Shown: positions 1 to 54,553 of the stretch, in pieces
Layout: every line of letters begins with the position of its first letter
Position numbering within the stretch: position 1 is the first letter of the stretch
Assembly (NCBI GenBank): GCA_015039365.1
Contig: WION01000354.1
Location: forward strand, 1 to 54,553
Direction: 5' to 3'
DNA: 54,553 nucleotides
Origin: Amanita rubescens
Taxonomy: Eukaryota > Basidiomycota > Agaricomycetes > Agaricales > Amanitaceae
Notes under the pieces: generated by a model
Told to the model about the DNA's origin: nothing
Databases searched by the model: none
The model's input: only the letters and a program-made list of their open reading frames with translations
Translations under genes and position numbers: made by a program

Positions 1-316
1 CTGCGGTGAGCATTCTACATTTGCGTCGTAATCTCCGGCCTCGGATCATGCCACGCGAAGCGGTGGGCCACAACCCACAGAGTTCGGAATCGGTCACATT
101 TAACAAGTTCACGGCGACCGAACTCAGTCTCGTAAGGGGTGCACGTTTATTGGGCAAAACTAATTGTACTTGAGTCACTGCAAATTGACGATGCAACATA
201 TTTCGTCCCATGGCGCGAAAACGGTCCTCGTAGTTGAAGGCCTGTCTAATAAAATACGCACTAGTCCATTCCTCCCGATGTCGTTCGAGTCTTGGCTCAC
301 CTCGCCCTTGACATCA

Positions 317-2543
317 TCACGGGAGGCCGCTCTTATCGTAAATAGGGCACAGTTTCTCCCAGGAAGCTACGTATACCAGGTCACGATAAATGAATATCGC
401 GAGTGCGAAATGACTTACTAGGGGGATGGAGCTTAGACGTCGTATCGACATCTGTGGCAAATACTATAGCAAGGCCACTATTTTATTATATCAATTTCGT
501 CACGACTAACCGGGCGTTCATAACTACTTACAGGTTCAGGTGGAAATCAATATGGCTAAGCAGAAGTGACGCATCAGAAAGATAGACAGGAGAAAAGACA
601 ATGATTCGCACCAATGAAGGATCCATGGTCCAGGGTTTTCTGTGCTGAACCGGAAAGTAACGTTGTCGCCGGCAAGACCAGTATTGACGACGTCGCGCCT
701 CGCTGGGTTCACGTAGTTGTAGCTGGAACTGCCAGCGCTTCGAACGACATCAAACGTTTGCTATCCAGGCATAAGAAACGAGAATTTGACTCGAACTAGG
801 ACTCACTCCGTGCAGGTGAAAAGGATGCTGTATCAAGAAGGTCACCGTCGACAATATTTCCTGATTCTAACATAAACTCACGGGAGCTCCAGGAGACCCG
901 CCAGGAATTGATACTTCAACAACTTTATTGCGAGGAAGAATATAAACGCTGCCAGGAGGGAGCAACTCTTGCGGAGTTTTTGCACCACTGAGAATCTGTA
1001 AAAGCACAGGAACGGTGGGAGGCTTGAAGGTTGCGCCGTTAATAAAAAACTTCAGATCGGCGATATTAAAAACAATGTTAAGATTCAGGTTGATATCTGC
1101 ACCACCCTGGGAAGGCTTTCCAGGGGCACCTGGGTGTCGGAGTGGAGATAGACTAGTCTCCAGCAATGGGTTGACGCTTGGGGTCTGCGTCGTCGTTGGA
1201 TCTGCGATGGGAGCACCTGCATATCGCAAGATCGCGGAGTTGAGCCCGTTTTCGAATATTGTTACTAAGCTTCCGCTAGAGCTTGCTCTGATCCAGTAAT
1301 TATTCACAGGTTGGTTCGTTTTCAAGATAAATGAATAACGTTGGCCTGCAAAGATTTGAATGGAATCGACTGTCACGGGATTGGTCTCAACTCCATCGGC
1401 TTCGATCACAGTCTGAGTAGTGTAACTATAAGATGAGATATTCGTCATCTGTGTGTGATACGTACCATTTTATGGTTATCAATGGTAAAAATAAAGTTGG
1501 GATCACATGAGATTGAAAAGAGACGCATTCGATATCGCCTGTTCCGGTGGACATTAACTATGGCCAATGGCGAACTCGGACCTCCAAAATAGCGACCGAG
1601 ACCGTTAATAAGGGTGGAATCGGCGATGGCGATTAGAGGTTCAGCACCCGAGGGTAAATGATACCTGGTGTCAGTGTCGTTATGATAAGGTTCAATGAGT
1701 AGCAATAACTGCTTACCAGTCAGCCAGAGTAATGACGGTATTCTCTGTTCGCGGGGCGTCAATAAATGATTGGGCGGTGTACGCTTCTAGCCTTACCGTC
1801 GTCAACATCATACCTAATAATCCAAGTTAACTTTTGCGATGGACGGATAAACATGTACTTACAAATGCCTCAAGGGGTCATGGGGGTCATAAATTACGAG
1901 GGGTCCTCGCAACCCGTCGCAATATTGTGTCCCTAATGGTCAATTAACCAAAAAAGGAAACAAACGGTGCATACGTACCGTGATGAGAGTGGTACCAAAA
2001 TGAACCCGCTTGATTCCGAACATTGAACTGATATAGGAACGATTCGCCTGGAATTATTGGACACTGGCTGACTCCTACAGGGCCATCAGCCCACTGGGTT
2101 CCTTGTTGAAAAAACCCGTGCCAATGCTATATTCCGCCTTTAAAAGTCTGGCTCGTGATATGGTCAAGAAAGAACGTACAATGCTAGTAGTAGTCAACAT
2201 CAAGATGCTGTCGGTCAATTGATCTTTGACATTAATGCGAAGTTGGTCTCCCTTTAACCACGCGATGAGAGACAGTTTATTCAAAGGCAAAGACGACAAA
2301 TACTTTGTTTCCGACAATAAGGGGTCCTGGAAGAGTAGCAGATCCCGGTGTACCGCCAGCAAGAACAGCACTTTGTCGAACGCTGTCAACACAATAACTT
2401 TCCTAATAATGCGTTACTCACGTTCGGCTAAACCCATCGGGTGCAATGACTTTGTTGACGATGTACAAATCAGTGACGGGACCTATAGAAGCATAGACGA
2501 ATAAGGCGAAGGAGAGAGAAACAAAGGGGGGCGAGAGCCGCAT
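317..2543 (-). CDS. Laccase (secreted multicopper oxidase), complete, 14 exons
   Basis: Laccases oxidise phenols and lignin-derived compounds at a type-1 copper and reduce O2 to water at a trinuclear copper site, outside the cell. Exons (minus strand): 2543-2422, 2382-2304, 2251-2180, 2126-1979, 1932-1863, 1813-1797, 1744-1717, 1664-1466, 1412-882, 827-807, 760-612, 555-532, 477-419, 366-317; these sum to 1569 nt (522 aa), in frame. The N-terminus [18 protein letters not shown] is a signal peptide. All four copper signatures are readable: [37 protein letters not shown] and [13 protein letters not shown]. Two small exons stand out: 17 nt (1813-1797) and 21 nt (827-807), the latter encoding exactly HPFHLHG. 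The usual His after HLHG is Gln, and the usual W-H-L-E-A-G after HCHID is F-H-L-N-L-G; the copper-ligand His and Cys residues are kept. I see no disruption and expect it to be functional. Confidence 0.93.
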
Positions 2544-2595
2544 TGGACGAGGCTTCAGAGAACACGATCTTACCAATTGACATCCATGGTAAGCA

Positions 2596-2603
2596 CTTTT
2601 ATA
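2596..2603 (-). promoter_or_regulatory. TATA box of the laccase gene
   Basis: TATAAAAG on the minus strand lies about 53 nt upstream of the laccase ATG (2543), which leaves room for a short 5' leader. Confidence 0.5.
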
Positions 2604-5600
2604 CCGAGCATTGCCCACAGCAAAGCCAAGATCGGTGGTTGCCAAGCCTCACGCTGCCGTCCCCAGGTAATTTGCGTTCCTGGTTGATGCATGACGCTTT
2701 CTAGGTGCCTGATGGGAGAGAGGATATTAGATTCAAAAATAGCATTAGTATAATGTAGACCACTTTCTTTGGGTTGATGTCCATCTCTCTGTATTTATAT
2801 GCGCTCTGGGGTTGAATACCGGATATGAATCCGTTCTGCTGGCAGGTGCCAGCTCCTTATGTCGTGAAGCTTGCAATGCCAATCCAAGAGGATTCCAGAG
2901 ACCCGGGAACGGTGCGAGTAACGAACCTAGAAAGAGGCAACCAAGTACATGTTGCTCAATCACAAGTTGAAAGAAAACGTTATTGCTGTTCTTCTCCATT
3001 CACACGTATTCCACGGCACATTTGGAGATTCCTATCATTTGCACTCCTAATTGTCAGCGCCACAATTCTACTTGTACGGTATCATTCACTTACCAATGCT
3101 AATGTTCGGGAGGTCGGAACGACGGAAATATCTGCTTCCCCGGGGCCGGCCGCGGGGCGCCGAGTGCCTACACACCAAATGAAATATATCATGTCCCATG
3201 GATGACTTTCCCTTGATTGTGTTTACGCCTTGGCCAGGTGTGAATCGTTCTGAAAGGTATCAACTTGACAGCCGACACTCAGAGCATAACGACGACTACC
3301 GCATCGGCGTCGTCGACGCCGTTAGCAGTGACATGTGACAGGCAGTGGTGTTAATCAGAGTGCCTTGCCTGTTTTGATCGATTGATAGTGATCTCCGTTG
3401 ATAAAACATATGGCTAGTTCTGCGAGTAATGTCATGGAAAGACTCATAGAGGTACCTGTTACAGCGCATTGGCGGCCACCGTGTGAGTCAGAAGTGAAAG
3501 TCGCAAGCAACAGAAGTGCATCTGTGAAGCTCAAGGCATTCGCTCAATCCCTATCGCGCTAAATGGAGGATTACCGTCTAAGCATGCTGTGCTTCGATTG
3601 ATAGGCAACATGCCGGATTAACGTGCTGGCTGCATTGAAGAGCCATTTGTGCCTGGCGCCCGCTCACAATCTGTCCAGCTACCTTTGTTCTGACACATAC
3701 ATTTATGTTCCTCCGTGATGCTTCGGCCAAGACACCCCTTCCGACACTCAATGCAATGTTTAAATCACAAGGACAACAGTAGCCAATGCATATGTCACCT
3801 CCGCAGAACCAAACCGCGATCTCGTTTTCTCTCCTTGGATTCACGCCCTACACATTCGCTAATAAGACTGGCAGTTTTCAAAGCACCAAACAGAATGTGC
3901 AACAGATTGTTCGATCTCCATAAAGAACACCAATGAAGTCTGATCGGGGGCACCAATGAGTATTTCTCAATTTATCCATACTCGATTTCCTAATGAGACC
4001 GTTTTTGGCCCGAGCTCGACGATGAATATGGAAATTCTGGTTACGGACTCGGAAAATGTCCAGCCCGGTAGTGAGTTCCGACCCGAAGGAGATGAAAAGA
4101 CGGGTGCTGGAGAAGTCAGACACGCGTCGAATCCGTGATTTTGGCGAACAATACTGCAATTGAAATACTCGATATCGTATGGTGCGTGCCATAGACGAAT
4201 CTACGCGTTGAATACAGAAGGGAACAGAGAAAAACCGAGGGTATCTAGTTTCAGCCCTGCACGGAATCAGATCAAGCTGAAATACCCGGTAACCCGTACT
4301 TACTGTGACAGTTCACTTTCTCCCACTGGATTCTCGGCTGACAATGCACACTCGTCGATAGAATGGTCACCCTAGCAAAACGCAGGAAAAAAATGGCGCT
4401 TCGATGGGCCGAAAGAGGCCTGCCATGCCAGGCGCTTGTGACTGGGACATCCCGTATCTTTATCACATGCCTCGCCATATCCAGTGGTGCACGGTGGGCG
4501 CGCAGGTTAGAGCACATTAAGTGATATTGCGAAGCGGTCAAAGCCGTGATTTGAGGCCGCGTTGTCCTGCTGGTACCTGCTACAGAGAACCCTGCATATC
4601 GGAGGTTGGAAGCTCAAAGCGTTGTTTGGGGTGAATCCAATGCATTGCGGATTGGATTAGCATGGATGAAAAGGCATGTCTCCGACGCCGGCGTAGGTGT
4701 GTGTTGAAGGTGAGAAGAAGAGGGCCATTTTAGCTTTTCCCGAGTCCGACGAGATTCCCCATTATGGGCCATATGCTGTGAGAGGTGGCAGATGCATCGC
4801 TGGAGGTGGTTTTGACCGTCCAACAACGACTTTCGATGCCATCAAAGTCGTACTTGGGCCTGTCTGAGCGGTGGCCTTCCCGCTATAACCAAGAAATGGA
4901 TGGTAGATGGGCGAAAGGCGCGAGTGGGGCATAGACGATGTTGGACGGTGAAAATTTGCTTGTAACTGCCGGGAGAAGAACCAGGTCAAACCTCTACTAC
5001 GCATACATGAAGGGATTGTAGTACCTTCAGAGCATAACATGCCACTATCCCCTCGCCCATGAACGTATTTCAAGTTCATGCACCTACGTTGACCAATGTC
5101 GCCTGCTTCCTTTTCCTAGGATGTTGTCGGAGCACATTGGGACAGCCGTTGCGGTTCGTTTGACTCCGATGAGACTTGCATGGGTGAGTCAACGCTTGCA
5201 GGTTGATTGCGTCATTCCAACAGATGAAATGGATTCAAAATGATAGACAGAGACGACGAGACGTCGAGGTGACGAGGTCTGTTGATTCGGTTGTCGTTGC
5301 CATAGAAACACACCTGATCGGTTACAGGCTGTGATGACTAAACGAAATTAAATTAACCAGCATAAATTCTTCGTCCCCGGCGAACCCCTTTTCAACAGAG
5401 ATTAGCAATTGACCCAAAAGATCTGGGGATATGGCATTGGAAGAGTCATCGACATGGTGGCATATTAATCTAAGGCTTCAGCAAAAAGTACTACACAACC
5501 CGCTCATCACTCATCATAGCATCTGAGACGCGCCCTTCGGATAATACATTTCTCCGCAGAAGCGCAGAAGGACCAGGTCAAGGTGCGTATCTGGCATGTG

Positions 5601-7400
5601 ATCTTGGGAGCTCGGTGACCCCTAAAGTCACACTTAGGCTTTACCTGGGCGCAGGTTTGTAGATTCTGGCGGCAGATTAAAGGGCGTGGGTAGAGGATGG
5701 ATGTAGATGATTCGTGCCTATGGAAGTACGAGGTAAGCCCACAAGAAAGGGTTTCAGTACCTTCGTACTATAACGCGCGCCTCGCCCATGAAACGCAACA
5801 ATTTCTTTGCCCCGGGTTGAGAGAACATATAATGGTATGCAAGTGTTGAAAAGCTGTCGCGATTCGCTCGACTTCGACGTAGAATTGAGTCTGTCGCCCG
5901 TCGTTCATTACTGGAGGTTGAGGAAGGGAAACAAGATGATTTCTTCATGGATGGAGCTGAGGTCAAGATTCCGGCGTAATTTGAAACATGTTTGTGGGTA
6001 GAACAGTCTTGCGAAAGCCCTTCGCTTGTGGACTTCCAACATGTTGCCCAGCGACGATTCTGTCCTTTCTCGGGTCAACATATCTTCGCGCACTTGACAC
6101 GTCGTCAATCCAGCACTCATACTGAGTAAGGATGGGTTATGGAGACAAATCAGGACGCTTCGCCGTTTCCGTCCCTGGTCTCAGTGTCATAAACGCGGCA
6201 GTTCTGATAAGGAGATGTGCAGCATAGTTGGATCCGAGGGTAATAGGCGCGTCGACATCCGGCAACGTCCGACGCTAGGAAGTAAGAACGTTTGGGTTGA
6301 GAGTTGAGTTTGGTGGAGTGAATGCGTGAAAGTTCGTTTAAACCGCGCAACGGCGGATTCATGAGTGGTATCAGTTCCTGCCTCTACGAAACAGGATCAG
6401 GTTTAGATGCGTAGAGAACGTGAGACGCACCGTGGTCAGCCGTGGCCCGGCGGTAATTTCACCAACCTCCAGTCAGACAGCTTGGCCGCGACAACCTTAT
6501 CTCCGTCATGAGCGTTGTCTTCTCCAGCACGCAATACACGCGCTCTCCTACTTATTGACGAACCTCCCCGCCGTTTAGCAGTAGCTTTGTTCTCTACCTG
6601 TGCGATTCGTTGTAGCGATGGATAGGAAGAACGAGGTCAGTCCGCTAGGATTACAGCACAATCGGCGCGGACGTACCTTGGCTGGAATCCGGCCCTTCTT
6701 GGGATCTACGTCTGTCCTGCGATAACAAGAAGGGTATTGGGAAAGCCGGCGTACTGGGGCTTCAAGTTGACATTGCATTACTCGAGGGATACTGGGATGA
6801 TGTCAGAAAGGATGGAATTGCAGGCCTGCTAAACTAGCCTCATCTGTTTCATACGTTTGTTGGCCGAATTACAAGATTGGTTAGACTGCGATGAATTGAC
6901 GTAGACGCGGATAGAAGACGGTGGTTGGACATTGTGGACAAATTGTAGCCTGTAGAAGCGGGTCAGCGAAGACAGGGCTGCAGGCGTCTTCGTAAGCGAC
7001 CGTCCGTGGTGTTGAGTCACTGGCCTGAGACTCCTTAGTTTCCAGGCAAGAAGACAAGGTAAGACGGGGTACGTTCCCGAATGGAGTTGATATCTAAATT
7101 TGGACTTGGCTTGAGAGTAACCCTGTTCCGGGTCACACGGTGCAGCCTCGTGAACTTATAGTCGCGCGCTCTTGACCCTTTGACCAGGCCTACCGTTCGA
7201 TCACACGCTCGCATCCCTCTGTGCGCTCTCAAGTGTCACCTGGCAAACATATCTCTTTGTCAGAGTAAGTCAACCACATTATGTAACTCCGAATCATTGT
7301 TGCCTCTCTTAATCCAGAAACACATCATCCATTGCCTCCATCAAGTCCAGAAGTACACTTTTGAATCTTAATTTACATACCTAGTTTTCCCCCATCTTCT
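2604..7400. other. Gene-poor stretch, no recognisable intact gene
   Basis: I recognise no intact gene. An open frame at 2825-3205 (+) has a basic segment followed by one hydrophobic helix (FLSFALLIVSATILLV) and could be a type II membrane-anchor exon, but I cannot extend it with convincing exons. Other open frames are short, overlap on opposite strands and show no motif. The stretch contains arm A of the inverted repeat at about 5400-6780. Confidence 0.5.
5400..6780 (-). repeat. Dispersed repeat, copy A (left arm of inverted repeat)
   Basis: Read on the minus strand, this matches copies at about 13000-14040 and 21060-21720. Shared words include GCGTGCTGGAGAAGAC, GACCACGGTGCGTCTCAC (with copy C), ATCTAAACCTGATCCTGTTT (with copy B), GGAAACGGCGAAGCGTC and, in A and B only, GGAGAAATGTATYATCCGAA. 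The similarity is collinear but broken by small indels, which suggests an old element. A and B are in opposite orientation on either side of the AT-rich GTPase island. No transposase or reverse transcriptase was recognised, so the family is unknown. Boundaries are approximate. Confidence 0.7.
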
Positions 7401-7468
7401 CTGGTGTGTATTTCACTGCCCCTTATCAGACAATCACATGATGATTCTCAACTTGCATAGTATCAGTT

Positions 7469-10400
7469 ATGGCTGCCGCAACTGGTGTACCTCTTTTGAG
7501 TATGCTAATTTATGTGTATTGCTAGTCCTTGACTGACAAATATCATATCAAATCCAGATGAGACACGTGTTCAAATGCTCAGGGAATATTATCTTTGCCC
7601 ACACTTTCGCATCCTTGTTATTGGGAGGGCAAATGCAGGCAAAACAACCATCCTTGAGAAGGTCTGTGGTGTAGCAAAGGCAACAGAGCCCATCATATAT
7701 GACAAGGATGGTGAGTTGGTCTGAGTTTTGTGCTTCCTTACTAACTGTTGAGTTTCTTGCAGGTAATCAGCTTGAACAGTCTGAGAATCATTTGATGCCA
7801 TCACTTGAGGTCAGCTAATGATATGGATGTGCCCATTCACATGCAATGACACATAACAGAGAGGCCAGCATGATATTGAGCATCAAATTACATACCCTGG
7901 AAGTAACTTTATCTTCCATGACTCTCAGGGTTTTGAATCTGGATCAACTGAGGAACTGGAGATTGCTTGGAAGTTCATTGAAAAGAGGTGTGCAGAAACT
8001 GAGCTGAAGAATCAGCTGCATGCAATCTGGTATCTTGCTTCATCCCTTTCAATACAGTACTGTCTGATTTGGCTTTCTGTAGGTACTGTATACCCATGGA
8101 CAGCCCTCGCCCAATTCTGCCTGCAGAACTTGAATTCTTCAATAAAGGGACAGGCAGAGGTAAGCCCTAATGAACACATGCCACATCTTGTTGGTTTGGA
8201 GAGATTGTTTACACTTGACTATTGTTACCTCCTTTCCATTGGCCAAGGTGCTGCAAAATCTAACAGTACTGACTAGTAAATATTTCCTTTACAGTTCCTT
8301 TATTGGTAATATTCACTAAGTTTGATGGTCAAATAGACAGTGAATATGTCAACTTGATTGATAGAAAGGATGAAGATAAGTGGGGGAGGGCCAGGGAAAT
8401 TGCTGAAGTCACTTTTCAGAAAGTTTATCTTCCTAAAGTTTTGAATGCCAAATATCCTCCCAGGGCATATGTGCTATTAGAAGGTGGGCACAATGTAGAT
8501 TTCTTTCTGAACATGGGAATAATATTTTTTGATAGACATGGATTTACCAGAGAAGAATTGTCCTGAATTAACCCTGAAAACTGCTGATGCAATAGATGAT
8601 GACTGCATACATCAGCTATTTGTTTCAACACAGATGAATAATCTTGACCTTTGTGTTAGATCTGCACTTCAGTGAGGACAAATGCACAATGTCCCTTATT
8701 AGCATTAATATTGTTCAGACATGTTCTGAAACATGAACCTTTGGCATGGGGTGATGTTGTTCTCATAGTTTTTTCAAAATTTCCACATTTCTGGGTATGT
8801 ACATACATATTTTTGTCAAACTGCACATCAGCTTAGGAAACATTAATGGCAATAGGTGTCCAGGGAGGTAGGTGGCCTTCATATGACAATAGATACTTGC
8901 AAAAGATTTAACAGGAGGTAAGTGACACTCCAATGCCTTGACATGAAAACAGGAGTAGTAATATTTCAGATGACTAATAAACAATTGAGTGAAGCACAGG
9001 TTAGTTGTCACATGATATTCTTGGTGACAGGATCTGATGAAATTGATATCAGTGGGTAAGTGATATTAAACTAGCATAGATCTGATATAGTAATGTCTCA
9101 TGACAACAGTTTGTGAGCAATGCTTTCTTTGTGATCAGCAGTCTTGTCCCATAATCTACAGGAAGTGAGTGCCATCACTCAATTTGATTTTCCATGATGC
9201 ATTACAATTTACATGACCAATAGAAAGTGAGTCAATCTATCATTGTAAGCAGACTTGTCACTCCAGTCTCTCATGGACAGGGAGTGGGTGATAAAACACA
9301 GCCTCACACCACATCTGACCTGCTTAAAGAAAGTAAGCAACTTTGAGGTTGAAGTGTATCAGACACAACTCCATGGACAATAGAAAGTTGGTGACATATG
9401 GTAGTCTAAAGTCTCAAAAGACCTCATTGGATTAATAACAGGAAGTAAGCAACATTTCCTTTCTGTTTGCTTATAAACATTACATCTTGTCCAAAAATAA
9501 CAGACAGTAATATTTCTCATTTTCAAAGCCTCTTCACACAATTCAAAACAAATAGGATGTATGTATGTGATACTTTTTTGAGATGTGGGCTCATTATATA
9601 AAATACTATGGTAAAAGAGAGTCAGTGATAATGTTTTTTTCCTCCCAACTCAATGTGCTAATTCCATTCTGAAAGGAAGTGAGTGATGCTGGCCACTCTT
9701 CTGCAAGACAATTTGGACACAAGAAAATACTACAGATTGTGAGTAATATTGCAATTTTTGGAAATAACAGTCTCATCACATCTGTTCAAATAAATGTAGA
9801 AGGTTAGCAGCATGTCAACTGCTTTAGTGGTTCAAAAGATTGTAACCCATGGCTTATAGTATGTGAGTAACATTGCAAATATTTCTGAAAAGCTGCTCTA
9901 TGTATGTATTTTTTTGACAGGATGTAAGCACCATTAGAGAATTTTGTTGGAAGGCAGTGTCATCACACCTTTTCCTATGATCAACAGGGAGTGAGTCAGA
10001 TTGAATATTTGGTGAAAGGCAGTCTTACTAATTACATCTTTCATATGATGAACAGCAAGTGAGGGACATTGCAAATTTGTGAAAGACAGTCTATTCTGAT
10101 CACCATATCTTTTCTATTTGACAAACAGCAAGCAAGTGACATTGCAGATTTTGTGATAGGCAGTCTCATCATATGTTTTCCTATCACCAACAGGGAGTGA
10201 GTGACATTGCAAATTTGTGGAAGGCAGTATTGTCAGATCATTTCCTATCACCAACAGGGAGTGAGCAACATTGCACATTTTGTGAAAGGCAATCTTATCA
10301 CATCTTTTCCTATCACCAACAGCTTGTGAGTGACATGTCAGATTTTGTGGAAGGCAGTCTCATCACATCTTTTCCCATCACCAATAGGGAGTGAGTGACA

Positions 10401-12367
10401 TTGCACATTTAAATTTTTGTAAAGGGTAGTCTCATCATATCTTTTCCTTTGAGCAACAGCTTGTGAGTGATGTTGCACATTTTGTCATCATATGTATCCT
10501 TTCCAATCACCAACAGGAAGTGAGTAACATTACACCTTTTGAGGAAGGCATTCTCATCATATCCTCTCCTATTGCCAACAGGGAGTGAGTGACAAGTTGC
10601 ACATTTTATGAAAGGCAGTCTCATCACATTTTTTCTTCTCACCAACAGCGAGTGAGTGACATTGCAGCTTTTGTGAAAGGCAGCCTCATCACATCTTTTC
10701 CTATCACCAACAGTTTGTCAGTGACATTGCACATTTGGTGAAAGATAGTCTCACCATATCTTTTCCTATCACCAACAGGGAGTGAGTGTCATTGGACACT
10801 TTGTGAAAGGCAGTCTCATCACATCTTTTCCTATTGCCAACAGTCTGTGAGTGATATTGCAGATTTTGTGACAGGCAGCCACATCACATCTTTTGGCACC
10901 ACCAACAGTTTGTCAGTGACATTGCACATTAAGATGGTCTCATCACATCTTTCCTGATCACCAACAGGGAGTGAGTGACATTACACAAAGAAAGTCCACA
11001 TGATACATCTTTTCCAATCAAGGGAGTGAGTGGGGTTGCACATTCTGTGAAAGGCAATCTCATTACATTTTATATCACAATCAGTTTGTGAGTGACATTG
11101 CAGATTTTGTGGAAGGCAGTCTCATTGCATCTTTTCCAATCAGCAAGTGAGGAATTACATATTTTGTGAAAGCCAGTCTCATCATATCTTTTCCTAGTTT
11201 GTGAGTGATATTGCACATTTTGTGAAAGACAACCCCTTCATATCCTTATCTATCACCAACAGGAAGTGAGTGACATTGCACATTTCAACATTAACACATC
11301 TTAACCCAGTACCAACAGCAAGTGAGCAATTGCACATTTTGTGAAAGGCAGCCTATCACATCTTTCCCTATAACAAACAGCTTGTGAGTGACATTGCAAA
11401 TTTTGTAAAATCTCATCACATCTTCTCCTATGGACAACAGGAAGTGAGTGAGACTGCATGTTTTGTGGCAATCTCATCACATCTTTTCTTATGACCAACA
11501 GGAAGTGAGTGACATTGATTTTGTAATGAGCAATCTCATACATGACCAATAGGGAGTGAGTGACATTGCACATTTTGTGAAACAGTCTCATCACATCTTC
11601 CCTTTGACCAACAGCTTGTGAGTGACATCACAAATTTTCTGACCTGCATTCTCAGCATACCTCAATTTATGAATGTCTGATGAATCATTACATCTCAGAA
11701 AGTGAGCATGTTGTCCTATCTTTTCCAATTGTCTTCCCTTTACATTATTATCATCATAGATTGTAAGATTTCATTTCAACTACACACTTCAACATTCCTC
11801 TCACTTATATCACTTTCCTTGATTTTCAGGTGAGTGAAGCAGGTTCATGAGGTATTGATTTTAATACCAATCTTCATGCTAGTCTGTAGGTCTTATGACA
11901 TGCATATTGGATGATTTACTCTATCTCATATGTAACCAGTATGAACTTTTCTCCCTGTTTGGAGACAAGCACAAGCACTTTTCCATCAAGGTATTTTTAT
12001 TCTTTTTTTCACATATGGTACACAACTGATGCAATTGCAAAAAGCCTACTGATTGCCAGCTCTTAGTTTGTAAAGTATTCCTTTTCATTTACTGTATTTA
12101 TGCTTAAACTTTGAAGCAATTATTATCATTGCCAAGCTATCCTTTTGGATCAATAAAACATTTTTGCCATCAGTCACTGATGCCTTGGATCAATACAAGC
12201 AAAAAGGCTATGTTCAGAAGCTGAAGAGGGAGATTACCCCTGAATTTATGTGCTCTGACCATCAAAATTTGGTCACATTACTCTATAGCCAGGTGACTCG
12301 CATTGATGGTAGGCATGTACATACTTTGCAGTCATGGACTACTTATGGACAATTTATGGCAGGGTGA
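7469..12367 (+). CDS. P-loop GTPase gene with 47 predicted single-codon exons
   Basis: The 5' part is a normal G-domain protein: exons 7469-7484, 7558-7710, 7763-7809, 7860-8029, 8083-8159, 8295-8483, 8536-8671 and 8719-8794 give 288 codons in frame. G1 is GRANAGKTT, G3 HDSQGF, G4 FTKFD. The TGA at 8673-8675 is avoided because the donor GTGAGG begins at 8672; the next exon reads QHVLKHEPLAWGDVV then FSKFPHFW. Next come a 12-nt exon (8856-8867, VSRE), a 30-nt exon (8970-8999, MTNKQLSEAQ) and 47 three-base exons. First bases: GGA 9281, 9988, 10194, 10258, 10388, 10582, 10779, 10968, 11023, 11553; GAA 9162, 9442, 9676, 10517, 11263, 11441, 11502; GAG 8915; TTT 9110, 10714, 10909, 11085, 11198; CTT 10323, 10460, 11381, 11615; CAA 10056, 10129, 11144, 11319; AAA 9224, 9330, 9384, 11699; AAG 9800; GAT 9556, 9921; ATT 9736, 11760; TCT 10844, 11883; AGA 9618; CGA 10649; ACA 9504; TAT 9860; TGG 9053. 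Exons 11940-11990 (YELFSLFGDKHKHFSIK), 12060-12069 and 12174-12367 close the frame. Total 1302 nt, 433 aa. The G domain is firm; the array as coding exons is inference. The 10-nt exon is the weakest join. Confidence 0.7.
8868..11939 (+). repeat. Tandem array of intron-like units separated by exactly three bases
   Basis: About 48 consecutive units each begin with a donor (mostly GTGAGT, also GTAAGC, GTCAGT, GTTGGT, GTATGT) and end in YAG or AAG, mostly ACAG, with three bases before the next donor. In the middle and 3' part (about 9924-11640) units are near copies about 55-70 nt long: start GTGAGTGACATTGCA, middle TTTGTGAAAGGCAGTCTCAT, end CCTATCACCAACAG. From 8868 to about 9900 the interiors no longer resemble one another, but splice signals and the 3-nt spacing persist. 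Spacers are listed under the GTPase gene. One unit break at 11828/11829 has no spacer at all. Confidence 0.85.
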
Positions 12368-15300
12368 AACTTACAGCATGATATTCAAGTGATTAACTGG
12401 CTGCATTGCCTTTGCATTGAGCTCATATTTTGTACATAGATCAGTTGCCTTCCTTTGGTTATTCATGCATCTGTCTCAAAGTTTCTTTTGTCAGACATAT
12501 ACATACATATATGATTGTTGGAAATATATTCAGGGACAGGTTGGTAGCTACACAAATGAAATATGAACCATGATTGGAAATTGCAGGAGTCCTCTCCTTA
12601 GATGTTAAAGGTATCATATACCACATACATACCAACCCTGCAATAGCTAAGAAATTGGTGTTGACAACAACCATGAAAGGGTATGTGTTTAAAACTGAAT
12701 TTGTGCCTCGACAAAGGCAATGAGTGACAGTCACATGTCTGGACGTGATGTGACTCGGGATCAAAAGATCCACAACGTGGTGAGTCTGATGTGACTTGAC
12801 CTGCTGGTACATGAAGCGGTGCGTGTAGGGCAGCGGGCGACTCGGAGTCTAGATAAAGTGCGTCAAGCTCGCCAAGTGACCGTGCGATAGTAGGCGACAG
12901 TCCGACAATTGTACGTATTTGGATAACTTATTCTCCATCTGGCAACGCGCGTACCCTGTCTTCAGGCCATTCTAGCTCTTTCTCGAAACGTCTAGTATGG
13001 ACCCTCAGGCCAGCGACGGTCATCAATGTCACCTTGAATCCCCAGATTCAGGGAAATCACGACGACGTCGGCTTTCCCAACCAGGATAAGAAACAAAGCA
13101 AGCGCGTAAGCCCGAGTGATCGTGGTTCGTAAGAAGGAACGAATGGCCAAGGTACTGCTAAATGGCCCCGAGGTTCGCCAATACGTGGCCTGTTTTGGAG
13201 AGCGCGTGGATTGCGTGCTGGAGAAGACGACGGTCATAGGATATCCGAGTGAGAATCCGCTCCCAAGCTGTCGTGCCGTTGACCCACTGCTGACTACGGT
13301 GTAACTCACCTTCCCTATTTAACGCAGCTAATCTAAACCTGATCCTGTTTTGTAGAGACAGGAACTGGTACCACCCACGAATTCATTCCTGCGCATTTTA
13401 AAGGAAGTTTCACACGTCATTCACTCCAACTTCCTCATCTCTTAGCCAGGGTCTGACTTTTGCCAGGTGTTGACGTGCCTATCACTACCCTCGGATCAAC
13501 CGCTGCGTATTATGACTCCAGAAACGGCGAAGCGTCCTTCATGACAGGCATGACAGGCAACATATTGAGAGCTCATGAGCGACGGACTTTCACAAGGCTG
13601 TTCCGCACAGACATGCTTCGGTATTATCTCCACGGGACATTTCATCGACCCGCAGTACTGAATGACAGCGTAAGGCTCAATTCAACCTCAAAGTCAAGAA
13701 AACCGCACAAGTTTTGTTTTGCAACGCTTACATGTCCTTTTAATGTTTTAGGCAAAGATGCCGAGTCGCGGTGGATACGAGGTGGGTGAGGCACGTGTTA
13801 TGGTAGCACGAAGGTGCTGCAATCCCTTCCTGTTCCCCATCGCCTGATATCCGCCTCCTCTATCTACGTCCTCTAATCTACTGCCAGAATCTACAGACCT
13901 GCGACTAGGCAGACCTGCCGCCTCTCAGTCCTGACCCGGTTCTTCTGTGGAGAAATGTATCATCCGAAGAGCACGTATCGCCCGGTGTGTTGCTACTTTT
14001 TTTGCTAAAGTCTTTGATCAATAACCTGTCTGGACGGTGCGAATCAGGTCAAGTTTGAAGATATGGTTTCGATGAGGATTGACAAAAGTGAATGGGGTTA
14101 GTGCCGATGAATCGGCGATTACGTCGGCCAAGTATGTTATTCGGTTCAAGCGCGGGTCGCTGACCGACTCTGTTTTTTCTTTCTCCTCCCTTAACATGCC
14201 TTTCCCATGTTTCGTGCATGGGGATGTATCGCTGTCATTAGCGTAGCAAGGAAGTGTAAATAATTCGTTCGAGTTGCAATAGGAATCATTGACTTTTATT
14301 CGATATGGGCAGGAAGTGGCTAATGCAGATATCCAAAAGAGACGAACTGCAAGTTTTAAAAAGACTGCATCACGCCGAAGACAGCGCCATCCTAAATGAT
14401 AATCGATAAAGGTTCAACCAGGCTCAGGATAACGAGCCTTCATCCAAATCCGGGGCAGGGTATCCTGCCCTTGAAACGCCGCATGTCTAATCACAAGTTG
14501 CGTCAGAGTCGGAGATTGGATAAGGGTCATTGACTGGGTCTTTCGTGAACGCAATGTTACTAAAGCCATTGAATATGTGTGGCACAAATTTGACAAAGTG
14601 TTTTCCGGTGCTTCCTCGTAAATTTGCCAACGGGCCCGTATTACAAAGCGTAAATAACTTGTCGCAATATAGCATATGGCGTATTACGCAGAATTTGTTG
14701 GAGGACAGTGCCGTCAGATCAAGCTGTTTCTATTCTCCCGCTTTCCTTGGCGATGGTGTATTGGCCATTCTCTCACGACACCCGGCGCAAGGAATGATTA
14801 CAACCGCGTAAAATAATCCAGGGAATGGGCGAGGCGATACTAAGAGAAGCGAGCTTGACGATGGACTGATTAGGTGGCATCTACGCAGAGTGAAGTGGAA
14901 TGGAGTACGGTGCATTGCCGAGGGACGTGTGCAACTCTGACCGAGACACAAAAGAGAGATTTCGTCCTGGAAGTGGCCGCCCATATCCGAGGGGATAGTA
15001 GTAGTCGTCTAAAGATAGCTGTACGGCTTATGTAATTGCGCCATTCGTTAGTGCCGTTGTCCTGTCTCACTACGTATTCAAATATTCAAAGACGGTGTTG
15101 GTCTGTGACGACATGATCAACACTGGAAAAGTGATCGAACACAGTATAGTAGTACACAGCTCGGGGACTATATGGAGGCTGTGCATTATTATTCGGTTTA
15201 AATCAGCCAGGAACCCGGATGTTGGAGAGTGCCTGACACGAGCATTGAGTGAACAGTAAAGAAGAACGGATAGTGAAGAGCTAGAAAGGACTAGAGTGAC

Positions 15301-15433
15301 AGGTTTCTTGCGGGCGTGGCTGTGGGCACACATGCCAGGCACATCACCCGTGCCTGGTTCAAACTTCCCAGCCTCACTACTCTCTTTCTCTCAAAGTCTC
15401 GTTCTCTCCCCCTTCTGAGCTGGCGCTTTAGCC
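12368..15433. other. Gene-poor stretch after the GTPase island
   Basis: Composition returns to CpG-containing, GC-richer DNA at about 12700-12770. Arm B of the inverted repeat lies at about 13000-14040. The open frames at 13460-13789 (+) and 12992-13309 (-) fall inside the repeat, and I recognise no domain in them. At 14040-15430 I see no gene. The pyrimidine-rich stretch at about 15365-15420 is probably the OPT promoter or leader. Confidence 0.5.
13000..14040 (+). repeat. Dispersed repeat, copy B (right arm of inverted repeat)
   Basis: Collinear with copy A in opposite orientation, and with copy C over its first part. A run common to all copies lies at about 13155-13245 (the GCGTGCTGGAGAAGAC word), another at 13470-13545 (AACGGCGAAGCGTCC) and one shared only with A at about 13940-14030 (GGAGAAATGTATCATCCGAA). 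Similarity is visible by eye but interrupted. No coding potential recognised. Confidence 0.7.
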
Positions 15434-18400
15434 ATGTCTCCCCCTCCCCGTCCAGTCTCTGACGCTTTTTCTTTAGCTCACCAGCGACCTACTACGTATA
15501 ACCCAGGGCAATATCCCGAGTATGACGAAGAGTACGAAGAAGAATCGGAGGACGAAGATGTCTTTGCCTTTCTACCTCCCAGTACAGATCCTAGACGAGC
15601 AGCAGGTCAAAATCCAGACCCAAATCCTCTAGACGACCACCAGTCTCTCAACCGCCCATCCACCACAGCTGCTGCCAACGTCACATTTCCTTCTCCCACA
15701 TTCGACCCATCATACTCTCGCTTCCCCGCCGAATCAGTCTATTCATCTCCATCCCACCTACAACCATTACCTTATCAACTACAACCACCCCCGCAATCCC
15801 CCCCTTCAACCGCTTCCCACTCTAACCCAGCAGAAAACGATCCATATAGACTCAAACGCCTCAACACGAGTGTCCGCCCCGGTTCTTCGAAAGAAGTCAG
15901 GATCAGTTTGCCAAACCGCGAGCTAGAGGACGGTAGTGAACCGGACGTCAGTGCAAGGTCTATCCCCGTCACGCGGGGACGCGGGGAAAGCATCGTCAGC
16001 GCTCCGATAAGCGCTGCCGGGAATGCGGAATGTGGTTTCTCAGACGACATGGATCGAACTATGATGGAAGATGTGAAAGTCAGGTCTAAAGGTCAACCGC
16101 CGTCAATCCCGGAGAGCATGAGCCTCACCCCGAGCATGTTGGAGGAGGACGCAACGAGTAGGGAAGGATCTATCAAGTGAGTTTGGTGTTTCATTGCGAC
16201 GATCCGCTCGGATTCTCGTTAGGGCTTCTTGGCTTGATGCCCTCAGCCAAAGAAGAAGGTTGTCAGCTTTTGACAGCCCTCCGCACCCTTCTTAATACCT
16301 TCCTTCGTTCTCCTCGTTCCATTCCCTCCATGTCGACCACGTCGCTGAACCCATTTTCTTTCTCCCCTCGTAGGATGGAACTCGACCTAGATGCGATTGA
16401 AGAAGAGGATAGTCCATACCCTGAAGTTAGGGCGTCCGTATCCAACATTGACGACCCAGATATGCCAGCTATGACGATCCGAATGTGGTTTATCGGTCTA
16501 TTCCTATGTACAGTCGGAGGGTGAGTATTTTTATTCCATCTTATTTTCCGCACTAACCCCGCATTCCCCCCCAGAGCCCTCAACGTATTCTTCAACTTCC
16601 GCTCACCGGCACCTACCGTCGTACCCCTAGTCCTCCTCCTCATATCCTACCCAATGGGTAAATTCCTCGCCTTCTCCCTCCCCATCGCATCCTACCGCGT
16701 CCCAGTACCTCACCTCCCACCCGCTTACGTACCCGCCTCCCTCCCAACCCCCTTGGTTCGGCTAGTCAATCCAATGACTATCCCCCACGTCCTCGAATTC
16801 TCCCTCAACCCCGGGCCATGGAACATCAAGGAACACGTACTAGTCTACATCATGGCCAACGTCGCCGTCGGCAGTCCGTACGCCCTCAACGCCATTGTTA
16901 CCTCTGAAAAGTTTTACAACCTGGATGTTGGGTATTGGTTCCAGCTCGTGCTTGTGCTGGCGACGCAGTTGACTGGGTTCGGATTGGCGGGGTTGTGTAG
17001 GCGGTTTTTGGTTTGGCCGGCTAGTATGGTGTGGCCGCAGAATTTGGTGGCTTGTACGTTGCTGAATACGTTGCATGCGGAGGAAGATGATGATGCGAGT
17101 GGGGAGGAGGGTCCTTTTGGGTTTTTGGGAAGGTTGACGAGGAGGACCGTTGTCGAGGTACAGGTATTTTATTATTGTGCTTGTGGCTGCGTTTTTGTTT
17201 TTCTTCCTTCCGGGTGAGTGTGGTTTGTTTTCTGGGAATTGAAGCTGATATTCGCGCGTTCTTAGGATATCTGTTCGAGGCACTTTCCGTGTTTTCGTTT
17301 ATATGCTGGGCTGCGCCAAACAACGTTGTCGTCAATCAACTGTTCGGTGTCCGTTCTGGCTTGGGCATGTCCTTGCTCACTTTTGATTGGAGCCAAATCA
17401 CGTGGACAGGTAGTCCGCTCATGGTTCCGTGGTGGGCTCAATTCCAGATATTCATTGGATTCGTGTTGTTCTTCTGGATCCTAACTCCAGTATTGTACTA
17501 TACCAACGTGAGCCCGTCTTTTTTTTCTCCCTGTTTTCACATTCTAAATCCTCCCGCTCCAGAGCTGGTATCTTGCATATTTCCCTATATCCGACAATAA
17601 CCCTTATGATCGATTCGGCAAAGTTTACAATATCACGCGCGTTCTAACCCCCAAAGACCTATTCGACCCGCAAGCTTACAGTGATTACTCTCCGCTTTTC
17701 CTCCCCGCAACTTACGCCATGACCTACCTAATCGCGTTCGCACTATCCACCTGCGTGATTGTCCATACCCTCCTCTATCACGGCCGGACACTACTCAACG
17801 GCCTCAAACGGATCCGCGTCGAAGCGGACGACATTCACTTCAAACTAATGCGAAACTACCCCGAAGTCCCCGATTGGTGGTACCTATGTGTATTTTGCGT
17901 CTTTTTCGCCATGGCGATCGTCGCAGTAGAAGTATGGAATACGGGTATGCCGGTGTGGAGTTTGCTCCTTTCGGTGGCGTTGCCGGTGTTGTATGTCCTT
18001 CCGTCGGGGTTCATTTATGCAATGACGGGGCAGGGGATTACGCTCAATCTCCTGGCGCAAATCATCCCCGGCACACTCCTCCCCGGGAACCCATTCGCGA
18101 ATATGGTGTTCAAGGCTTATTCCGTGCAAACTCTAACTGAAGCAACATCTTTCGTGCAAGATCTCAAATTGGGTCATTACATCAAAGTCCCACCCCGCGC
18201 GACGTTCGTAGCGCAGCTAGTCGCAACCGTCTTGGCGGCGTTTGTCCAAATCGGAGTGAAACAGTGGATATTCGCAAACGTGGCGGATATCTGTACGCCT
18301 ACTCAAGCGAGCTTCCTCACTTGCCCGCACAATCAAGTCTTTTTTACCGCTTCGGCTATTTGGGGCTTGATCGGTCCCAGCCGACAGTTTGGCGCTGGAT

Positions 18401-18890
18401 CGATATACCACCCGCAATTGTACGCTATCATCGTCGGCGTGTTTCTCCCGTTACCGTTTTGGCTCTATGCTAGGCGGTATCCGCAGTCTTGGGTTCGATG
18501 GGTTAGCACACCTGTCATTCTTAACGGCGTATCGGCCATTCCGCCCGCGACGGGTATCAACTATTCGTCTTGGTTCCTTGTTGGTTTCATTTTCCAGTAT
18601 TTGATTAGGAAACGCAATTTCGCTTGGTGGAGCAAGTTTAACTATGTTACCAGTGCGGCGATGGATAGTGGGACTGTGATTTCGTTGATTTTTATCTTTT
18701 TCACGTTGCAGTTTCCTAAAGGGGGAACGATTCAGGTGAATTGGTGGGGGAATACCGTGTTTATGAATAGTGAGTGCAGTTGCTTGTCCCTTGTGTCGCC
18801 TTGGTTAATTGTTTTTTTTTAGACGTGGATTGGAGGAGGAAGGCGTTCAGGGCGGTTCCATCTGGTGGCATTCCCGTCCACCAATCATAG
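15434..18890 (+). CDS. OPT-family oligopeptide transporter, with an apparent frameshift
   Basis: OPT proteins are proton-coupled plasma-membrane importers of small peptides and related compounds. Exons: 15434-16176, 16374-16520, 16575-17213, 17266-17507, 17563-18769, 18823-18890. The first exon encodes a long hydrophilic Pro/Ser/Asp/Glu-rich cytoplasmic tail; many membrane segments follow. Recognisable family blocks are SPYPEVRASVSNIDDPDMPA, CWAAPNNVVVNQLFG, WNTGMPVWSLLLSVALP, PGNPFANMVFKAYS and FNYVTSAAMDSGT. The exons sum to 3046 nt, one base too many: the frame entering GPFGFLGRLTRRT must shift by one base between about 17130 and 17152 to continue as GGPLSRYRYFIIVLVAAFLF, which is clearly the right protein. 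No intron fits there, so this is either a real indel or an assembly error. Otherwise the gene looks intact to the stop at 18888. Confidence 0.9.
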
Positions 18891-21811
18891 ACTCAAACGA
18901 ACGAAAAACAAAAAGAAGTGTTTTTTTTATATATATATCCAACTACTCGCTTCCTATACCGTGTCCCTCGATTTGTTTTTTTTTTTTTGAATTTTTTTTT
19001 TGGGGTTGAAGGAATGATTTCTTTGATCTATACCTAGGTTGCGGTTGTATTTCTGTCTTCTTTTTTTTCTTCTTCTGGTTTTTAGTAGCGGCGTCGGGTG
19101 TTGGTGCGAGTTTTTCGGTTTCGGTGGTGCGTGGTTTTGATTATAATTGATGGAGAGAGAGAGGAGCTGACGGGGTTGTATTATCATATTTAGACAAACG
19201 AAATACGAACACGACTTACACGAGCACTTGGGCGTCCGATCCATTCATTCCTTTTCGCGTCGTACAACAAACAACATCTATAGAAGGTTTCTATTCAACA
19301 ACCAAGAATGCGCCAAGTACATACATGCCGAGTCTCCTTTCTTTTCTTCTTACAATCTAATTTTCTTCAAATGTTCTACTGCATCTACTACACTACCCGT
19401 ACAAAAACTGTCAAAAACAGCGCTAACTAGCGGATTGTGAGATTCTCTATACGTATACTCGGTATTTTTTTAATGTATATATTGTGTATGAAAGAAACAA
19501 AGTTGCACTCTCTATCTCTAGTGTACGTTAACGGAGGTTTATTATTATTACCAGTTACGAGTGGAGATAAGGTGTGAGCGTGCCTCAGGAACCAACGGCC
19601 AGGAGGTCGCGCGACTCGGAACTTTATATCAAGTGTGTGCCAACCGTGCTAAATATGGAATCCTTGTACTTTATGGATGACACATGTCGCAGGTACGGCA
19701 ATTCGGATATGAGCTAATGCGTCAGTTTTGATGATGTTAGAAAGGAAGGGTTCTTTCCTAGCGTGGTCTTCGTGAAGGAGGATAGAAGCCGCTGTGCCAC
19801 AAGATAAGCTTAAGATGTGGGTGCCGTTCCGGGCCGCGGACGTTACGCGTTACGCTTGTTTGTTCGGTTTCCTTTCTCGGCTTCAACAAGCGCGTATGAA
19901 CTAACTAAACGACCCCTATTGTCATATCGCTAGGAGATGGTTCAATTATACACGATTGACGTGCCAAGGCGAAAAGTTAATCCATCTTTTTCACGGAATT
20001 CCAAAGTTCTAGACCACAGCACGCACACGAGTTGTCACAACTGCCTCACGACTTCAAGTCTGCTTGACCATTTTTAATTTGCGAATCCCGAATGAATTGA
20101 ACGGATGGACCTTGTGCCTATCTGTGCCTTGCGCAGCGCTCTAAAGGTGCAGGGAAAATGTTATGTCAAACCAAATCTGATGGTGTGCGAGAAAGGTAAG
20201 AACGTCGATATAGAAATTTTGTTTACTAACGATTCCTTCTTTTTGCAGGGAATGTAAATGACGTGGAGTTTCACTGTACGGCTGATGAATCAAATGACTC
20301 GATGAGACGTTTCGCCTTGGGGATAACTTTTCGGTCTTACAGAGGAGTTGTCGTCTCGTCAACACTTCACCCCAGCGTTGAAGACAGTTGAAAAAAAATA
20401 TCCTGTGACTAACTTATCGATACGATTCAGGGCTATTCTGGAGTCACCAAAAATCACGTCGCGCCTCAGCTCTGGCGTATACCAACTTGGCTGCTCATTA
20501 GTCACCTATTTTCTATTTAATATATATGCAACCTTCTTCAAAGGACGCTGTACCAGAGCATGCGAGCTTCCCGATTGTCGCCTGGCCGCTAGCCCTCGTC
20601 TCTTTGGATCCCACGGCTTGGGAAACTTGAGGGCGACGTGGAATGCGCACCGTGGCAGAAAATGTCTTGGTTATCATCTAATTAACGACATTGGACCGGT
20701 GCGTTAACAAGAACGGGATGGTTTATAAAAAACCGCACGTACTCGAAGTTCCTTACAGTCAAGGATTTTCGAAAAACTGACTTATAATTTCTAGCCTCAT
20801 CGAAAGCGTTAGTAGGCCGTCGTTCCTGGCCGTCGTTCACTGCCAGAGAAAGTACAGGATCAGTTCGTGCCCAACAATGCGCCGGGTCTTCGCCCCCCAA
20901 ATCAAGTTGCTGCCCTTTGTTTCTTCGAGCGCTCGCTTTATCTCGCAGTTGGCCTGACCAGCCACAAGTCTACTCCACTGGCGGAGGTTATTCCTAGAGG
21001 ATAGTAAGAATGACAAGTGGAGCATGATTCTCCCTCAAGTCATTACCACTGTCACCCGCCGCATGATTGAAAAGACTTGATCGTGGATCGTAAGAAGGGA
21101 CAGACAACGGCCTTGAAGGTACGTGTGATGCGCGCTGATTGTGCTGTAATCCTAGCGGACTGACCTCGCTCTTCCTATCCATCGCTACGAATCCCACAGG
21201 TAGAGAACAAAGTTACTGTTAAACGGCTCCGATGACTGCCAATACGTAGCCCGTTTTGGAGAGCGAGTGCATTGCGTGCTGGAGAAGACGACGCTCATGA
21301 TAGAGATAAGGGTATCCGAGTGAGAGACCACTGGCAGTCTGACTGCCAGAGGCCGGTGAAATTGCCGCTGAGCCCATGCTGACCACGGTGCGTCTCACAT
21401 TCCCTGCATACGCGGCTAATCTAAACCTTGTCCTGTTTTGTAGAGTCAGGAACTGATAACCGATACAGCTCACGAATCCACTCTTGCGCATTTTAAACGA
21501 ACTTTCACAATTTCTGCCGTTTCAGTCCAAACTCAACTCACATTCTTACTTCCTCTCCTGTTAGTCAGGGTCGAACATTGCCAGGTGTCGACGTACCTAT
21601 CACTATCCTCGGATCCAACTTGTGCTGTACATCTTATCAGAACCGTCGCGCTTTATGACTCTGAGACCAGGGACAGAAACGGCGAAGCGTCCTGGTTTGT
21701 CTCTATAGCAACACAGCCTCCCTCCAAATATACATGGTATACTACATCGAGCGACGAGTAAACATAATCCGATGGATGATATACTAAGCAAGATGTGAAC
21801 TCCAAGTTATC
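18891..21811. other. Gene-poor stretch with T-rich 3' region and repeat copy C
   Basis: 18900-19100 is T-rich and A/T-microsatellite-like, probably the 3' UTR and downstream of the OPT gene. From 19100 to 21050 I find only short, overlapping open frames with no motif. Copy C of the dispersed repeat lies at about 21060-21720. No gene is supported. Confidence 0.5.
21060..21720 (+). repeat. Dispersed repeat, copy C (partial)
   Basis: It matches the first part of copies A and B: GTGCTGTAATCCTAGCGGAC and CTTCCTATCCATCGCTAC are shared with copy A, GCGTGCTGGAGAAGAC with both, and GACAGAAACGGCGAAGCGTC ends the match. The distal part seen in A and B (GGAGAAATGTATYATCCGAA) is absent, so this copy is truncated shortly before DPH5. 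Confidence 0.65.
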
Positions 21812-22798
21812 CTAGTGCGCACCATACTCATCCTTTGCCACTCTTCTCCAATTTTCCTTGTTCACAGCGAAAGCTTCTGCAAATTCCGCTTCTAGCACAT
21901 GAAGTCTCTTCCCCACCACAATCAGGCTATGAAGCGGTGATCCAAAGACCCGTTGGTGATCTTCCGGAGGGACCGATAACAGGTTGTCAAGCGTACCGGA
22001 CACAATATGCTCCCCATCATATGACGGATTAGGAGCATGATCATCGCTGGCGGACGACGATGGTGGTGGATGTGCGCCCATCCGCGACAATGCGATGACA
22101 AGCGTTTTTTTCGGGTCTAATATGCCTTCGCCCACTTCCTCCTCCACCTCCTTCATCTGTTCCAACGCGGTCGGAATAGACATGTATCTCGGAGGTTCGT
22201 AGATCTTCCTTCCTCTCGCCAAGTTTTCCTCGCTCTGTTCTTTGACTTTAATGTCCAATAACACGAGTGTGTGTAATCCGAGCTTGGCATTTTCTGATAT
22301 TCGATGATAAAATGAAGATGGACGCCAGGAGGGTGTGAAGAATACGAGAGAGACGGTCTGGCCAAAGTTGTATAACTGAAGGCCGCTTGAACCGATGGCG
22401 GTGAGAATGGAAGCGTTATGGATGATCTGGGTGGGGATGTTAAGGTGTCTGGCGCGTAGGATGATATCTGTATGGGTTGTAGCACTGCGATGAATTCCGC
22501 TGTTAGACTCGGATATTTCACAACGGACGGAGACGCACCCAAATGGATCGCCCACGACTAACAAAGCCACGTCTTCTTTATCCGCTCCGTTGAGTATCTC
22601 GTCCGCGTTGGACTCCACTGTTTCTCTATCCGCAAGAATGAGTGTTTTTTGGTAGAAATTCTCGAGTCGTTCCTTGGGTACCATCAAGATCGACGTGTAA
22701 GCTTCGAGATATACGCGTGAGGCACCTCGGATGGCATTGAGGCCACGAAGAGTGATATCAGATTCGTCGCAGAGACCGAGGCCGATAAGATAAAACAT
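21812..22798 (-). CDS. DPH5: Diphthine methyl ester synthase
   Basis: DPH5 methylates the modified histidine of elongation factor 2 with S-adenosylmethionine in the diphthamide pathway, in the cytosol. Exons 22798-22539 and 22484-21812 give 310 aa. The N-terminus MFYLIGLGLCDESDITLRGL is the family signature, followed by LLVVGDPFG (SAM-binding loop), ATTHTD, IHNASILTAIGSSGLQLYNF and VALSRMGA-like segments. The 54-nt intron (22485-22538) has no stop and a length divisible by three, so a naive open frame reads through it; splicing restores GDPFGATTHTD. A roughly 60-bp piece of this gene's 5' end recurs at 26644-26701. Confidence 0.93.
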   Translation of the reverse strand: MFYLIGLGLCDESDITLRGLNAIRGASRVYLEAYTSILMVPKERLENFYQKTLILADRETVESNADEILNGADKEDVALLVVGDPFGCVSVRCEISESNSGIHRSATTHTDIILRARHLNIPTQIIHNASILTAIGSSGLQLYNFGQTVSLVFFTPSWRPSSFYHRISENAKLGLHTLVLLDIKVKEQSEENLARGRKIYEPPRYMSIPTALEQMKEVEEEVGEGILDPKKTLVIALSRMGAHPPPSSSASDDHAPNPSYDGEHIVSGTLDNLLSVPPEDHQRVFGSPLHSLIVVGKRLHVLEAEFAEAFAVNKENWRRVAKDEYGAH

Positions 22799-23531
22799 GT
22801 GCCACGTGTCGAAGTATGCTAGCTAGTATGGGCGCACAAATAATAGATGTAAATAGAAGACCTAATGCCTGCTTCCCCATAATTCCAAGAGTCGATTAAG
22901 AGCGTGCGACTCGCCACGCACCAGGCTAGGTTGAATGGAACCCGATCAACCCCCATTCGAGAGCATAAGGTTGTGTGAGTTCACCATGGCTCTCGCTGGG
23001 AAAAAGGGAAAGAACAGTAGGAGAATAGGCAGGTTACTCCACCTTCGGCTTATGTCGCCCCGACTACGACTCCGCATTTGAGGTCAGCTTCTTCAGACTC
23101 TTCCTCGTTGACGGGGACGGCGAGAACGGGAGTGGGAAACGTGTGAGTGTTCTCAACGATAAGGTTTGTCCGAGTACACTCGCTCGTTATGGAAATGCAT
23201 TCGCCTCACGTAGGACACAACACCACTTTGCGCACTCACATCCAAGTTCCTACCACAATGCCCCTTCGTCAGAAGTAACAAAGTCAAGGCTGTTCGAATT
23301 TCTTCCGATCGTTCCACACCTTCAGCCAGACCAGCAGTGTCGGAATCATCACCCAATGATGATTGGATTTGGAGCGCTTTGGATACTGCGAGAAATGCAG
23401 CGATGACCAACGACCTCGCACATGTTCCATCTATCAAACGACATCGCGGATGTCTTTACGCGGATGTTGGAACGTCTTTACGTGAATTGGATCACCGCTC
23501 TACGTGCATTAGTTTGCTCATTCTCCACAGG
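22799..23531. other. Intergenic stretch with weak exon-like frames
   Basis: This stretch separates divergent DPH5 and the downstream plus-strand gene. An open frame around 23337-23440 (SALDTARNAAMTNDLAHVPS) may be an upstream exon of the gene at 23532-26219, but I could not join it in frame. Nothing else recognised. Confidence 0.35.
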
Positions 23532-26219
23532 CAATGAACAAGAATAGAAACGACTTTTGTGTCATCACTAATGAGATCGCGAGTCTTATTGAATTAGCTG
23601 TTCGGTATGCAAGGGAGCACGATCCGGTGTGCGAGAGATTTAAGGGAGTATGCGATGATTTCCTGACGTGAGTATATCCATCGTCCGGGGTTCATCTATG
23701 CTAACTGATCGTCGACAAATAGCACTGTATCAAGTATGCAATCTGAAATGGAGCAGATACTTGGGACCCCTACTAAGGCGCTCACCGAAAGCGAAGGCAT
23801 TCCAAACCAGTTCTATCTTCTTACCAGTTCCGAGTTAGTTGCCTGCGCAGAGATCTCCAGGTACCAATATGGAAAATTGATTATAGAAGATTAACAAAGC
23901 GATCCGACAGGCGTTGTCACTTTCTTCGCCGGTACCGTCGTCGACGGGTTTACTCTCAAACTCTAGGGAAGTCACGATTTCAGGAGGAACGTTCACAGAT
24001 ATTCAAGGCAACTTGAACCAATATGTGCGCCAGACTTATCCTGTCTGTATGACTGCTAACAGCATCATTCATAGATCTTCCCCAACTGTGGAACCGCGGA
24101 TATTCAAACGTTACTCCTCAATGATATGGCAAGGAAAATGGATGATCTTGATTTCTCAGATGTATGCTTATTGATATCAGTCCCGTGTTGGAGCTGACAT
24201 GCAGTAGTACAGTGTCCTTAAATATGGTGATCTTCGAGCCATCAGCACGCCACGGAGAAGATATGAAGGAACCCGGCCTCACGATGTCAATGAACAGGAC
24301 CCATTCCAGGAATACACTGTTGTCATTCACAATCAGATCATGACTGCCAGAACCTACAGAGGGGGATCCGCTTTACAAGTGAGTGCTACCGCAAGGCTTT
24401 TATGCTGGTGTGGAGGTCATATTATAGTAGTCTTTCAGGAATGATGCTAAGATGATTCTGGAATACAATTTTCGGCGAGTCACGTCATCATTGTCAGTCA
24501 AGATCATGCCTTCTCACGTATTCATGAAGACATCAGCATCTTGCTCAGCTTTTTGGCGCTGTGTTTTTCCTAACAAAGTGCCTACCCTGATATTCCACTG
24601 GTGGTGCGATCCTTCTAAACTTCGTGTCAGATGTCCTGTATCTGATATATATTTTGAGAACGTAAACCTTTGCCTCAGCGAGAGTCCTTGCTTCGACGGT
24701 TTCAGCTGGTATGTCACTGTGACTTGCCAGAAGTTTGCTACCTTATTGATGAAAATATACAGCACAGGGAACTTCAGGTTAGGAACAAAGTATCCACAAA
24801 CTTTCATCCGAGCTTCCTGTCTTTAAGGCTGCTTTTCGCTACATTATGCAAGAGCTTCAACTCAGTCGTCCTCCGAGTGCTATCCAACTTACATCGGAGG
24901 GTCAGCTCCTCCACTCCACCTCCGCACGACAGACTCGGGAACGTTGCATTCTTCCTGAATGCGCGAATTTTAATAATTGCAGTTGTCATATTTATATCGA
25001 CGATTGTCAGCGTTTACAAGTATCCATCGTGCGTTTTCTTGTTAACTGCATCTGATTTTCCATGATGCAAATGTTTCTTGCACTCAGGAACCTGTGAACG
25101 GTATAAATTCCTGGAATTGTATGATGGAGTTGCCGAACCTGTCTTCGCATGACACGGAATGCGATGAAGGATGCTTTACTGTCTAACGGAATTATATCAA
25201 ATAGGGTATCAGATCGACAAGAAAGCAGTGTTTACTTGCGATATATGATTTTCTAATTGGGAGGATTGCATAAACTATTTTCTTCTGCGGCGCTCATTGC
25301 TGAAGAATCCGATCATGTTGATCTCGCCAACGAGGCATGCCAGGGCTGTGCGACTCACTTTCAACCGTGAATATCGCTTCACGTGGCATGGTTGGAGTAT
25401 TGACAACGAATGATATTGGATAGTTGAAGTGTCTCAAGTAGCTATCGACAACTCTCGTTGGACATGGTAAGTCAAGAACAGCGATTATCAAAATCATTAT
25501 TGACAGCCCTCAAGTTTTACCATACCACATAGTGTTTCGTCTGCACATCAAGCAGGGCACCCAGCTTATCTGCTGCCAATCGAAGTTTGACGCTCCATCG
25601 TTATATCTCGAATCGTTCCTTGCACAAGGCGAACGAATATTGTCCCAAATCCGATTGTCATGTACTACTTGCATGGATGCGGCGATAGGTAAGCAGGAGA
25701 AGTTTAGGATACGAACTCTCCTACTTATGAAATGCGATGATCAGTGACAGGACGTACATTGCAAGATTTCCTTCCAGAGCTACTTCTCTCCGACATCACC
25801 CTTCCCAGGCCCCACAAGCAGTATTTTTATTTGTTAAGAACCTTCAGGACGTTGATGACGCGTTCGAAATATCATGGTTCTGGGCAGAGGATCGAAAAGG
25901 GTTGAAACGTCTTAGCCCAGCTGACATGAGCATGTTAGGACTGGGCGAGCCTCATCAGTCGAAAATCTATGTCAGGGCGTGGAGCCCGCTGGGCTGAGAT
26001 GATATGGGAAGATCTACGTCGTCTTTCACGAGATATTTGGGTTTGCCGCCGATTCACCCGATATTCCCCGTTTCCTGGACTTACCCGTTGCGTCAGTTGA
26101 ATGGGATGGTACGCATCTTTTTTTTCAATTTAGTCAATTTTCTAATTTAATTCGTTATTGGCCATTAGGAGACGAGGATGGCCCTTTAACGCCTTGGGAT
26201 GCAATTACGTTGGAGTGAA
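23532..26219 (+). pseudogene. Decayed or fast-evolving multi-exon fungal gene of unknown function
   Basis: Several exon-like blocks lie on one strand. At 23532-23840 a helical segment (NKNRNDFCVITNEIASLIEL, then a clean intron at 23669-23722, then SSMQSEMEQIL) resembles the four-helix N-termini of agaricomycete proteins. At about 23940-24022 SREVTISGGTFTDIQGNL recalls the short motif common at the start of many agaricomycete orphan proteins. Blocks at 24095-24380 (YGDLRAISTPRRR, EYTVVIHNQIM), 24826-24900 (FKAAFRYIMQELQLSRPPS) and 25840-25995 (FWAEDRKGLKRLSPADMSML) follow. The 3' end is well formed: IYVVFHEIFGFAADSPDIPR and VASVEWDG, an intron with TAG acceptor, then DEDGPLTPWDAITLE and stop. 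Between blocks, stops and frame changes occur that I could not resolve with introns. It may be one broken gene, two genes, or one intact gene I cannot splice. Function unknown. Confidence 0.4.
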
Positions 26220-26643
26220 TGTTGAAATAGTGGTCAATGACTCAACCCTGTATTTCAAATAGGTACATTTACAATACACTTGCTAGCGATGAGGGACACA
26301 GCCTCACGGGAGATATTCAACATGCCTGTTGCAATAACGTTTCAGGAATTAGGTTTTCCTAACGCCGAATTTGCTACCGATTAAAAGTTGCTTATTGAAG
26401 TACATTACTGGTAGTACCACTTTGTCTGGCGATTGTCGGTTGTAGTATGGAACGCAAGGTCATGCATGTATGTTAAACGGGCCGTGTCATCGATCGACTC
26501 CTGGTTCCTGAGTACAAAGACGCAAATGAATCGGCTGCACGTCGTGCACACGAGCAGGTAGCTACACGATGGCGCACTGCGTAGGTGTGATCTTGTTCGA
26601 CTAAGGATACCCTGAGTTTAGCCATCTCAGCGGAGTCTAACAA

Positions 26644-26701
26644 GCATTGAGGCCACGAAGAATGATATCGTCGCAGAGACCGAGGCCGATAAGATAAAAC
26701 A
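26644..26701 (-). repeat. Small duplicated fragment of the DPH5 5' coding end
   Basis: This stretch nearly repeats 22735-22796 (the DPH5 start region, antisense words GAGGCCACGAAGA and GCAGAGACCGAGGCC), with one substitution and a 6-bp deletion. The match stops exactly at the DPH5 start codon, so the ATG is lost. It is a non-functional scrap between the decayed gene and the F-box gene. Confidence 0.85.
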
Positions 26702-26791
26702 AGCGCGCGGAGTTAGACAAACTTCGTAATAGGCCCTGATGGCCTGATGCGTAAGCAACTGAGCCCAGGTTAACCTTGTTCCCGAACCAAT

Positions 26792-29091
26792 GTGAGTCCT
26801 TCGTTGGTGGTGGTTGAGAGGCAAGCTGATTCGCGTGCGAGGCGTTTTACTGATTTGCCATTGGACGTCCTCCAACCAATCCTCGCTGACCTATCTGACC
26901 GCAAACATTGGCATACTTGCGCGCTCGTGAACAAAGCCTTCAACCAGGTCGCTACGCCGTTGCTGTATAGAACGTTGGATTCACGGATAAAACAGGTGCG
27001 TCTCATCGCCACTTGAGAATCGCCTGCCATTTATGCTCGATAGTCAAAGTTGTACCACCCTTCTGCAACGCTTATAAACCGACCAGAACTCGCCAAATAC
27101 GTTTGGAAGATCAAGGAAACAGGTCAGTAACTCCACAACCTCACGAACGTAGCTTATCAACTCCACTAGGCGCCGTACACTTTGCAAATCGACCGCTACA
27201 GCCAAATATTACGCACGAAACGCTACAAGCGCTCACCCTATGCACGGACCTACATTCTCTAGTCTGGACAGATGACTCGCCGTCAGCATCCTTTGTAGCC
27301 TTTCACATTCCTTTCTCCTCCAACGAAAACAACTCTACCTTGTCGCCCTGGTCAACCAACGCACTTCCCGGATCTTCCATACTACACGGCACAACCTCTG
27401 AACGAGACCAGACCTTTTTCCACCCCCTCCTTTGCTTCCTTACCGTGATCCGAGAAATCAAAGCGCCCTTGCGGGAACTTACCATCCGATCACACAGTGA
27501 CCTTGGTCCGGAAGTCTGGTCAGAGTTATCAAAATGGAAGGCACTGTGCAAGATCAGTATTTGGTGCATGGAAGGCCCTCCAAAGGTTTTACAAGGATGG
27601 GCAGGCCAAGAGCTAGGGAAAACCCTGACAGAGCTTGAACTCGGCGTACGTCCGGTCCCTTACTAGTCACGTTTTTCTAACATTTTTGACAACACAGCGT
27701 TGCGCCGGTGTCCCACCCACGATCCTCGTCTCCGTCATTTCCCAACTTCCCCTCTTACAAAACCTCTATCTCAAAGGCGCTCCACCCTCTGCCGTTCTCA
27801 CCATCTTCACCCTCCTACCCCGCCTTCACACTCTCGACACCGAATTTCTCAATCCCGGAGCAGGAAACATATGGCCCAGAGGTTGGCCTCTCCAGCTCCG
27901 CACCGCGAACTCTACTACTACCACAACTACCAACCACGACTCCGATGCATCACAAAACCTCCCTGTGCTACCGACACTCCGAAACCTGACCGTACGCACA
28001 TCCTCAATCGACACATTAGGCCCTAACAAACTATTCCCCTGGATCCGAGCGCTCGTCGTCAACCCAGGTCTCGAATCTCTCCGCCTACTCACGTTTACAA
28101 CGAGCGGGTACACAGATATCCCTCGTTCATTTATATTGGATATGGCGAGGGTACACGGGGATATCTCCCCTTCCCTCGATTCGGTGCTCCCAGGGCAAAC
28201 TCAACCAACCCGATCTGAAAATACTTTCAAGGGGTTGAGGAAGTGGATCGTGGGACAAGCTCAGATGACGTTGTCGGATATCGAGTGTGTGTGCAAGACG
28301 TTTCCAGAGCTGGAAGAGCTGGCGTGTAGTGTTGCTGTTGTCATGGGGGATATGGTGAGTCGTCCGTCTCCTAAATGGTTGTTGACGTGGGACGTTGACA
28401 CGTGTCTTTTTGATAGGAATCCATCGTGGATGCCATTTCTTCCGCAACCAACTTGCATACGTTGAGACTCCACGTTCAGTGGATCCCACCTGATCTTCCA
28501 CAACAACAACATCATCATTCATGGTTACCTTCAGATGAGATACGCCTCCTCAATGGCAACTCGTGGGCGTTCGACCGGCCTTTAACTCCCTCTCCGGAAC
28601 TCACCGAGTCTGAGTCGGACTTGGACTCTGACTACGTCTCCGACAATGACGGTGTTGGTGGTAGCGCCCACCACGACGCAAGCTTAGATGGCACATCCGG
28701 ACCACCACCACGCGCAGCTGTTAGCAGCAGACTTATGGCCGCGTACGGGTTCAACCCAAATTTCAACGCCAACCAGAGTGGTTCCAGTGAGATGAACGCC
28801 CGTCGTGATAATCTCTGGCACAGAAACGGAAACGGAAATGGAAATGGGAATTGGAATGGTAGAAATGGGGGCAAGATCATCGCGGATGGCGGTGGCAGTG
28901 GTGGTGGTATTGAACAGCAACAGTATCATCGATCGTTCACGCTCGAACATGCGCGTACGGTGATGGACCGGGAAGGATCAAAGTTGCGGGTTATGGTGGT
29001 TACAGGGGTGGTCTATACCGGACGATGGATCTGGGATAACGAGAATGCAGAGGCGAAATTCGAGGTGGAATGTGCCGGCGAGGAAGAATAA
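26792..29091 (+). CDS. F-box protein
   Basis: Exons 26792-26995, 27044-27122, 27170-27645, 27698-28354 and 28417-29091 sum to 2091 nt (696 aa). The N-terminal F-box begins FTDLPLDVLQPILADLSDRK and continues to LVNKAFNQVATPLLYRTL; this domain docks a substrate receptor to SKP1 in SCF ubiquitin ligases. The middle (about residues 75-460) has leucine-rich segments such as LPLLQNLYLKGAP, LPRLHTLDTEF and LESLRLLTF, consistent with divergent LRR-like repeats. The C-terminal part is low complexity, with acidic SESDLDSD runs, a GNGNGNGNWNG repeat and a GGGSGGG stretch. Substrate unknown. The F-box call rests on sequence pattern only. Confidence 0.85.
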
Positions 29092-29205
29092 TAGTGGCAT
29101 TCATGATACAATTTACTATACCCTGGGACCTGGGTTTACATGGACTGTACATACACATAGGGTATTATAGTACAGAGAGAAAGTGCATATAAAAAACGTG
29201 TACTG

Positions 29206-30559
29206 TCAAACAATATAAATATTCTCTGTTTCCAACTCGTACGACTCCAGCTTCTTGAAATACGCGACCCGCACAGCTCGTTCCTTTTCCCACTAGAATA
29301 GCACGCGTCAACGATGCGGTGACATGATCAACGATAAACTCACCGTTTCATCAACTTCGTCTTCCCTATCCTTGGCTTTGGCCTTGCCTTTTCCCTTGAC
29401 TTTCGTAGGAGCGGACGTTTTGCCAGCGTTCTCCTTTCCTTTGCCTTTAGCCACACCCCGCGTCGTCTTGCTTGCCTTTTCCTTCTTCCCTTTATTCCCA
29501 TCCGCGAGCTGACTTTGCTTTGATAACCTCGCGGATCGTCTCTTCCCTCCTCCATCTTCCTTCCCCGGTTCTTCCTTCTCCTTACCCTTCCGTCCTGTTG
29601 ATTTGGTCGTCCTAGCCTTCTTTTTAACAGGCGTGCTAACCTCCGCACTAGGCTCTTCTCTCGTCTTTCTCTTTGGTAACTGAGACCGCAATGCACGACG
29701 ATCATCCACAAGCGCAGAATCATCCACATTCTGGACTCGTTCTTCTTGTACTTCCTCTAGTACCATCCTATCACGTTTCCTTCTACGCCTTATCGGCGTA
29801 ACGACCGCTGAGCTAACAACCGAAGGCACGTCCTTTTCATCCCCTTCTTCCAAAGCGGGACTGAAGAAAGGATTGACATTCTCGTCATTTTCCACGTTAT
29901 CATTCCCGGGAGAAGAACGCAGCCTAGGTCTAGGCTTAACAGGGGAAGGTGTAGATAACACGCTCGGAGAGCTGACTAGTAGGAAAGGATTGTTCTCTTC
30001 ATCGTTGTCAAAGGAAAAGGTTGTTGTCGTGCGTTCAACGCGTCTTTTCTTTAAGGTGTGAAGGGGAGCGATGGCGGGTGGGATTAGTAAGGTTCTGGTA
30101 CCGGCGGATGGTTTGGATATGGGAGTTGTAGTCTGGTTGAGTTTGACAGCGCTAGACCTAGAGTGGCCTATAGAGTCGAGTTAGAGTTGGGTGGGTTGAG
30201 GGCGAGTGTGGGGCATGCTTACCAGGCGTGGCATTGGTTTCGAGCTTTTGCCGTTTTCGTTGTGGTTCTAGGGGAGCTAAAGGCTGACGACGCGCGTGAT
30301 CCTTCCCTCGTTCGAGCTTGAGCTTGCGCTCTGCTGCGAGAAAGCCAAACGGATCGGAGTCTCTTGGCGCCGGGGTATTAGCCTTGGGAGTTGAAAAAAC
30401 AAAGTTTGATCCTTGACGTGCGGGTGAAGTTGGGAGCGCTAAAAAAGCTGAAGATGGGTTTATCTTTTCCTCGACTTCATCGATATACGAAAGGGCTGGA
30501 GATGAAGACGGAGGCAGGGGCGACAAGAATTTATGTGTGATGTCTTGAAGGGGCGGCAT
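29206..30559 (-). CDS. Basic nuclear protein of unknown function with a conserved-looking tail
   Basis: Exons 30559-30223, 30167-29344 and 29292-29206 sum to 1248 nt (415 aa). I start at MPPLQDITHKFLSP; an in-frame ATG further upstream (30634) is possible. The N-terminal third holds DPFGFLAAERKLKLERGKDH. The middle is rich in Ser/Pro and Lys/Arg with several nuclear-localisation-like runs (RRRRKRDR, PVKKKAR) and AT-hook-like GKGK runs. The last exon reads WEKERAVRVAYFKK then LESYELETENIYIV and stop. A compact, aromatic, acidic terminus on an otherwise disordered basic protein suggests a binding motif. I do not recognise the family; a chromatin or cell-division factor is a guess. Confidence 0.75.
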
Positions 30560-30677
30560 GACTCTTATTTTATGTGGCTGTGTCCGGCAATCTTTCGTTC
30601 CGGATTCGAATGATCTCCCGACTCGAAAAATCATGATATAAAAATTATAAACTCACTCTCTGGAATGTATTCAAACC

Positions 30678-31742
30678 ATGTCAAGGTCTCTCGCTTCCAT
30701 GTCCTTCGCTCTAGGTAGGAGATACATGAGCTTCCGCCCCTCCTCTACCGAGTTCGGCCCATCCACGCCGGGTACGTCATACGACTCACCTCCATTACTT
30801 CCACCTCACATCGCCCACCTCCAGCACGTAAAAAAGTCACAATTCAAACCCTACAAAACCTCCGCGCATCCAAAACACCCATCGCGATGCTCACAGCCTA
30901 CGACTACCCAACTTCCATCGCATGCTCATCCTCTCCTCTTATCGACATCATCCTCGTCGGTGACTCCCTCGCCCAAGTCTGCCTAGGTTACCCATCCACA
31001 ACCCAACTCACCCTCGACGAAATGATCCACCACTCCCGCGCCGTTTTCCGAGGCCGCGGATCCTCCCACCCCCTCATCGTCGCCGACATGCCCTTCGGAA
31101 CGTACCACTCCTCCCCGGAATCAACCATCTCAAACGCAGTCAGACTCGTCCGCGAAGGACAAGTCGAAGGCGTCAAAATGGAAGGGGGAAAAGAAATCGC
31201 GGGGATGGTGAACCGCCTCACCTCCATCGGTATACCCGTTATGGCGCACGTAGGGTTGTTGCCGCAACGTGTCATCGCACTCTCTGGATATCGCGTACAA
31301 GGACGAACGGCAGAGGCTGCTAAATCCGTCTTGAGCGACGCGATGGCGATGCAAGAAGCAGGAGCGTTCGCCGTCGTTCTTGAGGCCGTTCCGAAAGAAT
31401 TGGGGAAATACATCACGAAGAAGCTTTCGATCCCTACGATCGGTATCGGCGCGGGGCCTTGGACGAGCGGTCAGGTACGTTTTCTCCCTCCGTGGCGCGC
31501 ATCATGACGAAGCGCTGACGCGCTGGCAGGTTCTGGTGATAGACGACGCGCTAGGCACTTACGCCGGACACAAGCCTAAATTCGCCCGTAGATTCGCGGA
31601 ACTTAAACCTCTGCGTGATGGTGGCGTTCATAAATATGCAGAGGCTGTACGATCCGGTTTATTCCCGGACGCACAAGCTGAAAGCTACGGAATGGAAGAG
31701 GAAGAATGGGATAGGTTCTTAAAGATGATGACGGGCGCGTGA
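30678..31742 (+). CDS. Ketopantoate hydroxymethyltransferase
   Basis: This enzyme (PanB family, EC 2.1.2.11) makes ketopantoate from 2-oxoisovalerate and methylene-tetrahydrofolate, the first committed step to pantothenate and coenzyme A. Exons 30678-30771, 30825-31474 and 31530-31742 give 318 aa. The first about 30 residues (MSRSLASMSFALGRR...) look like a mitochondrial presequence. Core motifs: KVTIQTLQNLRASKTPIAML, TAYDYP, VGDSLAQVCLGYPSTTQLTL, PLIVADMPFGTYHSSPE, VKMEGGKE, PVMAHVGLLPQ, FAVVLEAVP, IPTIGIGAG and QVLVIDDALG. All family landmarks are present and the length is normal. Confidence 0.95.
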
Positions 31743-31807
31743 CGCGTTGACGTGGCAAAGAACTCGGTTGGTTATTTAAATAAGTGAATTATCATTATTA
31801 TATCTCA

Positions 31808-32193
31808 AGGACGACTAAAAAAAATACCAGCGTATACTCGGACCGAGGTCCATTTTTGTACTTCCTCCGTCATAATGTCCTTAAAATACCTTAATTCTCT
31901 ACCCCTTGAACCCCACCACCACACCCGCCGCTCCCGGGATCGCGAACGTCGCCTTGATGACTTCAACAGCCGCCCACACCCAGCCGAATACCCCAACACC
32001 ATGACCAAATTGGTACCCAAGAATAAACAAAGTACGACGGCGGTAGCCGCAACGAGACCGCTAATGGTCTGTACTTGAAGCTTGAGGAATAGTAGCACCT
32101 GCGATGGTGAATATAACGCTCGATTTCATCTTCGGTCATGGGTGGAAGGTTCGACAACTGCGACCGTTGATCGGCTTTGTACTCAAGCTGCAC
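31808..32193 (-). CDS. Possible small membrane protein, exon structure unresolved
   Basis: On the minus strand, MTEDEIERYIHHR is followed in another frame by a hydrophobic stretch (ISGLVAATAVVLCLFLG), and a third frame continues as GYQFGHGVGVFGWVWAAVEV, ending IPGAAGVVVGFKG and stop at about 31899. The pieces look like one small membrane protein, but the joins need introns or an indel that I cannot place with confidence. No function recognised. Confidence 0.3.
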
Positions 32194-32836
32194 TATGACA
32201 AGAGCGACCTAAAGCGAGAAGACCTCTATAATGGCAGCCACGTGTAAATGTATTTGTCCCAGTTTGTCTTCTGCATTCATTGAAACGGTCGGACGCAATT
32301 GCGGTACTAAATGTCAGTGCTAGCTTGAACCAGGGCTAGCTCGGGTTCATCCAAGCTCCGTACTCTCATCATCATCGTCGATCTCCATAGCATGTAGCAC
32401 GCAACGTAGAAGTGGATGGCATCAAGATGATGAACGCTAGAAATGAGATCACTGGGCCACCCAACTGATTGTCGCCTCTAACTCCGTCCACGACGCGTCG
32501 GCCACTTGGGACCGCACGTGTGAATGAGCCCTGATTTGCGCCGTCAACGTCGGCTCTTTCTCAGTAGCCTTGAACGAACAAGAAGAAGAAGAAAAAAAAA
32601 AGAACTGCCCAAATATATAAAATTCAAGTCGTAAGAATCACCCTAGGATGTCTAGGGACAATTTGAATAACGCCGCGTTGGCCGGAGTCGCTCACGCTGA
32701 AATTGGACCCGCCATGACACATCAAAGTGGGGTTCCTCCTCCGAACTGTTATCAAAGAGCGGGCACACGATTCAGTGGGCTTTTCCTGAATTCTGCATAT
32801 AAGCACGGGAATGACCTCGACGACAGCTTTCCTGGG
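32194..32836. other. Intergenic stretch upstream of the CE16 gene
   Basis: No gene recognised. An A-rich run lies at about 32585-32600, and an AT-rich block with AAATATATAAAA is at about 32610-32622, about 215 nt before the CE16 start. Confidence 0.4.
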
Positions 32837-34424
32837 ATGATTGCCTTTTCTTCGTTTGCCGCGGCTCCGCTTCTCTCCCTTCACATTTTCTTGGCAAGCG
32901 CAGCTGCACAATCTCAGATCGGAGAACAATGTACGTCGTCCGCAATATTACTTACTCGAACTGGCATAGCCGACGATTGCTGATCACCTCGGAAGGCGGT
33001 GGACAGGGATGGACAGGACCAACGATATGCTCGGCAGGGTGCGTGATTCATTCCAGAGTCCTCTGGATCTATGACTGATATAATGCCTCAGATCCATCTG
33101 TACCGTTCTTGACGAGCGTTTGTAGAAATTACTTGCTTTACGAGGCAGGTCACTTATGCGAGCTCAGAATCCTCATTTTGCAAGTTGTGTCCGAAACCTC
33201 AACCTAACTTTTGGTTTAGTTTGTGAGTACCACTCTTATAGTGGTTCGACGACGACACTCAAGTTACTACAGTGGTGATTCCTACTCAACTACTAGTTTC
33301 AACGCATCAAGTACTCTTCCCTCAATCGGAAACCCATTAGGGAATCCTCCGTATCCCGGTTACACCGCTGATGGAGGTGAAAATTGGATCGACTTTCTAA
33401 CAACGACATACAACAACTCTTTGATTCTCACTTATAACTTTGCATGGGGAGGCGCAACCATCGATGCGAAACTTGTGACGCCAGGTTCAGGCATATCGTT
33501 GACGAATGAGGTCAATACCTTCCTAAACAAGTTTTCCAGCAAGCCCCCGTCTACACCATGGCAAATCGATAATACATTATTCTCGGTGTGGATCGGTATT
33601 AATGATGTGGGAGATTCGTTCAACCAGGTTACTGATCTGACCACGTATGTACCGCCTCTTCATTGCGCTTCCTGATATAGACACCGGGCTTAGGTTTTCT
33701 GATGAACTGATGAACGCCTATTTTGAGCTAGTTGAGAAACTAGTCAGTTCTTCTTCAGTAGCATCTCGCGATCTAACCATCATCTAGTAGTAAGCCCATA
33801 TAACTGACCATTAAAAAATGATCTTACCCGTCCGCAGTCAAGTAGGAGCAAGGAACTACCTTTTCATTAACGTACCCCCAATGGAACGCAGCCCTCTGGT
33901 ATGTAGCGCAGTTACCTGCGGAAGGATTAATTCTATATATATATTTTCAGTTCCTTGCGCTCCCTGCGTCAAACCAGTCGCGCGAGAAGGCTTTTATCAA
34001 TGTCTACAATAGCAGACTGAAAACAAGGATCGATTGGTTTTCAGGAAATCACAGTGATGTATGCTAAATTTTAATCTCTGTGACCGCCTATCTGATCCAG
34101 GTATGCCTAGGTTCAGTTGTGGGAGTGGGATGCCCATGCTGCGTTTACTAGAATTCTCGATAATCCTACGGCTTATGGATTCAAAGATGCAACATCTTAT
34201 GGTAATAACGATCCCAACTACCTTTGGAGGTAAACTTCACCTTTTAAGGGAAGAATCGTCTACTAGGCTAACGGTCTTTTACAATAGTGGCAATTACCAT
34301 CCTAGTAGTATGTCATGATATTTTGTCAGTTGCGTCTAGGTCGCTCATATGTCATCCAGGTGCCGCATACAGGATTTTTGCAGAGGAAATTAGCTACGTC
34401 CTTTCGGGAAGCGTTTGGTGGTAG
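32837..34424 (+). CDS. Secreted CBM1-CE16 acetylesterase (GDSL/SGNH hydrolase)
   Basis: Carbohydrate esterase family 16 enzymes remove acetyl groups from hemicellulose fragments; CBM1 anchors enzymes to cellulose. Exons: 32837-32930, 32996-33038, 33092-33117, 33168-33222, 33273-33644, 33694-33786, 33838-33898, 33951-34058, 34117-34229, 34288-34307, 34360-34424 (1050 nt, 349 aa). A signal peptide (MIAFSSFAAAPLLSLHIFLA) precedes QIGEQCGGQGWTGPTICSAG and SICTVL, a fungal cellulose-binding module. The esterase starts FWFSFGDSYSTTSFN (catalytic Ser in GDSY), with NPLGNPPYPGYTADGGENW, FAWGGATIDAKL (block II), SVWIGINDVG (block III), YLFINVPPMERSP, FINVYNSRLKTRIDWF, and GNYHPSSAAYRIFAEE with the catalytic His. 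A TAG at 33785-33787 is not read, because the donor GTAGTA begins at 33787. The CBM1 end is atypical (EQSSFCKLC instead of NxWYSQC). Eleven exons in 1.6 kb. Confidence 0.9.
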
Positions 34425-34906
34425 TAAATCCAGTATCGCAGTTATATAGAGTACCCTGAGAGCATCATCGGAAGACCCATATGAAGGCACTATTTGCTAC
34501 CCTCCACAGCCTCTATCTAGTTCAGGTATCGGCGCTTGTGGATTCATGACAGTGGGGAGGACGTTTGATTCGAATGGACTTGGACGCTCGATTTTCGGTA
34601 GTACGTAAATTTATATTCATATCCTTCGGAAATCCACGCTATGTGTATGTCCGTTCATAGGCCCACTGCAGAACGCAAATCCGTCGTCAGATGCAGAGCC
34701 TAGAAAACAACTGTTTTTATCAGCATGAAAATTTTGAGAAAAAATTAAAATAGAAAATGCTGTGTGTGCCACCGAGACTATTCCTTAAAGGAAAGGCAAA
34801 GGGACCAAATAACAACGATTACCGGTTCACGCCATCGTGGTGACCCTTTAGGACGAGGAACGTGCCCAACGTCCAGCCTCCAGAAACGTTCTGGCTCCCG
34901 AGTCTC
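34425..34906. other. Intergenic stretch after CE16
   Basis: No gene recognised. It includes an AT-rich tail at about 34725-34755 that may be the 3' end of the esterase transcript or the neighbour's. Confidence 0.4.
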
Positions 34907-35446
34907 CTAGTAACGTCGCGGGTATACCAGAAGATCACGGGTCCCGGTGGTGATATCTGACAATGATAGATTAAACGGTGACGCACATTTTGTTAATAAC
35001 AAATCATTCCGCCCAATGTCAAGGCAAGATTTTTGATGGATGGCGACTCGCGAGCCAAGCGGGAACGTAGATTTAACGGCGAGCTTCGGGGCTGTTGGAA
35101 AAAGAACAATCAGGAATGGCGAGAGGAAGCAAAGAAAAGAAGACGATACCGTTTCATTGGCGCTTGCCTCTGCGTATAGACGTTCTGAGGTGTGAGGTGG
35201 TGAGCGAAAGAATGAAAGAAAGAATTGGTGGTTGGCAGTACACAAGTTCAAATTTATACCAGCCGCGACGGTAACCTTTTCCGGACACATACGTGTGACG
35301 AATGGATAATGACCCAGAAAAATCCCCCAAAAAGCACTGGAACGTCTATACATGCCCATTGAATGGTCTCCACTTATCCCACCGATAACGTCTCGCTGCT
35401 CGGTCCCGGTGATTGGGTCCTCGTTCAGCTGGAACCGGATATCCAA
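34907..35446 (-). CDS. Hypothetical protein fragment, minus strand
   Basis: The long open frame has coding-like pieces separated by intron-like sequence: LNEDPITGTEQRDVI, then RLYAEASANET, then after an intron with CAG acceptor (about 35088) APKLAVKSTFPLGSRVAIHQ ending LLVYPRRY and stop at 34907. There is no ATG at the 5' end of the open frame (it opens with TTG), so an upstream exon is needed. No family recognised. Confidence 0.3.
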   Translation of the reverse strand: MDIRFQLNEDPITGTEQRDVIGGISGDHSMGMYRRSSAFWGIFLGHYPFVTRMCPEKVTVAAGINLNLCTANHQFFLSFFRSPPHTSERLYAEASANETVSSSFLCFLSPFLIVLFPTAPKLAVKSTFPLGSRVAIHQKSCLDIGRNDLLLTKCASPFNLSLSDITTGTRDLLVYPRRY

Positions 35447-35916
35447 TTAGAAACGCGTCGATTAGAGACGATGGGGAGGAGAGGCATATCACCGTCATAG
35501 GCGCATCAGCACTACGAGTCTGCGCTTACATTACACATCATAGTCTGGTTATCCCCTCATGGCAGAGAGGTGTGGATTGGGGAAAGAGGGCGGGAAGCGT
35601 CACTGATATTTCAATTGGGCTGGTGTATTATTTACATATATCTCAACGAGTCGATGAAAGAAACTGATTTCTTTCATCAGGTGGTTTACACGCGTCGGAG
35701 GGAATAAGTTGGCCACTAGGTGGCATGGAGGTGTGGCTGGTGCGTCGTGTGCTCTTGGGAAGCGCGATATGCGACACTTTTGATTGTGAGTGTCAAAGCT
35801 CTGACTCAGCAGAGGCCGGGAGTGTCTGCTTCGTAGTATTAGTAATCAGTTTCCCGTAGGAACATCATGGCAATCCTATAGTGCAAGGAACACGCTGGAC
35901 TTGTCTTGCGCGGTGA

Positions 35917-35924
35917 TATATATA
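35917..35924 (+). promoter_or_regulatory. TATA-like element upstream of the crinkler gene
   Basis: TATATATA lies 110 nt before the ATG at 36034, in the gap that serves as this gene's promoter. The spacing is plausible for a leader of about 80 nt; otherwise unsupported. Confidence 0.35.
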
Positions 35925-36033
35925 GTCGAACGTGTTGAGGAACCGCCACGTGTTAAGTTCAAGGCTGGCACGTGCTAGGGTGGCATCAACAATAATTGTT
36001 CAAACGTAACTTCAAGTTGTGCTCCCAATCGCT

Positions 36034-38205
36034 ATGCGTATCAATTATCTCATTCTAGATGAACCGAATGTCGAATATGTTCAATCCGTTGAAATTGACA
36101 GTTCTGATACTGTCGCCACCCTTCGAACAAAGATCGCGTCGAACCATGATCTGCTCGTTCCCGGACAGATCGTGAAGTTTGAGAAGGTTTCTATGTCAAT
36201 GGACGATGAAGAGATCAACGAGAAGCTCCGAAATTTTACCTTCACTCAGACTGCGAACACCTGGAGGGCCACGAGGAAGTTGTCCGCCATCATAGGGCCT
36301 GCCGAGCTTGCACCAGACCATCTTCACCTCATTATTCGTGCGTAACACAGTGTCCTCGAAAGCGAATTGATGACATCCTTCCGTATAGGACCTGCATTTA
36401 TCAACGTAAACTACGTCTTCCCCAGCATCTCTCCTGAAGTTGCTTGTGTTAAAATTGCGTATGGCGAGAACATCAAGGCACTTCTAAAGGCGATCGTTGT
36501 CGACATGGCCGACATGGGCCTTAATGTCCCTCCAGGGCAATACATGATCTTGAAGACATCTATCGATATCGATGCGGACTTGTCATCGCGTATTGCCACT
36601 GCCGAAGATCAAGAGCTTGTGATGTGGCGAGCATTGTCGGATGTCTTTGAAGAAGTGCCGAAACGCGAGTGGGTCCATGTTCTTGTCAAACCCAGGTTCA
36701 GCGGTATGGATTTTATTTTTGCAATGTCTAAAACCGACTTATTTATCTGTCTTCACAAGAACCGGGAGGTACTCGCGCAGTAGCAGAAGCTCCAATGTCT
36801 GAATCGTCACGTCGGCACCGCTTCCTCGAAGACCGCCGTGCCGAAGCGCCATCTAGCGGCGGTCAACCAAAAATCTTCGCAGGGAAGCAGACAACCGATG
36901 CAAAAATTTTGTGCAGTCGGCCCCCGGGAGCGTCTCCCCCTATACCCCTGACCCTTTTGCATCCAATCTTCGCTAAATTTGTTGACGACTGCGAACACTC
37001 TCAACCGAGTCGTCAGATTAATCAGTTTACGCTTAAACTTGCCGAGTCTATGTCCAAATTTTATCCCGATGAAAAGGCACGAGCAAAGGAGCTCAAACTG
37101 CTCTTTTCGGATCTCGGTATTGAACTTCAGACGATCAGAATTTCTGGAACTGCATATGAAATGGACGCGGCACTTATCAGGGGCAACAGATTCCTCCTTA
37201 TCGCCGGGGAGATCAAGAACGATGGAACGAATAATGTCGATCCCTTCTTACAAGCCATACTTTATTATCTTGAGCAAACACGAGAAGTCGCGCCCACCTT
37301 GCCATCGTCAATTCTGCCCGCTCTGATCCTTATCTGTGCTGGTGCGTCTCTCAACTATATGCCAGCAGTAAACTAACAGAACGCTAGGTCCATATCTCTC
37401 CTTCTCAGGTGCTGTGTGGAACGGTTGCCCCAATGTCCAGGTCCTTACACCGGCAATTCCGTTGCATTTCCACTCTACTGATCTGAAACTCCGGGAAATG
37501 ACGGCTCGCCATATCAATGCTTTTTCTTCGGCCGTTCGATCCCTCGAAGAACATTACAATGAACCGCTCTATCGTCAGACGTCGACGGTTGATGGCGTTC
37601 ATCCATCCGTCCGCGACATTTTTCCATACCCTGTCTCTTTCACATCTGGCACCTTGGAGGAGCCGAAATCGCGCAACTTCATCTATCATTCCTTAGTGAA
37701 GTCTGGAAAATTGATATTCCGTGGCGAAATCAGTGATACGCGCGAAAAGATTTGCATCAAGTTTGTTCGACGTTATTCCGACAAGGTTCATGAGTTCTGC
37801 GCAACGAACAATTGGGCTCCCAAGCTTCTTGCCTTCCAGGAGTTGTCTGGCGGATGGAACATGGTCATCATGGAGGACCTGAATGACTACGTTGACCTCT
37901 TTGGGTCCTCTTTAGCTCCAGATCGCGTGGAGGCTGTCAAAAAACACCTTAAGGGAATTCTCGTACAAATGCATCAGCACGGATACGTGCATGGCGATGT
38001 TCGTAATGTGAATGTTATGATCAAAAAAAATGACCCGGATCTTCCAGCCATGCTAGTGGATTTCGATTGGGCAGGGAAGATTGGCGAGACTAAGTATCCG
38101 ATGAATGTCAACCGAGAAGATGTGTATCGTCCAGAGGGAGCTGTTGATAACGAGCCCGTCCTAGCAGAACATGATATGTCGATGTTAATGGAATTGACAT
38201 GCTAA
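36034..38205 (+). CDS. Crinkler-like (CR) protein: ubiquitin-like header, REase-like and kinase-like domains
   Basis: Exons 36034-36337, 36389-36703, 36760-37341 and 37388-38205 give 672 aa in frame. Residues about 1-100 (MRINYLILDEPNVEYVQSVE onward) resemble the ubiquitin-like N-terminal header of crinklers. After a hydrophilic linker, about 290-390 holds YEMDAALIRGN followed by FLLIAGEIKND, an Asp...Glu-x-Lys arrangement as in PD-(D/E)xK nucleases. Residues about 480-670 form a protein-kinase-like domain: MVIMEDLNDYVDL (hinge), HGDVRNVNVMI (catalytic loop) and LVDFDWAG in place of DFG, ending RPEGAVDNEPVLAEHDMSML. Crinkler proteins are known from oomycetes and from many fungi, where they may act as effectors or in conflict between cells; the target here is unknown. 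No signal peptide is seen. The ATG at 36034 is chosen because the longer frame upstream begins with GTG. Confidence 0.85.
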
Positions 38206-38555
38206 AGTGTAGATTAATATATGGTTGGTTTCGAGTTTGTAGTACGTCCTTTGTTGAATGGCAATGGATAAGTGATGTTTGATACCCTAAACGGGGACAG
38301 ACAACTTTCCCCACAACAAAACGCACTCCCCATTTCCTATCCACCCTAGCTCTTATAGTGGATGTAGATGAATGGCGCAAATGAAATCGACCGCGTCTAT
38401 GATAATCCTTTATCCGCCATATTCTGTGGCTCATCTGTCAGTCAGTCGTTCGGCAAAGTTTCCGTGGGCAGATGAGGAACGCCGTGGGAAGTCACCCCGC
38501 AGGCTGGGAAAAATACAAAACTTTACCTGAGGTCTTCATTTGTACATGCTATAAA
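38206..38555. other. Intergenic stretch before U6
   Basis: No gene recognised. It should carry the RNA polymerase III upstream promoter of U6. The only TATA-like string I see is CTATAAAG directly at the RNA start (38550-38557), so no clear upstream TATA at the usual spacing is visible. Confidence 0.4.
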
Positions 38556-38581
38556 GTGTCCCCTTCGGGGTGACATACGAA

Positions 38582-38612
<31 letters not shown>

Positions 38613-38672
38613 GGCCCCTGCACAAGGATGACACGCTTTTCCGGAGTGGTAGACCTACGGGTCTCAATATTT
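38556..38672 (+). ncRNA. U6 spliceosomal snRNA
   Basis: The 5' stem-loop GTGTCCCCTTCGGGGTGACA is followed by the invariant core: ATTGGAACGATACAGAGAAG with the ACAGAGA box that pairs with 5' splice sites, then ATTAGCATGGCCCCTGCACA and AGGATGACACGC (AGC triad and U4/U6 pairing regions). No intron interrupts the core. The 3' end is set at the T-rich run near 38671-38678 and is approximate. Transcribed by RNA polymerase III; acts in the catalytic core of the spliceosome. Confidence 0.95.
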
Positions 38673-38678
38673 ATTTTT

Positions 38679-39436
38679 TATTTATCAGCATCACACATCA
38701 TTGCCTCAGTGCGTTATCCCTGCTTCCACATACCTAAAAGGCCCATTGCCACTATTCACTGACAGTGACACCAGGTGTAGTCCCTCCCCAGGACCATGCC
38801 CCGGCGATGTTGTGTACTTGCTTTCGTTCGCAAGATGTCTTCTCCAAGATACTCCCGTACTGTGACCGCCAACTCCTGCCAATCGAAAAATGCAATCAGT
38901 GGTATGGGGCAATCATATGCCATGGAACGCGATTTTTTCGTTCGAGGCCGCGCAGCCAGCATAGGATTGAATCATAAGGATATTCTATTATACCGTCGTT
39001 CGCGGCGCCGTAGAGATTGGGATCATCAGCAAGGAGTAAGTTGCGTACGATGATGTATGTTATTAAATATACAAAGGGTAATATACAGGAAAAGTAGGGC
39101 CCACTAGAAATTTCTCCACGTCAAAAGGTGAGGCACGACATCGCATCACCGACAACCACAAGTGGAAGTTAAGTATGCAAACCGGTCTAACGGAAACAAG
39201 TTGTCCAAATACAATCATCTTTTTATAACAAAAAAAGAAAAGAAAAGAACCCGCTAGTCATACAAGTCAAAAAAAAAAAGGAAATTGGGGGGCAGAAATA
39301 ATAGAACAGCACGCCTGTGCCTCCTCTTCGTGGTGCAGGATGAGATGCGACCAGCTCTCCCGATAACTTATCGAAGACCGCCATTACCATAGCGACCATG
39401 ATACCGAAAACAACGTCGGAACCAACGTGCCCTTGA
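38679..39436. other. Intergenic stretch with one weak minus-strand frame
   Basis: On the minus strand at about 38756-39050, LADDPNLYGAANDGIIEYPY and, in another frame, FFDWQELAVTVREYLGEDIL look coding-like and could be two exons of a small gene or remnant. I recognise no family. The rest, including the A-rich stretch at 39220-39280, shows nothing. Confidence 0.3.
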
Positions 39437-42400
39437 TCAACGCAGTACACGCGACTTCCCGCCTCCATCACGACCACGATGATCACGGCCCGCGTCACCC
39501 ATTTTCAGCCTTTTGTGTGGGCTCGTGGTATCCCCGCTCCGTTCATCCGAACTTGTATTCCCCCTTCCTCTTCTAGCCGCGTTGGTCCGTATCGTGGACT
39601 CACCTCGAGTGTCGTCGTCGTCGTCGTCCCTCAGCTCTTCCGAGTTGCGCTTCCTCATCCGATTGGTCCGTCCGCCAACAGCCAGCGTAGCAGCGGGCCG
39701 AGGATCCATCGTCCCATCACCTTTCCTTGCCCTCTTGGGAGGCGTTCCCTCCTTTTTTCTTCGCAGCTCCTGTACATCTTCTTCTAGCTCGTCACATGAA
39801 CGTTTCCGAGACCGCCGTGCTGGCGGCAACGGCTCAAACTCATCGTCAGAGTTTGACTCTGCCTTTGATCGTCGTTTCTGAAAATGGCCTTCCAGTGGGT
39901 CATTCTCAGGGTCGTCTTCCCCATCTAGCACAATCTCCGGCGTAGCAACGCGAGAGAAAGAAGAGGGGGAATAGCTCCCTCTCTCTCCTCCGTACTCCCC
40001 AAACGTCGAGCTGACCTCGAGATCTTCCTCTTCCTCCTCTTCATACTCTTGCTCGTACTCGACTTCCTCTTCTTCGCCCTCTCGCACATGCTCAACCTCC
40101 TCTTCTCCTTCTCCATCAGCCTCGGTTGCGTCATCGAGCCTAATCTCGACGGGCTTTTTTAGCCCCTGATTAGGTATTTGCGGACTTGACCGCACATCTT
40201 GTGCCTGTGAGACAGGTACACTTCCGTTAGTCTGTGCATTAGCAGCAGCAGCGTCAGCGTTGGCCTTGGCCATCGCGCGCTCACATATCTTGCAACGACA
40301 ATGATACAATGGTGCACATGCTTCACGCCAAACCTGTGGATAAACCGTGATCAGTTCCTGATCGTACGTTAAAGGTGCCGAACAAGCGTCGCGTGCCAAA
40401 AGCCAGGCACATACGACCCTCCATATGATATGCGCAGCAGATGCATGCAGCATGCACGCACGCACGCATATATATATTGCATGCACCCATACAACAAAGG
40501 CGAAACCTTCACTCACCGCACGAAACGCTTCAAGACTGTAACTTGGTAAATGTGCCGACGTCACGGGCACATACGGTATAGGCCTCAACAGTCTAGGTGG
40601 GTTCAGGATAGGAGAAATAGCAATAGTGATTAATTGCGTCGAAGGTCGAGGAGGGAGGGGAGGGGCCACTGGCTTCGCCTTCTGAACGGGAACGCTAGAG
40701 TCGCTTATGGGCATTACAGACTCTTCGAGGCAATCGTCCCCTTCCCGAGGAGTGACATCCAAAGATGGAGATGATGACGAAATAGGAGATGGTGAAGGGG
40801 TCGTTTGCAACGTGGAGGTCGACAGGACGGGGCTCGTTGCACTCGAAGACGCGCCACTTTTGCTGTCACTTGTGCTGCTACTCCCCGTCGTACTCGTCGG
40901 ACTATTCGTTGACATTTCACATGCTTTTCGGTCTTTGTCCTCGATGGCCATACGATCCCGAGCGTTATTCCTTCTTCGTTCAGCCCAGTCAACACCATCA
41001 AACCAGACCCCTTCCTCCTCTCGTAGTATCCTCAAAACTTCTTCGAGGTTCATCTTCGACGCTCTCATCGCCGGATCGTCTGAGGTCCCTCCCCACGTAC
41101 AATCGCCCTTGGAAGAAGTCTTGCCATCCTCAAGACATTCAATCACCAACCGGCGCACCACGTTCTTCATAGGAGGCAGTAGCACGACGCGCATCTGTCT
41201 CTGATGAGAGATGTACGCTTGCTCGCACAGCGTAAATGAGGGTGGCATTTCGGCGTTAAAAGTCGACGGGCGAGGGTGCTCCTCCGCAGCATCACTTGCA
41301 TCCAGTCCAAGATCTTCTCGTGCCCATGGACATGGATGTACAGCTGAGACGGTCAAAGGCTTTCCCGGAACGACGTTGTGATACCAGAGATCAGCTGGGC
41401 TGATCCAATAACCATCTAAAATCCTCGATCTCGCCCAATCTCCGAGTGCTAGGTCGCGCACTCCGCCCTCCTCTGTCAGCTGCATCAATTCCGGGTCCTC
41501 TTCATCGTCTTCCTCCTCCTCCTCCTCTTCTTCTTCGAGCTCTGCAGCGTACACGCGGTCTTCCCCTACACCGCCACGCCGACCACCAGCTGCAGCAACT
41601 GCCGCATTCGCACTGGTGAATCTAGCAGCAGCCAACGCTTGCAGCATCATATCTCCCAATCTAGTATGTTTCCTTAGCCACCACTTTTCTCTCGCGAGAC
41701 CGATCACGTCGTTAATTGAGCCTTCAGCCAGGTCAATGAAACCCTCTACGCATTGCCGCGTCTCCCAGTCTTCGCTAGCCAGCTTACTTCCACCAATGGC
41801 TTCTCTGTCACGTGAATTGCCAGCAACCTTTCGCCAAAGCCACTCCCGTCGGCAGAACCGACACGTCGCAGCTACCCCGGGCCACGTGTCGTCGTCCTCG
41901 TTTTCTAAGCAAGATACAATAGATTCTAGAGACATCGCGTTATATGCTTGGGCAGCAAGTGCCGTATTGGGATTGAGGCCAGCGATAGCATACGATGGCG
42001 GGATAGCATTTCCTTCGAAGAGAGGAGCTTCGCGCATGCATATGCCACAGAATGAGATTCGTCGACGGTCATGTTCGCGACATAGCGCGATGGAACCAAG
42101 AAGGGGGGAAGGGATAAGTCGTTTGGCGAGGGTAAGGCCGACAGAGGAGTTGGGTTGGTTGATACGACAGACGAGACAGCTATAGGTGAGGATGTTGCGG
42201 TAGTGACAGTAGGGGGTGAGACGGATGGGTTGTTCTTGAATATGGGTGTCGGCCGTGGACGAGGGGCTGGTGTCGCTTGGAAGGTGAGGCTTGGAGGGTT
42301 GGATGATAGCATTATGGGCGAGACAATCAAGAGGATCAACTAGGGCGATTGCGTGATGCCAAAAAAGATGCGTTTCCACTGACAAAGATAGAAATCAGAT

Positions 42401-42886
42401 CGGTAAAGATTAAATTTGTGATTAGGAATGAAAAGTGATATAGACGCTCAAAGGGGCGCAGCAAAAGTAGCGTGGTGATCGAGTTATGATGTGTCGCTTA
42501 TTATTTGGCAAAGAAGGGATGAATAAACTTACGTGCTTTGGACCACTGCGGGCAGATGGACATGAGATTCTTCTCGAGGTGAATGGCGTCGCGTACGGAC
42601 GCATAAAGCATGCGGTGTTGCCAAAGTTCGCGCGTGTCCCATACCTGTGGGCAATAGCTGGTCACGGAAGCGTCCCAGAGATAAAAGGTCGCGATATGTC
42701 TGGGATTACGTGGAAACTCAGCAACCAGTAACGCGTCTGTGGCGTAGGTAAGCGGGTGACAAACCTGACAAGCTCATCCGGGAGCTGAGGCCACGACCTT
42801 GTGAATTTGCCCTTGTACACGACGGTGCAGGTGGATTGAGCGAGCTTCGTGGGCGCTGTCGGCGTCGACGACGACGAGGAGGCCAT
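39437..42886 (-). CDS. Large conserved-type agaricomycete protein of unknown function
   Basis: Exons 42886-42765, 42699-42533, 42378-40517 and 40333-39437 sum to 3048 nt (1015 aa). I start at MASSSSSTPTAPTKLA; an in-frame ATG at 42973 is possible. The N-terminus has WPQLPDELVRHIATFYLWDA, which resembles the F-box-like opening of many agaricomycete proteins, then YCPQVWDTRELWQHRMLYAS and HHAIALVDPLDCLAHN. Cysteine pairs (CLVCR, CGICM, CRFCRREW, and later HCRCKICERA) suggest zinc binding. The centre and C-terminus are low complexity: an acidic run of about 19 Glu/Asp, Ser/Thr-rich linkers, and Lys/Arg-rich nuclear-type ends (KKRARK-like). The 183-nt intron 40334-40516 has no stop and is a multiple of three, so it can be misread as exon; splicing joins SLEAFRA to VWREACAPLYHC. 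Function unknown. Confidence 0.8.
40441..40484. repeat. GCATGC/ACGC/TA simple repeat inside an intron
   Basis: Alternating purine-pyrimidine tract (ATGCATGCAGCATGC, then ACGCACGCACGC, then ATATATATAT, then GCATGC) inside the 183-nt intron of the large minus-strand gene. Such tracts are prone to slippage and structure formation. Confidence 0.75.
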
Positions 42887-42973
42887 GGGCGCTGTTGTGA
42901 TCGACGTGAGATTGGAAATGGTCAGTGCGCTGCCCTTTGATTTTCGGCTGCAGAGTGTCGATGACTCTGCCAA

Positions 42974-43837
42974 TACCGAAACTTGTCATCATCTAATATT
43001 TTCCCACGCACAGACCACTCTGCCCTTTACTATGCGCTGTATGCGTCCTGGGTGTATGCGCTGCAGCCAATGTCCGTGACCGATGCAACGTATTCATGGG
43101 TGTATGCACTGCAACTAATGTATGCGCCGTGACCGATGCAACGTATTCCTAGCTGTACTTGCGCTGTTTCCAATGACGTCACTAGGGACTACTGCATGCC
43201 AGTGTGCCTAATTGACGTGACTCCAATTCAATCTCAGGCCTACCTTTATTTATCCGTCACCATCACTTGCTTGGTATGCCAAGCCATCTCTACAGCACCT
43301 CTATCCGTACTTGTCCATGACATTCGTGAGTCTCCTTGTTGAGTTGCAGAGTTGTCTAATAATACAAGAAGGCTCCCGAAATGGAACGCTGGTCGGTGCC
43401 GGACAGTGCGGTCTGATTACCATTTTGAAGTCTAGAAGATCGCCTCTCCACAGCGCCTTCATGGCACTTGTCCGTGAGTATCTTTGTTGAGCTGTGGGAT
43501 CGTTTGATAACAACGAGGGCCATCGAAACGGAAGTTTGTGCGGCGTATCGTGCCATCCGATATGCAGCGGCACGTCTTCACGATATTCGTGCGCCTCCTT
43601 ATTGTATAATACAGCAAGTAGAAGATGGCTGCCGAAATAAAAGGTGCCGCTTGATCACTCCTTTCATATCGCATCTAAACTGTCACGATACCTTTACGAC
43701 CGCGCAAGCACGGCAGTCCATTCAACCCGAGATCCGTTGCAGCCATTACTCCATCTTGGTAAGAAAAGGTGCACTCGCCGGGTATAAAATCCAGCGTGCA
43801 AAAGCCAGTAGAGACAGTTGACTTCTCAGCTTCAAAC
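42974..43837. other. Intergenic stretch between divergent genes
   Basis: This is the shared upstream region of the large minus-strand gene and the thaumatin-like gene. Two short direct repeats occur near 43030-43140 (words GTGTATGCRCTGCA and GACCGATGCAACGTATTC, two copies each). No gene recognised. Confidence 0.5.
43783..43790 (+). promoter_or_regulatory. TATA box of the thaumatin-like gene
   Basis: TATAAAAT ends 48 nt before the ATG at 43838, a good distance for a strongly expressed secreted-protein gene. Confidence 0.55.
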
Positions 43838-44767
43838 ATGTACAGGCCTCTTATCTCCACCGTGCTCTCTGCTCTCGCTTTCGCTGCTGTTATCCGTGCG
43901 GAAACACATACTATTACCTTCCAGAACAAGTCAGATACAACGTTTATATTTCTTGACGATAGATGCTAACTGAAACCATACAGCTGTGGCTTTGGAACTG
44001 TAAGAGGTCCCCCTTAGCATCCAATGCAAGCCCTAATCGCCATCACGAAGCCTACGCTCATTCAAGGCCCTAATGTTCTTTCGACCGGGGGTGCTTATAC
44101 CTCCAACGGTCCGCTCATAAGCCTCATTGCGTAAGTGCGCCGATTATGACTGGCTCTTGCTCGAATAATAACTTGATCCGCTAAGTTACCTCCAAAACGG
44201 TACTTGTTAACCCCCATTCAACGTTCCACCGTCTACTCACCTACCTCTTAACCGATAGGCAGCCAGTGTGGATTCAACGGCGAAGGCTGCACGACCATCG
44301 AAACCACTCTAGTCAATCCCACCTCACCGGGCAGTGGTTCAAGCACCGATATATCCTTGATTCCTCCGTAAGTCACAACCGGTTCGCTCCTGACCATGCA
44401 TTTATTTTTATTTCTAGCCACGCCTTCTCGGTCACCGCCGGATTTGGGTGAGCATTTGTATACCTTGTGGATTGAGCCCAGGCTTACGACGCGAATTTTC
44501 TACAGTTATTATAACGGGTGCGACGGGACTGGTGCTGACTGTTCGTATTTTACTTGTTATTCATAACATGGAGTGGTCTGACAGTTTTTTTTTTTTTTTG
44601 GTGCTGCAGGTACCAGCTCTACTTGCCCGACTGCATTCTTCAAACCGGATGATACTCAGGTCCAAGTTGCATGCCAAGTTGACGATGTAAGAATTCACTT
44701 TCTTTTTTTCTCGCCACTGTCTCATTTATAATTATAGGTCAATTTGGTGATTACGTTCTGCAATTGA
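43838..44767 (+). CDS. Secreted thaumatin-like / glycopeptide-type protein
   Basis: Nine exons: 43838-43929, 43984-43999, 44051-44130, 44186-44199, 44259-44367, 44418-44447, 44506-44544, 44617-44686, 44738-44767; 480 nt, 159 aa. The signal peptide (MYRPLISTVLSALAFAAVIR) is followed by HTITFQNNCGFGTPTLIQGP, a thaumatin-like start, then GQCGFNGEGCTTIETTLVNP-like text (here SQCGFNGEGC), SSTDISLIPPHAFSVTAGFG, YYNGCDGTGADC, TCPTAFFKPDD and VNLVITFCN. The Cys pattern and the shared N- and C-termini fit the small secreted proteins often labelled glycopeptide in agaricomycetes. Two exons are only 14 and 16 nt. Likely extracellular; activity unknown. Confidence 0.85.
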
Positions 44768-45532
44768 GCAGATGCGGTGCTCATTTCTCTGTTGATCGTA
44801 CACGATACGCTTGTAACTCCGTAGCTTGCCGGAAATTGTCATCTCGTGGTCCTGTTTTATTATGACTTGGTCATCCGGCTCGTATTTGATAAATGGGACT
44901 TCAAGATTTGAGTGTAGGCAACTTGAATACGTTTCTTTCGGAACCGAGATAAAACACTCCTAACTTTTTATTAATATCGTAAAAGACTTCAATACGGAGT
45001 TATTCGGCTCACCGGAAATTAAAGATCATAAACGACATGCTTGGACCTACTCGACGCCTAATGAACGCCTTGTTACTAGTCAATTGGAAGCACCCGTATT
45101 ACAAAAGATCGATCCGAGTCGTATCGGTGCACATATAGCTTATCATGGGTTGCACCTTGTCTTGCGGCGCGCAAGCGGATGGACGGATCGAACAAAGTCT
45201 ATTTGGCCAACGGAACAAAGTGGTATGACGTTCCATCACCGCGCTCTATAATAATATAATGGTGGAGCCAAAGGTGATTCGGCGCATCTAAACTTCCAAC
45301 AAGGGCTATTTGAGTCTCTGCGGCACAGCGTGCTAGTGCAACACCCTCCAAAGTTTCAAGCTTCAAATCCTCGCTGTGCATGTAGGTTCATAACTCGAAA
45401 AGACGTAGCATTTGACATTTCGCATCAAGTAAATACATGAAAAAACGGGCCAGTTGAATGACAATTGTTGAACGTTATTGATACAAGAACCATTCCGACA
45501 GTGTTGAACTGGAATCAAATCGAATCAAGCGT
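44768..45532. other. Intergenic stretch, nothing recognised
   Basis: Lies between the 3' ends of the convergent thaumatin-like gene and INO1. No gene, RNA or repeat is visible. Confidence 0.5.
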
Positions 45533-47368
45533 TTACCAGATCCTGGTCTCCAACAACAAATCCGTGTTGCCTTCCAAGCCGACGCAGGCCTTGAGGAATG
45601 CTTCAAGAGCATTGCGCTGCCTGTTAAGACTGTTGACTACGTCTGAGCCTGATAAAGAAATTGTCAATAATGTGCGGAAAATGGCGGCAATCGAGTAACT
45701 CTCACCAGGCTTGACAAGAGGTGCCTTGAGCATGTAGGAAAGCAGCGACAAAACGGAATAGAGAGGCGAGAATTCTTTGTCGCCTCTGGAGACGTTACGA
45801 TACTTGACGCGAGTCAAAAGCTCGGATAAGATAGCAAGGTCCAAGATCAACGGAGTGGCCAGGAGAGAATCCTAAAATGTTTTCAATTAGACGATGAACC
45901 AATAAACAATCAACCAAAACATACCTCGCACTCGTTGAAGATGTTGATGGTGGACCTCCCACCACAGAAAATCTCAGAGTAATACTCGTCGATAGCCCGC
46001 TTCGAGTCTCCGACGGCGGGAACATATTTGATCACTACAACATGATCAGGATGCTCGCCCTTGCCTTCAGGTACACCCTTGGGTCCGACCACAGGCGGCT
46101 TGTACAATAGGCGGTTGGCGCTGACCATATCGTCTACAACACTGCTCTTGCTGATCTCCTTGCTCTTGAACTGCCTCTCTGCCGAAAGGTTACGGCCATC
46201 GTTATTGCCGAGATGGTTGTAAGAAGCGATAGAGAGCGGTTTGATGCCAGCGTTGACGAGGAACTCCGCAAAGACGGACTTGAGCTTCGTCTGGCCAGAT
46301 TTCAGGTCGTCACCACCAATGAAGGACTTGCGCTTCTCAGCGAGTTCGATTACTCCAGGAACAAACGTGTTTTGTGGGGCACCATTGACGAAAGGCTCGC
46401 CTTCGAGGATAGCGGCGACGGCGAAGAGAGTAGAAGGGGATACCTCGGAATGCGAGGTCCTGATAGCAGCGAACAGGTTGTCCGCAGTATCGTTTACACC
46501 AGTAATGATGTCACTGTACCTCTCCGTGTTGGCAGTCCAGAAGACGACGACGCGATCAAGTTCATTGTCTCGCTTGAACTTGCGAATATCGGCACGGATA
46601 TGTTCCAGGTGAGCTTGTTTATCATTTCCCGGAATGACGTTATCAGCTCGCTCTTCCTGATTGGCGGCAATAAAGTCGGGATAGTAAATAGACGGGAGAG
46701 GCTTGCCGAGGAGAGCCATGTGTGGTGTGACCTGTCGCTGGAGGTCATAGTCGAGAACCTGGGCACGTTGCATGGCCTTGTCCATCGATGCGCCGGAGAT
46801 ATCCCAACCTCCGAGGACAAGATCATTGGGGTGGACCATGGGAAGAACGTCGCAGACGGGAATATGGACTTCCTTTCCCGTGACAGGATCCGTACCAACT
46901 TGGACGGTGGACGCGCGTAGCATAGACCCAATGTAATTAGGCTGCTGGACACCCTCCTTGGTATGCCACACGATGTTGTGTTGGTTGGCGAGGATCGTCG
47001 CACATAGGGTGGAACCATTGTTACCACCCATACCGATCAACATGAGACTAGACGTAGAACTCGTCAGCTTTGGAGTAGCGCAGGAGCCGAATGGTAACCT
47101 ACCCGGTTCTGCTAACCTTTCTCAGAGTCTGAAACTCAAATGTCTGAGAAGTAGGCTGCACGACGAATTGGCCGTCCCGGTTGACGACGTGAGCACCGCG
47201 ATTGACGAACTGAGCTGTGATATGCTCGTCCGTGTAGGTGGTGTTAGGGGACTGAACGGTTAAATAATCAGCACGCCTGGCCGCGGTTGGGTGAGCGGCC
47301 ATAAAAGAGTCAGCGTTGCTGTCAGGTGTGTTATATCCAGAAGAGTTGGTGAAAGTTTGGGGGGCCAT
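45533..47368 (-). CDS. INO1: Inositol-3-phosphate synthase
   Basis: INO1 converts glucose 6-phosphate to myo-inositol 3-phosphate using NAD, the entry to inositol phospholipids, in the cytosol. Exons 47368-47103, 47047-45925 and 45871-45533 sum to 1728 nt (575 aa), a normal length. Signatures: [20 protein letters not shown] (NAD-binding loop), [93 protein letters not shown] and [25 protein letters not shown] box and a duplicated CCAAT-containing block lie upstream. Confidence 0.97.
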
Positions 47369-47566
47369 GGTGATTAATACCGTAACAGATAGTCGGCGGA
47401 GGTGTGCTTGGATCCTCTATGCGTGTTGTGTGAGCTGCAGAGTTGGTTCGAGAACATGCAACGCCTAGAATTTATCCAGGAATGCAAGGTCTAAAACCCC
47501 GAATAGAATGAGCACACGCAGAGGAAGAGGAGATGGAATGAGGATCTTACTTGGTAGAGAGGCTAG

Positions 47567-47574
47567 CTTTTATA
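47567..47574 (-). promoter_or_regulatory. TATA box upstream of INO1
   Basis: TATAAAAG on the minus strand, about 200 nt before the INO1 ATG (47368). The implied leader of about 170 nt is long but possible. Confidence 0.4.
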
Positions 47575-47708
47575 GAACGATAAGAGCAAGGGTGGGCGAT
47601 TGCTGTGAAGGTCAAAGGAAAAAGACGATAAAAAACGTTTTTGATATCAACCCACTATTTGTAATTTCCCGGCAGTTTCACCCCAACGGTTTTGTTAGTG
47701 CCATTTCC

Positions 47709-47772
47709 CGATTTGGAAGGGCCAATCATAATCCTGTCCCCGATTTGGAAGGGCCAATCATAATCCTGTCCC
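47709..47772 (-). repeat. Perfect 32-bp tandem duplication carrying CCAAT boxes upstream of INO1
   Basis: Two identical 32-bp units at 47709-47740 and 47741-47772, each containing GGGCCAATCATAATCC. Each holds a CCAAT core, the site of the fungal HAP/NF-Y complex. They lie about 340-400 nt upstream of the INO1 start and about 140-200 nt upstream of the TATA box. Confidence 0.85.
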
Positions 47773-49044
47773 CAATTCAACACGGCTTCCTCTTCCCGGC
47801 AGAGCCTCTAACTTGCAACTCTATGATAAAATGTTGCATTTGTTTTTGGAACGTTCAGCGACCGCTTCCGAGGGGCAGATAAGAAAGTAAAAAAAAAGAT
47901 ACACGTTGCTGATTTCTCGTAAATTGTACGTGCAGCGGAACCCCACAAATGATCCCATTTGTCTCGGTTTCGGCATTTCCTATCGCAACACATCGCAACG
48001 CAATTGAACCGAGGACCGTGCCATGCGTGCTGTGGCCAATAGCTTTAATCTCGCAGCCTCTCGATGCAAGGACTTGCCAAATGGATTGAAATGGCGCGCA
48101 TCTGATATGTGGTATCTTGGCGCTGAACGCTCGCCCGATATTAATCCAGGTTCGCATGTCCTTTCTTCGGCTTGACAACCGCTTTCTTAGAACTTGCGAT
48201 ATCTTTGGTCCAATTGAAAGAGACAGATGCTCTGATAAAGATCACGCAATTGCTGACTGAACAGATATCTGTCTCACGCCGCCAACTCTAATCATGTCAC
48301 AAGCAGTCTAGGTGCTTAAACGAGGACAATACACTCGGTGACGTGCACTATTCATGCAGAGCAACTTTTTTGGCGTAACTGTGTTGAAACAGACCAAATT
48401 GTAGATGTACGGGTGCAAAGAACCTGTGAAACTACGGAATTTTGATGTCGGTTAAAAAAGGGTGAATTGTGAACTGTCGTCAACCCCCTCGTTTTGAACT
48501 ATCTGGCGGTTTCTTAGCCAGTCAGGTAATTTGGATATCTAGACCTTTTCGTGCATCAGACTTCCCTGACGCTGGAACGTTGATGGACAAGGCAATTTAC
48601 CAATCAAGCTCGTGTCACTGGCGCTCATGAACTGAGATGTTGACAGCCTGTCATATGGCCCTGGACTATTCGAATCAACCATACGGCCAAAAGTGAAGGG
48701 GCCGATATCATTGGATCCTTCAAGCTTCATTACTCGGTCCCAATCGGTCCGAACATTTAGAATTGGCCCGGGACGAGCGAGGACTAAGTTGCTGATCCTC
48801 CTGACAGCTGTGGTAGTTTGAACTGACATGCTATTCACAACGTGTTGTCGGCCTGAAGATAAGACATCCCTGCATTGGGCATAAAGTGAAATTCAGTTAC
48901 ACAAACGAATTCCATTGCCGCGAGAGTGCAAATTCTGAGTGTTTGTGCCAGTTTACATGTCGTCGAAGGAAAAAATAATGCCAAATAATGAAAAACTTTT
49001 CGTGCGTGACAGTCTAGCACCGACGGACGAGCGGCTGCCATCAG
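47773..49044. other. Intergenic stretch between INO1 and TIM50
   Basis: Nothing convincing is seen. Open frames at 48539-48838 (-) and 48835-49092 (-) lack motifs, and the latter overlaps the TIM50 start. Confidence 0.5.
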
Positions 49045-50807
49045 ATGTTCGCGGTGCTCACGAGACCCATACAACGGCGCGCGGTCTACCACGCAACAAG
49101 ATGTCTATCTCAAAGTGCTCCCCCGCCACCTCCACCACCTTCGTCTACTAACAACAATAAAACATCGGATGAACAGGGGTCAGAACGGGCTTCCCAACAA
49201 CCATCTCCAGACAGCAGCGAAAATGCGCTGAAAATCAATACGTCAGAATTGCCTAATCTCGATTTCGTTCCTGCAGAAATCAAGGAGGAACCTAAGAGTA
49301 CAGGAGCCAAGTCCGCAAAGGACACGTTGACGACGGGTGAGAAACAGCGGAGGCATGTTCTTCGACTGACGTGGGCCGCGTTATTACTTGGCTTGGGAGC
49401 AAGCACTGTTTACATGGGAAGGGAGTGGGACAAAGACGAACTTGAAAGCAAGCGCATGGTGCGTTTCAGCCAAACCCAATTAATTTTCCAATTACTCACG
49501 GTTAATTGAAGAAAATAGAGGATGCCCCTTCAACTAGATGGGGAAGGACGGCGAAAAGGTTCTCAGACTACTTCGGCGTACGTCGGTATCTTTGTCCACA
49601 TGCTTTAACGCTAACGGTGGACTTTGCAGTTTTTCAGTGAGCCAATATGGGAAGAATTGCTACCCCCACCTTATCCTCCTCCACACCAAAAGCCTTACAC
49701 GCTCGTTGTTTCCCTCGATGACCTACTCGTAACCTCAACGTGGGACGTACGTATATGCATTTTTCCGGACGCACAACACGCGTTGACCTTCACCATAGCG
49801 CCAACATGGATGGCGAACTGCCAAACGGCCCGGTGTAGATTATTTCATAGCATATATTTCACAATTTTATGAAGTCGTCATCTTTACAACTCAACATAGT
49901 TATGTGAGTGCGTCGGATCAACGACACTTAACCTCACTACTAACTTTATGTACTTAGACTGCTATGCCTATTCTTGAGAAACTCGATCGCTTTGGCTTGT
50001 TCGTTTCACATAGGCTCTTCCGAGAGCATACACGCTCTATTAATGGACTTCCTGTCAAGGTATGTCTTCCTTGCTGTATACTTCAAATTCCGTCCCTCAT
50101 CCATTCTTAGGACCTATCGTACCTAAATCGCGACTTGTCCAAAGTCGTATGTCTTGACACTGACCCAGAACATTACTCCACCCATCCCGAGAATGCAGTG
50201 ATCATCCCGAAGTGGAAAGGCGATCCCAAAGACAGCGGTCTCGTTGCTATGATACCTTTCCTTGAATGTAAGTCACCTCGTCTAGACGTCAAAGTTAATG
50301 TCGGTATTTACGTACTCTACAGCCCTCGCTATCTATAAGCCGCCTGACTTCAGACCAATATTGACCTCATACCAAGGAAAAGATATTCCCATTGAATATG
50401 GTAAAAAGGAAGCAGAAGCCAAGGCGAAACACATCGAGGAATGGAAGAAAGGACGTAAGGGCGCGTCTACTTCCGCTCTTACTCACCTGCTGGGATCCCA
50501 GACTGTATCGGCACAAACAGATGGACCTCCGCCATCTTATTTAGAACAGAAACGGAAGGAGGCACAGATGAATTACATTCAAGAACAAAAGTACTTTGAG
50601 GAGCACAAGGCGGATCTTGAGGCGTTTATTAAACAACAGGAGGAAGCAGCGGCTAGTCAAGCCCCGAGCAACCTCTGGGCGGCCATTGACATGTTTAACA
50701 AAAAGGACCCTGATCAGGTAGCTGCCGCAGGTCAGGAAGTACCGGTGACAGCACCGTCTGTGCAGCCGCAGCCACAGGGACAACAGCCACCAAAGTCGCC
50801 GACATAG
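49045..50807 (+). CDS. TIM50: Mitochondrial import inner membrane translocase subunit Tim50
   Basis: Tim50 is the TIM23-complex receptor that takes presequence proteins from the outer membrane and keeps the channel closed. Exons 49045-49458, 49512-49577, 49630-49746, 49799-49903, 49958-50059, 50111-50267, 50323-50807 sum to 1446 nt (481 aa). There is a presequence ([20 protein letters not shown]), a Pro-rich stretch, a transmembrane helix ([18 protein letters not shown]), and the FCP1-like domain: [73 protein letters not shown] and [17 protein letters not shown]. The C-terminus is long, coiled-coil-like and Gln/Pro-rich. Start chosen for the presequence. Confidence 0.95.
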
Positions 50808-53725
50808 CTAGAATCGGGGATTCTCAATTGTCCTCTGATACGTAGCACTTATTCGCATGCTGATACAATCCTCACTCATAATTATACCCGAAATGTGTAA
50901 CGAATGAACCGGCCCCGGGTAATATGGTTTTTTGTCTGTAATTAACATAGCATGGAATGATCCGTAACATGTGTTTCTCTCCAAGATGGTCGTGTCAAAT
51001 ATGCTCGCGGAGCCCCTAGCCCGTCGACCTATTTTTTACTAGGCTTGTTGGGCGCCGCGCTCATGTATGTATCACTGATGGTGGTTTCATAATAGTTAAC
51101 GACCGACTCGGACAAGCATCATATTATTGTTATTATTGCAGACTCAGGAATTCTGAGCATGTTGAATTCGTCAGTCCCGGATCAAGTAGTACCAATGCCG
51201 ACCTGTCTGTTCTGTCATCATGACATACGTGTATCACAGATCTGTACCGAATTGGCAACCAGACATACTCGACCTTGACTATCAAGGAAATAAAGTGGAG
51301 AATCGAGATATACCACCACCCTTAATGATATCCCCATGGAGGTGTACAGTTGGACACGATGGCACCGTTTAAGTCGGCACCGAGGGAAAATTAGGAAGAT
51401 ATCATCAGGGCTCGTCTTGACTCTGGGAGAGGAAGGGTCGGAAGAAGCATCTCCCCGAGTCGCACCGTTAACAGACTCAGTCGATCTGGGGTAAATTAGC
51501 TCGCGGTTAACAGTAACAGACTAGACAGACGATTGTCATGAAACGCGTATCAAAACGACGTTCCGAGTCTGTTTTGTTACTGCGCGCGCGCAGATGGACA
51601 AACGTGTTTGTTATGTTCGTTTTTCCTTTTTGGATATGGAACGGCGCCTGTTATGGTGGGAAGATGTGATGTTACTTGTATTCATCGGGCTAGCGAATAG
51701 CAATAGCGGTTCAATGCAAGGCTCGAGGCTCAGGGATCCAGAGGGGAAAAGGAAATAGACTCGGAATTTGTGCCGCGGTCCGGGGTATTTTCATACTATT
51801 GCAAATATCGTATTCTGCAGGTGGAGAACTCGTACCATGTCGACTTCGTTGAGTGATGAGCATTGGTGGGTGTTGGCGAGAGCACCGTAGAGTAGGCGTC
51901 AAACATGAGAATTGATTGACCGTTAAGTGCTTCAGAGGGGCCGCACGCAATCCTGGCCAGAAAAAGGATTCAGGACGGTGTCCTTGATATTCCATCTGAA
52001 AGAGAAGCGGCGTTCCCAGCTCATCAAAGGCGTCGTTGAAGTGTAAGACTACGTATAAGAGCCTTTTTCGACGTTGTAGCATACGTGATGGGGTGAAACT
52101 CTGTCTAGACTCTGTTGAAATAGAATTCAAGTTCGTTTCGTCCGCCGATGATGTCCAGATTCAAGTAGACGAGCACTACTCGGGCCTTCTCCTGCGCGTG
52201 TACTAGTGGAATGCAACCACTTTGGTCTTTCTCTTTGATGCCTATACCTAGACCTTCTGGGAATCCGGGTCCGCGCCAGATGGGGGGTCAATGGCGGGCT
52301 TTCGCAGACATTGTGGCCGGGGGCACAAGGAACGGTCCGATACTCGGTTGGATAAACCGGCATGTTTGACACGCTTCTAAAGCCCTGGTGGCGGCATGCG
52401 GTTCTTTCGCCCTGTTCATGATAAGCTCTCACAGGTTTACCGTTCCATGGGGGCGACGAACTGCGCGAGAATCCAAAAACGGACCAGAATTCCAGACATA
52501 TGGAAATTTTCACTCCGAATATACAGGTCTAGCCATATTTCCCGACGTTCGCCGTGTGCCCTAAAGGCGCCAGGGCGGCGTGCTTGATCACCAGTCAATT
52601 TGTTGCTTGTGCCTCATAAGGAATTGCTTTCCGTGTCGTGCGTAAACCGCTCTTCTTGATCAAATCCCATCCTTAGTTGGCCTGATGGTTCACGGCCGTC
52701 ATGAGAAGGGTAATGCTTCTTCCCGCATGAAAATGGAAGCGTGCCTAATGGATGTAAAGGATCATATGGTGGCCCCACGGTTCATCAATGCAAAACTTGA
52801 GCCTCTCAATTTCCACTCACTGAGGGAATTATGAACAGCGACGCAACGAAGGCTGCAAGCCCGACTGCGGACTTCACTGCAGTTGACGTCATGTCGCTGT
52901 AATGCCAGTCCTAAGCTGTCAGTGAGCGCCGGAATCGCCGTTCTTAAATCCCTTGAACTGGGGTCGATATTACTACAGAATCCAGACGATGACTGTTCAT
53001 TGTAATTTTAAGTTGGCGTTAGACAAGGGACTCATACCGGAAGACAGCGTCAACCAGAGGAAAAGAATTTTCTTGGTTCCGGCGCTACTGCATGGCACCG
53101 TTGATCCGAGTCTCGGCAATGAGAAAAAACCCAGGGCGAATCATTACCTCAAAGTGCAACGGTTCACAAGTCCCTCTGCTGCCACACAATAAACGTTCTC
53201 TGGAAGCGGAAGATGGGGAATCTGATAATTAGATGCATTAAGTTTTCTGAGCACAGCCAAGTGGAAGAAAATCCCATACGTCTTATCGCCACCAAGATCC
53301 AGATTAGAACTATTTCCCACGTCTTGACATAAGTCAAAATTGTTCTAGAGAAAAGTTTATGGAAGTCAAATTTCTTGCTTGCAGTAGCCTTCAACTTTTG
53401 ATAGGTATGACGACAGGCCGTCGTCATGGACTCGGACCCCTAGTGTAACCTGAACGCCACACCGCAGAAGGCGGGTCAAATTGAATCGTCGTTCAGTCCT
53501 GGAGAAGTGGTGATATCATAATTCTGAGTCAAAACCCTAGTAAGTACTCACAGTTGTCGAAAGTTGAATCGTGTGGTTTGCCGAATTTATGCCGGTCCGG
53601 CACTTCAATATTCGAGTCCCGACTCTGTCGTACAACTCCGCTAATCGATTCCTCCATGTCCTTCTATGCAAGAGATATAGATATATCATAAATGGTATGA
53701 GGGTAAATGTGACTATAATTATGAT
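50808..53725. other. Gene-poor stretch, no recognised gene
   Basis: Open frames at 51711-52130 and 52127-52513 (-) adjoin and contain coding-like text in mixed frames (for example KARVVLVYLNLDIIGGRNEL), perhaps a gene remnant, but I recognise no family and the frames break. 52953-53192 (+) and 53164-53427 (-) show no motif. No repeat copy is seen. Confidence 0.45.

Positions 53726-54553
<828 letters not shown>

Follow-up and report, generated by a model that had tools for sequence, protein, structure and literature searches.

The window analysed here, a 54,553-nt stretch of Amanita rubescens DNA, contains a putative GTPase gene in which splice acceptors and donors follow each other with three bases between them, and this locus raises the question of whether such triplets are exons of one codon each. 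Our answer is that the 47 segments in 8868-11939 are likely translated single-codon exons of the GTPase gene (probability about 0.85), with one codon predicted to be added at each splicing event. The splicing, selection and function of this ladder of triplets are what we infer from the DNA sequence.

A Ladder of Three-Base Segments in a GTPase Gene

Positions 8915-11885 of the window contain 47 three-base segments, each with an acceptor on one side and a donor on the other, and 46 of them are consecutive. The first-pass annotation had reported a motif recurring 47 times in a run of 47. The number of segments holds once variant donors (GTTGGT, GTCAGT, GTAATA, one GC, and others) are included, but the exact motif is less frequent (25 copies of [CT]AG-NNN-GTRAGT and 38 of AG-NNN-GTRAG), and the uninterrupted run is 46 because the GAG at 8915-8917 sits between a 12-nt and a 30-nt exon (Table 1). 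The same 47 triplets, with zero stops, were returned by a dynamic-programming chain scoring splice sites only and blind to triplet content, in agreement with the annotation of 3-nt spacers and stop-free triplets.

The AG-NNN-GTRAG motif was found at 38 sites in 8868-11940 versus seven in the remaining 51,480 bases (0.42 per equal length). In the same interval, an AG lies exactly 3 nt upstream of 38 of the 40 GTRAG donors, and any other AG-to-GTRAG spacing in the 0-30 range occurs at most four times. Chance or a simple repeat was rejected as the source of the ladder on these counts of motif density and spacing.

As had been proposed, the ordinary exons join in phase across the array: the upstream exons and the 47 triplets run on into the exons at 11940-11990 and 12137-12309 as a single frame that is free of stops and comprises 428 codons plus 2 nt. 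As far as 12309, this frame measures 1,286 nt, and the 1302-nt frame originally given was not reproduced; the estimate that about a tenth of the protein comes from the ladder agrees with 47 of 428 codons, counted to 12309. The ladder introns are 46-81 nt long, plus a single 120-nt intron that could be split at an internal AG/GT junction, which is aligned in two other loci (L013 and L033). AG/GT with spacing 0 occurs at two sites in the ladder interval and six in 20 loci, compared with 38 and 917 for spacing 3. With a single AG/GT junction at 11829/11830, the ladder as a whole lacks the juxtaposed acceptors and donors of recursive splicing ratchet points, and every listed intron has its own complete donor and acceptor, which distinguishes the array from stwintrons. 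AG and GT are present and conserved at the edges of the 3-nt segments, which would count as microexons (≤30 nt, flanking splice sites) if these sites function as predicted.

The exons upstream of the ladder encode a predicted P-loop GTPase G domain, for which the Pfam match (MMR_HSR1, E 0.0013) lies below the curated cutoff; Pfam yields only weak MMR_HSR1 and Arf matches. These exons share 94% identity over 63% of the query with the public A. rubescens protein P0002. An AlphaFold model of the homolog P0001 gave TM-scores of 0.21-0.56 with G-protein alpha, septin and EngB chains, and this comparison of a predicted fold pointed to general G-domain relatives only.

Table 1. Predicted features of the ladder gene and its flanks, in window coordinates.
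Feature	Position	Strand	Basis or remark
Seven conventional exons	7469-7499, 7558-7710, 7763-7809, 7860-8029, 8083-8159, 8295-8483, 8536-8671	+	P-loop GTPase domain, GRANAGKTT motif
Exon ending ...FPHFW	8719-8794	+	frame and junctions
12-nt exon (VSRE)	8856-8867	+	frame and junctions
One-codon exon GAG (E)	8915-8917	+	GTG in 8 of 15 copies
30-nt exon (MTNKQLSEAQ)	8970-8999	+	P0005 counterpart MANKQLSEAQ
Conserved 5' ladder edge, 17 one-codon exons reading WFEKGKKETDREIKYDG	9053-9990	+	frame, aligned copies
Hypervariable middle, built of ~65-bp tandem units and carrying 26 one-codon exons (QQGGLGLEGRFGSFGGFQFEQLEEGL)	10056-11617	+	repeat and frame
3' ladder edge, one-codon exons AAA 11699, ATT 11760, TCT 11883	11699-11885	+	frame, alignment
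AG/GT junction, possible zero-length recursive site	11829-11830	+	within 120-nt intron 11763-11882
Exon YELFSLFGDKHKHFSIK, same phase	11940-11990	+	alignment, frame
Exon LSFWINK..., C-terminal part	12137-12309	+	alignment, frame
Left arm of imperfect inverted repeats flanking the gene	5525-6587	.	
Right arm of the same imperfect inverted repeats	13149-13979	.	

Length Rule and Stop Avoidance in the Genome

Spacings of 2, 3, 4 and 6 were searched genome-wide. The strict motif was present in 1,624 copies with spacing 3, compared with 13 with spacing 2, six with spacing 4 and 32 with the frame-keeping spacing 6, and reversed-pattern controls gave 0; these genome counts include duplicate haplotype contigs and related arrays and are therefore not independent events. 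Among the 19 frame-breaking units (spacing 2 or 4), 13 are on contig C749 and four on C13. The gene on C749 (L023) additionally carries a 1-nt insertion in one of its downstream exons, so the length rule fails where the gene looks broken. Some units of C13 are 2 nt long, which counts against the one-codon reading.

TAA or TGA was found once as a triplet, versus 808 occurrences of CAA, CGA, GAA or GGA. In a control for triplets starting with T, TCA and TTA occurred four times versus 68 for other NYA triplets, and relative to this control, the stop deficit corresponds to an odds ratio of 48 (Fisher p 0.0002). No stop was present among 109 blind-chosen triplets from four ladders with dissimilar introns. 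In the blind chains, 11 of 963 main triplets are stops: seven at 2-nt units and one at a 4-nt unit (L012, L023), one register slip at a duplicated GTGA (L014) and two in L025, the first being a true TGA triplet and the other having no CAG or TAG acceptor. A listing of 1,024 sites, from which L009 and L010 were left out, contained six stops, five of which fall on a single site that the loci share upstream of their arrays. CAG and TAG triplets are absent from these sites and the third base is mostly A or T; the triplet vocabulary is thus also shaped by splicing, which makes the stop counts less telling and may account for the low variability of triplet position 3.

The 117 introns of the non-repetitive ladder parts are distributed 32/38/47 by length modulo 3, and retention of 101 of them would disrupt the frame or introduce a stop. 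As candidate branch points, CTNAY was found in 68 of these introns versus 39.2 in shuffles, at scattered positions, and ATGAC in 26 versus 3.0, mostly at -11.

Conservation of the Ladder in Related Loci

The predicted ladder is family-wide among the large GTPase family genes of A. rubescens. The suggestion to look for it in other genes of this family was borne out within the same genome, since all five loci picked by GTPase protein (C650, C106, C101, C439 and C773) show an excess of spacing 3; C106, close to C650, is perhaps its allele. Twenty loci were picked by array similarity, and L032 and L033 by motif, a selection biased towards ladders. C283, C307 and C14 represent one locus (identical or 99% beyond the gene), and C14 carries the allele of the window. 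Chain length ranges from 25 to 89 triplets across ladders.

In 15 aligned copies, window included, the acceptor AG varies at none of 38 columns, and the first two donor bases vary at two of 36 columns versus 405 of 854 in the intron body (p 8e-17). By contrast with these fixed sites, 17 of the 19 introns of the aligned edge changed in length, and the middles of the 5' edge introns are hardly more alike than shuffled ones. Seven of the 17 triplets are identical across all 15 copies. MAFFT split the GAT triplet at 9556 and placed a duplicated GTGA in the L014 triplet at 9676; the ungapped reading gives whole codons. In diverged ladders, intron-middle similarity is 0.29-0.33 versus 0.25-0.28 for shuffled middles. 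A decaying minisatellite was rejected because the ladder is kept both at edges with dissimilar introns and in diverged loci.

Six of the seven GTPase exons were compared in the 15 copies; they contain no in-frame stop, and L026 has a 1-nt deletion. This locus alone also has a 1-nt insertion and a stop in the exon ending in FPHFW, and these frame-shifting indels in two ordinary exons of one copy out of 15 count against the one-codon reading. Downstream of the ladder, the first exon has the same length in 14 of 16 copies and is 3 nt longer in two, and the second is 6 nt shorter in two and 1 nt longer in L023.

Hypervariable Triplets between Uniform Introns

Variability was analysed in arrays in which 12 or more units have the modal length (L009, L010, L015, L016, L019 and L028 left out). 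In all 15 arrays, the triplet columns are within the six most variable of the 56-65 unit columns; they are exactly the top three in eight, and position 2 is the most variable column in 13. The triplets are 3-85 fold more variable than the introns, which differ on average by 0.4-21% within an array. Arrays of several loci align mutually at many offsets with at least 95% identity, among the matches listed in a search filtered at 95%, and the gaps by which arrays differ include some of 65, 130 and 195 bp.

When near-copy pairs were compared, triplets differed 23-45 times more per base than introns in six of ten pairs; the four others are without any triplet difference, and their introns differ at 0, 0, 1 and 7 bases. 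In L014 (41 units), identical introns hold up to nine different triplets. The central codons are not conserved between copies. Block duplication of codons was rejected as the source of codon order, as 4-codon repeats exceeded shuffles (p<0.05) in only two of 13 arrays (L012 and L022).

Database Proteins and Public Gene Models

Two JGI proteins, both from short contigs, contain the peptide of the conserved ladder edge. P0001 (386 aa, from a 1,446-bp contig) contains ...NEQLSETKWFEKGKKESDREIEYDG followed by 40 residues and IVRFHFRGSPNPTSC, and P0005 (311 aa, from a 1,903-bp contig) contains ...MANKQLSEAQWFEHGKKDTDKQIVYDGERLLQ...; they match the edge peptide WFEKGKKETDREIKYDG at 15 and 12 of 17 residues, respectively, and the record is silent on the RNA or genomic origin of both contigs. 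When the second-last codon (ATT or AAT) is read into the last ladder intron, [IN]VRF[HY]F is obtained in 15 of the 23 loci examined, followed in most of those by SSPTPTSC or a similar sequence. P0001 ends as if it were read into the last ladder intron in this way, like a partly spliced transcript.

The public gene models examined lack the ladder, a point against the one-codon reading: P0002, P0003, P0004, P0006, P0018, P0032 and P0070 stop before it or jump it. Two further protein searches added no spliced example; the region-limited one had zero matches, and the five proteins returned by the alignment-based one all lack a spliced ladder.

Discussion

The proposal that the triplets are one-codon exons is supported by the 3n length rule, stop avoidance, splice-site conservation, the edge peptide and the two database proteins. 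That the protein instead ends before the ladder, at the SALQ stop of the public model P0002, whose contig has the length of C14, with all downstream sequence untranslated, is hardly credible: the downstream exons are open in most of 16 copies (+3 in two, -6 in two, +1 in a single copy), the last exon showing a stop once, and the JGI-contig homologs P0023, P0025 and P0026 continue into the same C-terminal region. Very unlikely too is a single intron of about 3 kb, holding a tandem repeat of intron pieces and skipped whole in the mRNA. A repeat bearing splice signals could stem from one duplicated intron, the skipping of one-codon exons costs no frame, and P0070, from a related locus, joins the short exon MMKQL to FALFTLFGG across its ladder (exon placement by reading); however, a single intron would predict neither the 3n length rule nor stop avoidance, nor a conserved peptide spelled by triplets amid changing introns, nor P0001 and P0005. 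Leaky use of the ladder, with random inclusion and skipping and many isoforms per gene as in schistosome micro-exon genes, is unlikely. It would suit the symmetry of all 47 units, any subset of which keeps the frame, and the 2-nt units in C13 would need skipping, but with rare inclusion, more stops and frame-breaking lengths would be expected than one stop and 19 units beside 1,624, and P0001, to the extent that its gene carries a comparable ladder, has 58 residues from W to I with both ladder edges present.

Invasion by an introner-like element inserted after every codon would explain the origin of the ladder and is compatible with single-codon exons; we consider it unlikely, together with the view that the codons differ as parts of an old protein and the introns match as recent copies. 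Consistent with an invasion are the identical introns around up to nine different triplets in L014, the end motifs that ladder introns share beyond the scored sites, and a similar stretch in other taxa, recognised by eye at the protein level (WFESADDAAGKEREYYDDG in P0025). Against it, insertion at an exact 3-nt spacing is not a habit described in the cited parts of the introner literature, arrays differ by whole gaps such as those of 65, 130 and 195 bp, central codons are not conserved between copies, and intron middles of diverged ladders hardly exceed shuffled ones.

Literature searches found no precedent for a gene layout with a ladder of one-codon exons. Exons of schistosome micro-exon genes (MEGs) are typically several codons long. 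Unlike these genes, the ladder would have one codon per exon, lies within a GTPase gene, homogenises introns rather than exons and accounts for 47 of 428 codons, not for most of the coding region. The likeness is that tiny symmetrical exons follow one another in families that evolve fast, as the cited sections describe them (PMC4350168). Single 3-nt microexons are reported, in the part of the review used here, for Drosophila TnT and mouse Ncam, and they are likewise frame-neutral one-codon exons between normal introns; these are single exons, whereas ladders have 25 to 89 triplets per chain and encode a whole protein segment (PMC8042270). Aphid bicycle and megacycle genes also combine very many microexons (>100 in megacycle) with fast evolution, but according to the cited passages, these are not one codon each (PMC9168663). 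In recursive splicing, a long region is removed stepwise, as may be the case for the ladder, but the ratchet points described in the cited text juxtapose acceptor and donor, whereas three bases, predicted to be kept, lie between them here (PMC8605326). Near-identical introns in many copies are common to ladders and introners; the latter, in the portions cited, insert in many genes, whereas ladder introns are placed head-to-tail with 3-nt spacing among loci of one gene family (PMC4457414, PMC9860276). The Podospora hnwd genes (het-d, het-e, het-r) are, in the cited extracts, a multigene family with repeats under concerted evolution, variable repeat number and few codons of excess variation per repeat (PMC1805685, PMC2873952). 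Ladder arrays have the concerted repeats and, by column variability, the few excess-variation positions; hnwd genes encode STAND proteins with WD40 repeats in the coding sequence, whereas Pfam shows no STAND/NACHT or WD40 domain in the ladder gene, only the weak MMR_HSR1 and Arf matches, and its repeat is ~95% intron, the variable codon being its only coding part.

If the triplets are single-codon exons, intron definition would allow each ladder intron to be recognised as a short unit, and the introns would be removed in turn, since an exon of 3 nt is hardly large enough for both of its sides to be defined simultaneously. The old ladder edge would spell a conserved peptide, and recombination between near-identical introns is likely how the middle evolves, varied residues probably being favoured by selection; as three-base units keep the frame at any number, units can be gained, lost or swapped. 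The predicted product is a GTPase in which the G domain is followed by a flexible, hypervariable stretch of some 20-70 residues and then by a C-terminal helical part. From this pattern we guess at a role in recognition, by analogy with fungal allorecognition genes and their repeat domains.

We tentatively suggest that the hypervariable segment is written one codon per exon, with introns as uniform recombination handles and codons as exchangeable letters, so that dozens of GTPases might vary in length and content one residue at a time and always stay in frame, as a splicing-built system for recognising self or parasites. The ladder makes it possible to test by what means a 3-nt exon has both of its edges recognised, and what selects hypervariable segments in large fungal GTPase families. 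If transcripts confirm it, the public gene models at ladder loci are wrong, there is no useful lower limit to the size of exons, even when they come in series, an intron-definition spliceosome threads at least 46 one-codon exons in order, and there is a new route to protein diversity, in which the intron is the repeat and the codon its variable part.

Structure and Reading Frame of the Ladder

In the window, the ladder (8868–11939) is a repetition throughout of an AG, three bases and a GT(R)AG. The strict motif (AG-NNN-GTRAG) was found 38 times in the 3,073 bases of this stretch versus seven times in the other 51,480 bases, and 38 of its 40 GTRAG donors were preceded by an AG at exactly 3 nt. 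A chain of splice-site scores alone, blind to the triplets, recovered 47 triplets and was identical to the hand-made model, which bears out the number given in the first-pass annotation. They are not all consecutive as proposed there, however, since one is placed between exons of 12 and 30 nt and the remaining 46 form an uninterrupted series from the 30-nt exon to the exon at 11940. The single frame that had been described across the ladder was also recovered, open for 428 codons as far as 12309 without any stop. The ladder introns are 46–81 nt long, plus one of 120 nt, and GC donors were seen both in the window and in the ladder of another contig, C650 (L036). The AG/GT junction of the last long intron, missing from the shorter counterpart intron of other copies, is possibly a zero-length recursive splice site.

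The gene encodes a P-loop GTPase, based on a weak Pfam match, general G-domain matches in the PDB and the AlphaFold model of a homolog, P0001. It is surrounded by imperfect inverted repeats, whose arms belong to a dispersed repeat because part of the left arm has a further copy in the window.

Table. Located features of the window and of a related ladder.
Feature	Location	Description
GC-donor intron	window 10132–10193	starts with GCAAGT instead of GT; follows triplet 10129–10131
AG/GT junction	window 11829–11830	within last long ladder intron; aligned in loci L013 and L033
Imperfect inverted repeats	window 5525–6587 and 13149–13979	around GTPase gene; 66–93% in pieces
Copy of part of left arm (5525–6587)	window 21131–21707	77%
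Short tandem repeat	window 43049–43148	period 53; outside ladder
Short tandem repeat	window 47707–47777	period 32; outside ladder
Ladder of locus L032	contig C8, 3900–7000	unit of 56 bp rather than 65 bp; 48 units of 56-bp length

The Ladder in the GTPase Family

When 1.5 kb of the array was used as a DNA query against the assembly (75.7 Mb, 786 contigs), at least 121 matches were obtained. Twenty loci of up to 10 kb were read, two of which represent the window locus again on different contigs, and then two more. The same GTPase gene stood upstream of the ladder in all 20, and the downstream exons were present in 19, the exception (L016) being situated at a contig end; these loci held 917 sites at spacing 3 and at most 32 at any other spacing within 0–14. 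Five further loci (C650, C106, C101, C439 and C773) were selected by protein match alone, and all five had an excess of spacing 3. The four of these ladders that were chained have 25–31 triplets each, with no stop in 109 triplets, and the middles of their introns barely exceed shuffled ones in similarity to each other (0.29–0.33 vs 0.25–0.28); the corresponding values for L014 are 0.79 and 0.34. The ladder is thus a trait of the GTPase family and not of the window gene alone. This family is very large in the genome, with 1,060 first-look candidates, 102 of them scored, and P0070, the public model of a related locus, gave 236 matches counted exon by exon.

Fifteen copies, the window included, were aligned over the initial 1.1 kb of the ladder. 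No acceptor AG column was variable (0/38), and two of 36 columns were variable among the first two donor bases, versus 405 of 854 in the intron bodies; 17 of 19 introns varied in length, often by non-multiples of three. Of 17 triplets at this edge (consensus peptide WFExGKKETDREIKY), seven were invariant and the other ten showed replacements, none of them a stop. Introns from dissimilar ladders resemble each other at their ends, where they most often open with GTGAGTGACA, carry ATGAC around −11 and close with AACAG. This likeness extends beyond the bases scored by the chain (six at the donor, three at the acceptor), suggesting that the ladder introns are one class of common origin.

Triplets as Probable Codons

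Genome-wide, 1,624 copies of the strict motif have a spacing of 3, versus 13 at 2, six at 4 and 32 at 6, although motif and triplet counts are not independent, as the assembly contains duplicate haplotype contigs and arrays of common ancestry. Of 19 frame-breaking units, C749 accounts for 13 and C13 for four. The gene on C749 (L023) carries a 1-nt insertion in an exon downstream of its ladder and is probably a dying copy, so that the 3-nt rule appears to decay where the gene is broken, much like a natural experiment. By the strict motif, the L023 ladder has ten 2-nt and three 4-nt units. Another locus, L026 on C298, has lost 1 nt in one ordinary exon and gained 1 nt in another, both upstream of its ladder, and is perhaps also dying.

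TAA and TGA triplets were found once in total, versus 808 CAA, CGA, GAA and GGA. In our reading, a T followed by RA also creates, together with the G before it, a spurious donor, and TCA/TTA (4) were therefore compared with other NYA triplets (68) as a T-first control; beyond it, the stop deficit had an odds ratio of 48 (p 0.0002). Neither CAG nor TAG occurred at any of 1,024 sites, suggesting that a second acceptor is avoided, and TAG is thus uninformative as stop evidence.

Variable Triplets and Uniform Introns

Variability was analyzed in 15 arrays in which one unit length was represented 12 times or more; units of other lengths were excluded, as were two arrays with too few units and six near-duplicates. 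Per-site diversity was 3 to 85 fold higher in triplets than in introns. The triplet columns were exactly the three most variable in eight arrays and lay inside the top six in all 15, and codon position 2 was the most variable column of the unit in 13; low variation at position 3 may be due to the adjoining donor. In L014, one identical intron recurs in 41 units with nine different triplets.

Among ten near-copy pairs, triplets differed 23–45 times more per base than introns in six. In the other four, all triplets were the same and the introns differed at 0, 0, 1 and 7 bases. Units aligned between the less similar pairs may, however, not truly correspond. Between L017 and L019, changes affect 4 of 153 triplet bases and 4 of 3,544 other bases; the triplet changes all fall in two adjacent units (ATC GGA vs CGA CGA), which has the look of a swap of units. 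One 65-bp gap and one 7-nt gap separate L014 from L015. We read this pattern as concerted evolution of the introns combined with putative selection for residue variety, a pattern like that described for the Podospora hnwd genes (PMC1805685, PMC2873952).

Possible Expression and Proposed Splicing

A public-protein search returned P0001 (386 residues, JGI contig of 1,446 bp) and P0005 (311 residues, 1,903 bp; same edge, different variable tail), both possibly of another species. After its G domain, P0001 reads WVDRAVTNEQLSETKWFEKGKKESDREIEYDG, 40 residues, then IVRFHFRGSPNPTSC. Fifteen of 23 loci matched a pattern spanning the final codon and intron of the ladder, and in-frame read-through there gives IVRFHF (10), NVRFHF (4) or NVRFYF (1), followed in most by SSPTPTSC or close variants. 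Since this read-through yields the VRF[HY]F-type peptide, P0001 looks, from sequence, like a transcript in which 58 single codons are joined and the last intron is retained. A genomic contig this short would have little room for the introns of a ladder gene, but it may be a processed copy. One of the strongest points against codon-by-codon splicing is that P0070 jumps its own ladder. The public annotation of the window's allele (P0002) ends upstream of the ladder. In the AlphaFold model of P0001, the G domain is well predicted, much of the conserved edge is a low-confidence helix and the hypervariable part is unstructured, and in that of the homolog P0025 the corresponding region is a low-confidence link followed by a helical C-terminal part.

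Single 3-nt exons (PMC8042270), micro-exon genes (PMC4350168) and microexon-rich aphid genes (PMC9168663) are already known, and no report of serial one-codon exons was found in the open-access literature searched. What was observed is the anatomy of the ladder and its open frame, the length rule, the shortage of stops, the conservation and the variability. The splicing that we propose goes further: each short intron would be recognised as a unit, the introns would be removed stepwise and the one-codon exons included constitutively, with selection presumably acting on the ladder codons. A role in recognition for the variable tail of the GTPase would be a guess.
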